This document shows positions 1-43,403 of a DNA stretch of 43,403 nt, piece after piece. The notes beneath the pieces were generated by a model, which was given only the letters and a program-made list of their open reading frames with translations, was not told where the DNA came from and made no database searches. How positions within the stretch are numbered: position 1 is the stretch's first letter; the number at the start of each line of letters is the position of its first letter. The position numbers and the translations under genes are program-made. Origin of the DNA: Desulfocurvibacter africanus subsp. africanus DSM 2603 (lineage in GTDB: Bacteria > Desulfobacterota > Desulfovibrionia > Desulfovibrionales > Desulfovibrionaceae); the NCBI RefSeq assembly GCF_000422545.1, contig NZ_AULZ01000028.1:1-43403 (forward strand). The letters run 5' to 3'.

Positions 1-335
1 CCCCGCAAGGCCGGCGTCTGCTGACAATGCTGGGCGGCCCGCCGACTGACTCATGCCCCTTGCTCATGGATGGAGCCTATGAGGGCAATGAAACAAGAAC
101 TCTGAGCCGGGATTTGGGTTTTGTTCCCGTGGTTCCTCCAAACCCCAATCGCTTGGAACCCTGGGAATATGACAAGGAGCTGTACAAAAAGCGCAATGAG
201 ATAGAGCGTCTATTCAGACGACTCAAAGGTTACAGGCGCATTTTTACCCGCTACGACAAGCTCGATGTCATGTACCTTGGCTTTCTCACCTTGGCACTAA
301 TTGTAGAGGCGCTCAGATAGCGTTAACAGGCCCTA
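1..335 (+). mobile_element. IS5-type insertion sequence, right end (partial)
   Basis: The window opens inside an insertion sequence. It carries the C-terminal part of a DDE transposase and ends at about 333-335 in a sequence (gttaacaggccctag, 322-336) that looks like a right terminal inverted repeat; its left partner lies outside the window. The end lies about 14 bases from the stop codon of the neighbouring DUF1992 gene on the opposite strand, so the element sits just outside that gene. The IS5/IS427-type assignment comes from the transposase motif, and the exact last base is inferred. Confidence 0.75.
3..320 (+). CDS. IS5 family transposase, C-terminal part
   Basis: The frame is open from the first bases of the window, so the gene starts upstream and only about the last 105 residues are present. 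The segment MDGAYEGNETR holds the second catalytic aspartate, and NEIERLFRRLKGYRRIFTRYDK holds the conserved glutamate with the Y-(2)-R-(3)-E-(6)-K-like signature of IS5/IS4 transposases; it ends in the usual hydrophobic helix (FLTLALIVEAL). DDE transposases cut and join the ends of their element. Nothing in the visible part is frameshifted, so the copy may be intact, but this cannot be judged without the upstream sequence. Confidence 0.85.
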   Translation, partial: PQGRRLLTMLGGPPTDSCPLLMDGAYEGNETRTLSRDLGFVPVVPPNPNRLEPWEYDKELYKKRNEIERLFRRLKGYRRIFTRYDKLDVMYLGFLTLALIVEALR

Positions 336-348
336 GAAACTTGTATTA

Positions 349-732
349 TTAGCTTTTCTTCACCACGCTGACCTTGCTTACGGCTTTCTCGAAGTAAACT
401 TGCTGCTCCTCGAGCGCAATCGGCCGCTTACGTCTCATGTTGGCCTTCATGATGAGTAGGTTGAGCTTCTCCATCTGGCGGTAGCGCTCCTGCTCTTCCG
501 TCAAGCTCGCCAACAAATCCTTGGCCTGCTGGATTTCCTTGCGCTCTTCAAGCTCGGGAGGCAGGCAGCCGGAGTTTTTGAGAATCTTGTATGACATGCG
601 CAGTTCCTGTGGGATGTGTGATTCATCCTCCAGTTTCAGGGGCTTGCCGGCACCCGGCAGATTGTTGAACTCACCCTCGCGCACGGCTTCCTGGATACGC
701 TCTTCGGCTAAGATGTGCAGAGCCCAAAACAT
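349..732 (-). CDS. DUF1992 (DnaJ-homologue C28-like) protein
   Basis: A 127-residue protein beginning MFWALHILAEERIQEAVREG; the block AEERI-EA---GEF-NLPGAGKPL is the hallmark of the DUF1992 family, whose members are short helical proteins of unknown function related to the C-terminal part of the DnaJ-homologue subfamily C member 28. The rest is charged and helical with a basic tail. The frame is open further upstream (to 813), but family alignment favours the ATG at 732; a GGAGG lies about 15 bases before it, which is long, so the start is not certain. It stands alone, convergent with the IS5 element whose end lies next to its stop codon. Confidence 0.75.
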   Translation of the reverse strand: MFWALHILAEERIQEAVREGEFNNLPGAGKPLKLEDESHIPQELRMSYKILKNSGCLPPELEERKEIQQAKDLLASLTEEQERYRQMEKLNLLIMKANMRRKRPIALEEQQVYFEKAVSKVSVVKKS

Positions 733-1163
733 GGCAATCCAGCTTATCCTCCGGTTGCGGGCTGGCGGCTGTGGCGCAGCCAACCCAATATTCACGGCCG
801 AATTCAGGCCCACAATATATCAAGATTCACTCGACGACACGTCTCAACACCTGCTCCGGCGGCTCGCCAATCGCCCGGAGGACAAGCCGCCCAGATTCTC
901 CTTAGAGCATGTATGGACCCGGCCCCGATGGCAAGAGACCTCTTCAGTGCGTACGGATCGAATGCAGCCATGTATCCGGCCTGGGGTTGTCCCGGCCCTT
1001 ATGGAATTCGCGCTTCCGCTCCTTTACAGATTGCCGGCCTTATCAGGCCTCTGCTCTAGCCAAACAGACCAAAGTTGTTACTACCGCCGACCTTGCTTCG
1101 ACCTTTGCGGCGGAGCAAGATCGATCATGGTGAGAATAAGGCCACGCAAGCAACACCGCAACC
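733..1163. other. Intergenic region without a convincing gene
   Basis: About 430 bases separate the DUF1992 start from the stop of the heptose kinase. Several open frames exist on both strands but none has family resemblance, and they overlap one another as expected in GC-rich non-coding DNA. Two short inverted sequences (TAGAGCA at 903-909 and TGCTCTA at 1052-1058) resemble the termini of the MITE-like element at 8010-8137, but the similarity is only 7 bases and I do not call an element here. Confidence 0.5.
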
Positions 1164-2243
1164 TTACCCCGCGCCATGATTGAGCCAAAGTCGCGCTTCG
1201 GGCTTGGGCAAGGAGTTGATGGCTTCGCGAAGCTGCTCCAGATTTGCAGTGGCCGTGCCCACCTGTCCCACGACGATACCCGCGGCATAGTTGGCCAGCA
1301 CGCATGACTCGATGAGACTCAAGCCCGAGGCCACGCCGAGGCCCAGGGTAGCGATGACCGTATCGCCGGCGCCGGTCACGTCATACACCTTTTGGGCGAA
1401 GGTCGGGATGTGCAGGGCATGATCCTGGCGCTCGAATAATGCCATGCCTTCGGGTCCAAGAGTGATGAGCAGATGCCTGAGCTGCAGGCGTCGGAACAAG
1501 GCCTCGGCGGCCGCAAGAATTCCTTCGCGTCCAACCGGCTTCATGCCCGCGCCTTCGCCCGCTTCCTTGGTATTCGGCGTAATGATGTCCACACCAGTGT
1601 ACAGATCATAGTTGCGCGTCTTTGGATCGACCATTATCATGGGCGGGTTGGCCATGGATTTTGATGCTGCGCGCAGCATCTCCATGAGTCTGGCCGTGAC
1701 CACTCCCTTGCCGTAGTCCGAGACAATGACCACCGGGAATTCCGCCATCCGCTCGGCCAGCAGCGCGCCGAGCCGTTCAAGGGTCACGCCGTCCAGCGGC
1801 CGGTCGTCCTCGTGGTCCACCCGGCAGACCTGCTGGTTGGCCGCGATGATTCGCGTCTTGACCGTGGTTGGCCTCTCTCTTGTGCGCACGAGGCCCAGTT
1901 CCACGCGACAATCACGCAACAGTCCCGCCAGCATCTCCCCGGCTCCATCCTCGCCCGTGACCGTAAGCAGATAGGGTTTGCCGCCAAGGTCCGCCACGTT
2001 GCGGGCCACGTTGCCCGCACCGCCGAGCAGATGCCACTCACGCTCAACCTTGAGCACCGGCACGGGCGCTTCGGGCGAAATGCGCTCCACACTGCCGGCC
2101 ACATACTTGTCGAGCATGCAATCGCCTATGATGAGCACTTTGCCGCCGGCCAGCGCATCAAGCTTCTTGAGCAGCTTTTCAGCCAGCTTACCCGACCTGG
2201 CCAATTCTTCCATCCCGGACTCAGTCTGTGTTCCCATATGCAA
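1164..2243 (-). CDS. hldA: D-glycero-beta-D-manno-heptose-7-phosphate kinase
   Basis: A 359-residue PfkB/ribokinase-fold kinase that phosphorylates C1 of heptose 7-phosphate in ADP-heptose synthesis for the lipopolysaccharide inner core; cytoplasmic. Visible family marks are the N-terminal VLIIGDCMLDKYV, SPEAPVPV and GGAGNVARNVADLGG blocks (about residues 35-90), DPKTRNYDLY with TPNTKE, and the C-terminal anion-hole motif DVTGAGDTV (about 285-293). The usual nucleotidyltransferase half of HldE is missing, so this is the split RfaE1/HldA form. The first codon is TTG at 2243, about 9 bases after GAGG; an ATG follows at 2237 but is further from that site. It stands alone behind the parB transcript terminator. 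Confidence 0.88.
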   Translation of the reverse strand: MHMGTQTESGMEELARSGKLAEKLLKKLDALAGGKVLIIGDCMLDKYVAGSVERISPEAPVPVLKVEREWHLLGGAGNVARNVADLGGKPYLLTVTGEDGAGEMLAGLLRDCRVELGLVRTRERPTTVKTRIIAANQQVCRVDHEDDRPLDGVTLERLGALLAERMAEFPVVIVSDYGKGVVTARLMEMLRAASKSMANPPMIMVDPKTRNYDLYTGVDIITPNTKEAGEGAGMKPVGREGILAAAEALFRRLQLRHLLITLGPEGMALFERQDHALHIPTFAQKVYDVTGAGDTVIATLGLGVASGLSLIESCVLANYAAGIVVGQVGTATANLEQLREAINSLPKPEARLWLNHGAG

Positions 2244-2316
2244 GAGTAATTTCCTCGTCCTTTATGGCAGCACACACTGAACCAATCCTAGTCCAGAGGT
2301 CTACCTTAACTGGAAA

Positions 2317-2336
2317 AGGCCCTGCGATCAGGGCCT
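2317..2336 (-). terminator. Rho-independent terminator behind parB and the small ORF
   Basis: An 8-bp perfect stem (aggccctg / cagggcct) closes a four-base loop. On the minus strand it is followed by TTTTCC, which gives the hairpin plus T-run of an intrinsic terminator. It lies 17 bases beyond the stop of the 46-codon ORF that follows parB and before the start of hldA, so it should end the parB transcript. Confidence 0.75.
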
Positions 2337-2353
2337 AGTATGTACAGAGTTTT

Positions 2354-2494
2354 TCAAATTTCTTTTGCGTGCTGGCTGAACCAGCGTTGCACGTCGACTG
2401 AGTCGCGCGCATTCCTCAAGGCGCCGTTTTCGACAAGGCTCCTGGGCAATTTGCGGCCCAATTCCGCCAGATAGGAGAACGGCCACCAAGACAT
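2354..2494 (-). CDS. Small 46-residue protein downstream of parB
   Basis: An ATG at 2494 lies four bases past the parB stop codon (2499-2501) and opens a 46-codon frame that starts MSWWPFSYLAELGRKLPRSL and closes with TGA at 2354-2356, followed closely by a terminator hairpin. A weak AGG lies 5-6 bases before the ATG, so translation may depend on coupling to parB. I do not recognise the family. The tight spacing to parB and the position right before the terminator are the reasons to list it; it could still be chance reading of a 3' untranslated region. Confidence 0.45.
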   Translation of the reverse strand: MSWWPFSYLAELGRKLPRSLVENGALRNARDSVDVQRWFSQHAKEI

Positions 2495-2498
2495 AAAC

Positions 2499-3416
2499 CT
2501 ATTGCATGCTGCCGAACCGCTCGATCAGCCGCTGAAGCTCATCCTGCGAACTGTAGCGGAAGCTGATGCGGCCCTGGCCCTGACTACCTGAAATGTTCAC
2601 CTTAACGCCGTACGAATTACACAGCAGCTTCTGGATATCGACAAGCGTCGAATCCATGGGCTCACCTTTCTTTCGCTGGCCAGCCCGCGGCTTCACGCCC
2701 AGCGTTTGACCTGCCTCAAGTTCGGGCAAGGAGCCGTTCTTCTTCCACCAGGAGGCCATGGCCTCGGCTTGGCGCACCGAAAGTTGCCCTTCGACGATGC
2801 GTCTGCGCATCTCTTCCTGGGCTTCGGGTTCAGTCACGGCCATGATGGCCCGACCATGCCCCGCAGTGAGCACTCCGTTGCCCAAGTCCACCTGCACGTT
2901 GTCCGGGAGCTGCAAAAGCCTCAGCGTATTGGTCACCGCCGAGCGGCTCTTGCCGATTTTTTTTGCCAAATCTTCCTGACTGCAGGACAGTCGCTCCTGA
3001 AGTTCGCGCAGGCCGCGAGCCTCTTCCATGGGATTCAGATCTTCGCGCTGAAGATTCTCGATGAGGGCTATGGCCAGACTTTCTTCCTGGGATAGCTCCT
3101 TGATGAGCGCCGGTATCTGAGTCAGTCCAGCTTTCCTCGAAGCGCGCCAGCGGCGCTCGCCAGCCACGATTTCATATCGCATCTCCACGTCACCGCGGAT
3201 TGGACGCACGAGGATAGGCTGGAGCACTCCCTGACTCTTGATGGATTCCGTGAGCTCATCGAGCCCCGAATCCGAAAACACAGTGCGGGGCTGGTCTGGA
3301 TTGGGTCGGATGACATCGAGCTGGAGCATTCTGACTTCCGGACTATTCAGGTCCGTCTTTCCGCCCCCCAGCAAAGCATCCAACCCTCTTCCAAGTCCAC
3401 GCGCAGGTCCTGCCAT
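2499..3416 (-). CDS. parB: Chromosome-partitioning protein ParB (Spo0J)
   Basis: A 305-residue ParB. It binds parS, spreads along DNA as a CTP-dependent clamp and works with ParA to segregate the origin region. Order of parts: N-terminal ParA-interacting patch MAGPARGLGRGLDALLGG, ParB/Srx-like CTPase region with QPRTVF and the GERRWRA box (about residues 40-110), the ENLQREDLNPMEEA segment, the helix-turn-helix (LSCSQEDLAKKIGKSRSAVTNTLRLLQLP), then a C-terminal dimerisation domain. The ATG at 3416 is chosen because GAGGAG lies 7 bases upstream; an upstream in-frame ATG at 3431 would overlap that site. A small ORF follows, then a terminator. Unusually a gene on the other strand separates it from parA. 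Confidence 0.93.
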   Translation of the reverse strand: MAGPARGLGRGLDALLGGGKTDLNSPEVRMLQLDVIRPNPDQPRTVFSDSGLDELTESIKSQGVLQPILVRPIRGDVEMRYEIVAGERRWRASRKAGLTQIPALIKELSQEESLAIALIENLQREDLNPMEEARGLRELQERLSCSQEDLAKKIGKSRSAVTNTLRLLQLPDNVQVDLGNGVLTAGHGRAIMAVTEPEAQEEMRRRIVEGQLSVRQAEAMASWWKKNGSLPELEAGQTLGVKPRAGQRKKGEPMDSTLVDIQKLLCNSYGVKVNISGSQGQGRISFRYSSQDELQRLIERFGSMQ

Positions 3417-3531
3417 GACACTTCTCCTCATTCATATCCTTGACTTACTCTATCAGCTGCCTAGGTTGACCCAACGCGCAGCAAGCACGCACGCGGCAGC
3501 TACCTTACCGTCCACCCCCCGGAGGAGACAG

Positions 3532-3996
3532 ATGGATACCAAGTCCGACATTCTCTATCTCTGCAACGCACAGGGCGAAGTCTTGTCCGTACAGCTACCG
3601 ATTCAGGTCTGGACCCAGATCGAAGCCAAGGTCATGCCACTGGTTCGAGAAGCTCTGGGCAAATCGGCCGAGCCTGAAGAAGAGTCCCTGCCGCCGGAGC
3701 CCATGACCGACTGGCAAACACTGGTCGAGTACTGGGACTTCAAGTACCCCGTCAATACCGAAGTACACTGTGACGTGTGCGCCAGCAGCACCGAGGACTG
3801 GATCAAGGACGAGCCTCGCAAGTTCTGGCTCCGGGCCTGCAATCTGGGTGGCTTGCTCCGCTATCGTTGCCTGAACTGCCAAGCCATGATTACCAAGCGG
3901 CTATACAAGGACAAGATCAAGTTCGAGGCCAAGCCGGAGCAAGAAAAAGATCCTCTTCTCAATGCCGTCTATGGAAGCGGCTCGACTCGCAAATAG
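3532..3996 (+). CDS. Hypothetical protein with Cys-rich (zinc-ribbon-like) centre
   Basis: A 154-residue acidic protein with a strong ribosome site (GGAGGAG at 3521-3527, five bases before the ATG). Two CxxC pairs, CDVC (about residue 82) and CLNC (about residue 119), flank an aromatic segment (KFWLRACNLGGLLRYR), which suggests a four-cysteine zinc ribbon in the second half. The first 60 residues look like a small beta/helix segment (DILYLCNAQGEVLSVQLP). I do not recognise a named family. It lies between parB and parA but on the opposite strand, which splits a pair that is usually adjacent; whether it takes part in segregation is unknown. Confidence 0.72.
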   Translation: MDTKSDILYLCNAQGEVLSVQLPIQVWTQIEAKVMPLVREALGKSAEPEEESLPPEPMTDWQTLVEYWDFKYPVNTEVHCDVCASSTEDWIKDEPRKFWLRACNLGGLLRYRCLNCQAMITKRLYKDKIKFEAKPEQEKDPLLNAVYGSGSTRK

Positions 3997-4015
3997 GGCA
4001 GCCGTTCTTCCGTCC

Positions 4016-4035
4016 GGGGAGGGAGGTCCCTCCCC
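4016..4035. terminator. Hairpin between convergent genes
   Basis: An 8-bp perfect GC stem (ggggaggg / ccctcccc) with an AGGT loop lies between the end of the zinc-ribbon gene (3996) and the end of parA (4101), which point at each other. There is no T-run on either strand, so it may be a rho-independent-like attenuating hairpin for both transcripts rather than a standard terminator. Confidence 0.4.
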
Positions 4036-4100
4036 GCCGTACCCTCTTCAATGACCGCGGCACGCGGAAAGACGAGTGACATTCCACCTGGCCAGCCGAC

Positions 4101-4883
4101 TCAAGCGATCGATTCCACTTCTTTATCCACCAACTCCTGCGCCAGGGACAAATACGCCTGCGCACCCACGGATTTGATGTCGTAGGAGATGATCGGCTTG
4201 CCAAAACTTGGCGCCTCGGACAGGCGCACATTGCGCGGCACGATTGTCTCGAACATCTTGTCGGGAAAAGATCGACGGACTTCGTTCTTGACCTGACCGG
4301 AAAGCCGGTTCCGCTTGTCATACATGGTCAAAACCACACCTGAGACCTCAAGGTCGGGATTCAGACGTTTCTTGACGATGTTGTACGTGCGCATGAGCTG
4401 AGCTATGCCCTCTAGTGCATAGTACTCGCACTGCAGTGGGATAAGCAGTTCCTTCGCCGCGCATAGGGCATTGACCGTGGTTAGCCCCAATGAGGGGGGG
4501 CAATCCATGATGATGTAGTCATACTTGTCCCGAAGCCCCGCCAGCACCTCGCTGAGATAGTACTCCCGACCAAGCTTCTCAATGAGCTCGATCTCTAGGC
4601 CTACCATATCCGTACTGGCGGGCATGAGAGAGAGGTAGGGCAATTCGGTCTTATATATTGCCTTCTCGGCCTCTGCGGGCTCAAAAAAGACATGGTAGAG
4701 ACTTGGACCCTCACGATCCTGGTAATAGCCGAGCCCACTAGAGGCATTGGCCTGAGGATCGCAATCCACCAGCAAGACCTGCCGTTCCATGACGGCCAGA
4801 CATGCAGCCAAATTCACTGCGGTTGTTGTCTTGCCAACGCCGCCCTTCTGGTTCGCGATAACGATCTGTCGCGCCACATCCAC
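4101..4883 (-). CDS. parA: Chromosome-partitioning ATPase ParA (Soj)
   Basis: A 260-residue Walker-type ATPase of the chromosomal ParA/Soj group. It binds DNA non-specifically as an ATP dimer and is stimulated by ParB to move the origin. The deviant Walker A KGGVGKTT is at residues 13-20, the Walker A' region VLLVDCDPQANAS follows, and Walker B is YIIMDCPPSLG. There is no N-terminal helix-turn-helix, so it is a short Soj-type protein. The frame starts with GTG at 4883; a second GTG at 4877 sits better behind GAGAGG, so the protein may be two residues shorter. A perfect parS lies about 50 bases upstream. Confidence 0.93.
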   Translation of the reverse strand: MDVARQIVIANQKGGVGKTTTAVNLAACLAVMERQVLLVDCDPQANASSGLGYYQDREGPSLYHVFFEPAEAEKAIYKTELPYLSLMPASTDMVGLEIELIEKLGREYYLSEVLAGLRDKYDYIIMDCPPSLGLTTVNALCAAKELLIPLQCEYYALEGIAQLMRTYNIVKKRLNPDLEVSGVVLTMYDKRNRLSGQVKNEVRRSFPDKMFETIVPRNVRLSEAPSFGKPIISYDIKSVGAQAYLSLAQELVDKEVESIA

Positions 4884-4930
4884 CTCTCTTCAATTTGCTG
4901 TACGGCTACTGGGCATTCCCGTGAAGAGTA

Positions 4931-4960
4931 CGGTTTATGTTTCACGTGAAACATAAACCG
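4931..4960. promoter_or_regulatory. parS centromere site
   Basis: Positions 4938-4953 read TGTTTCACGTGAAACA, which is identical to the canonical chromosomal parS sequence bound by ParB/Spo0J. The symmetry extends further: 4931-4960 is a perfect 30-base palindrome. It lies about 50 bases upstream of the parA start, so ParB loaded here could also act on parA transcription. Confidence 0.95.
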
Positions 4961-5067
4961 CTTCGTTCGACTCAATGATTTGCTCCATACTCGACCAGCA
5001 GCGGAAAGAGAAGTGGAAGTTTGCAAGAAAAGGCGTTGGGCGGGAAAACGAATCCATCAAGCTGGCG

Positions 5068-5091
5068 CGGAGTCGGCTATGGCCGACTCCG
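5068..5091 (-). terminator. Hairpin at the 3' end of the 98-residue gene
   Basis: A 10-bp perfect stem (cggagtcggc / gccgactccg) with a TATG loop covers the last codons and stop (5077-5079) of the minus-strand gene that ends here. No T-run follows on either strand, so termination is inferred from position and stem strength only. Confidence 0.4.
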
Positions 5092-5373
5092 GAAAGAACG
5101 GTGGCAATAGTTCTGCGCATCGTTAAGAGAATCTACGAGCATGATGACTTCTTCGAGATGCTTCCGCCTTGCGGCCTGGTTAAGTTGATCCGCCAAAAGG
5201 CAGAAGTCTTCAACCTCCCCCGCCCACTCGTCCTGCGCTTGCGCATGAAACAGTCGTGACAAACGGACGAACTGCTCGACGTCATGCTTGTTCGGCAAAT
5301 CGCCATCCGCAACGGCGGTCTTGATCCTCTCAAAGACTTCGGAAAGGCTTTGCTTAAGTGACCGGAAGTTCAT
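5077..5373 (-). CDS. Small protein, possible XXXCH/GSU3529-like family
   Basis: A 98-residue, mostly helical acidic protein (MNFRSLKQSLSEVFERIKTA...). Its C-terminal part, HLEEVIMLVDSLNDAQNYCHRSF, resembles the short domain ending in a Cys-His pair that is frequent in Geobacter and Desulfovibrio small proteins (XXXCH domain). That match is from memory of the pattern and is tentative; a single CH is too little to claim heme binding. The gene lies upstream of parS, ends in a hairpin, and is preceded by another hairpin at 5415-5435. Alternative: an unrelated hypothetical helical protein. Confidence 0.6.
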   Translation of the reverse strand: MNFRSLKQSLSEVFERIKTAVADGDLPNKHDVEQFVRLSRLFHAQAQDEWAGEVEDFCLLADQLNQAARRKHLEEVIMLVDSLNDAQNYCHRSFRSRP

Positions 5374-5414
5374 GTTGGCTTGTCCACATGCGGTGTAGGT
5401 GTAAGGTCATATAA

Positions 5415-5435
5415 GGGATGGTGGTTCACCATCCC
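5415..5435. repeat. Perfect hairpin upstream of the 98-residue gene
   Basis: A 9-bp perfect stem (gggatggtg / caccatccc) with a GTT loop, flanked on both sides by ATAA/ATAAA. It lies 42 bases upstream of the minus-strand gene starting at 5373 and about 160 bases beyond the slipin stop. It could end the slipin transcript or form part of a leader; the sequence does not decide. Confidence 0.4.
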
Positions 5436-5592
5436 ATAAAGGAGGTGATAAAGAGGTGTCAAGTCTCCCAAAGCATGTATCATGCGCAACATAAAAAGAA
5501 GCACTTATCTTTGCCGGCGTGCTGCGCTAACGCACGAACATCTATGAAACCATTAGCTTTGCATTGCCAGAGGCGTCACTGAAGACCTGCAC

Positions 5593-6348
5593 TTATCCGC
5601 CCGTCTTACTCTTGCCGAACAGACCCATGATGTCTCCCAGTGGCAGGGGAATGATCGTCGCGGTCTTGCCCTCCCCAGATAGTTCGCTGAGGGTTTGCAG
5701 ATACCGCAGTTGCAAAGCAGACGGATGCCTGCCGATAATTTCGGCTGCCTGGGCCAGACGATCGGCAGCCTGAAACTCGGCTTCAGCCCGGATGACCTTG
5801 GCCCTGCGTTCACGCTCGGCTTCGGCCTGTTGGGCCATGGCCCGCTGCATCTCCTGGGGTAAGTCAATGTGCTTTACCTCGACATTGGAAACCTTGATGC
5901 CCCAAGGATCGGTCTGTTCGTCGAGTATGGCCTGGATACGGCTGTTGACCTCGTCGCGATGCGTAAGCAGGTCGTCCAACTCTACGCTGCCGCACACGCT
6001 ACGCAGAGTGGTCTGGGCGAGTTGGGATGTCGCGAAGAGATAGTCCTCCACTTCTATGATGGCCTTCACGGAGTCGAGAACCCGGAAGTAGATGACCGCG
6101 TTGACCTTGACGCTTACGTTGTCCTTGGTGATGACATCCTGGGAAGGTACGTCCAAGGTCACGAGCCTGAGGGGAACGCGAACGAAACGGTCAATAACCG
6201 GGATTATAATGATCAACCCTGGCCCCTTGGCGCCTATAATTCGACCCAGGCGGAAAACCACAGCCCGCTCGTATTCCGCGAGCACTTTTACCATGGCTAC
6301 AAGGAGCAGGATCACAATGATGACCAAGGGGAGCAAATTGAAGAGCAT
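5593..6348 (-). CDS. Slipin / SPFH (band 7) membrane protein
   Basis: A 251-residue stomatin-type protein. It starts with one hydrophobic segment ([20 protein letters not shown]), followed by the slipin core [41 protein letters not shown] and VNAVIYFRV, then the helical [22 protein letters not shown] region that drives oligomerisation, and a C-terminal [12 protein letters not shown]. Slipins form membrane microdomain scaffolds and are regularly encoded with an NfeD-type protease, as here (nfeD is directly upstream, gap about 150 bases). ATG at 6348 is chosen because GGAGG stands 7 bases before it and because it puts the membrane segment at the N-terminus; the frame is open to 6417. Confidence 0.9.
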
Positions 6349-6497
6349 GCTGCGACCTCCATTGAATGCAGGGTCTGAGCTCCGCCAAAGCGTCAAGGCC
6401 AGCCCTGCTAAAAACATAATTGCCGCCGACCCGATGTTTAGGGCGAATGATTGCTGCGGTCTTATGCACGCATGCGGAGCGTCCGCTTGCGGATAGG

Positions 6498-7871
6498 TTA
6501 ATCAAGCCGATCTACCCCTGCGCTCGACTCGACGCGCTCCACAGTGAGCATCAAACCATCCACTCGTTGTATGCGCACGGTATCGCCCACATTCAGAGCA
6601 GAGCCGTCTGCCGTGCGCGCTGACCAAAGCTCGCCATGGGCAAAAACCTGGCCTCGTTTGCCTCGCCAATGCCGCACCGTGGCAATGCTTCCCTCCAGCC
6701 CTTCACGTCCGCTGGCCGGCTTGGCGACTTGAGCCTTGGCCGCCAGATAAACTCCAAAGCCCAGGATGGTCGCCACCCCGCCCACCGTGACCACGATGGT
6801 GGCAAAAGGCAGGCCCGGTTCTCCGGGACCTGCTGGGAACAGTATGGCCGAGCCAATGAACAGAGCCAGAATACCGGCGACGCTCAACAGCCCGTGGCTG
6901 ATAAAGGCCAGTTCAAGGAAAAAGAAAACAAGCCCCAGCAGCAGTAGCAGGATGCCGGCGACATTCGTGGACAGGATGGACAGGGCGTACAAGGCCAGCA
7001 GCAGGCAGATGCCACCGACAACCCCAGGAAAGAAAGCTCCTGGCGAGACGAACTCGAAGAACAATCCGGCCATTCCGCCAAGTAGAAGGAAATATGCGAC
7101 TTGTGGATTGAGCAGCCATGCAAGCAGACGATAACGCCAACCTGGAGCGAACTCCTCGATGGCATACTCTTCGGCGCTGAATCCGGACTCCCAGCCAGGC
7201 AATGTCTTCTGCCTAGAACCGATTGCCTCAATGAGTTGTTCGGGTGTGGACGCGAGGATATCGACAACCTTGAGTTGCAGGGCCTCCTGGGCGGTAATGG
7301 AATCACTCTCCTCCACTGCGCGCATGTACCAGTCCACATTGCGGCCGTGGGCCTGTGCCATGCCGCGCACCATGCTCTTGATGTCGTTGATGGCTTTGCG
7401 GGCCATGGTCTCGGGTACGTCCTCGCCGCCCATTCCAACTGGGGTGGCAGCCCCGATAGTGGTTTGCGGCGCCATTGCTGCAATATGCCCTGCAGCGACT
7501 ATGAACACGCCAGCCGAAGCAGCCCTGGCGCCGGCAGGCCCCACCCAGACAGCCACGGGCACAGTAGAGTTAAGGATGGCCTTGAGGATTCCGCGCATGG
7601 CTTCCACTGTGCCGCCAGGAGTATCCAGGCGCACGAGAAGCAGGTCGTAGTCGTCTTCCGCCGCCGCCGCTATAGCCTGGGCCATTAGTTCAGCTTCGGC
7701 CGGGCTAATGGCCGCCTCCATCTCCAGGGCCAAGACGCGGAACTTGGTTTCAGAAGGCATAGTCGCAGCCTGGGACATAGCCTGTATCGCAACCTGAAAC
7801 ACAGGCAAAATGCACAGCAGCAAACCAAGGAGAAAAGTCGAACCAGGCCTTAGGATGAATATCCTCTTCAT
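6498..7871 (-). CDS. NfeD-family membrane serine protease (ClpP-class)
   Basis: A long-form NfeD protein of about 457 residues. An N-terminal signal/anchor ([17 protein letters not shown]) precedes a ClpP-like protease domain with [17 protein letters not shown] and the nucleophile region [21 protein letters not shown] (serine in AASAG) and a later lysine in [11 protein letters not shown], the Ser-Lys dyad type. Four to five membrane segments follow (from about residue 255 to 375), then a soluble OB-fold NfeDC domain ([26 protein letters not shown]). The family cleaves stomatin C-termini in archaea; pairing with the downstream slipin supports that partner. Start uncertain: ATGs at 7871, 7877 and 7910 are possible and none has a clear ribosome site. 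Confidence 0.9.
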
Positions 7872-8303
7872 AATCATTACATACGAGCACAGCGAAAAGG
7901 GGTCAAGCAAACCTCAATGCTTGATTACGGCCTGGCTGAGAAGCAAGCGAAAGGATCCAGACAGATCTGCCTTATGTGCAGCAGCCAGGAGTGCTAGCTA
8001 GTTTTGCCTAGAGCATTTTGCTTTTGAAAATGCTCTGCAAGCCATGCGTCGACATGGCTTGCCGCCGCGCAGGCGTAGGCGCAATTCACTTGCGCCGTCA
8101 ACGCCGGAGCGGGTGTCTTAAAAGCAATCTGCTCTAATCGAAGTGGGTGTGGAACTGCAGCGATCGAACTCTCAAAGGCTTTGCGTAGTGGATAAGGGCG
8201 AGGGCTGCGCTTGCAAAAGGCTGCCACGGCGATTCAAAATCAGCAGGATGGCTGTCGGATAATATGGACAGGCAAGCAAAGGCGGCAGTTACAACAGGAA
8301 ATA
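7872..8303. other. Intergenic region holding a MITE-like element
   Basis: Between the nfeD start and the end of the next minus-strand gene there is no convincing gene. The middle of the region is the structured repeat 8010-8137, described separately. The minus-strand open frame across the repeat (7994-8227) also exists in the second copy near 43.2 kb, but the differences between copies change the amino acids, so it does not look like a conserved protein. Confidence 0.6.
8010..8137. mobile_element. MITE-like palindromic element, copy 1
   Basis: A 128-base element with imperfect terminal inverted repeats: the left end TAGAGCATTTTGCTTTT and the reverse complement of the right end, TAGAGCAGATTGCTTTT, match at 15 of 17 positions. 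Inside it are two further hairpins: AGAGCATTTT / AAAATGCTCT (8011-8036) and GCAAGCCATG / CATGGCTTGC (about 8037-8064). Both outer ends carry TA, the target dinucleotide of IS630/Tc1-type transposases, and the termini resemble the right end of the IS630 element at 22026. A second copy starts at 43203. It encodes no transposase; mobilisation by an IS630 enzyme is inference. Confidence 0.7.
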
Positions 8304-9149
8304 TCAGATGCGCAGATCCTTGAGCAGATTCCAAGTCACGGCTTTTAGCTGCCGGTTGTCGGGAAGCATGTCATCCGGCCCGGGCAGGATGACAGCCGTA
8401 AGGTCCCCGTGCTGGAAAACGCCCGGAGAAAAAGGCCGGTCAGGGAAAAGCGTCATACAGGCTCGGCGGCCGAAGCAAAGCACGTGCGTTGCGCCGAATT
8501 CACGCACGCCCTGCCAGAACAGCGCTGGCTTGGCCAGCATGGTGCCGCCCCGAAACTCGGATACGGGCCAGAAGCCGACCCGCTGCTTATAGGGCAAACT
8601 CTTGATGATATTAGCCCAGAGTTGACGCCGGTTGCTGTCGGGCTCGCCGCCGAAATCCTGGGCCAACTCCCAGTAGGTCCACATGGCGCGAACAGGCGGC
8701 TTCAAACGTTCCAGGGCATACAGGAATGGGCCGCTCCATGCGCAGGGCTCCGGCGTGCTAGTCGGCTGGTTAGCACCTATGCACCTGCTGGCGTTGCCGG
8801 GAGAGATCGTCGAGGACTCGCCCGCTCGGCCGGAAGCTCGGGCATTGATGGATACAGACTGTGTGCGGTGAACGGCTTGGCCTGCAGAATCAGGCTGGGC
8901 TGACGCCGAGACAGCCGGTCTATGCGGAGAGAACGGCCTGGACTCGGCCTGGGAATCGCACCTAGCCGGAGTCCGTTGCGCATGGGATGCATCCACGTTG
9001 CTATCAACGGCCGAGGGGCTAGCAGTGGAGGAATTGCCGTGCGTGTCGAGCGTCTCGGCCAGCAAGTCCGCGCGGACCAGCTCCAAGCCGGCTTCATGCC
9101 AGGCGACCAGATGCGCCGGCAGGCTTAGGGATTCGAAACGATGTCCCAT
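8304..9149 (-). CDS. Unknown protein translationally linked to coaBC
   Basis: A 281-residue protein whose start (ATG at 9149) lies inside the last codons of coaBC (stop at 9125-9127), a 25-base overlap that suggests coupled translation. Three parts can be seen: a short N-terminal helix region (LPAHLVAWHEAGLELVRADLL), a low-complexity Ser/Ala/Pro-rich linker (about residues 35-125), and a compact C-terminal domain with PFLYALERLKPPVRAMWTYWEL, FGATHVLCFGRRA and LPGPDDMLPDN. The C-terminal blocks recall uracil-DNA-glycosylase-like folds, but I see no active-site motif and do not assign that function. The protein is likely cytoplasmic; function unknown. Confidence 0.75.
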   Translation of the reverse strand: MGHRFESLSLPAHLVAWHEAGLELVRADLLAETLDTHGNSSTASPSAVDSNVDASHAQRTPARCDSQAESRPFSPHRPAVSASAQPDSAGQAVHRTQSVSINARASGRAGESSTISPGNASRCIGANQPTSTPEPCAWSGPFLYALERLKPPVRAMWTYWELAQDFGGEPDSNRRQLWANIIKSLPYKQRVGFWPVSEFRGGTMLAKPALFWQGVREFGATHVLCFGRRACMTLFPDRPFSPGVFQHGDLTAVILPGPDDMLPDNRQLKAVTWNLLKDLRI

Positions 9150-10345
9150 ATGCGCCAGGCTACTTCGGGTTTGGGCAGTGAGGGCCAGGTTTCCAGACGG
9201 CCATCGCTGCCGATGACTGTCACGGCATTGACCGGCGAATCGAAAGCACCACCTTCGCCGACGATGCTGTTGGCCACGATGAGGTCCAGGTTCTTGGTCT
9301 TGAGTTTGGCGCGCGCGTGCGTTTCCAGATCATGGCTCTCGGCCGCGAAGCCCACGAGTGTCTGCCCGGCGAGCTTGCTCGCGCCCAGGGCCTTGAGAAT
9401 ATCGGGATTGGGCAAAAGCTCGATGTTCAGTCCTGCCTCGGCGGAGGCCTTCTTGAACTTGCGCTCGCCGTATGGCTTGGGCCGATAATCAGCCACAGCA
9501 GCCGTCAAACAGGCCATGTCCATGCCTGGCCATAGGTCGGTGCAGGCAGTGAACATCTCCTGGGCCGTGGTAACGCACTGGCGAGAAATGGCCGCAGGCA
9601 GCCACAGGCTGACCGGGCCAGTCACAACTGTTACCTCGGCGCCACGCAGCCAGGCTGCCACAGCCACGGCACCACCCATGGTGCCGCTGGAGGCGTTGCT
9701 CAGGTAGCGCACGGCATCCCAGGGTTCACGTGTGGGGCCAAGGTTCACGAGCACTTTTTTGCCAGCCATGTCCTGCTTGGTCATGGCACGCAGGGTGGCA
9801 AAGAGGATATCCAGGGGCTCGGCCAGCCTGCCTTGTCCCTCCTCGCCGCAAGCCATGGCCCCGCTGCCGGGAAGCACTCCGATGCAGCCCCTGCCCAAGA
9901 GCCGGGCCCAATTTTCTTGCGTCGCCGGAGCCTGCCACATGCGCGTATTCATGGCCGGCGCGAGCACCACCGGCCCCTGAAAGGCCAGTGCCTGGCAGGA
10001 AAGCATGTCGTCGGCCAAGCCGTTGGCCAGCTTGGCCAATGTATTGGCCGAGGCGGGCGCCACCAGCAGGGCGTCCGCGTTCTGAGCCGGCTCAAGATGG
10101 CCGAAGGTGTCGATGCCGGCAGGAAACATGCCCGCATAGACCGGAGCAGCGCCCAAGGCCTCGAAGGTCAGCGGCGTAACGAACTGTTGCGCGGAGGCGG
10201 TAAGGGTGGCCGAAACGCTCGCGTTGCACTTGAGCAGACCACGCAGAATATCCAGAGTCTTGTACGCGGCGACACTGCCGCATACCCCCAGGTGGGCACG
10301 TCTGCCCAGGTAGCTCGAGAAGCGCAAATGCGGGGCAAGGTCCAA
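9125..10345 (-). CDS. coaBC: Phosphopantothenoylcysteine decarboxylase / phosphopantothenate-cysteine ligase
   Basis: A 406-residue bifunctional enzyme for two consecutive steps of coenzyme A synthesis from 4'-phosphopantothenate: CoaB ligates cysteine, and the flavoprotein CoaC decarboxylates the product. CoaC half (1-185): HLGVCGSVAAYK, the LVAPASANTLAKLANGLADDMLS flavin block, PAMNTRMW, and the substrate clamp around GCIGVLPGSGAMACGEEGQGR. CoaB half: VLVNLGPTREPWDAVRYLSNASSGTMG (nucleotide/dimer region), TAAVADYRP, and LLPNPDIL, LVGFAAES. The start is TTG at 10345 with GGGG six bases upstream. A lipoprotein gene ends 9 bases before it, and the unknown 281-residue gene overlaps its end, so the three probably form one operon. 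Confidence 0.92.
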   Translation of the reverse strand: MDLAPHLRFSSYLGRRAHLGVCGSVAAYKTLDILRGLLKCNASVSATLTASAQQFVTPLTFEALGAAPVYAGMFPAGIDTFGHLEPAQNADALLVAPASANTLAKLANGLADDMLSCQALAFQGPVVLAPAMNTRMWQAPATQENWARLLGRGCIGVLPGSGAMACGEEGQGRLAEPLDILFATLRAMTKQDMAGKKVLVNLGPTREPWDAVRYLSNASSGTMGGAVAVAAWLRGAEVTVVTGPVSLWLPAAISRQCVTTAQEMFTACTDLWPGMDMACLTAAVADYRPKPYGERKFKKASAEAGLNIELLPNPDILKALGASKLAGQTLVGFAAESHDLETHARAKLKTKNLDLIVANSIVGEGGAFDSPVNAVTVIGSDGRLETWPSLPKPEVAWRIWDIVSNP

Positions 10346-10354
10346 GGCAATCCC

Positions 10355-10819
10355 CTACTTGAGTTCGTTCTTCATCTCGATAACGAGCACTTCCACCTTG
10401 GTGTTGGAGAAGCTTTCGTCCAGCACGCTGATGTAGCAGCTCTTGCCGGGCTTCTCGTAGACAAGGATGGACTTTTTGCCCTTGTACGAGCTGTGCTTTC
10501 TCCAGCCGTCCTTGGTCAGGTTGCTGTTGAAGAAGTCTACCACCGAAAAGCTATCGACCCGCCCGTTGAAGGTCAGATTGCCGGTCTTGAACTGCGGGGT
10601 CTCGAAAACAAAAGAGCCGTCAACGTCCAACTTGAGATCCTTGGGCACGAGCACATCGTCGAAGTCATAGTAATGATGGGTGGATTGGTACGTGTCCGGG
10701 CTCTGCTCGGGCGGCGGCATCTCGTTGCTGCCGGTGCTGCCGGAGCTCCGCATGCCGGCGCAGGAAGTGGCCAGAAGCATTAAACCCATGAGGCAAGAAA
10801 GAAGACGAAAATGGGACAT
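10355..10819 (-). CDS. Predicted lipoprotein of unknown function
   Basis: A 154-residue protein with a lipoprotein signal peptide (MSHFRLLSCLMGLMLLATSC) whose lipobox LATSC places the acylated cysteine at residue 20. The mature part has a short Ser/Gly/Pro linker and then a small alpha/beta domain (YYDFDDVLVPKDLKLDVDGSFVFETP ... VVDFFNSNLTKDGW ... CYISVLDESFSNTKVEVLVIEM). The pattern NLTKDGWR, a beta strand, and a C-terminal strand is typical of small periplasmic lipoproteins found in Desulfovibrio, but I cannot name a domain. It is the first gene of the coaBC cluster and is divergent from queA, with about 120-150 bases between starts. Confidence 0.8.
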   Translation of the reverse strand: MSHFRLLSCLMGLMLLATSCAGMRSSGSTGSNEMPPPEQSPDTYQSTHHYYDFDDVLVPKDLKLDVDGSFVFETPQFKTGNLTFNGRVDSFSVVDFFNSNLTKDGWRKHSSYKGKKSILVYEKPGKSCYISVLDESFSNTKVEVLVIEMKNELK

Positions 10820-10966
10820 GGGAAACTCCGTGACTTGACTTTAGGACCTAAAGCATGAATCTCTTGCCGGTCGAGGACTAGCCAGTGACTTGTAGCCCAG
10901 CTTCGGGCAAACCGCAATTTCCGGCGCTGTAATGCCAGTGTGCCATGCGCCGTCTTCTGTAAACCC

Positions 10967-12058
10967 ATGTCGCATATTCCTGAATCCTGCGATCTGCAGA
11001 GCTACTGCTTCGAGCTGCCAGAGGAGCTCATCGCCCAGCAGCCAGGCCAAAGCCGTGAGGCTTCTCGGCTCATGGTCCTGGATCGAGCCTCTGGCCACAG
11101 ACGCATAGTGCCTTTTGCCGATATCGGGGCATTCCTGCCGCCTGGCGCGCTGCTCGTGGCCAACAATTCCCGCGTGCTGCCGGCGCGCATGTTCGGCCAC
11201 AAGCCTACGGGCGGCCGCGTGGAATTCCTGTTGCTCACCCCCCTGCCTCTGCTGGCCGCCAAAGAACCTGATGCCGACGGATTCAGCAGTGCACAGGCCG
11301 AGGGCCTGCTGCGTTCGGCCAAAAAGCCGAAACCAGGCGAGCGCATCGAGTTCAGCGACGACTTCCACCTTGTCGTAGAAGCACGCGGTGATTTCGGCAA
11401 ATCACAAGTCACGCTGCATTGGCGAGACGATCTGGCCGCCCATTTCATGCGCCAGGGCCATCTGCCGCTGCCGCCCTATATCCGCAGACCCGACACCGAT
11501 TCCGACCGCGAGCGCTACCAGACGGTCTACAGCCGCAAGGACAAACTCGGCTCGGCGGCCGCACCAACGGCCGGGTTGCACTTCTCTACAAAGCTCAAAG
11601 CCGAACTTGCAGAGGCCGGTTTCGCCTGGGCCGAGTTGACGCTTTATGTGGGCTACGGCACCTTCAGCCCCGTGCGCGTGCGCGACATTCGCGAGCACAC
11701 GATGCACCGCGAGTATATCGAGATTCCGGAGGCGACTGCCGTTGCCATCCGCGAAGCCAAATCCCGGGGCCGCCCCGTGGTGGCCGTGGGCACCACGAGC
11801 GCCCGTGCCCTGGAAGGCGCCTTCGCCCAGACCGGTTGCGTGGCGGCCTTTACAGGCTGGACCGACATTTTCATGCGTCCCGGTTACGAGTTCAATGTCG
11901 TGGAGCGGTTGCTGACCAATTTCCATCTGCCCGGCTCGTCGCTCATCATGCTCGTGTCAGCCTTGGCGGGTCGGGAAGCGGTCCAGGATGCTTATCGGCA
12001 TGCCGTGCAGGAGCGCATGCGCTTCTTTTCCTATGGCGATGCCATGCTAGTGCTCTAG
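10967..12058 (+). CDS. queA: tRNA epoxyqueuosine precursor synthase QueA (SAM:tRNA ribosyltransferase-isomerase)
   Basis: QueA transfers and isomerises the ribosyl group of S-adenosylmethionine to 7-aminomethyl-7-deazaguanine in the wobble position of GUN tRNAs, making epoxyqueuosine. Family blocks are all present: YCFELPEELIAQQP, SRLMVLDR, ALLVANNSRVLPARMFG, GHLPLPPYIRRPD, ERYQTVYSRKDKLGSAAAPTAGLHF, TLYVGYGTFSPVR, TMHREYIEIP, VVAVGTTSARALEGA and TNFHLPGSSLIMLVSALAG. The protein is about 363 residues. The frame also allows a GTG at 10940, but homologues begin near MSHIPESCDLQSYCF, so ATG 10967 is preferred; neither has a strong ribosome site. A small insertion around residues 85-105 (LAAKEPDADGFSSAQAEGLLRS) is unusual. 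Confidence 0.93.
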   Translation: MSHIPESCDLQSYCFELPEELIAQQPGQSREASRLMVLDRASGHRRIVPFADIGAFLPPGALLVANNSRVLPARMFGHKPTGGRVEFLLLTPLPLLAAKEPDADGFSSAQAEGLLRSAKKPKPGERIEFSDDFHLVVEARGDFGKSQVTLHWRDDLAAHFMRQGHLPLPPYIRRPDTDSDRERYQTVYSRKDKLGSAAAPTAGLHFSTKLKAELAEAGFAWAELTLYVGYGTFSPVRVRDIREHTMHREYIEIPEATAVAIREAKSRGRPVVAVGTTSARALEGAFAQTGCVAAFTGWTDIFMRPGYEFNVVERLLTNFHLPGSSLIMLVSALAGREAVQDAYRHAVQERMRFFSYGDAMLVL

Positions 12059-12308
12059 CCGGGCAGGCTGTGGACATTTTTGAAGATATCTGCTTGTGAA
12101 TGAGTTTTGGCATTGAATCGGGAGAGGGTTTTAACTGCTAGAGCGGCTCGCTCCTCTCCCGAACCCACTCCCGCCAGGGGGAAGCACCCCCTGGACCCGC
12201 ATTTTTTCATGCGGAAAAAACGGGGGTCCGGGGGAGCCGTTGCTCCACCGGGCAGGGGCGCGGGGACGATAGTCCCCGATCATATCAGCTACGCAGCAAG
12301 GAGTCGGC
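12059..12308. repeat. Structured intergenic region between queA and the oxidoreductase operon
   Basis: The region holds a member of the local palindromic repeat family. Its core is an 8-bp stem CCAGGGGG / CCCCCTGG at 12174-12194, with CCGCAT / ATGCGG (about 12198-12215) following. The segment from about 12137 to 12155 (tagagcggctcgctcctct) is shared, in inverted form, with the copies at 35475 and 36807. It may act as a terminator for queA, although T-runs lie inside the loop rather than after the stem. Confidence 0.55.
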
Positions 12309-12557
12309 ATGTCACGTATTGCGATTCAGGAGGAGCGCTGTAAAGGCTGCCTCTTGTGCACGCTCGTGTGCCCCAAGAAGATCATCGTTCAGTCCGAGCG
12401 CATCAACCGCTTCGGCTACAAAGTGGCCGAGGTCCGCGAGGGCAACATGGACAAGTGCACGGGCTGCGCCTCGTGCGCCATGATCTGCCCGGATTACGCC
12501 ATCGAGGTCTGGAAGACGGTAAAGGCCAAGGCCGAAGCCGAGGAGGTGCAGGAATGA
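12309..12557 (+). CDS. 2-oxoacid:ferredoxin oxidoreductase, delta (4Fe-4S) subunit
   Basis: An 82-residue ferredoxin-like subunit with two complete CxxCxxCxxxC motifs (Cys 11, 14, 17, 21 and 50, 53, 56, 60, each followed by Pro), so it can carry two [4Fe-4S] clusters that pass electrons between the thiamine-bound active site and ferredoxin. It is the first gene of a four-gene operon in the order delta, alpha, beta, gamma, with stop-start overlaps. This gene order and the subunit sizes fit the 2-oxoglutarate / branched-chain 2-oxoacid (KOR/VOR) class of anaerobes. Its TGA overlaps the ATG of the alpha subunit. Confidence 0.92.
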   Translation: MSRIAIQEERCKGCLLCTLVCPKKIIVQSERINRFGYKVAEVREGNMDKCTGCASCAMICPDYAIEVWKTVKAKAEAEEVQE

Positions 12558-13630
12558 GCCAGGAGCGCATCTTCATCAAGGGTAACGAAGCCGTAGCCAG
12601 GGGCGCGCTAGCAGCCGGCTGCAAGTGCTACTTCGGTTACCCCATCACTCCGCAGAACGAGATCCCGGAGTTCATGTCCTCGGCCATCTTCGAGGTCGGC
12701 GGCCAGTTCGTGCAGGCAGAGAGCGAGGTGGCGGCGGCCAACATGCTCCTTGGCGCTGCCGCTGCCGGCGTGCGCGCCATGACCTCCTCCTCCAGCCCGG
12801 GCATGTCCCTCAAGCAGGAGGCCATCTCCTACATGGCCGGCAGTGAGTTGCCTGCGGTCATCGTGAACATGAACCGTGGCGGCCCAGGCCTGGGCGACAT
12901 TGGCCCGGCCCAGGGCGACTACTACCAAGCCACGCGTGGTGGCGGCCATGGCGACTACCGCACCCTGGTGCTCGCGCCCGCCACCTGCCAGGAGGGCTAT
13001 GACATGACCGTCCTGGCCTTCGACCTTGCCTACAAGTACCGCAATCCCGTGCTCATTCTGGGCGACGCCATCCTGGGCCAAATGAAGGAGCCCGTGGCCA
13101 CCTGGCAGCCCGAGCCCGTGGCGGCGGACGAGGCGGCGGACTGGTGCCTCACCGGCGCCAAGGGCCGCGAAAAGCGGCTGCTCAAGTCGCTCTATCTGGA
13201 TGAAGGCGCGCTGGCCGGCCACAACCGCAGGCTTCAGGCCAAGTACAAATCCATGGAAGCCGAGGTGCGTTTCGAAGAGTTCCAGACTGCCGACGCCGAA
13301 CTGGTGGTGGTTGCCTATGGCTCCATCGGCCGCATCGCCAAGAGCGCCGTGCGCTCTCTGCGTAAGGCCGGGCACAAGATCGGCCTGCTGCGGCCCATCA
13401 CGCTCTACCCCTTCCCTTCCGCAGCTCTGGCGGCGCTTGCGGCCGAGGGCAAGCGTTTCCTGACCGTCGAGCACAACCTGGGCCAGATGGTGGACGATGT
13501 GCGCCTGGCCGTGCGCAGACATGCCGACAGCGAGTTCTTCGGCGTCATGCCCGGCAACCTGCCCGTTCCCGACGATTTCGAGGGACCCATCCTCAAGACC
13601 CTGGCCGGCGAGAGCCTGGAGGCCTGCTAA
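12554..13630 (+). CDS. vorB: 2-oxoacid:ferredoxin oxidoreductase, alpha subunit (VorB-like)
   Basis: A 358-residue alpha subunit that provides the pyrimidine-binding half of the thiamine diphosphate site and the CoA-binding transketolase C-like domain. Marks: GNEAVARGALAAGCKCYFGYPITPQNEIPEFM, the catalytic-glutamate region FVQAESEVAAANMLLGAAAAGVRAMTSSSSPG, IVNMNRGGPGLGDIGPAQGDY, and the C-terminal AYGSIGRIAKSAVRSLR. The start is the ATG overlapping the delta stop (ATGA), preceded by GAGG; a longer frame upstream is only the shadow of the delta gene. Branched-chain and 2-oxoglutarate enzymes are hard to tell apart by sequence, so the substrate is left open. Confidence 0.92.
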   Translation: MSQERIFIKGNEAVARGALAAGCKCYFGYPITPQNEIPEFMSSAIFEVGGQFVQAESEVAAANMLLGAAAAGVRAMTSSSSPGMSLKQEAISYMAGSELPAVIVNMNRGGPGLGDIGPAQGDYYQATRGGGHGDYRTLVLAPATCQEGYDMTVLAFDLAYKYRNPVLILGDAILGQMKEPVATWQPEPVAADEAADWCLTGAKGREKRLLKSLYLDEGALAGHNRRLQAKYKSMEAEVRFEEFQTADAELVVVAYGSIGRIAKSAVRSLRKAGHKIGLLRPITLYPFPSAALAALAAEGKRFLTVEHNLGQMVDDVRLAVRRHADSEFFGVMPGNLPVPDDFEGPILKTLAGESLEAC

Positions 13631-14397
13631 TGTACCAGGAAGAAAAGCTTGTCTTCACCAGGCCCGAGAGCGTCATCGACCGGGCCACGCACTATTGTCC
13701 CGGCTGCCACCACGGCACCATCCACCGCCTCGTGGGCGAGGTCCTGGACGAAATGGGTTTGCGCGAGCAGTCCATCCTGGTCGCGTCCATCGGTTGCTCC
13801 GTGTTCCTGTACAACTACCTGAACGTGGACGCCGTCGAGGCCCCGCACGGCCGTGCTCCGGCCGTGGCCACGGGCGTCAAGCGCGCCAGGCCGGACAACT
13901 TCGTGTTCGCCTACCAGGGTGACGGCGACCTGGCCTCCATTGGCCTGGCCGAGATCGTGCACGCGGCCAACCGCGGCGAGAAGATGTCCATCATTTTCGT
14001 CAACAACACGGTTTACGGCATGACCGGCGGCCAGATGGCGCCCACCACCATGGCAGGCCAGAAAACCACCACCTGCCCCGGCGGCCGCTGCGCCGAGCGC
14101 GAAGGCATGCCGCTCAAGATGGCCGAGATGATCGGCACGCTGGACGCCGTGGCCTACTCCGCGCGCGTGGCGGTTGACTCGGTCAAGCACCTGCGCACAG
14201 CCAAGAAGGCCATCCGCAAGGTCTTCGAGTGCCAGACCAAGGGATTGGGCTTCGGCTTCGTGGAGCTGCTGTCCACCTGCCCGACCAACTGGCGCATGAC
14301 CCCGGTGCAGGCCAACGAGCGCATCGCCAACGAGCTGATCCCCTACTTCCCGCTGGGAGTATACAAGGACGCCACGGCCGGCGAGGAGGGCAAGTAG
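13630..14397 (+). CDS. 2-oxoacid:ferredoxin oxidoreductase, beta (TPP-binding) subunit
   Basis: A 255-residue beta subunit. It holds the thiamine diphosphate motif GDGDLASIGLAEIVHAANRGEKMSIIFVNNTVYGMTGGQ (GDGD ... NN), the CPGCHHGTIHRL segment near the N-terminus that helps hold the proximal iron-sulfur cluster, the further CSVFLYNYLN and GRAPAVATGVKRARP blocks, and STCPTNWRMTP near the C-terminus. Together with the alpha chain it decarboxylates a 2-oxoacid and forms acyl-CoA while reducing ferredoxin. Its ATG shares its A with the alpha TAA (TAATG), and the gamma gene starts directly after its stop, showing strong coupling. Confidence 0.93.
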   Translation: MYQEEKLVFTRPESVIDRATHYCPGCHHGTIHRLVGEVLDEMGLREQSILVASIGCSVFLYNYLNVDAVEAPHGRAPAVATGVKRARPDNFVFAYQGDGDLASIGLAEIVHAANRGEKMSIIFVNNTVYGMTGGQMAPTTMAGQKTTTCPGGRCAEREGMPLKMAEMIGTLDAVAYSARVAVDSVKHLRTAKKAIRKVFECQTKGLGFGFVELLSTCPTNWRMTPVQANERIANELIPYFPLGVYKDATAGEEGK

Positions 14398-14940
14398 ATG
14401 TACATGGACGCCATCATCGCGGGCTTCGGCGGCCAGGGCGTCATGCTCATTGGCAACCTACTGGCCTATGCAGGCATGACCCAAGGCCTCAACGTGACCT
14501 ACATCCCGGTCTACGGGCCGGAGATGCGCGGCGGAACGGCCAACTGCACCGTGGTCGTGTCCGATGACGATATCGGTTCGCCCATCATCCACCGCCCGAA
14601 AAGCCTCATTGTCATGAACCGTCCTTCGCTGGACAAGTTCCAGTCCAGGCTGCAGGACGGCGGTATCCAGATCATCAATTCCTCGCTGATCGACGCCAGT
14701 CTGACCGAGCAGGAGCGCGTGCGCACGGTGCTCGTGCCGGCCAACGAGATCGCCGACAAAGTCGGCAACTCGCGCATGGCCAACATGGTCGCCCTGGGCG
14801 CATACATCCAGGCTACGGGCGTCCTGCCGCTGCAGGCGGTCAAGGACAGCCTGGGCAGCGTCATCTCCAGCCACTACGCCAAGCTCATTCCCCAGAACGC
14901 CGAGGCATTGCAGGCCGGAGCGGATCACGTGGGAAAGTAG
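14398..14940 (+). CDS. 2-oxoacid:ferredoxin oxidoreductase, gamma subunit
   Basis: A 180-residue gamma subunit of the POR/KOR family, starting MYMDAIIAGFGGQGVMLIGNLL, with the Rossmann-like glycine motif GFGGQGV, then TYIPVYGPEMRGGTANCTVVVSDDDIGSPI and NMVALGAYIQATGVLPL. Gamma subunits stabilise the complex and contribute to coenzyme A binding. It is the last gene of the operon, starting right after the beta stop; an island of strong hairpins begins about 25 bases after its own stop. Confidence 0.93.
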   Translation: MYMDAIIAGFGGQGVMLIGNLLAYAGMTQGLNVTYIPVYGPEMRGGTANCTVVVSDDDIGSPIIHRPKSLIVMNRPSLDKFQSRLQDGGIQIINSSLIDASLTEQERVRTVLVPANEIADKVGNSRMANMVALGAYIQATGVLPLQAVKDSLGSVISSHYAKLIPQNAEALQAGADHVGK

Positions 14941-14964
14941 CAGAAAAGAATATGCCTCCGGCGG

Positions 14965-14987
14965 CTGGGGGGAATCATTCCCCCCAG
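14965..14987. terminator. Hairpin 1 after the oxidoreductase operon
   Basis: A 10-bp perfect stem (ctggggggaa / ttccccccag) with a TCA loop, 25 bases after the gamma-subunit stop. It lacks a following T-run, but the place and the stem strength fit transcript termination or 3'-end protection. Confidence 0.5.
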
Positions 14988-15003
14988 GCACCCCGGACTT
15001 TTG

Positions 15004-15042
15004 TGAGCGGAATCAGCGCCGAAGCGGCGCTGATTCCGCTCA
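15004..15042. repeat. Hairpin 2: 18-bp perfect inverted repeat
   Basis: Positions 15004-15021 and 15025-15042 are perfect reverse complements around an AAG loop (tgagcggaatcagcgccg on the left arm). It is the second of at least four hairpins in a row between the gamma-subunit gene and nrdJ. Confidence 0.7.
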
Positions 15043-15082
15043 AACGTTTGGGGCAAGAGGATACGATACTGCCCGAAAAACA

Positions 15083-15133
15083 CAGAGTCGGTTTGATTCA
15101 GGCGGAGGAACCGCCTGAATCAAACCGACTCTG
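15083..15133. repeat. Hairpin 3: 23-bp perfect inverted repeat
   Basis: Positions 15083-15105 and 15111-15133 are perfect reverse complements around the loop AGGAA. A 23-bp uninterrupted stem is far beyond what a terminator needs. It is preceded on the plus strand by an A-run (gcccgaaaaacac) and followed by TATAT. It could be a bidirectional terminator for the two convergent transcripts or a mobile-repeat fragment. Confidence 0.75.
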
Positions 15134-15138
15134 TATAT

Positions 15139-15198
15139 GGGGTCCAGGGGGCCTCGCTCCCTGGTGGGTGGGGTTCGGGGAGGGCAACGCCCTCCCCG
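15139..15198 (+). repeat. Palindromic intergenic repeat, copy A
   Basis: About 60 bases made of two hairpins: an outer CCAGGGGG...CTCCCTGG stem-loop and a 10-bp perfect stem cggggagggc / gccctccccg with an AAC loop (15176-15198). The same 60 bases recur in inverted orientation at 20978-21037 with only about one or two differences, and diverged relatives lie at 12137, 35475 and 36807. Such GC-rich repeats behind genes are common in Desulfovibrio genomes. Confidence 0.75.
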
Positions 15199-15216
15199 AT
15201 TCCTACGTAATCTAAG

Positions 15217-17451
15217 CTAGCCGCACTTGGTGAAGCCGCAGCCCTTGCAGATATAGCAGCCTTCCTCGAAGACCAGGACCTCGCCGCACTCTACGCAGGT
15301 GGGCTGGCCCATGCCGTTGCCGCTGGGCTTGAGCTTCTCGCCCTGCATGTAGCGGGTGCGCAGAATCCAGGCCACTGCGTCGGGAATGGACTTGAGCAGC
15401 CGCTTCTTTTCGAAAACCGTGTGCTCGCCGCCGATGCCTTCCAGCTGGTTCACGATGGCCCGCACGGCGATGCCGGAGCGCAGGGCCAGGGACACCAGGC
15501 GTCCGATGGCCTCGGCCTTGGCCATGGCAGACTGGCCGGATTTGCCAAGGGTGGCGAAGACCTCGAAGGGTTTGCCGTCAACTTCGTTGACCGTGACGTA
15601 CATGTCCCCGAAGCCGGTCTTGACCTTTTGGGTGAAGCCGTAGACCACGTCGGGCCGCGGACGAGCGACAAGCCCGTTGGCCGTGGGGGCCTTCTTGGCT
15701 TCGGCCTCGCCGGTGCACAGGACCTGGGAGGCTTTGCAGCCGTCACGGTACACGGTCACGCCCTTGCAGCCCATCTCGTAGGCCATCCAGTAAATCTCGC
15801 GGATGTCCTCCTCGCTGGCAGAGCTGGGCAGATTCACGGTTTTGGACACGGCATTGTCAGTGAACTTCTGGAAGGCCGCCTGCATCTTGAGATGATAGGT
15901 CGGCTCCACATCATGAGCCGTGACAAACACGCGGCGGATATCGTCGGGAAGCAGCTCCATGTGTGCGATGCTGCCCTTCTTGGCCACATCTTCCATGAGC
16001 GCCTTGGAATAGCTTTCGGTCTCGCGCAGGGCCTGCTCGAAATAAGGGTTCGCCTCGACGAGCTTCTCGCCGTCCATGACGTTGCGCGTGAAGGACAGGG
16101 CGAACAGCGGCTCAATGCCAGAGGAGCAGCCGGCGATGATGGACAAGGTGCCCGTGGGCGCGATGGTCGTGGTGGTGGCGTTGCGGTAGGGCCCGACCTT
16201 CTTGTCGGCATAAGTCGACTCGTCATAGGCCGCAAAGGCCCCGCGTTCCTCGGCCAGGATTTTGGAAGCCGCCTTGGACTCGGCCTGCAGGAACTTCATG
16301 ACCTTTTCGCCCACAATCAGCGCTTCCTGGCTGTTGTAGGGCACGCGCAACTGGAAGAGCAGGTCGGCCCAGCCCATGAGGCCCAGGCCGATCTTGCGGT
16401 TCCGGCCGACGGTTTCGGTGATCTTGTCCAGGGGATAACGCGAGGCGTCGATGACGTTATCCAGGAAGCGTACGGCCAGGTGCGTGATGCGCTTGAACTC
16501 GTCCCAATCTATGCCATCATCGGAGTTGGGGTCATAGATCGTAGCCAGGTTGATGGAGCCCAGGTTGCAAGCCTCGTAGGGCAGCAGCGGCTGCTCACCG
16601 CAAGGATTCGTGGACTCGATCTCACCCTGTTTGGGCGTGGGGTTGTCGCGGTTGATGCGGTCCAGAAAGACTATACCGGGATCGCCGGACTCCCAGGCCT
16701 TGCGCACCAGCAGGGCGAAGACCTCGCGGGCGCGCAGGCGGCCGTCCTCCTGCCCGTTCTGGGGCGCGATGAGCGAGTATTCTTCGTCCGCCTCCACGGC
16801 CTGCATGAATCTTTCAGTTAGCGCTACGGAAATATTGAAGTTATTCAGCTCGCCTTCACGTTCCTTGCAGCTGATGAACTTGAGAATGTCGGGGTGGTCG
16901 ACGCGCAGGATGCCCATGTTTGCGCCGCGGCGCGTGCCGCCCTGCTTGACCTGCTCCGTGGCGGTATTGAAGATCTTCATGAATGAGACGGGACCGGAGG
17001 CCACGCCGCCCGTGGAGCCCACGCGCGCTCCTTCGCGCCGTAGGCGCGAGAAGGAGAAGCCCGTGCCGCCGCCGGACTTGTGGATGAGCGCTGCGTCGCG
17101 CACGGAGGCGAAGATGTCCTCCATGGAGTCGCCCACCGGCAGCACGAAGCAGGCCGCCAGTTGTCCCAGTTCGGTGCCGGCGTTCATGAGCGTCGGCGAG
17201 TTGGGCAGGAAACGGAAGCTGGTCATGAGCGAGTAGAACTCGCGTGCCAGGCGGTCCACGTCGAAAGATGACTTGGCGTACTTGGCTTCCTCGGATGCGA
17301 TGGCCGAGGCCACGCGCCAGAACATGCCCTGCACGTCCTCCACCGGATTGCCGTCGGGTCCCTTGCGCAGGTAGCGCTTGCGCAGAACGATCTCGGCGTT
17401 GGGATTGATGGAAGGCTTTTCGATATCGGTAGGCACGACAGGCATGTTCAT
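15217..17451 (-). CDS. nrdJ: Adenosylcobalamin-dependent (class II) ribonucleotide reductase
   Basis: A protein of about 744 residues that reduces ribonucleotides to deoxyribonucleotides with a cobalamin-generated thiyl radical, without need for oxygen. Visible marks: FRFLPNSPTLMNAGTELGQLAACFVLPVGDSMEDIF (first redox cysteine), HKSGGGTGFSFSRLR, the catalytic loop NPCGEQPLLPYEACNLGSINL, GLGLMGWADLL, and APTGTLSIIAGCSSGIEP. The C-terminus has a four-Cys zinc ribbon (CVECGEVLVF-CYICKGCGFTKCG) whose last cysteines probably reload the active site. ATG 17451 is favoured: AGAGGA lies four bases upstream; the frame opens to 17514. I see no B12 riboswitch or NrdR box upstream. It converges with the oxidoreductase operon. 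Confidence 0.95.
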   Translation of the reverse strand: MNMPVVPTDIEKPSINPNAEIVLRKRYLRKGPDGNPVEDVQGMFWRVASAIASEEAKYAKSSFDVDRLAREFYSLMTSFRFLPNSPTLMNAGTELGQLAACFVLPVGDSMEDIFASVRDAALIHKSGGGTGFSFSRLRREGARVGSTGGVASGPVSFMKIFNTATEQVKQGGTRRGANMGILRVDHPDILKFISCKEREGELNNFNISVALTERFMQAVEADEEYSLIAPQNGQEDGRLRAREVFALLVRKAWESGDPGIVFLDRINRDNPTPKQGEIESTNPCGEQPLLPYEACNLGSINLATIYDPNSDDGIDWDEFKRITHLAVRFLDNVIDASRYPLDKITETVGRNRKIGLGLMGWADLLFQLRVPYNSQEALIVGEKVMKFLQAESKAASKILAEERGAFAAYDESTYADKKVGPYRNATTTTIAPTGTLSIIAGCSSGIEPLFALSFTRNVMDGEKLVEANPYFEQALRETESYSKALMEDVAKKGSIAHMELLPDDIRRVFVTAHDVEPTYHLKMQAAFQKFTDNAVSKTVNLPSSASEEDIREIYWMAYEMGCKGVTVYRDGCKASQVLCTGEAEAKKAPTANGLVARPRPDVVYGFTQKVKTGFGDMYVTVNEVDGKPFEVFATLGKSGQSAMAKAEAIGRLVSLALRSGIAVRAIVNQLEGIGGEHTVFEKKRLLKSIPDAVAWILRTRYMQGEKLKPSGNGMGQPTCVECGEVLVFEEGCYICKGCGFTKCG

Positions 17452-17815
17452 GGAGTCCTCTGCATTCAAACTGGAATGATGTGAGTGAGGTTCAAACAAA
17501 TGCGCGGCTCGCAATGCCGAGCAAGTCCGTAATGTACGCCAAGGAGGAAAGGAAATCCATACCCACGATGCGGGAGGCAGTGACTACACGAGCCCTGCCG
17601 AGCAGGCAAGGCATGATTTTATACCGATGCGACGATCATTCAGTCGTGAAAAAATGCACCAAACAGGACAAACCCCAAATCCTATGGAAACGAAGGCACC
17701 ATTTCCGCAGTCGGCGAATCAGCGTCAACACCCAGGAGATCAGGCGTTAAGGATCACCGCCAAGCCCGGCCGGATCTTGAAAAGCCAAGCCATCGACATG
17801 AAAGCGCCAGCGCCA
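17452..17815. other. nrdJ leader region, no gene seen
   Basis: About 360 bases between the end of the DUF2267 gene and nrdJ, both on the minus strand. A plausible -10 box (minus-strand TATAAA, 17623-17618) lies about 170 bases before nrdJ without a good -35. Short inverted repeats such as gctcg-N6-cgagc (17507-17522) are present. I looked for the conserved B12-box and the NrdR-box pattern and found neither. Confidence 0.4.
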
Positions 17816-18235
17816 TTAAGCCGCCAGCAATTCCCGGATCATGGCAGGCGAGGCTTCCGCGATCAGGTCGAGGTCGGGTTTGGGTAAACGCCTGCCCAAC
17901 ACGCGCAGCACGCTACGGGCAACCTGCTCCGGATCGGCCTCTAGGCCGTCGGCGTTTTGAAGCGTGTTGGCCACATCGCCCAGGAAGTCTTCACCAGAAA
18001 CGTCCACGCTACGAGACGGAGTCCAGCCTCCATAGAAGATGCCGCGCACGACCATTGGCAGCTTGCCGCCCAGAGTCGCCGCCTCGGCAACCGGCAGTCG
18101 ATCACGCAAGGCCTGCAGCACTGCGCGCAGACACTCGTAGGTATTTTGCTCGTCCAGATCGAGTTCTTCTTGCACCTCGCGCATCCAATCCATGGAATTG
18201 ATCAGCGCCTGCTCGAATGGGGATATTTTGCTCAT
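17816..18235 (-). CDS. DUF2267 domain protein (copy 2 of the cluster)
   Basis: A 139-residue helical protein starting MSKISPFEQALINSMDWMREVQEEL. The blocks YECLRAVLQALRDRLPVAEAATLGGKLPMVVRGIFYGGW and the C-terminal helix pair (RSVLRVLGRRLPKPDLDLIAEASPAMIRELL) define DUF2267, a small all-helical family of unknown function. It shares the domain with the gene at 19245-19685, on the same strand two genes upstream, with the BON protein between them; a 305-base gap separates it from the BON gene, so it may have its own promoter. The ATG at 18235 matches the start of the paralogue; an upstream extension to 18280 is possible. Confidence 0.85.
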   Translation of the reverse strand: MSKISPFEQALINSMDWMREVQEELDLDEQNTYECLRAVLQALRDRLPVAEAATLGGKLPMVVRGIFYGGWTPSRSVDVSGEDFLGDVANTLQNADGLEADPEQVARSVLRVLGRRLPKPDLDLIAEASPAMIRELLAA

Positions 18236-18540
18236 CTCGATGTGCTCACTGCCGGGTCTGAAGTGATACAAGCTGTCCACATGACCGAAGATGCGGCTAT
18301 TCGTGCATGCAGACCATGGAAACCATGGCCTGACGAACGGTGCCGCCAGGGCCAGCCAAAGTCAGCCGAAGTCGGGTGGCGAATGACAGCCATTCCGGCT
18401 GCGCAAAAGAAGCCTCGACCAACCGCCTTGGACAACCTGGTGCCGTAATCGCTGTGCCTCAAATCTATCGGATCAATCAGATCCGAGCAAGCGCCGAAAC
18501 TATCGAGTTCGCGCGTAGGGCCCGCCGCCATGGAGAATCT
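18236..18540. other. Intergenic region in the DUF2267/BON cluster
   Basis: About 305 bases with no recognisable gene. Open frames on both strands lack family similarity. Short direct inverted sequences such as ccatggaaaccatgg (18314-18328) are present but weak. Confidence 0.4.
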
Positions 18541-19221
18541 TCAGCGATAATGGCGCACTACAAGTTGATTATGCACATTGACCACTCCCGGCGTATATGT
18601 AGCGGCCAGATAAGCCAAGCGGGCCGCTGCCGGTGAATCCGCCAAGCCCGACAACGTGACGACGCCGTCGTGTACCTCCACGGTAACGCCGGATGGGTCC
18701 AGCAGCGCATTGCGCTCCAGGGCAGCCTCCACGGATTCGGCGATGGTGCGGTCCAGCATGTCATGCAGCGGCACCACGGCCAAGTGGTTGGCCACATCCA
18801 ACACGCCACGTAAGCCCTTTACGATCTCCTCGGCCAGAGCCTTCTTCCAGAAGGCGTTGACCATGCCCATGATGGTGACACGGCCGCCCTGCACCTGCGC
18901 GTCCAGGGTCTCGGACTCCAAGTCAGGGCTCCAGCCAAGGGCTGTAAGCACGTTCTCACGCAGCAGGTCGTCTGTCAGCTCATCGCGACCACCGGGATAG
19001 ATCACGTTCATGGCGTCCTCGACGTGCTCCACTCCCGCCACGTCCCAAGTGTCCATCACCACCGCCCGCCTGGCCAGCAGGCTGGGCAGGGCTCCGGTCA
19101 GGCGCACCCGACCGCCGTCCACGCGCACCTCGACCTTGCTGGCATCCACCCGAGCGTCCCAGTACAGCTGATCCACCACGTCCCGCTTGATCTCCTCGTC
19201 CGATCTTGCCGACCTGGCCAT
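18541..19221 (-). CDS. Triple-BON-domain protein
   Basis: A 226-residue protein made of three BON domains in a row (about residues 8-75, 80-150 and 155-226). Each has the usual helix, then a V-DG-V-LTG strand pair and a glycine/valine helix (VEVRVDGGRVRLTGALPS, LDAQVQGGRVTIMGMVNAFW, VTVEVHDGVVTLSGLADSP). BON domains bind phospholipid or each other, in proteins such as OsmY and secretin-associated factors. There is no signal peptide, so it should be cytoplasmic, like the Kbp/LysM-BON type rather than OsmY. ATG 19221 lies 24 bases after the stop of the upstream DUF2267 gene, behind GGGAGACGGG; the two are almost surely co-transcribed. Confidence 0.88.
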   Translation of the reverse strand: MARSARSDEEIKRDVVDQLYWDARVDASKVEVRVDGGRVRLTGALPSLLARRAVVMDTWDVAGVEHVEDAMNVIYPGGRDELTDDLLRENVLTALGWSPDLESETLDAQVQGGRVTIMGMVNAFWKKALAEEIVKGLRGVLDVANHLAVVPLHDMLDRTIAESVEAALERNALLDPSGVTVEVHDGVVTLSGLADSPAAARLAYLAATYTPGVVNVHNQLVVRHYR

Positions 19222-19244
19222 GTCCCGTCTCCCGCCCGGCCAGG

Positions 19245-19685
19245 CTAGGCCGCTTGCTGCCACAGGTTGCGCAACTGCTTGGGCAAGGACTGGATCACCT
19301 TGTTCAATTCACCACCGCTCACGTGTTTTTCCAGGGAGTGCAGCACCCCGATCGTTATGCGTCGGGGGTCGGTCAGCTTGGGCGTGTTCTGACGGTGCAG
19401 TTCGTGCTGTACCCGACCCAGGAACTCCTCCTCGGTATCGATTTTCATCGGCCGGCCCGTAGGCTTCCAACCTTCGAAAAAGAATCCGCGTACGAGCATG
19501 GGGAACTGCGCGGCCATGTCGCAGGCCTCGTCCGGGACCAATCTGTCGCGCAGCACGTGCAGCACTGCCCGCAAGACGACATAGGCCTGCTGGTCGTCGT
19601 CCAGGTGCAAGTCCTCACGGATGTCCTTAAGCCATTCCTTGGTCTTGATGATGCTGTTATCGAAAGCCGGTATCTGCGTGGTCAT
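19245..19685 (-). CDS. DUF2267 domain protein (copy 1 of the cluster)
   Basis: A 146-residue protein of the DUF2267 family (AYVVLRAVLHVLRDRLVPDEACDMAAQFPMLVRGFFFEGW, then a C-terminal helical half ITIGVLHSLEKHVSGGELNKVIQSLP). ATG 19685 has GAGGAGG five bases upstream. It is the first gene of a minus-strand cluster with the triple-BON protein and a second DUF2267 gene, and it lies back to back with aroC. In other bacteria DUF2267 and BON proteins are found near stress-linked genes, but no function is established for the family. Confidence 0.88.
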   Translation of the reverse strand: MTTQIPAFDNSIIKTKEWLKDIREDLHLDDDQQAYVVLRAVLHVLRDRLVPDEACDMAAQFPMLVRGFFFEGWKPTGRPMKIDTEEEFLGRVQHELHRQNTPKLTDPRRITIGVLHSLEKHVSGGELNKVIQSLPKQLRNLWQQAA

Positions 19686-19905
19686 GATGCCTCCTCGCGC
19701 TTGCCTTTTCATGGTGATGGGCCAGCATAGGCAGGAGCGGGGCTGAGGCAATCGGATGAATGCTCATGGTCATGTCCAAGATCAACCGACACCCTGCCAG
19801 ATTGAAAGCGCTCCCAAGGGATGACGCCGGAAGCGCAAAGAGGTAGGAACCATCCCATCGGCCACGTCTTTCGCCCCTTAATGACCTTGTCCCAGGAGCA
19901 CGCGC

Positions 19906-20961
19906 GTGTCAGGCAGCAGCTTCGGCCAGATGTTTCGACTGACCACTTTCGGCGAATCCCACGGCCCGGCCATCGGCGGCGTTATCGACGGCTGCCCGCC
20001 AGGCATCCCCCTGAGCGAAGAGACCATCCAGCAGGAGCTGGACCGCCGCAAGCCCGGCGCGGGCATCGCCTCCACGGCGCGCAAGGAATCGGACCGCATC
20101 AGTCTGCTGTCCGGCGTGTTCGAGGGAGTCACCACGGGCACGGCCATCGGCTTCTCCATCGCCAACGAGGACCAGCGCTCGCGCGACTACTCGCAGGTCA
20201 AGGATGTCTATCGCCCCGGCCATGCGGACCTGACCTACGACGCCAAGTACGGCCGGCGCGACTACCGTGGCGGCGGCCGGGCCTCGGGACGCGAGACAGC
20301 CTGCCGCGTGGCAGGCGGAGCCGTTGCCCAGGCCTTCCTGGCCGCCAGGGGTGTGCGCGTGCGCGCCTACACCCTGGAGCTGGGAGGCATCCCGGCCAGC
20401 CGGCTGGACCCCGAAGGAGCCCAGGACCGCGCCTTCTTCAGCCCGGACCCGCAGGCAGTGGCGGCCTGGACCGAGCGCATCAAGGAGGTCAAGGGCCAGG
20501 GCGATAGCCTGGGCGGCGTGGTGGAGATTCAGGCTCTGGGTGTGCCGGCAGGCTTGGGAGAACCGGTCTTCGACAAGCTGGACGCACGGCTGGCCTACGC
20601 CTGCATGTCCGTGGGCGCGGTCAAGGCCGTGGAGATCGGCGCTGGCGTGCAGTCCGCGCGCATGACCGGCAGCCACAACAACGACCCGATCAGGCCCAGC
20701 GGCTTCGCCAGCAACAATGCCGGCGGCATCCTGGGCGGCATCTCCAGCGGCCAGCCCATCATTGTGCGCTGCGCCGTGAAGCCCATCCCGTCCATCTCCC
20801 AGGAGCAGCAGACCATCACCCGCGACGGTCAGGCCACCACCATTACCATTGGCGGCCGCCACGACATCTCGGCCATTCCGCGCATCGTGCCGGTGCTCAA
20901 GGCTATGGTGCTGCTCACCCTGGCGGACATGTGGATGCTGCAGGCAGCGCGAAGATACTGA
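19906..20961 (+). CDS. aroC: Chorismate synthase
   Basis: A 351-residue enzyme that eliminates phosphate from 5-enolpyruvylshikimate 3-phosphate to give chorismate, the last step of the shikimate pathway; it needs reduced FMN. All three family signatures are visible: FGESHGPAIGGVIDGCPPG at the N-terminus, RPGHADLTYDAKYG and RGGGRASGRETACRVAGGAVA in the centre, and SNNAGGILGGISSGQPI in the second half. The start is GTG at 19906 with AGGAG seven bases upstream. It stands alone; a copy of the palindromic repeat and an IS630 element follow directly. Confidence 0.95.
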   Translation: MSGSSFGQMFRLTTFGESHGPAIGGVIDGCPPGIPLSEETIQQELDRRKPGAGIASTARKESDRISLLSGVFEGVTTGTAIGFSIANEDQRSRDYSQVKDVYRPGHADLTYDAKYGRRDYRGGGRASGRETACRVAGGAVAQAFLAARGVRVRAYTLELGGIPASRLDPEGAQDRAFFSPDPQAVAAWTERIKEVKGQGDSLGGVVEIQALGVPAGLGEPVFDKLDARLAYACMSVGAVKAVEIGAGVQSARMTGSHNNDPIRPSGFASNNAGGILGGISSGQPIIVRCAVKPIPSISQEQQTITRDGQATTITIGGRHDISAIPRIVPVLKAMVLLTLADMWMLQAARRY

Positions 20962-20977
20962 AACGAGGCGTAAGAGC

Positions 20978-21037
20978 CGGGAAGGGCGTTGCCCTCCCCG
21001 AACCCCACCCACCAGGGAGCGAGGCCCCCTGGACCCC
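20978..21037 (-). repeat. Palindromic intergenic repeat, copy B
   Basis: Reverse complement of the repeat at 15139-15198, nearly identical over 60 bases. It lies 17 bases after the aroC stop and directly before the left end of the IS630 element, so it is well placed as an aroC transcript end. With copy A it forms inverted repeats about 5.8 kb apart that flank nrdJ, the DUF2267/BON cluster and aroC. Confidence 0.75.
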
Positions 21038-21042
21038 GCATT

Positions 21043-22028
21043 TAAAGCAGCTTGCAAATGTGTGGACCGTGATTAGCTGATCAGCATGGCAATCGCATCA
21101 GCAGAAATCAGGCAGCGCGCCTTGGCTGCGCGCAGGGCTGGCGAGCACCCCAAGACCATAGCCAAAGTGCTTGGAGTTGGTGAGAGATCCGTTCGCCGTT
21201 GGGTTTTCCTGAGCAAATTGGGGCAGACTGCGCCAAAACCCCGTGGGCACCGCCCGCTCGCCTTAAGTGAAGAAGAGATGGCCCGGCTCGATGACCTGGT
21301 GAAACAAAGGCCAGATATGACCTTGGAAGAGCTTAAAGCGGCTCTTTCCCGTGATATTCATATCTCGACTGTTCACAGGGCCCTGCGGCGGCTTGGATAC
21401 AGATGTAAAAAAAACACTGCGAGCCGACGAGCAGGACAGAGCTGACATCAAGTTCGCTCGCCGCATCTGGCGGATCATGCAAAGAGGCATTGATCCGCAC
21501 CGCTTTGTCTTTTTGGATGAATCGGGCGCGGCTACGAACATGACCAGACTCAGAGGACGGGCCAAAGGCGGACGAAGGTGCCACGACCGAGCCCCTGGCG
21601 GGCACTGGAATACCACGACCATGATCTCCTCCATCCGTCTGGATGGCACAACCGAGTGCATGGCCATCAAGGGGTCGACGAGCGGCGTTGTGTTTCGGGA
21701 GTATGTACGTGAAGTCCTGACCAAAGCGCTTAGGCCAGGAGACATTGTCGTTGCGGACAATCTGTCGGCACACAGGGACGCGCAGGCAAGAGAGCTGGTC
21801 AGGCAAGCCGGAGCCAGATATTGGCCGCTGCCCCCATACTCTCCCGACCTAAATCCGATTGAACAGATGTGGAGCAAAGTGAAAGCCGTCTTGCGAGGAC
21901 TCAAGGCTCGCACGCAAGAGGCTCTGAACGAGGCGCTGGCGCAGGCCCTGAACAGCATCACTCCCGAAGATGCACTGGGGTGGTTCAGGGCCTGCGGGTA
22001 TTGGCCAGCTCAATAGAGAACTGCTCTA
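21043..22028 (+). mobile_element. IS630-type insertion sequence
   Basis: A complete element of about 980 bases between TA dinucleotides at 21043-21044 and 22027-22028, the target duplicated by IS630/Tc1-type transposition. The left end AAGCAGCTTGC and the reverse complement of the right end GAGCAGTTCTC are related but imperfect inverted repeats. It holds one transposase split in two frames. It lies in the gap between aroC and the TraB-like gene and breaks no visible gene. A related element begins at 43310. Confidence 0.85.
21086..22016 (+). CDS. IS630 family transposase, two frames joined by frameshifting
   Basis: The first frame (21086-21445) carries the helix-turn-helix regions (RQRALAARRAGEHPKTIAKVLGVGERSVRRWV and ALSRDIHISTVHRALRRLGY). 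The second frame (productive from about 21408 to 22016) carries the DDE catalytic core: FLDESGA (first Asp), VADNLSAH (second Asp), PDLNPIEQMWSKVK (Glu). They meet at a run of eight A (21407-21414), where a +1 (or -2) slip joins RRLGYRCKK to TLRADEQDRADIKFARR, restoring the usual family sequence. IS630 elements often use such slippery runs, so the split is probably programmed frameshifting or transcriptional slippage rather than decay. Both halves look otherwise intact. Confidence 0.88.
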
Positions 22029-22083
22029 ATGTGTGTATCGCCTTAAGGCGACCCGCATTCCCGGTAAGGTTTCAGGACAGGGC

Positions 22084-23058
22084 TTAACGGGCGGGGACCT
22101 GCCCGGCACGCGATGCCTGCGCGGCTTGACGGGATGGCTGGGTAATGATTTCAGGAACGCCGGATTCGACCTTCGTCAGCACATGGCCCCTTTGTTTCAG
22201 CAAAGCCACCAGCCCCTGCTCGCCCACTACATGCCCGGCGCCAACGATCACGAAGGCGGCACGGCCGTTCTTAAGATAACGCTCTATCTTGGCGGCCATG
22301 GTCCGGTTGCGCTCAAAGAAAATATGCTCGTGGATGCGCTTGGCCAGCGGGTCGTCACCCAGCCCGGAAAAGATGACCTGCTCAAGAGCTCTAGCGTCTC
22401 CAGCACGCCAGGCAGCCAGTATCTCTTTGCCAAGACTGCCGACGGTGTCCAGCTCGTCCAGGGTCTGGGCCAGAAAAGCTTCCTCTTCAGGCGGGTCCAT
22501 GTCGGCGAAAAGATCGTACTGGGCTTCCAATCCCTCCAGTTCCTCCACCTTCATGCCTCGCGTATGCGCCAAGCGCAGAAAATGCACGTCCACGCCTAAA
22601 TCCGGATCATAACCAAGCCGGGCCAGTTCGTTGCTCTGGAGCACCAAGGCCAGGGCCCATGGCCGCATGAAGCCGAGATTCCCCAGGTCCACCCCGCGCG
22701 CCTTGAGGCGCTCCAGCGTCTTGGCTGGCAGGCGTTGCTCCAGGCTCTCGCCGGCCGGAAGCATGCCGCGCTCCATGAACAGCCGGGCCGCCCGCTCCTC
22801 GGCCGGACCGGTCACGTCAGCCTCCACCACCAGGACATCCGAAGCCTCGAAAACACGTTGCAATGCAGGGTCAAGGGGATACAGGCCCGGTTCGGCCAAG
22901 TGAATTGAGCCAAGGAGATACAAAGGCTTTTCTCCCTTCACCTGCCACAGGAAGCCGATTCCAGGCCCGGCCCAGGCAGGCGGGCACAAGAGCAGCAGAA
23001 CGAGCAGGAAAAGCGGGAGGCTGGCAAGCCGAATTCGGCAATGGTGGATGGTAGACAT
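22084..23058 (-). CDS. TraB/GumN family protein, exported
   Basis: A protein of about 324 residues with a signal peptide (SLPLFLLVLLLLCPPAWA) followed by the TraB/GumN domain: FLWQVKGEKPLYLLGSIHLAEPGLYPL with the GSIHLA motif, DVLVVEADVTG, GVDVHFLRLA, MKVEELEGLEAQYDLFADM, FFERNRTMAAKIERYL and FVIVGAGHVVGEQGLVALLKQRG with the GxxH pair. The GxxH motifs suggest a metal-dependent hydrolase related to the erythromycin-esterase/Tiki superfamily; substrates are unknown. ATG 23058 is supported by GAGGAGG nine bases upstream and gives a proper signal peptide, although the frame opens to 23232. It lies next to the IS630 element but is intact. Confidence 0.88.
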   Translation of the reverse strand: MSTIHHCRIRLASLPLFLLVLLLLCPPAWAGPGIGFLWQVKGEKPLYLLGSIHLAEPGLYPLDPALQRVFEASDVLVVEADVTGPAEERAARLFMERGMLPAGESLEQRLPAKTLERLKARGVDLGNLGFMRPWALALVLQSNELARLGYDPDLGVDVHFLRLAHTRGMKVEELEGLEAQYDLFADMDPPEEEAFLAQTLDELDTVGSLGKEILAAWRAGDARALEQVIFSGLGDDPLAKRIHEHIFFERNRTMAAKIERYLKNGRAAFVIVGAGHVVGEQGLVALLKQRGHVLTKVESGVPEIITQPSRQAAQASRAGQVPAR

Positions 23059-23558
23059 GAGCGTGCGCCTCCTCGTGGACGGGATGGACAATTTGGGTGG
23101 AAGATCTTGCCTCCAATAGCGTCCCGTCGGTGGGTTATTGTAATGAACCGGTCCGGCTTTTCCAATCATGCAAACGTGTGAGACAAACATGATTGCGGCA
23201 AGCAATCGATAATGTTTGAAATCCAAACACAAGTACAGAATCCGTGCTGACGGAAAGCCTGGGGACTTGCTGTAACAGTGATCCGTTATTGATGGCGTCG
23301 TTCATCTGCGAATTAAAAATTATGCATAGGCACTTGTTTGTGAAGCTGTATACAATACAAAAATTAAACAAGATCAAATAAAATGAAGATAAAACAGAAT
23401 AATAGGGTATCGAATGGTGTATTCCAGTTGAGTCGTGTATTAAGATTTTGTCGGCAAAGTACTGCTTGCACCTCATTAAATCTTGGTGGCAAGATGCCAC
23501 CACCCGACAAGAATACGCTTACAAATTGGTTGGCATAAAAGCTGCGTGAGGAGATGGC
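23059..23558. other. AT-rich intergenic region
   Basis: About 500 bases with clearly lower GC than the surroundings, especially 23290-23450. No convincing gene: the open frame on the minus strand across it has no family resemblance. A 7-bp perfect hairpin ggtggca / tgccacc (23485-23501) lies 58 bases before the broken chemoreceptor. The composition suggests acquired or decaying DNA. Confidence 0.55.
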
Positions 23559-24420
23559 ATGTTCAAACGTGTTACTATTGGCAAAAGAATTTATCTTTTG
23601 CTGCTTATAATGACCATTTTCATATCTGCAGCCATTCTAGCCTTTCTGCATATCACTGAAAACGAAGAATCTTGGCCTGACTGCGGTTGAAGAGGTCATG
23701 ATCCAGGGCCACAAGGACAGGTTGCAGGTGGCAACGCACTCCATGGCCCTGGCCATCGGCCAAACCCTGCGCGATGCCGACACCCCTGAAGCGCAGATCG
23801 AAATCATCCGCTGGCTCGTGGATCCCATCCGTTTCGAGGAGGATAAGTCCGGCTACTATTTCGTTTACAGAGGAACCATGAACGTGGCCCTCCCGCCCAA
23901 AAAAGAATTACAGGGCAAGGACCTCGGCCAGAACAAGGACACCAACGGCATCAGGTACGTGCACGAAATGCATCGCCAAGCCGAGGCCGGGGGCGGTTTC
24001 GTTACTTATATCTTCGCCAAGCCGGGCATGGGTGACCAGCCCAAGCTGGCCTACTCGGAAATGATCCCCGGCACCGACATGTGGATCGGCACCGGCGTGT
24101 ACATCGACAACGTGGAGAGCCAAAAGGCGACCATCCAGGAGCTCGACAAGGTCGTGCAGCAGAACGCGGCTGCTTCCGAGGAGATGTCCTCCACGAGCGA
24201 GGAGCTCTCCAGCCAGGCCGAGCAACTCCAGCAGACCATGACTTTTTTCAAGATCGGCGCCGAGCGTTCGGCGCGCGCCGCATGTCCAGCAAGACTGACG
24301 GCAACCCTGGCGGCCCCAAAGGCGAAACTACCCGCACGTCTCAATGCGGGCAAGACAAGGCATAAAAAGGTAACCTTGAGTCTGGACGACGCGTCGGACC
24401 TTGAGTTCGAACGCTTTTAA
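23559..24420 (+). pseudogene. Methyl-accepting chemotaxis protein remnant
   Basis: The ATG at 23559 (GAGGAG five bases upstream) starts a typical receptor N-terminus (MFKRVTIGKRIYLLLLIMTIFISAAILAF) with the first membrane segment, but this frame stops at 23688. The sensor domain continues in the +1 frame (from about 23670) with EEVMIQGHKDRLQVATHSMALAIG, FEEDKSGYYFVYRGTM and MIPGTDMWIGTGVYIDNVE, a single-Cache domain. After this the protein jumps straight to IQELDKVVQQNAAASEEMSSTSEELSSQAEQLQQTMTFFKI, the extreme C-terminal part of such receptors. The second membrane segment, HAMP and nearly all of the signalling domain are missing. One frameshift plus one large in-frame deletion make it non-functional as a receptor. 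Confidence 0.82.
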
Positions 24421-24514
24421 GGCCTGACTCGCCCGTCTGAAGACTGAAAGCCAGCCCTGCAGGCACGTTGACACGGCCAAGGCCGCCTTCGCGCTTGCAG
24501 GGCGGCCGCGCGCA

Positions 24515-24931
24515 TCAAGCGGCCTTGGCCTCGAGGTTGCCCAGCAGGACCTTGCAGGCGTTTTTGCATGTGTCGCACATCTCGGAGCAGATGCGGCAGT
24601 GCTCGTGCATCTTGGCGTGCTTGTCGCACTCGTCGGCGCACACGCGGCAGGCCTCCATGCAGGCCTCGACTTGTGCACGCTGGATCGTTGGCTCCAAGCC
24701 GACCTGGCGCGACAGGGCGTTGCCCGTGGCCACGCAGATGTCCATGCAATCCAAATCAAGACGGATGCAGCGGGCCAGGCGTTTGACCTCGTCCTCGGCT
24801 AGGCAGGCGTCGGCGCACATGGCGCAGGTCTGGGCGCACTCGTAGCAGGACTCGATGCAGCGAACCAGACTCTCGCGGTCCATGCGGCCGGCAGCCTTGT
24901 GGTGCTCAAGCATATCGCGGGCTCTGAACAT
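24515..24931 (-). CDS. Four-helix-bundle copper-storage-like protein (Csp, DUF326)
   Basis: A 138-residue protein with 18 cysteines, mostly as CxxxC/CxxC pairs spread along four predicted helices (residues 25, 29, 32, 36, 39, 43, 55, 62, 66, 91, 95, 98, 102, 112, 115, 119, 122, 126). Copper-storage proteins of the Csp family bind many Cu(I) ions with Cys lined up inside a four-helix bundle. There is no signal peptide, so it fits the cytosolic Csp3-like kind. ATG 24931 has AAGGAGG five bases upstream. It stands alone between the chemoreceptor remnant and the Mut7-C gene; no copper regulator or exporter is nearby in this window. Confidence 0.88.
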   Translation of the reverse strand: MFRARDMLEHHKAAGRMDRESLVRCIESCYECAQTCAMCADACLAEDEVKRLARCIRLDLDCMDICVATGNALSRQVGLEPTIQRAQVEACMEACRVCADECDKHAKMHEHCRICSEMCDTCKNACKVLLGNLEAKAA

Positions 24932-25039
24932 GGGAACCTCCTTGGGATTGCATCCAGTTCTTACAGGAGGCGCTGGAACAGACTATCGGTGCGACAGCCG
25001 ACAAGGGGTGGGATAATGACCGACAAGGCGCGGAAAAGC

Positions 25040-25810
25040 TTAGCTCCGCTCCTCGTCCGTCATGCTCCCCTCCGGCCCCAGGCCCAGGCCGCGCAGCCGC
25101 TCACTGACCTTTTCGTAGTGCGAGCCGGCCCAGTAGATGCGCCCGCAGGACGGGCACATGGAAAAAACGTCGTAGTACTTAATCGTCTTGGGCAGCAGCC
25201 GGTGCAGGATGGCCTGCTTGTCCACGGGCTCGAGCGGCGTATTACAGCGCAGACAGCGCGAGAAGAGCGCAAAGGGCCCTTGGATGCCGAACAAATGCAG
25301 GACCTCGCGCAATTGCTCCTCGGGATGCTCGGCGCGCATGAGCCGGCCATGGACGACCTTGGCGCGCTTGAGCAGGTCGCGGTCGCGCGAAAGCACGATA
25401 CGGCCTTCGGTCACGGCGATGTCCGCAATGGCCTCGTCATCCCAGCCGTTATCGAAGGCGGCATCCAGGCCAAGGATGCGCAACAGGTTGGCCAGCCGGC
25501 CCACGTTCACGTCCACCACGAAACGCGTCCAAGGCAGTGGCTCTGGACGCAGTAGCGTGGGCTTGGTCACGTCCACGGGCGGCTTGGCCGGGTGCACGTC
25601 AACCTGCGCGCCGTCCTCCAGCAGGTAGCCGAAGTCCACGGCCCGGTCTTTCACCTCTATGGCATAGACCTCGCTGTGCGGCACGCCGAGGGCCTCGATG
25701 ACGTCCTTGATGGACGCGCGCCGATCCACAGGATATGCTAACCCCTTGGCGCGCGCAGCCGGGCCCATGAGTCCGGCCAGCTCGCCGTGGAAGCGGATGG
25801 CCGCGCTCAC
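25040..25810 (-). CDS. Ubiquitin-like / Mut7-C RNase-fold protein
   Basis: A 256-residue protein with two known modules. Residues about 1-80 form a ubiquitin/ThiS-like fold (VSAAIRFHGELAGLM ... VIEALGVPHSEVYAIEVKDRAVDFGYLLEDGAQVDVHP). Residues about 95-245 are the Mut7-C domain, a PIN-fold RNase-like region (FVVDVNVGRLANLLRILGLDAAFDNGWDDEAIADIA, GRIVLSRDRDLLKRA) with a C-terminal zinc ribbon (CLRCNTPL ... CPSCGRIYWAGSHY). The domain pair is a known bacterial architecture; the RNA target is unknown. The GTG at 25810, with GGGAG six bases upstream, starts exactly at the ubiquitin-like fold; frames further upstream overlap the divergent M48 gene. Confidence 0.86.
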   Translation of the reverse strand: MSAAIRFHGELAGLMGPAARAKGLAYPVDRRASIKDVIEALGVPHSEVYAIEVKDRAVDFGYLLEDGAQVDVHPAKPPVDVTKPTLLRPEPLPWTRFVVDVNVGRLANLLRILGLDAAFDNGWDDEAIADIAVTEGRIVLSRDRDLLKRAKVVHGRLMRAEHPEEQLREVLHLFGIQGPFALFSRCLRCNTPLEPVDKQAILHRLLPKTIKYYDVFSMCPSCGRIYWAGSHYEKVSERLRGLGLGPEGSMTDEERS

Positions 25811-25825
25811 CGGCGGCTCCCTAGC

Positions 25826-27109
25826 ATGTCCCTGCAAACCCAGCTCACCATGAACATATACTTTGTTGTCATCCTTGCAGCCATACTGGCCGCCTTCGCG
25901 CTGGAGAACCTCTCGCGCCTGCTCAACGCCCGCAATCTGTCGCCCGAGCTGCCGTCCGAATTCCAGGGCGTGTACGACCCGGACGAGTACCGCCGTTCCC
26001 AGCATTACACTCGGGCTAACCAGAAGCTCTCCGCCCTGTCGGACTGGCTGGAGAGCCCACTGCTTATAGCCGCCATCGTCCTGGGCTGGTTCAATGTCCT
26101 GGATCAGTGGCTGCTTTCCCTGGGTCTGCCCGAGATCGCCACGGGCCTGCTCTTCATGGGAGTCCTGGCCCTGGTCAGCGGGATACTGTCGCTACCATTC
26201 CAGGTATACAATACCTTTGTCATCGAGGAACGTTTCGGATTCAACAGAACCACACCAGCCCTGTTCGTCAAGGACAGGCTCAAGGGCCTGGCCCTATCCA
26301 TGCTCATCGGCGCGCCGTTGCTGGCCGCGCTGCTGTGGTTCTTTCAGACCCTCGGCGACTGGGCCTGGCTGGCGGCCTGGGGTTTAACCGCTGCTGTTTC
26401 GCTCCTCCTCGCGGCCATCGGCCCCACGCTCATCCTGCCCCTGTTCAACAAGTTCACGCCGCTAGAGCCCGGTCCCCTGCGCGAGCGCATCGAGGACTTC
26501 GCGCACAGGCAGGGTTTCGACCTCACGGGCATTTTCGTCATGGATGGCTCGCGCCGCTCCAGCAAGTCCAACGCCTTCTTCACCGGCCTTGGCAAGCGCA
26601 AGCGCATCGCCTTGTTCGACACATTGCTCTCGCGCCACGACAACGACGAGATCCTGGCCGTGCTGGCCCACGAGATAGGGCATTCCAGGCTCGGCCACAT
26701 CAAGCGCATGCTTGCGGCGTCCGTGCTCAAGACCGGCCTGCTCTTCGGGCTCATGCAAGTGTTCATCGCCAGCCCCGGTTTGTTCGCTGCCTTTGGCATG
26801 GAACGCATGAGCGTCCACGCCGGGCTGGTCTTTTTCCTTATCCTCTACACGCCCGTGTCGCTGGTTTTGTCGGTTCTCTCGGGACTGCTCAGCCGCCGCC
26901 ATGAACGCCAAGCCGACGCCTTCGCCGCCGCCACCACCGGCAAGCCCGAGGCCATGGCCCGCGCCCTCAAGAAGCTCAGCGTGGACAACCTGAGCAACCT
27001 CACGCCGCACCCGCTGCACGTATTCCTGCACTACAGCCATCCGCCGGTGCTGGAGCGGGTGCGCAGACTGAAGAGTTTCCGAATTAAGCCCGGCCAAACG
27101 AGCAGCTAA
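25826..27109 (+). CDS. M48 family (Ste24-like) membrane metallopeptidase
   Basis: A protein of about 427 residues with several membrane segments and the zinc-binding motif HEIGH in LAVLAHEIGHSRLGHIKR; a downstream glutamate in RRHERQADAFAAA provides the third ligand. The N-terminal part (LPSEFQGVYDPDEYRRSQHYTRANQKLS) and FVIEERFGFNRTTPALFVKD are typical of the CAAX-protease Ste24 subgroup. Bacterial members are thought to help with membrane-protein quality control. The ATG at 25826 lies only 15 bases from the divergent Mut7-C start; an ATG at 25850 (MNIYFVVILAAILAAF) is an equally good choice and would start at the first membrane segment. Confidence 0.9.
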   Translation: MSLQTQLTMNIYFVVILAAILAAFALENLSRLLNARNLSPELPSEFQGVYDPDEYRRSQHYTRANQKLSALSDWLESPLLIAAIVLGWFNVLDQWLLSLGLPEIATGLLFMGVLALVSGILSLPFQVYNTFVIEERFGFNRTTPALFVKDRLKGLALSMLIGAPLLAALLWFFQTLGDWAWLAAWGLTAAVSLLLAAIGPTLILPLFNKFTPLEPGPLRERIEDFAHRQGFDLTGIFVMDGSRRSSKSNAFFTGLGKRKRIALFDTLLSRHDNDEILAVLAHEIGHSRLGHIKRMLAASVLKTGLLFGLMQVFIASPGLFAAFGMERMSVHAGLVFFLILYTPVSLVLSVLSGLLSRRHERQADAFAAATTGKPEAMARALKKLSVDNLSNLTPHPLHVFLHYSHPPVLERVRRLKSFRIKPGQTSS

Positions 27110-27181
27110 ACCAATGCGCGTTGGAACCGAAAGAAGCGCTGCCCGGCAGTCTGGGACAGCGCTCCCGATCACCAGCGGCAT

Positions 27182-28570
27182 TCATGAGCCGGAGAGAATA
27201 AGCGGGCACAATGAGCCAAGAGGAAGCCTGGAGTACTCATATGCGCCCATATCAGGGGCCGATCCAATGACTCTTCGAACTCCATTCATATCCGTCTTGG
27301 GGAGATCGTCGATATCTTCAGTTCCAGCGTCTATGCAAGGCGACTCTCGCTGCAAACTGTAATTAGAACTGGATGGATCAACGAACAGCGGGTCTGCATC
27401 CAAGTTGCCTTCACCTTCGAACCCGCCATATATCAATGAATGAGTAACGACAGTTCCAGAATCTATCTGCATGTTTGCTTCATCCTGAAAGTTTGCAGGC
27501 CAGATTATGCTGTTTGCAATTGTAGAACTCCCGGCAGCAGAGAACGAATAAATCGGTTCGGAAAGAACCCTCAGGACATGCGTACAGTTTACCAACCTTG
27601 AATTAGTGATACGCAAGGAACTGGTAAACGCGCAATTGTAAATGGAAGAGCTTTCTGCCTGCACAGTTGTAAAGTCATCGAAAAGTGAACGTTCAATGGT
27701 TGATCCTATTAACTCACAATACCCCTTGACTAAACCCATGAATTTAGACTCGCTGACCGTGTGATCACCATCGAAAGTAAACAAAGGCCCGTAAACGCGC
27801 GTTCCTTGTATTTTTCTAAATGTGCACCGATTGAAAGCTACGGCCCCTAGTTCAACGCGCGCACCTCCGAAGCAGTCATCAACCAGAAGATTCACCACGT
27901 TGCCCGTGCAATTTTCAAAATAGAGCCCTAGCGCTTCCCCCCACATCCCGCCCCCGCGACATCTTAATATCTGACAATCGCTTATATCCAAGTCGCAATT
28001 ATTGGCTCGGATGGAACCGCTTCCATCTTCATCGGCAATGCAGTCCTGAATGATGCAGTCATGTATTTCCAGTGAACAGTTCTCCGCGTAAATGGCTGCG
28101 CCTAGCAAATACTTTGCTATGTCAGGATCCCAGGTAAGATCCAATGTTTCGGTATTGGCATTTTGTATAATAAGTCTCTCGAGTTTTGCATCTTTGGTTA
28201 TCCTCATGCCAGCACCTTCGCCATTTACATCCACAGTGGAATAAAAACCAGATGGCCTTTCGCTCGGATGATTTTCAATGCCTTCGAACCCGCCAATGAT
28301 GGCGACATGCTTATCAACTAGAATTGGTGATTCAATAATATATATTCCAGAGCGTATCCATATAAAATCTCCATCTTGAGCTGCATCCAGGGCATCTTGA
28401 ATTGATATGAATGAACTGCTCCAAGAATCGCCAGTGAATATCCCGTTATCGACAGTGCTAACATACCACGTTGCCGCCCCTGCAGAAGGGGCGCTGGATA
28501 AATCTAGTGCTGAAAGAAAGGCAAGCCCAACGAGTTGAAGCCACAGGCAGACCTGAGAGCCTCTGCGCAT
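27182..28570 (-). CDS. Secreted right-handed beta-helix protein
   Basis: A 462-residue protein with a signal peptide (VCLWLQLVGLAFLSALDLSSAPSAGA) and repeated short strands with Asn/Cys turns (AIYAENCSLEIHDCIIQDCIADEDG, IRANNCDLDISDCQILRCRG, SSIYNCAFTSSLRITNSRLVNC) that fit a parallel beta-helix. The N-terminus (ATWYVSTVDNG ... SIQDALDAAQDGDFIWIRSGIY) and the C-terminal block DADPLFVDPSSSNYSLQRESPCIDAGT ... MGAYEY are those of the choice-of-anchor Q / polymorphic-repeat secreted proteins, often surface-bound. ATG 28570 has GGGAGG eight bases upstream. The coding sequence is clearly poorer in GC than its neighbours, which suggests horizontal acquisition. Confidence 0.85.
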   Translation of the reverse strand: MRRGSQVCLWLQLVGLAFLSALDLSSAPSAGAATWYVSTVDNGIFTGDSWSSSFISIQDALDAAQDGDFIWIRSGIYIIESPILVDKHVAIIGGFEGIENHPSERPSGFYSTVDVNGEGAGMRITKDAKLERLIIQNANTETLDLTWDPDIAKYLLGAAIYAENCSLEIHDCIIQDCIADEDGSGSIRANNCDLDISDCQILRCRGGGMWGEALGLYFENCTGNVVNLLVDDCFGGARVELGAVAFNRCTFRKIQGTRVYGPLFTFDGDHTVSESKFMGLVKGYCELIGSTIERSLFDDFTTVQAESSSIYNCAFTSSLRITNSRLVNCTHVLRVLSEPIYSFSAAGSSTIANSIIWPANFQDEANMQIDSGTVVTHSLIYGGFEGEGNLDADPLFVDPSSSNYSLQRESPCIDAGTEDIDDLPKTDMNGVRRVIGSAPDMGAYEYSRLPLGSLCPLILSGS

Positions 28571-28900
28571 AACAGCCACCTCCCTGAAAGAATAATGGAT
28601 TTACACCATTTTCTTTATAAAGCACCTGGTGAATATGCACATTATTCTTAATAGACACTTCTATAGATTTTGGTGTTATGAGAAGGCAAGGCAACCCACC
28701 TACAGCCTAATCGACAACATCACTTCTGGCAGCTTTATCAGCAAGCTTTGATTGTTGATCCAAGGCTCAGGCTCCTGTGCCATGTCTGGCGAATGGCTAT
28801 CTTCCGCCAGGCACTCTTCTTGCGATTACACCCGACAGGGGAAAAGTTTTCCCACCTGAACCGTCAGGCGAGAACGCATCACAAGAAGGAGTGATTCGGC
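28571..28900. other. AT-rich divergent intergenic region
   Basis: 330 bases between the beta-helix gene and the methyltransferase, which point away from each other. The half next to the beta-helix gene is AT-rich (28590-28690). Promoters for both genes must lie here, but I cannot place a clear -35/-10 pair. The methyltransferase has AGAAGGAG at 28884-28891. Confidence 0.4.
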
Positions 28901-29887
28901 ATGGTTCCTCCTCCGGCGCCGGACTTGTATCATCGCTCCGCCGCTCTTGAGCTGCTGCGGCAGCCATTGCCGTCACGGGATATTCTGCGGCCCGAGATCT
29001 ACCGGCGCACGCCGCTCATACGCGACATCGCGCTGCTGTGTGATCCCAACGTGGACGTGAGCGATGCGACCGTGCTCAACCTGGTGGTCAAATATTTCCA
29101 TGCTTACGTGCATCCCGGATCGCACAAGCATGCTCTGGATCTGGGGGAGATCACCGGCCTGTTCGAGCTTTTCGCGCGGCATAGGGATGAAGACGCGCAG
29201 TCCGACGCAGAGCTCATGGCCAGGCTGCGGGACTGGAGCTTCGCCTTGCGCATGCTGGTCGACGTGCCCAAGACAGCGCACATCTTTCGTTCCATCGCAT
29301 CCACGCCCCTGCCCTGGGACTCAGAGTATCGGGGCTTGGACATCGGCACCGGCTCGGGCATCCTATTGCTGGCCGAAGTGGTTCAAGCCTGGCGCAACGG
29401 CTGCAAAAACATCCATGCAGTGGGCATCGAGATCGACGAAAAAGTGGGTGCTCGGACCGGCCAGTTCTTCCGCGACCTGGGTGTGGGAGAGGTGGTTTTG
29501 GGCAACGCCAAGGAGCGTGAAGTCTACCGGATCATGCCCAAGACGCCGACCTTCGTCAGCAACGAGACCGTGGCCGCCATGCACGAACGCCTGGGCCGCG
29601 AGGATTTCACGCTCATCAACCAGACGCTGCTCTCGGTCTACGGCTCCGGCATCATGCGCGCGGGCTTCTTTCCCGAGGCGCTCATCATCTACGCCCCCTG
29701 CCGCAAAGTCTCGGCCATCCTGTCGCGCAAGAACGGCTTCCAGATTCCCCGGGCCTACCGAGGGCTCAGCTTCTATCCGCGAGCCGTGGTCATCGACGGC
29801 CACATCGTGCCGCTCAACCGCCTGGGCGATCAACTCGTGCAGCATATCCCCCTGGCTTCCAGGCGGCTGCTCTCGCGGCGCTGGTAA
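28901..29887 (+). CDS. Class I SAM-dependent methyltransferase-like protein
   Basis: A 328-residue protein. Residues 145-154 (GLDIGTGSGI) form motif I of class I methyltransferases, followed by a helix and an acidic strand end (VGIEIDEKVGARTGQFF, motif II). The first 140 residues are a helical domain, and the C-terminal 130 residues (FVSNETVAAMHERLGREDFTLINQTLLSVYG) cover the rest of the fold. No NPPY or other target-specific motif is visible, so the substrate (protein, RNA or small molecule) is unknown. The start ATG is preceded by AGAAGGAG with a spacing of nine. It is followed at 130 bases by a small membrane protein. Confidence 0.78.
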   Translation: MVPPPAPDLYHRSAALELLRQPLPSRDILRPEIYRRTPLIRDIALLCDPNVDVSDATVLNLVVKYFHAYVHPGSHKHALDLGEITGLFELFARHRDEDAQSDAELMARLRDWSFALRMLVDVPKTAHIFRSIASTPLPWDSEYRGLDIGTGSGILLLAEVVQAWRNGCKNIHAVGIEIDEKVGARTGQFFRDLGVGEVVLGNAKEREVYRIMPKTPTFVSNETVAAMHERLGREDFTLINQTLLSVYGSGIMRAGFFPEALIIYAPCRKVSAILSRKNGFQIPRAYRGLSFYPRAVVIDGHIVPLNRLGDQLVQHIPLASRRLLSRRW

Positions 29888-30019
29888 AGCATCCTACTCT
29901 GGTAAGACCTCCTACTCGTTAGAGACTAGGCGACCCTGCATAGCTGCATGCGCCGAGGCTCTCGCGTATGCTCGCGGCTACCACCGGCGAAAGACGGGGC
30001 CAAGGAGCAAGGAGGACTC

Positions 30020-30253
30020 ATGGTACTTCTTCGACGCGAGCACTACTGCAGGGTCTGCGGCACGAACACCAAGGCGCGGCTCGGCCCGGCGGGCATCATT
30101 CTGTGGACTCTGGCCGTCGTGCTTATCCTTTTCTCATTCTTCTTCTGGCCGCTCATCTTCATCTGGCCGGTATTGGCTGTGCTCCTGCTGCTCTACCCGC
30201 TGGGCCAATCCTGCCAGGAATGCGGCGGCCCGCTGGAGCGGCGCGGAGGCTGA
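30020..30253 (+). CDS. Small zinc-ribbon membrane protein
   Basis: A 77-residue protein: a short N-terminal CRVC knuckle (Cys 10 and 13), two hydrophobic segments in a row (AGIILWTLAVVLILFSFFFW and LIFIWPVLAVLLLLYPL) and a C-terminal CQEC knuckle. The two cysteine pairs would face the same side of the membrane and could together bind one zinc ion. The ATG at 30020 is set by GGAGG just upstream (aaggaggactc). I do not recognise a named family. Confidence 0.75.
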   Translation: MVLLRREHYCRVCGTNTKARLGPAGIILWTLAVVLILFSFFFWPLIFIWPVLAVLLLLYPLGQSCQECGGPLERRGG

Positions 30254-30277
30254 AGACCTCGCAGGCATCCGCGAGGA

Positions 30278-31495
30278 TCAGTACCTCCTCAGCTCGAAGA
30301 GCTTCTTGTTCTGCGTCGAGATAATATGGAAATACCTGTCCTGGGGGATGTAGATGTAGGGCACGTCCTCCGTGCGGCGGTAGAGGAAGTGCGACAGGAT
30401 CATGCGGTTCACGGCCTGATGGCCTACGATTATGATGTTGTCCGAGTTGCCCGACAGGTACAGTGCTTTCTTGATGCCGCGGTCCACGCGTTCCTTGAGG
30501 GTCGCGTAGCCCTCGCCCGCCGGGTAGACGTAGTTGTATTTGTCCGCGGCGCGGGCTTTGGACACCTCGGGCATGTTCTCGCGGATATCTTCATAGCGCA
30601 TGCCGTCGCATTGGCCGGCGTCGATTTCGTCGAACTCCGGAAGGGTGATGATCTCGCAGCGGTCCTGCATGTTGGCGATGGGCCGGGCCGTTTCCAGAGT
30701 GCGGCGCTTGGTGCTCGTGAACACGTAGGGCAAGTGCAGGGTGCGGAAATGGCGGGCCAGGGCCTTGGCCTGAGCCATGCCCGTGTCGGTCAGCTTCGAA
30801 TCGCCGCCGATGCGGTTCTCCAGATTAAAGAACGTCTCGCCATGGCGCAGCAGGAAGAGATTCTTGACCCAATCGGACACGAGCAGGTCGCGCACCTTGA
30901 CGAAGTAGGGCATGCGGCCGCAGACGCGCTCGCGCAGGATGCGGTTGTTCAGGCTGTCCAGGACGAAGTAGTTCTCCTCCTCCCCAAGCGGCGCATGGAT
31001 GTGCTTGTAGTAGGAGATACGCCTCTCGAAGCTCTTGTAAGCCTCGGCCGGCGAGAGGTGGGCGAACTCCGACAGCTTGGTCTTGCGCGTGATGCTTGCT
31101 GACAGCATTTCGGGATCGTCGTTGACGCACTCGATGAACAGCAGGGGGTGGTCCTTCAGAATGGCCTCGATGGTCCGCCGCCGCTTGCGGCTCACGTTGG
31201 TGGCGTCCAGGATGGCCACTTGGCCGTGGCTGGCCAGATAATCCTTGGCTCTTCCTATGTTGATGAGCGCGATGTGCTCGCGCTTTGAAGCGCCCTCCTG
31301 ATTGTCCGGGTCGTAGAAGTCGGGCCTGGAGGTGTTCTCCTTGAGCATTGCGCGGCGCAAGTCGCCGTTGTTGAAGATCTCAACGGCCACTCCTTCGCCC
31401 AGGAAGTTCTCCTTGAGCTTGGAGGCCACCGTGGATTTGCCCATGGCCGGCAGGCCGACCATTATGATGTACAGTTTACCCGTGTCAGCGTTCAT
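30278..31495 (-). CDS. 6-phosphofructo-2-kinase / fructose-2,6-bisphosphatase-like bifunctional protein
   Basis: A 405-residue protein with the same two-domain order as the eukaryotic PFKFB enzymes. The N-terminal P-loop kinase half has GLPAMGKST (residues 14-22), FNNGDLRR, and LDATNVSRKRR; the C-terminal histidine-phosphatase half has LLRHGE (216-220), RTLETARPIA, EFDEIDAGQCDGM, YNYVYPAGEGY and VGHQAVNRMILSHFLYRR (358 onwards). In eukaryotes such enzymes make and remove fructose 2,6-bisphosphate. Catalytic residues of both halves look present, so the protein may have both activities, but its true substrate in bacteria is unknown. ATG 31495 has GGGAG five bases upstream. Confidence 0.85.
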   Translation of the reverse strand: MNADTGKLYIIMVGLPAMGKSTVASKLKENFLGEGVAVEIFNNGDLRRAMLKENTSRPDFYDPDNQEGASKREHIALINIGRAKDYLASHGQVAILDATNVSRKRRRTIEAILKDHPLLFIECVNDDPEMLSASITRKTKLSEFAHLSPAEAYKSFERRISYYKHIHAPLGEEENYFVLDSLNNRILRERVCGRMPYFVKVRDLLVSDWVKNLFLLRHGETFFNLENRIGGDSKLTDTGMAQAKALARHFRTLHLPYVFTSTKRRTLETARPIANMQDRCEIITLPEFDEIDAGQCDGMRYEDIRENMPEVSKARAADKYNYVYPAGEGYATLKERVDRGIKKALYLSGNSDNIIIVGHQAVNRMILSHFLYRRTEDVPYIYIPQDRYFHIISTQNKKLFELRRY

Positions 31496-31633
31496 ATCAT
31501 CTCCCTGCGTGCGGTTCGATATCGTTTTGCGAACCGCATAGGCGATGCAATAAAGTTCAAAATCTCTTGCCATGAACAGGAAAAGGTATATATATCGCCG
31601 CGAACGTTCTACAGGACCAATAAAGGATCACGC

Positions 31634-31846
31634 ATGATTCCTGAATGCCCTTTCAAGAACGATTGCGCCTTCTACCGCCTGTTCGGCGCCGAGCCTCGCG
31701 ATGGGCTGCGCATGATCGTGGACACCTACTGCCTGGCGCCCAAGGGCTACCAACAGTGCTGGAGACTCGCCTATCGCCAGGACAACGGCGCGAGCCCGCC
31801 CCCCTACCTGGCGCCTTCCGGCCACCCCTTCCAGAGCCTCCGCTGA
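31634..31846 (+). CDS. Small Cys-containing protein
   Basis: A 70-residue protein starting MIPECPFKNDCAFYRLFG, with further cysteines in TYCLAPKGYQQCWRLAY. The spacing CPFK-xx-C-xFx ... YC ... C-RL resembles a family of small Desulfovibrio proteins of the form CPFK-C-FF...YC...CARY; four cysteines could bind a metal. The start has AAAGGA eight bases upstream. No function is known. It is followed at 150 bases by the first diguanylate cyclase gene. Confidence 0.65.
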   Translation: MIPECPFKNDCAFYRLFGAEPRDGLRMIVDTYCLAPKGYQQCWRLAYRQDNGASPPPYLAPSGHPFQSLR

Positions 31847-31995
31847 TTGTGCCCCTGCGTCCATTCGTGCGCAACTGCTTTGCCTCCCTGGAAAAACAAG
31901 GGTATGCTTCAGTCGTGTCCGTGACCGGACGCTGATGGACCGACTTGCCGGAAGCCGGATTCCGTCGGCAGCCCAGCCCCAACCAAGGGTAATCC

Positions 31996-33666
31996 ATGAC
32001 GGCGCAATTCCCAAGCCAGCAAGTCACGCCGTGCAGACGCGAGATGGAGCGCGAGAAGCGCCAGAAGCGCTACGCCGCCGACCTGCGCGGCAAGCTTGGC
32101 GAGCTTCGCAACGTCTGGGATGCCTACGGGGAGCGGCCGGACGCACAGCTCCTGCGCAGCACCCACGGCTGGCTGCGCCTGCTGACCGGCCTGACCGCGC
32201 TCACGGGTCGCGAAAACGCAGCGAACCTTGCTCTCCGCGCAGCGGACAAACTGGCCACGTACCTGGACACGACCCTGTCTCCGGCGGCCGATATTGCCCA
32301 GAAGGTCGACGCGTTGCTTGAAGAGCTCGCCCGTGAACTCGGCCTGCCGCGGTCGGAGCATCCTACCCGGCTCAGCGAGATTGCGGCCGGCGAATTCTGC
32401 CCCATGGCGCGCACGAACGACATCTACGTCTACGACTCGGACTCCCGGGCAGCCAAGGAATTGGCCGGCCAACTCGAAGGCTTCGGCTACAGCCTGCGCA
32501 TCTTCCCGGACATGCTGGCCCTGCAGGATATGGTCATGGAGGTCCTGCCCGCGGCAGTCATCCTGGACAGCCCGGTGCGCGAGGGGCGCATGCACGAGCT
32601 CATATGTGTCATCGGCGAAACCAGCCTGGTGGAGAGCTGCGTGCCGGTGCTGGTAGTCTCGGGCCGCGACGATCTTCTGCTCCGGCTGCTGGCCGTGCGT
32701 TGCGGCGCGTCGGCCTTCCTTACCAAGCCCGTCAACCCGGCCGCGTTAGTGGACAAGCTGGACGCGCTCATAGCCGGACCAGGCCGCGAGCCCTACCGCA
32801 TCCTGGTGGTGGATGACGACCGACAGGCCGCGGAACGCACGGCTCAAGCCTTGTCCAATCGCGGTTGGCAGCCGCTTATCATGGGTAATCCCTTGCAGGC
32901 CCTGGAGCGCATGACCGAATTCCGGCCCGATTTGATTCTCATGGACCTGTACATGCCCGAGTGCAGCGGCATGGAGTTGGCCGAGGTCATCCGCCAGAAG
33001 GACGAACACATAGGCCTGCCCATCGTCTTTCTTTCGTCCTGCGGCGACATGGCCACGCGCATGGCGGCCATGATCCGCGGCGGCGACGACATCCTGCCCA
33101 AGGACATGGACCCGATAATGCTGGTCAGGGCGTTGGAAGGGCGGCTTGGACGCTCGCGGGATATGCGCAGGCTCATGGATCGCGACAGCCTGACCGGGCT
33201 CGTGAACCACACGAACATCAAGCTCCGCCTGGCTTCCGAACTGTCCCGCACGCAGCGCCAGCGCGCCACGCTGGCCCTGGCCATGATAGACCTGGATCGC
33301 TTCAAGAGCGTCAACGACACCTACGGCCATCTCACCGGCGACCTGGTGCTCAAATCCCTGGCCAAGACCCTCAAACGACGCCTGCGCAAGGTCGACATCG
33401 TCGGCCGCTACGGCGGCGAGGAGTTCGCGGTCATCCTCGTGGACGTGCAGGGCGAGCGCGAAGCCCTGGCCATCATGGACTCGATCCGCAAGGGTTTCGC
33501 CCGCATCCGCCATCGCGGCGGCGATCGCGAGTTCAGTGTGACCTTCAGCTGCGGCCTGGCTCTGTCCTCGGGCGGTCACAGTGCCGAAGAGCTATGCCAA
33601 GCAGCGGACCGGGCCATGTACAAGGCCAAGGAGCTGGGACGCAACCGGATCTTTGTCGCCGGTTAG
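31996..33666 (+). CDS. Two-receiver diguanylate cyclase (HPt-like, REC, REC, GGDEF), copy 1
   Basis: A 556-residue protein. Residues about 25-120 are helical; the block LLTGLTALTG (62-71) recalls the HPt helix but has Arg 61 where the phospho-histidine would be. REC1 (about 142-257) has Asp 191 and Lys 244 but lacks the full acidic pair at its start (VYDSDS). REC2 (about 267-385) is canonical: VVDDDR, Asp 317, Lys 369. The GGDEF domain (about 395-556) has RYGGEEF (GGEEF at 473-477) and an intact product-inhibition site RKVD (464-467). It should make cyclic di-GMP under phosphorelay control. AAGGG five bases before the ATG supports the start. A paralogue follows directly. Confidence 0.9.
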   Translation: MTAQFPSQQVTPCRREMEREKRQKRYAADLRGKLGELRNVWDAYGERPDAQLLRSTHGWLRLLTGLTALTGRENAANLALRAADKLATYLDTTLSPAADIAQKVDALLEELARELGLPRSEHPTRLSEIAAGEFCPMARTNDIYVYDSDSRAAKELAGQLEGFGYSLRIFPDMLALQDMVMEVLPAAVILDSPVREGRMHELICVIGETSLVESCVPVLVVSGRDDLLLRLLAVRCGASAFLTKPVNPAALVDKLDALIAGPGREPYRILVVDDDRQAAERTAQALSNRGWQPLIMGNPLQALERMTEFRPDLILMDLYMPECSGMELAEVIRQKDEHIGLPIVFLSSCGDMATRMAAMIRGGDDILPKDMDPIMLVRALEGRLGRSRDMRRLMDRDSLTGLVNHTNIKLRLASELSRTQRQRATLALAMIDLDRFKSVNDTYGHLTGDLVLKSLAKTLKRRLRKVDIVGRYGGEEFAVILVDVQGEREALAIMDSIRKGFARIRHRGGDREFSVTFSCGLALSSGGHSAEELCQAADRAMYKAKELGRNRIFVAG

Positions 33667-33804
33667 TCGTAGCCCTCGGATATCTCATGCCGGGGTCGTA
33701 ACTTTATCTTCTTTTCCCTCCTCTCGTTGGCAGACCCATGCGAATGGGATAGAACCAGCAATAGTGGTGGTTCCGCCGCGATTTTTGCCACGGATGAGGA
33801 ATGG

Positions 33805-35469
33805 ATGTCTCCGATCAGCAAAGAATGCTCCCAAGAGTTGGATAAGCCCAGGGGTCAGTACGCCCAGGATCTCAAGCGATCCTTCCGGGAAATCCGGCGC
33901 GCCTTCGATATATTCCTGAATGAGCCCCAACAGGAATCCCTGGAGGCCATTCTGGGAAGGGTGACCGAACTGGCCGCGTCCAGCGCCAGCCTGGGCTTTG
34001 CCGACGTGAGCGCCGTGGCCATGACCTTGGAACTCAAGCTCGCGGCCTGTCTGGGACGCGGCGGCATGCCCGGCGAGGACGAATACCGCTCCTTCCGCCA
34101 CCTGCTGGCCAGCCTGGAGCACACCATCGAGTCCCAGCAGCGGGCCGGCCCTTCGTTCATCATACGGCCCCTGGCCAAAATCGAGCCCAGGCCGCTCAAG
34201 CAGCGCGTGGAAGAGGTTCTGGTGGTTTCCGAAGACGCCCGCCACGCCAGTTGGCTGGCCAGCCAAGTGGCCAGCTTCGGTTACCCCGCGCGACACGCCG
34301 CCACGGTCAAGGATGCCGCCGCGCTGATCGCCACCATTAGGCCTGCTGCCCTGGTGCTTGACTGCGCCATGCTGGAAAGCTGCCTGGACCTGGTCTCCAC
34401 CCCGCAAGCCCAGGGCGATGAATACCATGGCGCTCCGCTGCTCGTGGTCACGGGCCCCGATGAATTGAACGAGCGGCTGGCCGCGGCAAGGGCCGGCGCC
34501 ACGGCCTATTTCACCAGACCGGTCAACGTGGCGGCCTTGGTGGACAAGCTCGACACGCTGCTGTCCTCGGCCATGTCCGAACCCTACCGCATCATGATCG
34601 TGGACGACGACCGCACCTTGTCCAGGGTCTACGAACTGGTTTTCCAAGAGAAGGGCTGGGTGACCTATGTGGTCAACGATCCCATGCAGCTCCTGGAGCC
34701 TCTGACCGACTTCAACCCGGACATCATCCTCATGGACCTGTACATGCCCGGGGTCGACGGCACGGAAATGGCGGCGGTCCTGCGCCAGTTCGAAAAATAC
34801 GTGTCCATCCCCATCGTCTACCTGTCCATGGAGGAGGACGTCTCCAAGCAGCTCTCGGCCGTCAGCCTGGGGGCGGACGATTTCCTGTCCAAGACCATGC
34901 GCCCGGACCACCTGGTGGCGGCCATCCAGAGCCGGGTGCGGCGCTATCGCGTATTGCGCTCCATGCTCACCCGCGACAGCCTGACCAACCTGCTCAACCA
35001 CACGAGCCTCAAGATCCGCCTTGAATCCGAATGCAGCCGCGCTCGGCGCATCGGCGCGCGCCTGGCCTTCGCCATGATCGACCTGGACCACTTCAAGAAC
35101 GTCAACGACACATACGGTCACCTCGTCGGCGACAAGGTGCTCAAGATCCTGGCCAAGGTCCTCAAGCAGCGGCTGCGCGTGTCGGACGTGGTAGGCCGCT
35201 ACGGCGGCGAGGAATTCGCGGTCATCCTGCTGGACATCGACGACCGGGACCACGCGGCCGAACTGCTGGACAGGATCCGCGCGGCGTTCGCCGACATGGA
35301 CCAGAGTGCGGACGGAGCCACGTTCCGAGTGACCTTCAGCTGCGGCATAGCCACCTTCCCCGAGTTCCCCGATGCCCACACCCTGGCCGACGCCGCGGAT
35401 CGTGCCCTGTACGAGGGCAAGCGGCTTGGCCGCAACCGCGTGGTGCTCGCCTCGGCCGACAAAGAGTGA
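33805..35469 (+). CDS. Two-receiver diguanylate cyclase (HPt-like, REC, REC, GGDEF), copy 2
   Basis: A 554-residue paralogue of the preceding gene, with the same domain order. In the helical N-terminal domain the HPt-like block LAASSASLG has Thr 54 in place of the histidine. REC1 (about 137-252) has Asp 186 but Arg 238 replaces the conserved lysine (YFTRPVN) and the first acidic residues are altered (VVSED), so it is probably not phosphorylated normally. REC2 (about 262-380) keeps VDDDR, Asp 311 and Lys 363. GGDEF: RYGGEEF (467-471) with an intact inhibition site RVSD (458-461). ATG 33805 follows GAGGA with a spacing of four; the frame opens to 33727. The pair arose by tandem duplication. Confidence 0.9.
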   Translation: MSPISKECSQELDKPRGQYAQDLKRSFREIRRAFDIFLNEPQQESLEAILGRVTELAASSASLGFADVSAVAMTLELKLAACLGRGGMPGEDEYRSFRHLLASLEHTIESQQRAGPSFIIRPLAKIEPRPLKQRVEEVLVVSEDARHASWLASQVASFGYPARHAATVKDAAALIATIRPAALVLDCAMLESCLDLVSTPQAQGDEYHGAPLLVVTGPDELNERLAAARAGATAYFTRPVNVAALVDKLDTLLSSAMSEPYRIMIVDDDRTLSRVYELVFQEKGWVTYVVNDPMQLLEPLTDFNPDIILMDLYMPGVDGTEMAAVLRQFEKYVSIPIVYLSMEEDVSKQLSAVSLGADDFLSKTMRPDHLVAAIQSRVRRYRVLRSMLTRDSLTNLLNHTSLKIRLESECSRARRIGARLAFAMIDLDHFKNVNDTYGHLVGDKVLKILAKVLKQRLRVSDVVGRYGGEEFAVILLDIDDRDHAAELLDRIRAAFADMDQSADGATFRVTFSCGIATFPEFPDAHTLADAADRALYEGKRLGRNRVVLASADKE

Positions 35470-35474
35470 AGAAC

Positions 35475-35556
35475 TGGTAAGGGCTTTGCCTGCCAGAGCG
35501 GCTCGCTCCTTCCCGGACCCATCCCACCAGGGCGTAACGACGCACTGGACCCGCGA
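35475..35556 (-). repeat. Palindromic intergenic repeat, copy C
   Basis: A diverged member of the intergenic repeat family between the second cyclase gene and the ABC operon. A 29-base stretch at 35483-35511 is identical, on the opposite strand, to part of the copy inside the permease gene at 36807-36905; the two lie about 1.3 kb apart in inverted orientation. Confidence 0.75.
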
Positions 35557-35639
35557 ATTTCATCTGCAAGCAGCCATGGCCACTCATGGATGTCCGGGCA
35601 TGGCTTCCTCCCGGCCTGCTTTTCCGCTACGTGTGTGGC

Positions 35640-36365
35640 ATGGAAATGTTTCACGTGAACCATTCCACCCTGTCCCCGGCTGACAGCATCATCAGCGCGA
35701 ACAGCCTCACGCGCGTCTACCCCATAGGCGAGTCCGGCGTGGCCGGGCTGCGCGGGGTGGACCTGCGCGTGCCGGCCGGGGCCATGGTCGTGCTCAAGGG
35801 CGCCAGCGGCTCGGGCAAAAGCACTTTGCTGGCTCTGTTGGCCGGGCTGGACCGGCCAACGTCCGGCTCTCTGCGGGTAGCCGGCGTGGACCTGGTCAAT
35901 GCTGGCGAGGCCGAGCTGACCGATTTCCGTCGACGCATCGTGGGCATGGTTTTCCAATCCTTCAATCTCATGCCCACCATGAACGTGCTGGAGAACGTGC
36001 TGCTGCCAGCGCTTTTGGCCGGTCGGGACGAGCGTGCGTCTCGCGGCCGGGCCATGGAGCTGCTGGATTGGCTGGGCATGGCCCCGCGCGTGGGCCACTC
36101 CCCGGCCCAACTCTCGGGCGGCGAGATGCAGCGTACGGCCATCGCCCGCGCGCTTATCAACGACCCGGCAATCATCCTGGCCGACGAGCCCACTGGCAAC
36201 CTGGACAGCGAGAGCAGCCATGCCGTTGTGGCCCTGCTGGCCGAGCTCAACCGCATCATGGGCCGCACGGTCATCGTGGCCACCCACGCCAACCTGGCAG
36301 ATCCCTACGCAACCCTGCGCCTGCTTCTGACCGATGGAAGGCTGACGCAGCCAGTGGCGGACTGA
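35640..36365 (+). CDS. ABC transporter ATP-binding protein (LolD/AttE type)
   Basis: A 241-residue ATPase of the LolD/MacB class: Walker A GASGSGKST (54-62), Q-loop FQSFNLMP (Gln 106), signature LSGGEMQR (158-165), Walker B with ILADEPTG (179-186) and the H-loop in ATHANLADP. It drives an FtsX-like permease whose gene overlaps its stop codon (TGATG). With the permease and the lipocalin-like protein it matches the AttEFGH group, a class of lipid- or lipoprotein-related exporters. The start is unsure: ATGs at 35640 and 35646 are best for the fold but lack a ribosome site. The start region contains a parS-like sequence (35647-35662) read as Met-Phe-His-Val. Confidence 0.9.
   Translation: MEMFHVNHSTLSPADSIISANSLTRVYPIGESGVAGLRGVDLRVPAGAMVVLKGASGSGKSTLLALLAGLDRPTSGSLRVAGVDLVNAGEAELTDFRRRIVGMVFQSFNLMPTMNVLENVLLPALLAGRDERASRGRAMELLDWLGMAPRVGHSPAQLSGGEMQRTAIARALINDPAIILADEPTGNLDSESSHAVVALLAELNRIMGRTVIVATHANLADPYATLRLLLTDGRLTQPVAD
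35647..35662. promoter_or_regulatory. parS-like site at the start of the ABC ATPase gene
   Basis: The 16 bases tgtttcacgtgaacca differ from canonical parS (4938-4953) at one position. They lie over codons 3-8 of the ATPase gene and are read as Met-Phe-His-Val-Asn-His. ParB of many species tolerates one mismatch, so binding is plausible; it is untested. Confidence 0.6.
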
Positions 36366-39238
36366 TGCCGAAGCCGCCTGCCCAAGAGCCGCGAAAGCCC
36401 TTGCTCCTCCAGCCCTCTATAAAAGGGCCGACGCATGGCGCCATGACCCTGCGGGGTTTCTTCACGCTTCAGGCTCGCTTCGGGCTAAGGCACCTGCGCC
36501 GAAGCTTCTGGCGGACCCTGGCGGTGGTGCTGGGCATCGGCCTGGGCGCAGCGGTCTTCACCAGCGTGCGCTTGGCCGTGGACGCATCCCTGGAGTCCTT
36601 CACGCGCAGCATGGACCTGCTGGCCGGTCAGGCCGAACTGTCCGTGTCCATGCCCGGCGGCAGACTGGACGACGATCTGGTGGCGCGCCTGGCCACCGAG
36701 CACGGCATCATCGTCGCGCCGGTGCTCACGGCCTGGGTAAACGCCACGAAAATCACTGCCACCCCGGACACAATCGACGACACAGAACAGCCCACAAATG
36801 AACAACGCGGGTCCAGGGGCGCGCCTTATCCGGAGAATGGCCCTGGTGGGTGGGGTCTGGGGAGGAGCGAGCCGCTCTGGCAGGCAAAGCCCTCCCCAGC
36901 TCTTACGCAGCCCACTCCGGGCGAAACATTCCGCCTCGTGGGCCTGGACCCGCTGTTGGACGCATCTCTGCGCGACCTGGGCGAGGCCGAGCCCGAGGCG
37001 GTCGGCGGCTCGCGTGGCGGCGGTGACGATAGTGGCGACGATGGCGGCGGCGGACTGACCATGGACGTGCGCGTCTGGCGCAGGCTCATGGTCGAACCCT
37101 GGAGTCTGGCCCTAAGCTCAAGGTTGGCCGAGCGCCTGGGCCTGCGTGAGGGTGACGGCTTGGAGCTGACCTATGCCGGCCGCACGGCGCGCATGAAAGT
37201 CGTGGCCTTGCTGTCGGACGAGGGTCTGGCCATGGCTGACGGCGGCCTGATAGCCCTGGCCGATCTGGCCACGGTACAGGAACTCACGGGACTCCTGGGT
37301 CTGGTGGACCGCATCGACCTGCGCCTGACGCACGGAGCGACCGAGGCCGACGTGCGCGCCCTGCTCCCACCCGGCGCTGTCCTGGGACCGCCATCTGCCG
37401 AGCGTGAGAGCGGCCAAGCCATGATCGGGGCTTACCGCCTGAACCTGACCGTGCTCGGCTTCGTTTCGCTCTTCGTGGGCATGTTCCTGGTCTATAGCCT
37501 GGTGGCGGTGGCTGCTGCCTCGCGCCGTCGGGAGTTGGCCATCCTGCGTTCCCTGGGCGCATCGCGTAGGGTGCTGATGCTGCTCTTTTTGGCCGAGGGC
37601 GGGCTCCTGGGCCTGCTCGGCTGGCTGGCCTCGCTGCCCATGAGTTTCGTGCTCATGCCCAGACTGCTGAGAGCGGTGAACGCGACCATCTCCACCCTGT
37701 TCACGCGCGTGAACGTGGACTCTCTGTCTGTGAGCCCGACCGAAGCCCTGCTGTCCCTGACCGTGACCGTGGGAGTATCCGTGGCAGCGGCGCTCCAGCC
37801 AGCCCGTGAGGCCCGCGCTGTTCCGCCGCGCGAGGCCCTGACCATGGCCGGCATTCATGGCAGAGCGGCCCCGGTACACGGGCCTGCCCTGATAGGGCTG
37901 CTGCTGATCGCCCTGGCTTGGCCCATAAGCCTGCTGCCCAGCCCCGAGGCCTTTCCATTGCCGGGTTACGCGGCCATCTTCCTGCTCTTTGCGGGCTTCA
38001 CGCTGCTCTGCCCCTGGCTCGTGCGCATCGTGTCCAGCCTGGCCCTGCCGTTCGTGTCCCGCCTGGGCGGCGCGCCTGGCCTGCTGGCCGGTAGGGCCGT
38101 AAGTCAGGCCGATGCGCGCACGGCTTTGTCCGTGGGCGCGCTGGTCACGGCCACGGCCCTGTTCCTGGCCTTGTCGATCATGGTGCAGAGCTTCCGCTCC
38201 ACCTTCACTCTCTGGCTGGAGCAGACCGTGAGCGGAGATCTGTTCGTGCGGCCCGCGCTCTCGGACGCTAACGACTACCGCACACCGCTGCCGCCGGATG
38301 CGTTGGCCTGGATCGAGGCGCACAAGGCCGAGGCAGCGAACCTGCCTTACCTGCGCATCGCCGTGTCCCTGGACGGTGCGCCCTATCAACTGGAGATCAT
38401 GGACCTCGAAGTCCTTGTCCAGCGCGGTCTGGGAAGCTTCCTCTTCCTGCGTGGCGATCCGCGCCGGGCCTTGGAGCTGACCGGCCAGGGCCGGGGCGTG
38501 CTGGTGAGCGAGGTCCTGGCCAATCGCACGGGACTGGGCTTGGGCGAACGCTATCGCGACACGGTGGCCGGCGTAAGCCTGGACGAGGAGATCGTGGGCA
38601 TCATTCGCTGCTATCGGACGCGCGGCGGCGTGGTCTACCTCACGGACAGCCGCTGGCGAGAGCTGGGCGGCGAGTTCGCGCCGAACGGCGTGCGCATGTG
38701 GTTCCCCGTCCCCGATCCCGAGGCGCGGGCAAGGGCCTTCCGACAGGCCATTCTGTCCAGCCCTGTTGGATTTGGCCTGGAAGCCAGCGTAGGCGGCGAA
38801 CTGCGCCGGGAGATCGCGCGAATCTTCGACCAGACCTTCGCCGTGACCACCGTGCTCCTGCTCGTGGCTCTGGCCGTAGCCGCTCTGGGCATCGCCGGCG
38901 CGCTCACGGTCATGGTCCTGGAGCGCTCGCGCGAGGTGCGCACCATGCTGGCCCTGGGCGGAAGCCGTGGTCAGGTGCGAGCAATGATCCTATGGGAAGC
39001 CTGCCTGCTGGTCACGGCCGGTCTGGCCGCGGGAACGGCCTGCGGCTTTCTGCTCTCGGCCATCCTGATTTATGTGGTGAACCGCGTCTCCTTCGGGTGG
39101 ACCTTTCTCTATTCCGTGGACTGGCTTGCCCTTGCTCTAGGCTTACCGCTGATCTTCCTGGCCTGCCTGGCCGCGGGCTTGCCCGCGTTGCGCATCGCCG
39201 CGTCCGGTCCGCCGGCGGCCGTGCTGCGGGAGCGGTAA
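36365..39238 (+). CDS. FtsX-like ABC transporter permease, with an in-frame repeat insertion
   Basis: A 957-residue double-FtsX permease: an N-terminal membrane segment (about 50-70), a large periplasmic domain (to about 345), then membrane helices around 357-385, 410-430 and 465-485, a pair near 510-560, a second periplasmic domain, and three C-terminal helices. The pattern (RRRELAILRSLGASRRVLMLLFLAEG ... REVRTMLALGGSRGQVRAMILWEA) is that of AttF/AttG-type fused permeases. Residues about 148-180 (starting RGSRGAPYPENGPGGWGLG) come from a copy of the intergenic repeat; another low-complexity Gly/Asp stretch (GGSRGGGDDSGDDGGGG) lies near 215-232. The start ATG overlaps the ATPase stop; an ATG at 36443 is possible. 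Confidence 0.9.
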   Translation: MPKPPAQEPRKPLLLQPSIKGPTHGAMTLRGFFTLQARFGLRHLRRSFWRTLAVVLGIGLGAAVFTSVRLAVDASLESFTRSMDLLAGQAELSVSMPGGRLDDDLVARLATEHGIIVAPVLTAWVNATKITATPDTIDDTEQPTNEQRGSRGAPYPENGPGGWGLGRSEPLWQAKPSPALTQPTPGETFRLVGLDPLLDASLRDLGEAEPEAVGGSRGGGDDSGDDGGGGLTMDVRVWRRLMVEPWSLALSSRLAERLGLREGDGLELTYAGRTARMKVVALLSDEGLAMADGGLIALADLATVQELTGLLGLVDRIDLRLTHGATEADVRALLPPGAVLGPPSAERESGQAMIGAYRLNLTVLGFVSLFVGMFLVYSLVAVAAASRRRELAILRSLGASRRVLMLLFLAEGGLLGLLGWLASLPMSFVLMPRLLRAVNATISTLFTRVNVDSLSVSPTEALLSLTVTVGVSVAAALQPAREARAVPPREALTMAGIHGRAAPVHGPALIGLLLIALAWPISLLPSPEAFPLPGYAAIFLLFAGFTLLCPWLVRIVSSLALPFVSRLGGAPGLLAGRAVSQADARTALSVGALVTATALFLALSIMVQSFRSTFTLWLEQTVSGDLFVRPALSDANDYRTPLPPDALAWIEAHKAEAANLPYLRIAVSLDGAPYQLEIMDLEVLVQRGLGSFLFLRGDPRRALELTGQGRGVLVSEVLANRTGLGLGERYRDTVAGVSLDEEIVGIIRCYRTRGGVVYLTDSRWRELGGEFAPNGVRMWFPVPDPEARARAFRQAILSSPVGFGLEASVGGELRREIARIFDQTFAVTTVLLLVALAVAALGIAGALTVMVLERSREVRTMLALGGSRGQVRAMILWEACLLVTAGLAAGTACGFLLSAILIYVVNRVSFGWTFLYSVDWLALALGLPLIFLACLAAGLPALRIAASGPPAAVLRER
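36807..36905 (+). repeat. Palindromic intergenic repeat, copy D, inside the permease gene
   Basis: About 99 bases that match the intergenic repeat family (gcgggtccaggg, then ggccctggtgggtggggtctgggg, then a 29-base stretch identical to the reverse complement of copy C, then ccctccccagctctta). It lies within the open frame of the permease without breaking it, and codes for a Gly/Pro/Arg-rich loop in the first periplasmic domain. Elsewhere in this window the family is found only between genes. Confidence 0.8.
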
Positions 39239-39356
39239 TGATTAGTGGATGTTCATCATCACTGTATAAAGCTGAATTTATTTGCGTTACGCGAATAGTG
39301 TTCAGCATCTCTCAGCATGTGCATTGTCTGGAGCTTGTTGCCGCGAGGATTGAAGC

Positions 39357-40538
39357 ATGTCGCGTCTATTGATTGCCGCTATTATTTGCCTGCTGGGGAT
39401 ATGTGGAATGGCATTTGCTGAGCATGAAAACGGGAGTGACGGATCTGGGAGGTCCGGCGTGGCGCAAGGCTACGCTCGCATCACCGGGCCGTGTGGATTC
39501 GCGTTTCCAGCGGACCACGGCAGTCATCCCGACCACCGCACCGAGTGGTGGTACTGGACTGGCAACCTTGAAGACCGGCAAGGGAACTCCTACGGCTTCC
39601 AGCTGACCTTCTTCCGCAGGCGGCTGGCTCCACCCACGGCCGACCGACAATGGCCGGAGCCTTCCTCAACCTGGCGCGCCAGCCAGCTCTACATGGCTCA
39701 TGCCGCCCTGAGCGCCCTGGGGCCGAAAGAGCATCTAACAGCCCAGGACATGGCCCGTGGAGCCGCCGGGCTGGCCGGTGTAGCGCATGAAACGGCTCCT
39801 GTCGGAACCGACGACGAGGCCGTGCGGATCTTTCTCAAAGGCTGGTCGGCGAGCATCGGGGCGGATCGCCAGGAGCTGCGCGTGCGCACCGGCGACTTCG
39901 CCCTGCATCTTGGTCTTAGTCCCGAGAAGCCGCCCGTGGCCCACGGCCAAGACGGCTACAGCAAAAAAGGCAGACGCCCCGAAAGCGCGAGCTGCTACTA
40001 CTCCTTCACCCGACTGAGGGCGGAAGGGAGCATCGAGATGAATGGCAGAACTATGGATGTATCGGGACTGGCCTGGATGGACCATGAGTACTCCTCGGAA
40101 CTGCTGGAAGCGGATCTGGTGGGCTGGGATTGGCTGAGCCTGCAGTTCGACGACCAGACCGAGCTCATGGCCTTCTTCCTGCGCGACGGCCTCGAGGCCG
40201 GCAGCCATGCTTCCAGCGGCAGCTTCGTCCAGCCCGACGCCTCGCCCATCCAACTGGGTCAGGACGACATGCTGTTGACCGTGCTGGACTATTGGACCAG
40301 CCCGCACACCGGCGCGCGCTATCCCTCCGGCTGGCGGCTGGAGATACCGGGGCTGGTCCTGGACGTGACCATCCGCCCGGCCATGGCCGACCAGGAAATG
40401 CGCACCGGCAAAACCACCGGCGTCATCTACTGGGAAGGCAGCGTACGGGCCGAAGGCACGGTGCGCGGCCGCCCGGTCCACGGCCGCGGCTATGTGGAGA
40501 TGACCGGCTACGCCGGATCGTTCGACACGCCTCTGTAG
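39357..40538 (+). CDS. Lipocalin-like secreted protein (AttH / CrtC-type)
   Basis: A 393-residue protein with a signal peptide (LLIAAIICLLGICGMAFA) and the AttH/carotenoid-hydratase-like double lipocalin fold: FPADHGSHPDHRTEWWYWTGNLED, GFQLTFFRR, LYMAHAALS near the N-terminus, and SGLAWMDHEYSSELLEADLVGWDWLSLQFDDQTELMAFFLRDG, YPSGWRLEIPGL and GRGYVEMTGYAGSF in the second half. The His-Arg-Thr-Glu-Trp-Trp-Tyr-Trp box is diagnostic. AttH partners with AttEFG ABC transporters; here it follows the permease by 118 bases, with GAGGA before its ATG, so it is probably the periplasmic lipid-binding partner of the transporter. Confidence 0.88.
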   Translation: MSRLLIAAIICLLGICGMAFAEHENGSDGSGRSGVAQGYARITGPCGFAFPADHGSHPDHRTEWWYWTGNLEDRQGNSYGFQLTFFRRRLAPPTADRQWPEPSSTWRASQLYMAHAALSALGPKEHLTAQDMARGAAGLAGVAHETAPVGTDDEAVRIFLKGWSASIGADRQELRVRTGDFALHLGLSPEKPPVAHGQDGYSKKGRRPESASCYYSFTRLRAEGSIEMNGRTMDVSGLAWMDHEYSSELLEADLVGWDWLSLQFDDQTELMAFFLRDGLEAGSHASSGSFVQPDASPIQLGQDDMLLTVLDYWTSPHTGARYPSGWRLEIPGLVLDVTIRPAMADQEMRTGKTTGVIYWEGSVRAEGTVRGRPVHGRGYVEMTGYAGSFDTPL

Positions 40539-40715
40539 ACGCTGGCGCGTGAAGCGGGCTTCGTTCGGCGCCAGCATCATCTTCAATCCATAACCCTTCC
40601 CTCGCATTGCGGCTGCAAGTCCGCGTCGTACATCGCGAACAGCTCACGAAACCGACTCCTCTCCTTGTCATGAATGTCATGCCGCGTGGCCATGCACTGC
40701 TTATTAATATCCGGA

Positions 40716-40736
40716 TTACGTTCGTATCGCGCGTAA
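40716..40736. promoter_or_regulatory. Possible operator upstream of the MucR-type gene
   Basis: Positions 40716-40720 (ttacg) and 40732-40736 (cgtaa) form an inverted repeat with an 11-base spacer in an AT-richer stretch about 95 bases before the regulator start. MucR-type proteins repress their own genes by binding AT-rich DNA, so this is a natural place for an operator; the assignment is a guess from position and symmetry. Confidence 0.25.
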
Positions 40737-40829
40737 ATCTAATTGAGAAAGGGCTCGACTGGAGTAGTGTGACCGGAATCATGGGGGGAGCATGTGTAAG
40801 ACCCGCAAGCTGCACCAGGAGGTCGATGG

Positions 40830-41243
40830 ATGGAATACCTTGAGGAAGCCCTGAAGATCGTGAAAGCCCAGGCAGGTGTCCGGCAGATGACGCCGGAAGA
40901 GATGATTTCCATGACCAAGAAAATTTGCCAGGGGTTGAAGGAGGCTGTCCCGGAGGGTTCGCAGGCACAGGGCGAAGAGGAAGAGTGCGCACTCTCGCCG
41001 GACAAGGCCATCCGGGAGCGCAGCGTCCAGTGTCTCGAATGCGGCAAGAAGTTCAAGGTGCTCACCAGGAAGCATCTGTCCCAGCACGGCTTGAGTCCCA
41101 AGGAATACAAGGCCAAGTGGGGCTACAAGAAGGGCACATCGCTCATCGCCAAGGGCTTGGCCCGCGATCGCCGCAAGAAGATGGGCGAGCTGAAGTTATG
41201 GGAGAAGCGCGGCAGCCGCGGTGCAACAAGCCCCACGGCTTAA
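40830..41243 (+). CDS. MucR/Ros-type zinc-finger transcriptional regulator
   Basis: A 137-residue regulator. The N-terminal helical part (MEYLEEALKIVKAQAGVRQMTPEEMISMTKKICQGL) mediates oligomerisation in MucR proteins. The zinc finger has Cys 68, Cys 71, His 82 and His 86 (CLECGKKFKVLTRKHLSQH), one residue longer between the pairs than in Agrobacterium Ros, followed by GLSPKEYKAKWGYKKG and a basic tail. Such proteins bind AT-rich DNA with low specificity and control exopolysaccharide, motility or phage genes; many paralogues occur in Desulfovibrio. GGAGG lies seven bases before the ATG. It stands alone after the transporter operon. Confidence 0.9.
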   Translation: MEYLEEALKIVKAQAGVRQMTPEEMISMTKKICQGLKEAVPEGSQAQGEEEECALSPDKAIRERSVQCLECGKKFKVLTRKHLSQHGLSPKEYKAKWGYKKGTSLIAKGLARDRRKKMGELKLWEKRGSRGATSPTA

Positions 41244-41348
41244 CGGTTCAATCCAAGGTTCTTGAGGAGGGGCTGCCTGCCCACAGGGCTCGTTCCTCCT
41301 CAAGCTCCTCACGCGGGAAGCCCGCACGGCCCCAGGTTCCTGCGTTAA

Positions 41349-41468
41349 ATGCCCTGGCTGCCGCGCAGCATGGCCGAGAGCGGAGACAAGCTGCGGGGCC
41401 GCGAAATTTTCGGCCTGCCCTTCGTGCGCGCCAAGGCCACGAGAGCCATGTTCCACGTGAAGCGTTGA
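41349..41468 (+). CDS. Possible 39-residue ORF
   Basis: A short frame starting MPWLPRSMAESGDKLRGREI and ending in the residues MFHVKR. No ribosome site is visible and I know no family. It is listed because its last codons coincide with the parS-like sequence; it may simply be chance. Confidence 0.2.
   Translation: MPWLPRSMAESGDKLRGREIFGLPFVRAKATRAMFHVKR
41449..41464. promoter_or_regulatory. Weak parS-like site
   Basis: tgttccacgtgaagcg matches canonical parS at 13 of 16 positions, with the central CACGTG kept. Three mismatches make ParB binding doubtful. Confidence 0.25.
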
Positions 41469-41680
41469 AAAGTGTATAGCGGGCAGCCTCGACGTCCGCA
41501 GGAGCACAGGTATCCCGTACAATCGGGCCGAGCGCTTCGGGGACCGCAAGGAGCCAAAGCAGGCGGGAACGCCAGGCAAGGTTTACAGGCCAAGCCGGGT
41601 TTGCCATCATTAAGGCCAAGCGGGCGGAATCAGCCCACAACCCGGCCGTCTCGGCCACGTCCCATCGAAGGCCTCGCCAC

Positions 41681-42967
41681 ATGCACACACTGCCCTTGGC
41701 GGGAATCCGGAAACAGAAGGTCCTGCTTCAGCCCCTTATCGCCGTCCCGGTTCGCGTTTGGCTGGCTTGCCTGCTGGCGGCCCTGGCGGCCTGCTCGTCC
41801 ACGCAAACCTTCGTCGCCCCGCTGGGGCAAGCAAGCTTCGCGCTGTACCAGGCCGAAACGCGCCAGTGGCTGGAAGAGCACCGGCACTTCCAGGGCCCGG
41901 ATAAAGCGGCCGAGTTGGACTGGAATATGCCGCAGGAGTGGCGACCGGCCGGCGTTCCCTCCAAGGGCGTCCTGTTGGTACACGGCCTGGGCGATTCGCC
42001 CTGGTCGTTCTGCGATCTGGGGCCGGAGCTGGCCAGACAGGGCTTTCTGGTCCGCAGCGTGCTACTGCCCGGCCACGGCACGCAGCCGGCCGACCTGATG
42101 CACCCAAGCCTAGCGGATTGGCGACAGGTGGTGCGGGAGCAGGCCGCGATCCTGGCGCGGGAAGTGGCACAGGTCTATCTGGGCGGGTTCTCCACCGGGG
42201 CCAATCTGGTCGTGGACTATGCGCTGGACAACCCGGAGGTTGCGGGGCTGCTGCTGTTTTCTCCGGCCTTCAAATCGGACAGCGCCTACGACTGGGTCAC
42301 GCCCTGGATCGCCTGGGCCCGGCCCTGGCTGCGCATACCGGACGCAAATCGGCCGCAACAGACTCCGGTGCGCTACCTGAACACGCCAACCAACGGGTTC
42401 GCCCAATTCTACCGTAGCAGTGCGGCCGTCCGCTCCGGGTTGGCGCGTAAAACCTACGACAAGCCCGCGCTACTCGTGACCGTGCGCCACGATTCCGTCC
42501 TCGACGTGCGCCACACGCTGGAAACCTTCACTAAACGCTTCACTCACCCGTCCAGTCGCCTGGTCTGGTACGGCAGCCTGCCCGAGGGAACCAGCGTTCC
42601 GCCGCGCGTGCTGGTCAGGAGCGACTACCTGCCGGAGCAGCGCATAAGCCAGTTCTCACACATGGGCGTGCTGTTTTCGCCGCGCAATCCGCTGTACGGC
42701 GAGCAAGGCCTGCGCTTATGCTGGAACGGCCAGGATGAAGACGGACTACGCCAGTGCATGGAGGGCGCGCAGGTCTGGTATTCGGCCTGGGGCTACAGAG
42801 AGCCGGGAAAGATCCACGCCCGCCTGACGTTCAATCCGTATTTCGACTGGCAAGCCGAGGTCATGGCGCAGGTGCTGAAGGCCGCCGAGAAAGACGCCAT
42901 GCAAGGCGGCAATGATGCTCGTTGCGCACTCTCCGTATCCCAGTACAGCACCTTGCAAATAAAATGA
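41681..42967 (+). CDS. Alpha/beta-hydrolase lipoprotein (esterase/lysophospholipase type)
   Basis: A 428-residue protein with an N-terminal membrane segment ending in the lipobox LAAC (Cys 38), so probably a lipoprotein. The hydrolase fold shows VLLVHGLGDSPWSF (oxyanion loop at His-Gly 101-102), VLLPGHGTQPADL, the nucleophile elbow GGFSTGAN (Ser 171), an acid in VRHDSVLDV, and a likely catalytic histidine in SQFSHMGVLFSP. The C-terminal region (VWYSAWGYREPGKIHARLTFNPYFD) is conserved-looking. It is an esterase or lysophospholipase by class; the substrate is unknown. The start ATG has no ribosome site and gives a long basic stretch before the membrane segment, so the true start may lie slightly downstream. 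Confidence 0.85.
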   Translation: MHTLPLAGIRKQKVLLQPLIAVPVRVWLACLLAALAACSSTQTFVAPLGQASFALYQAETRQWLEEHRHFQGPDKAAELDWNMPQEWRPAGVPSKGVLLVHGLGDSPWSFCDLGPELARQGFLVRSVLLPGHGTQPADLMHPSLADWRQVVREQAAILAREVAQVYLGGFSTGANLVVDYALDNPEVAGLLLFSPAFKSDSAYDWVTPWIAWARPWLRIPDANRPQQTPVRYLNTPTNGFAQFYRSSAAVRSGLARKTYDKPALLVTVRHDSVLDVRHTLETFTKRFTHPSSRLVWYGSLPEGTSVPPRVLVRSDYLPEQRISQFSHMGVLFSPRNPLYGEQGLRLCWNGQDEDGLRQCMEGAQVWYSAWGYREPGKIHARLTFNPYFDWQAEVMAQVLKAAEKDAMQGGNDARCALSVSQYSTLQIK

Positions 42968-42977
42968 AAAAGGGGGT

Positions 42978-43036
42978 GCAGGGAGCGCCGCTCCCTGCCG
43001 GGAGAGAGTCTGAGAGAGAGCAGCGCCCTCTCTCAG
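42978..43036 (+). terminator. Double hairpin after the esterase gene
   Basis: Two hairpins follow the stop codon: gcagggagc / gctccctgc with a GCC loop (42978-42998) and ctgagagag / ctctctcag with a nine-base loop (43010-43036). Neither is followed by a T-run. Position suggests a transcript end; the sequences also recall the local GC-rich repeat family. Confidence 0.45.
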
Positions 43037-43202
43037 TTCAAACGCAAATTGCTCTAATACGCCGAGCTGACATCCCGGCAGCCGCCGCCACCGCCACGAA
43101 GCAATTCGCCGCGGCCTTACCAGCTTTCCGACCCGTGCGCAGGCAGCATGCAGGAAGATTCAGTGGACAGGCTCCAGGACAAGGAACAAGTGTGGAGCAA
43201 GA

Positions 43203-43310
43203 TAGAGCATTTTGCTGAAAATGCTCTGCAAGCCATGCGTCGGCATGGCTTGCCGCCGCGTAGGCGTAGGCGCAATTCCCTTGCGCCGTCAACGCCGGAG
43301 CTGGCGTCTT
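43203..43310. repeat. MITE-like palindromic element, copy 2 (right end replaced)
   Basis: More than 90 percent identical by eye to 8010-8120, with the left end TAGAGCATTTTGCT and both internal hairpins kept. It lacks three bases in the first hairpin loop and differs by a few substitutions. At its right end, where copy 1 has its terminal repeat, this copy runs into the left end of an IS630-type element (TA at 43310-43311, then aagcaacttgc). Confidence 0.7.
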
Positions 43311-43403
43311 AAAGCAACTTGCAATTCTAGTGAGCGTTGTTAGCTGGTCTGCATGCCAATAGCATCGGAAGAAAAAAGACGGCTGGCCCTGGATGCCCTG
43401 AAT
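43310..43403 (+). mobile_element. IS630-type insertion sequence, left end (partial)
   Basis: The left end TA-AAGCAACTTGC matches the left end of the element at 21043 (TA-AAGCAGCTTGC), and the spacing to the transposase start is the same (about 42 bases). The element continues past the window edge, so its state cannot be judged. Confidence 0.8.
43353..43403 (+). CDS. IS630 family transposase, N-terminal fragment
   Basis: Seventeen codons before the window ends: MPIASEEKRRLALDALN. This aligns with MAIASAEIRQRALAARRAG of the element at 21086, so it is a related but not identical IS630 copy. Confidence 0.75.
   Translation, partial: MPIASEEKRRLALDALN

Follow-up and report, generated by a model that had tools for sequence, protein, structure and literature searches.

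A bacterial homologue of eukaryotic 6-phosphofructo-2-kinase/fructose-2,6-bisphosphatase in Desulfocurvibacter africanus and its relatives

Desulfocurvibacter africanus subsp. africanus DSM 2603 carries a real, complete, and conserved bacterial gene for a homologue of 6-phosphofructo-2-kinase/fructose-2,6-bisphosphatase (PFK-2/FBPase-2, PFKFB in eukaryotes), whose match to the eukaryotic enzymes is far beyond chance. Judged by its sequence, the encoded protein (termed P0001) is a member of the PFK-2/FBPase-2 family, and we consider it likely that it is a minimal bifunctional enzyme, devoid of regulatory tails, that sets the level of fructose 2,6-bisphosphate acting on fructose-1,6-bisphosphatase (FBPase)/phosphofructokinase (PFK). 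We infer its substrate, both activities, its target, and its physiology, the biochemical function with good confidence and the physiology with less. In eukaryotes, fructose 2,6-bisphosphate is the textbook signal for switching between glycolysis and gluconeogenesis; a control of these pathways by P0001 is plausible.

The enzyme type is already known; of interest here is its breadth in a bacterial group, with a double active site that appears intact. A passage of PMC9721465, citing Rider et al. 2004, names Desulfovibrio desulfuricans as a bacterial exception, i.e. a bacterial case involving the same metabolite. In a passage of a 2026 preprint (PMC12873801) that cites Michels and Rigden 2006, PFK regulation by fructose 2,6-bisphosphate 'appears to be a eukaryote-specific mechanism'. 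Among the matches listed, no title or abstract mentioned an assay of a bacterial PFK-2/FBPase-2; this absence is weak, as subscription journals are mostly uncovered. With carriers in which both sites look intact, fructose 2,6-bisphosphate signalling in bacteria becomes directly testable, and a bacterial origin of the eukaryotic bifunctional enzyme is a second testable question. Desulfovibrio laboratory strains that are genetically tractable would make such work feasible.

Domain architecture and family assignment

The original prediction had described a two-domain architecture like that of the eukaryotic enzymes, and database searches agreed with it. Pfam detected a 6PF2K domain (PF01591, E 7.1e-36) at residues 4-175 of P0001 and a His_Phos_1 domain (PF00300, E 2.4e-39) at residues 213-383, i.e. 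a kinase domain upstream of a fused histidine phosphatase domain, in the same order as in PFKFB. The top 12 matches in the PDB were mammalian PFK-2/FBPase-2 chains, each aligned in a single stretch from residue 9 to residue 385 or 391. The match to human PFKFB3 (E 3.3e-58, residues 9-385) thus runs across both halves, with 132 identities in 367 aligned positions (68/197 in residues 9-206 and 64/170 in residues 207-385), and overall identity to the eukaryotic enzymes is about 30-36%. P0001 has in common with eukaryotic PFKFB (PDB 1bif, 2axn, 1k6m, and 5htk) the kinase-then-phosphatase order, the substrate and catalytic residues, and both predicted folds, but with 405 amino acids, compared with 520 in 2axn, it is without the eukaryotic N- and C-terminal extensions. 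It also shows GHQAVN instead of CHQAVL and a Met instead of an Arg in the Walker A motif.

Of the 28 NCBIfam families matching P0001, none of the 25 listed exceeded its cut-off. Adenylyl-sulfate kinase (TIGR00455) was rejected, with 14.7 bits against a cut-off of 138.7. The best match among the listed families, located in the phosphatase half, was the alpha-ribazole phosphatase CobC (TIGR03162, E 1.1e-27), and one could imagine from it that P0001 is a fusion in which an unrelated P-loop kinase is joined to a CobC or a phosphoglycerate mutase. Such a fusion is very improbable, given that the CobC score (96.7 bits) stays far below the curated cut-off of 162.9, that the PFKFB match is one stretch over both halves, and that the Lys and Tyr of the FBPase-2 type are present in P0001 and missing in 5/5 phosphatase-only paralogues. 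The residues also argue against an identity as CobC itself, as they do against 2,3-bisphosphoglycerate-dependent phosphoglycerate mutase (TIGR01258), which was rejected at 21.4 bits for a cut-off of 81.7.

Gene and immediate surroundings

The gene is located on the minus strand of the window, the whole stretch of 43,403 nucleotides that was analysed; the original prediction had given no strand. An open reading frame covers 30278-31573, and the likely start is the ATG at 31495, which has a Shine-Dalgarno-like AGGGAG (31501-31506, minus strand) 5 bases upstream, while sequence reading found no such motif for the in-frame upstream ATG at 31573. This spacing makes 30278-31495, the coordinates proposed originally, the likely gene; stop codon included, they hold the coding sequence of the 405-amino-acid bifunctional 6-phosphofructo-2-kinase/fructose-2,6-bisphosphatase homologue.

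The probable flanking genes (28901-29887, 29948-30253, 31996-33666, and 33727-35469) are all on the plus strand. The last two are adjacent and alike (556 and 580 amino acids), and receiver-like and GGEEF stretches can be recognized in them by eye. None of 17 central-carbon proteins used as queries matched anywhere in the window, and searches of it for tRNAs (ARAGORN) and structured RNAs (Rfam) detected none. Region 30150-31750 shows three promoter-like patterns and one that resembles a terminator; as they all lie within the P0001 gene, they were given no weight.

Active-site residues of the two halves

Residue conservation was counted in 57 bacterial full-length proteins, P0001 included, that were mapped with P0001 onto PFKFB3. 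They derive from 65 loci, from which phosphatase-only (L002, L003, L004, L032, and L033) and incomplete (L052, L054, and L055) proteins were left out; L037 and L058 are identical in sequence, so there are 56 distinct proteins. Since the extraction pattern demanded the Walker A glycines, proline, and lysine, the invariance of these residues is by construction.

The kinase (PFK-2) half, as delimited by PF01591 and the predicted fold, comprises residues 1-206 (30878-31495, minus strand, as for all features below). Its Walker A motif GLPAMGKS (residues 14-21; 31433-31456) aligns with GLPARGKT of PFKFB3, and its Walker B region DATN (residues 97-100; 31196-31207) aligns with the same four residues of PFKFB3. 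In the segment RISYY (residues 159-163; 31007-31021), Arg159 and Tyr163 align with an Arg and a Tyr of PFKFB3 that bind fructose 6-phosphate. The counterparts of PFKFB3 Arg74, Arg75, Arg98, Lys168, Arg189, and Tyr193 are kept in 57/57 proteins, that of Arg132 in 55/57, and that of Thr126 in 49/57; these are published PFKFB3 numbers, the chain numbers in our alignment running one above them. In P0001 numbering, Arg47, Arg48, Arg72, Asp97, Lys138, Arg159, and Tyr163 are found in all 57 bacterial proteins, Arg105 in 55 (Gln in 2), and Thr99 in 49 (Ala in 7, Ser in 1). The Walker A and B residues and the Arg, Lys, Tyr, and Thr of the kinase that bind fructose 6-phosphate are thus present in P0001, with a single substitution, Met for the Walker A Arg of PFKFB3. 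Five other proteins share this Met, and Ser and Thr occupy the position in one protein each.

The phosphatase (FBPase-2) half, as delimited by PF00300 and the predicted fold, comprises residues 207-405 (30281-30877). It contains RHGE (residues 217-220; 30836-30847) with the predicted catalytic His218, a segment from Lys319 to Tyr330 (KYNYVYPAGEGY; 30506-30541), and HQAVNR (residues 359-364; 30404-30421), in which the second catalytic His, the Gln, and the Arg were located by alignment. In FBPase-2, an Arg-His, a Glu, and a His are catalytic, and an Arg, a Lys, a Tyr, a Gln, and a further Arg bind the bisphosphate; Lys319 and Tyr330 correspond to the Lys and Tyr of that bisphosphate site. Arg217, His218, Asn224, Arg265, Glu290, Arg315, Lys319, Tyr330, His359, and Arg364 occur in 57/57 proteins, and the position of Gln360 holds Gln in 41/57 and Arg in 16/57. 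Gly219 of the RHG motif is Gly in 39/57 proteins and Ala, Ser, or Thr in 18/57, with the catalytic His still present; 14 of these 18 homologues are L038-L051, and the rest are L009, L022, L028, and L056. Arg265 occupies the site of a Ser in PFKFB3, a Ser associated with the weak phosphatase of PFKFB3, which suggests that the phosphatase half of P0001 may well be active.

As in CobC, PspA, and GpmB (branch-1 histidine phosphatases), the C-terminal half combines a like fold with the Arg-His, Glu, and His core. Five phosphatase-only paralogues, 3 from the genome of the window and 2 from relatives, served as a control; they have no kinase half and do contain the Arg-His, the Glu, and the second His, but Lys319 and Tyr330 are missing in 5/5 and Gln360 in 4/5, whereas P0001 has all three. 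On these alignments, the Lys319/Tyr330 contrast distinguishes P0001 from ordinary histidine phosphatases better than the fold does.

It had been predicted that the catalytic residues are kept in both halves, and the alignment supports this; Asp97, Lys138, His218, Glu290, and His359 occur in 57/57 proteins, the Walker A residues of the extraction pattern not being counted. The alignment of the substrate-binding residues with PFKFB3, a check set beforehand, likewise revealed no loss at the compared positions. Many eukaryotic isoforms are monofunctional through the loss of key residues, and one half of P0001 could similarly be silent, so that the protein would in effect work as a fructose-2,6-bisphosphatase or a kinase alone; the Met of the Walker A motif in P0001 and five other proteins would fit this. 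The five invariant residues just named speak against it, and we regard a silent half as quite unlikely.

Substrate drift is a somewhat more serious alternative, albeit still an unlikely one: the protein could be a bifunctional kinase/phosphatase with the same chemistry, adding a second phosphate to another ketose phosphate (e.g. sedoheptulose 7-phosphate or tagatose 6-phosphate) and taking it off again, with the product serving as a signal or an intermediate. The modest identity to the eukaryotic enzymes leaves room for such drift, Thr99 is replaced by Ala in 7/57 proteins and Gln360 by Arg in 16/57, and transketolase and rpe genes are found beside the gene in 2 genomes (L091 and L092). Nevertheless, the compared Arg, Lys, and Tyr residues of both substrate sites are kept in 55-57 of the 57 proteins, and Lys319 and Tyr330 are as in PFKFB, unlike in the paralogues. 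Fructose 6-phosphate and fructose 2,6-bisphosphate seem to us the probable substrates.

Predicted structures

The kinase half alone was modelled by AlphaFold2 with a pLDDT of 90.8 and a pTM of 0.89 (9 sequences), and its model superposes on the PFKFB3 kinase domain with a Z of 28.8 and an rmsd of 1.5 Å over 201 residues; the second-ranked family is APS kinase, with a Z of 15.8. The phosphatase half as predicted matches the rat liver FBPase-2 domain (Z 26.7, rmsd 1.8 Å, 186 residues), but other family members come near, e.g. phosphoserine phosphatase with a Z of 25.1, so the fold alone cannot decide the specificity of this half. Full-length P0001 was modelled with a mean pLDDT of 91.5 and a pTM of 0.87 (11 sequences). 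The rmsd of this whole model to the PFKFB entries, 15.4-16.6 Å over 386-393 residues, indicates that it arranges the two halves unlike the eukaryotic enzymes, each half superposing well; it is a monomer model (11 sequences), and the different arrangement need not reflect a real difference.

Distribution among bacteria and phylogeny

The genome of the window encodes one full-length copy in addition to its 3 phosphatase-only paralogues. Within the family and order, 28 of 59 genomes (that of the window among them) have a full-length homologue; those of the other 27 are 46-65% identical to P0001 over nearly the full length. Among genomes drawn from the phylum, PF01591 exceeded its cut-off in 43/297 (own included), each time in an open reading frame of at least 405 amino acids, and both halves were present in all ten of these loci that were fetched. 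None of the 14 control genomes was positive at E 1e-10; 3/14 were at a looser limit, none of them over the cut-off. A pattern scan (contigs of close relatives) gave 22 loci, of which 12 belong to Desulfobacteraceae/Syntrophaceae/Smithellaceae, 9 are assigned to Deltaproteobacteria only, and 1 is from Candidatus Wolfebacteria.

This distribution bears on a trivial explanation, namely that the gene is a eukaryotic contaminant of the assembly, for which nothing but the family name speaks. The contig's genome is rated 100% complete with 0.28% contamination, and the tree places PFKFB3 outside the 56-row group containing P0001 (support 100/99). Homologues in 28/59 genomes of the family and order and the kinase family in 43/297 of the phylum argue against contamination as well, and the 27 relatives with 46-65% identity rule out both contamination and chance, so we give this explanation practically no credence.

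Mobile elements matched only in part: none of the 67 plasmid and 14 phage records that match P0001 spans more than 80% of the query in one place, and in the rows listed (15 of the 67 plasmid and all 14 phage records) the match begins at residue 175 or later, on the phosphatase side. A scan for viral relatives, intended to supply eukaryote-like sequences for the tree, gave none that could be confirmed.

The Candidatus Wolfebacteria locus (L053, 1025-2224) is a lone candidate-phylum homologue; in its phylum, 1/286 genomes was positive, namely its own. The L053 protein has the same two Pfam domains as P0001 and keeps the compared phosphatase residues, with Arg for Gln360. It is closer than P0001 to the eukaryotic enzymes (PDB E 6e-81 versus 3e-58; Pfam 191.5 bits), and the tree joins it to PFKFB3 on long branches, with a support of 100/99. 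A transfer from or to a eukaryote is possible, judging from these similarities; as the tree contains a single eukaryotic row, the root, direction, and date of transfer are unreadable from it.

Gene neighbourhood in relatives

In several lineages, the homologue lies close to genes of central carbon metabolism. In five loci of a Syntrophaceae/Smithellaceae group (L043, L045, L046, L047, and L050, several of them near-identical), tpi, pgk, and gap are located upstream on the opposite strand, and in 4/5 a pyruvate kinase gene is nearby on the same strand. In L038, L039, L041, L044, and L051, ppdk and a GTP-type pepck are upstream on the opposite strand; L080, probably the same genome as L041, also has ppdk. 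NCBIfam scores exceeded the cut-off for tpi, gap, and pyk of L043 and for ppdk of L038, whereas L043 pgk matched a fusion model only and L038 pepck, cut by the end of the stretch, reached 449.7 for a cut-off of 504. In addition, 3 genomes (L086, L093, and L100) have malQ as the next gene upstream, on the same strand, and 2 genomes (L077 and L084) have fbp at a distance of 2.5-3.1 kb upstream, again on the same strand.

Central-carbon genes were found near the homologue in 11/36 test stretches compared with 1/32 control stretches (p 0.003, 17 queries); the test stretches were picked by us among carriers with contig room, and the controls were positioned manually, using round offsets, on the contigs of the test stretches in 32 of these 36 genomes. 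However, five queries (malQ, tkt, rpe, eno, and pgm) came from test loci, and without them the numbers are 3/36 versus 1/32, which is not significant (p 0.35). One of the 3 positive stretches is L080, probably the same genome as one behind the lineage of the ppdk query. The association with glycolytic and gluconeogenic genes is lineage-bound and suggestive.

Proposed function and possible targets

As a bifunctional enzyme, P0001 would use its N-terminal half to phosphorylate fructose 6-phosphate at the 2-hydroxyl with ATP as the donor, and its C-terminal half would take the same phosphate off via a phosphohistidine formed at His218. The ratio between these activities would fix how much fructose 2,6-bisphosphate the cell contains. 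As P0001 lacks the N- and C-terminal regulatory tails of the eukaryotic enzymes, metabolites would set this ratio through direct action on the catalytic core. Fructose 2,6-bisphosphate would most plausibly inhibit class I fructose-1,6-bisphosphatase and/or tune PFK or pyruvate kinase, and the outcome would be a choice between glycogen or sugar breakdown and gluconeogenesis. A wider view, which we advance tentatively and with slightly more doubt than conviction, is that a broad group of anaerobic bacteria, comprising sulfate reducers and syntrophs, uses fructose 2,6-bisphosphate as a working, regulated signal. An ancestral bifunctional enzyme without tails would make and remove this signal, whose target would be class I FBPase, PFK, or pyruvate kinase. 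Bacteria would then share the supposedly eukaryotic circuit, and the enzyme of eukaryotes may have its origin in a bacterial one of this kind.

The genome of the window encodes candidate targets, i.e. 2 PFKs and 1 class I FBPase (359 amino acids), along with PGI, a glycogen phosphorylase, a class II aldolase, and a GlgA-family gene (glycogen synthase). Both PFKs have GGDGT and PKTIDND motifs, and from the GGDGT, read by eye, we take them to be ATP-type. None of three gene families tracks the full-length gene: PFK is present in 25/28 carriers and 30/31 non-carriers, class I FBPase in 26/28 and 26/31, and the GlgA family in 23/28 and 24/31, respectively. Three carriers, namely G003 (L026), G005 (L020), and G052 (L006), whose genomes are 89% (G003) and 98 and 99% (G005 and G052) complete, have a class I FBPase and no detected PFK (PF00365); should all carriers have a single target in common, this would point to FBPase.
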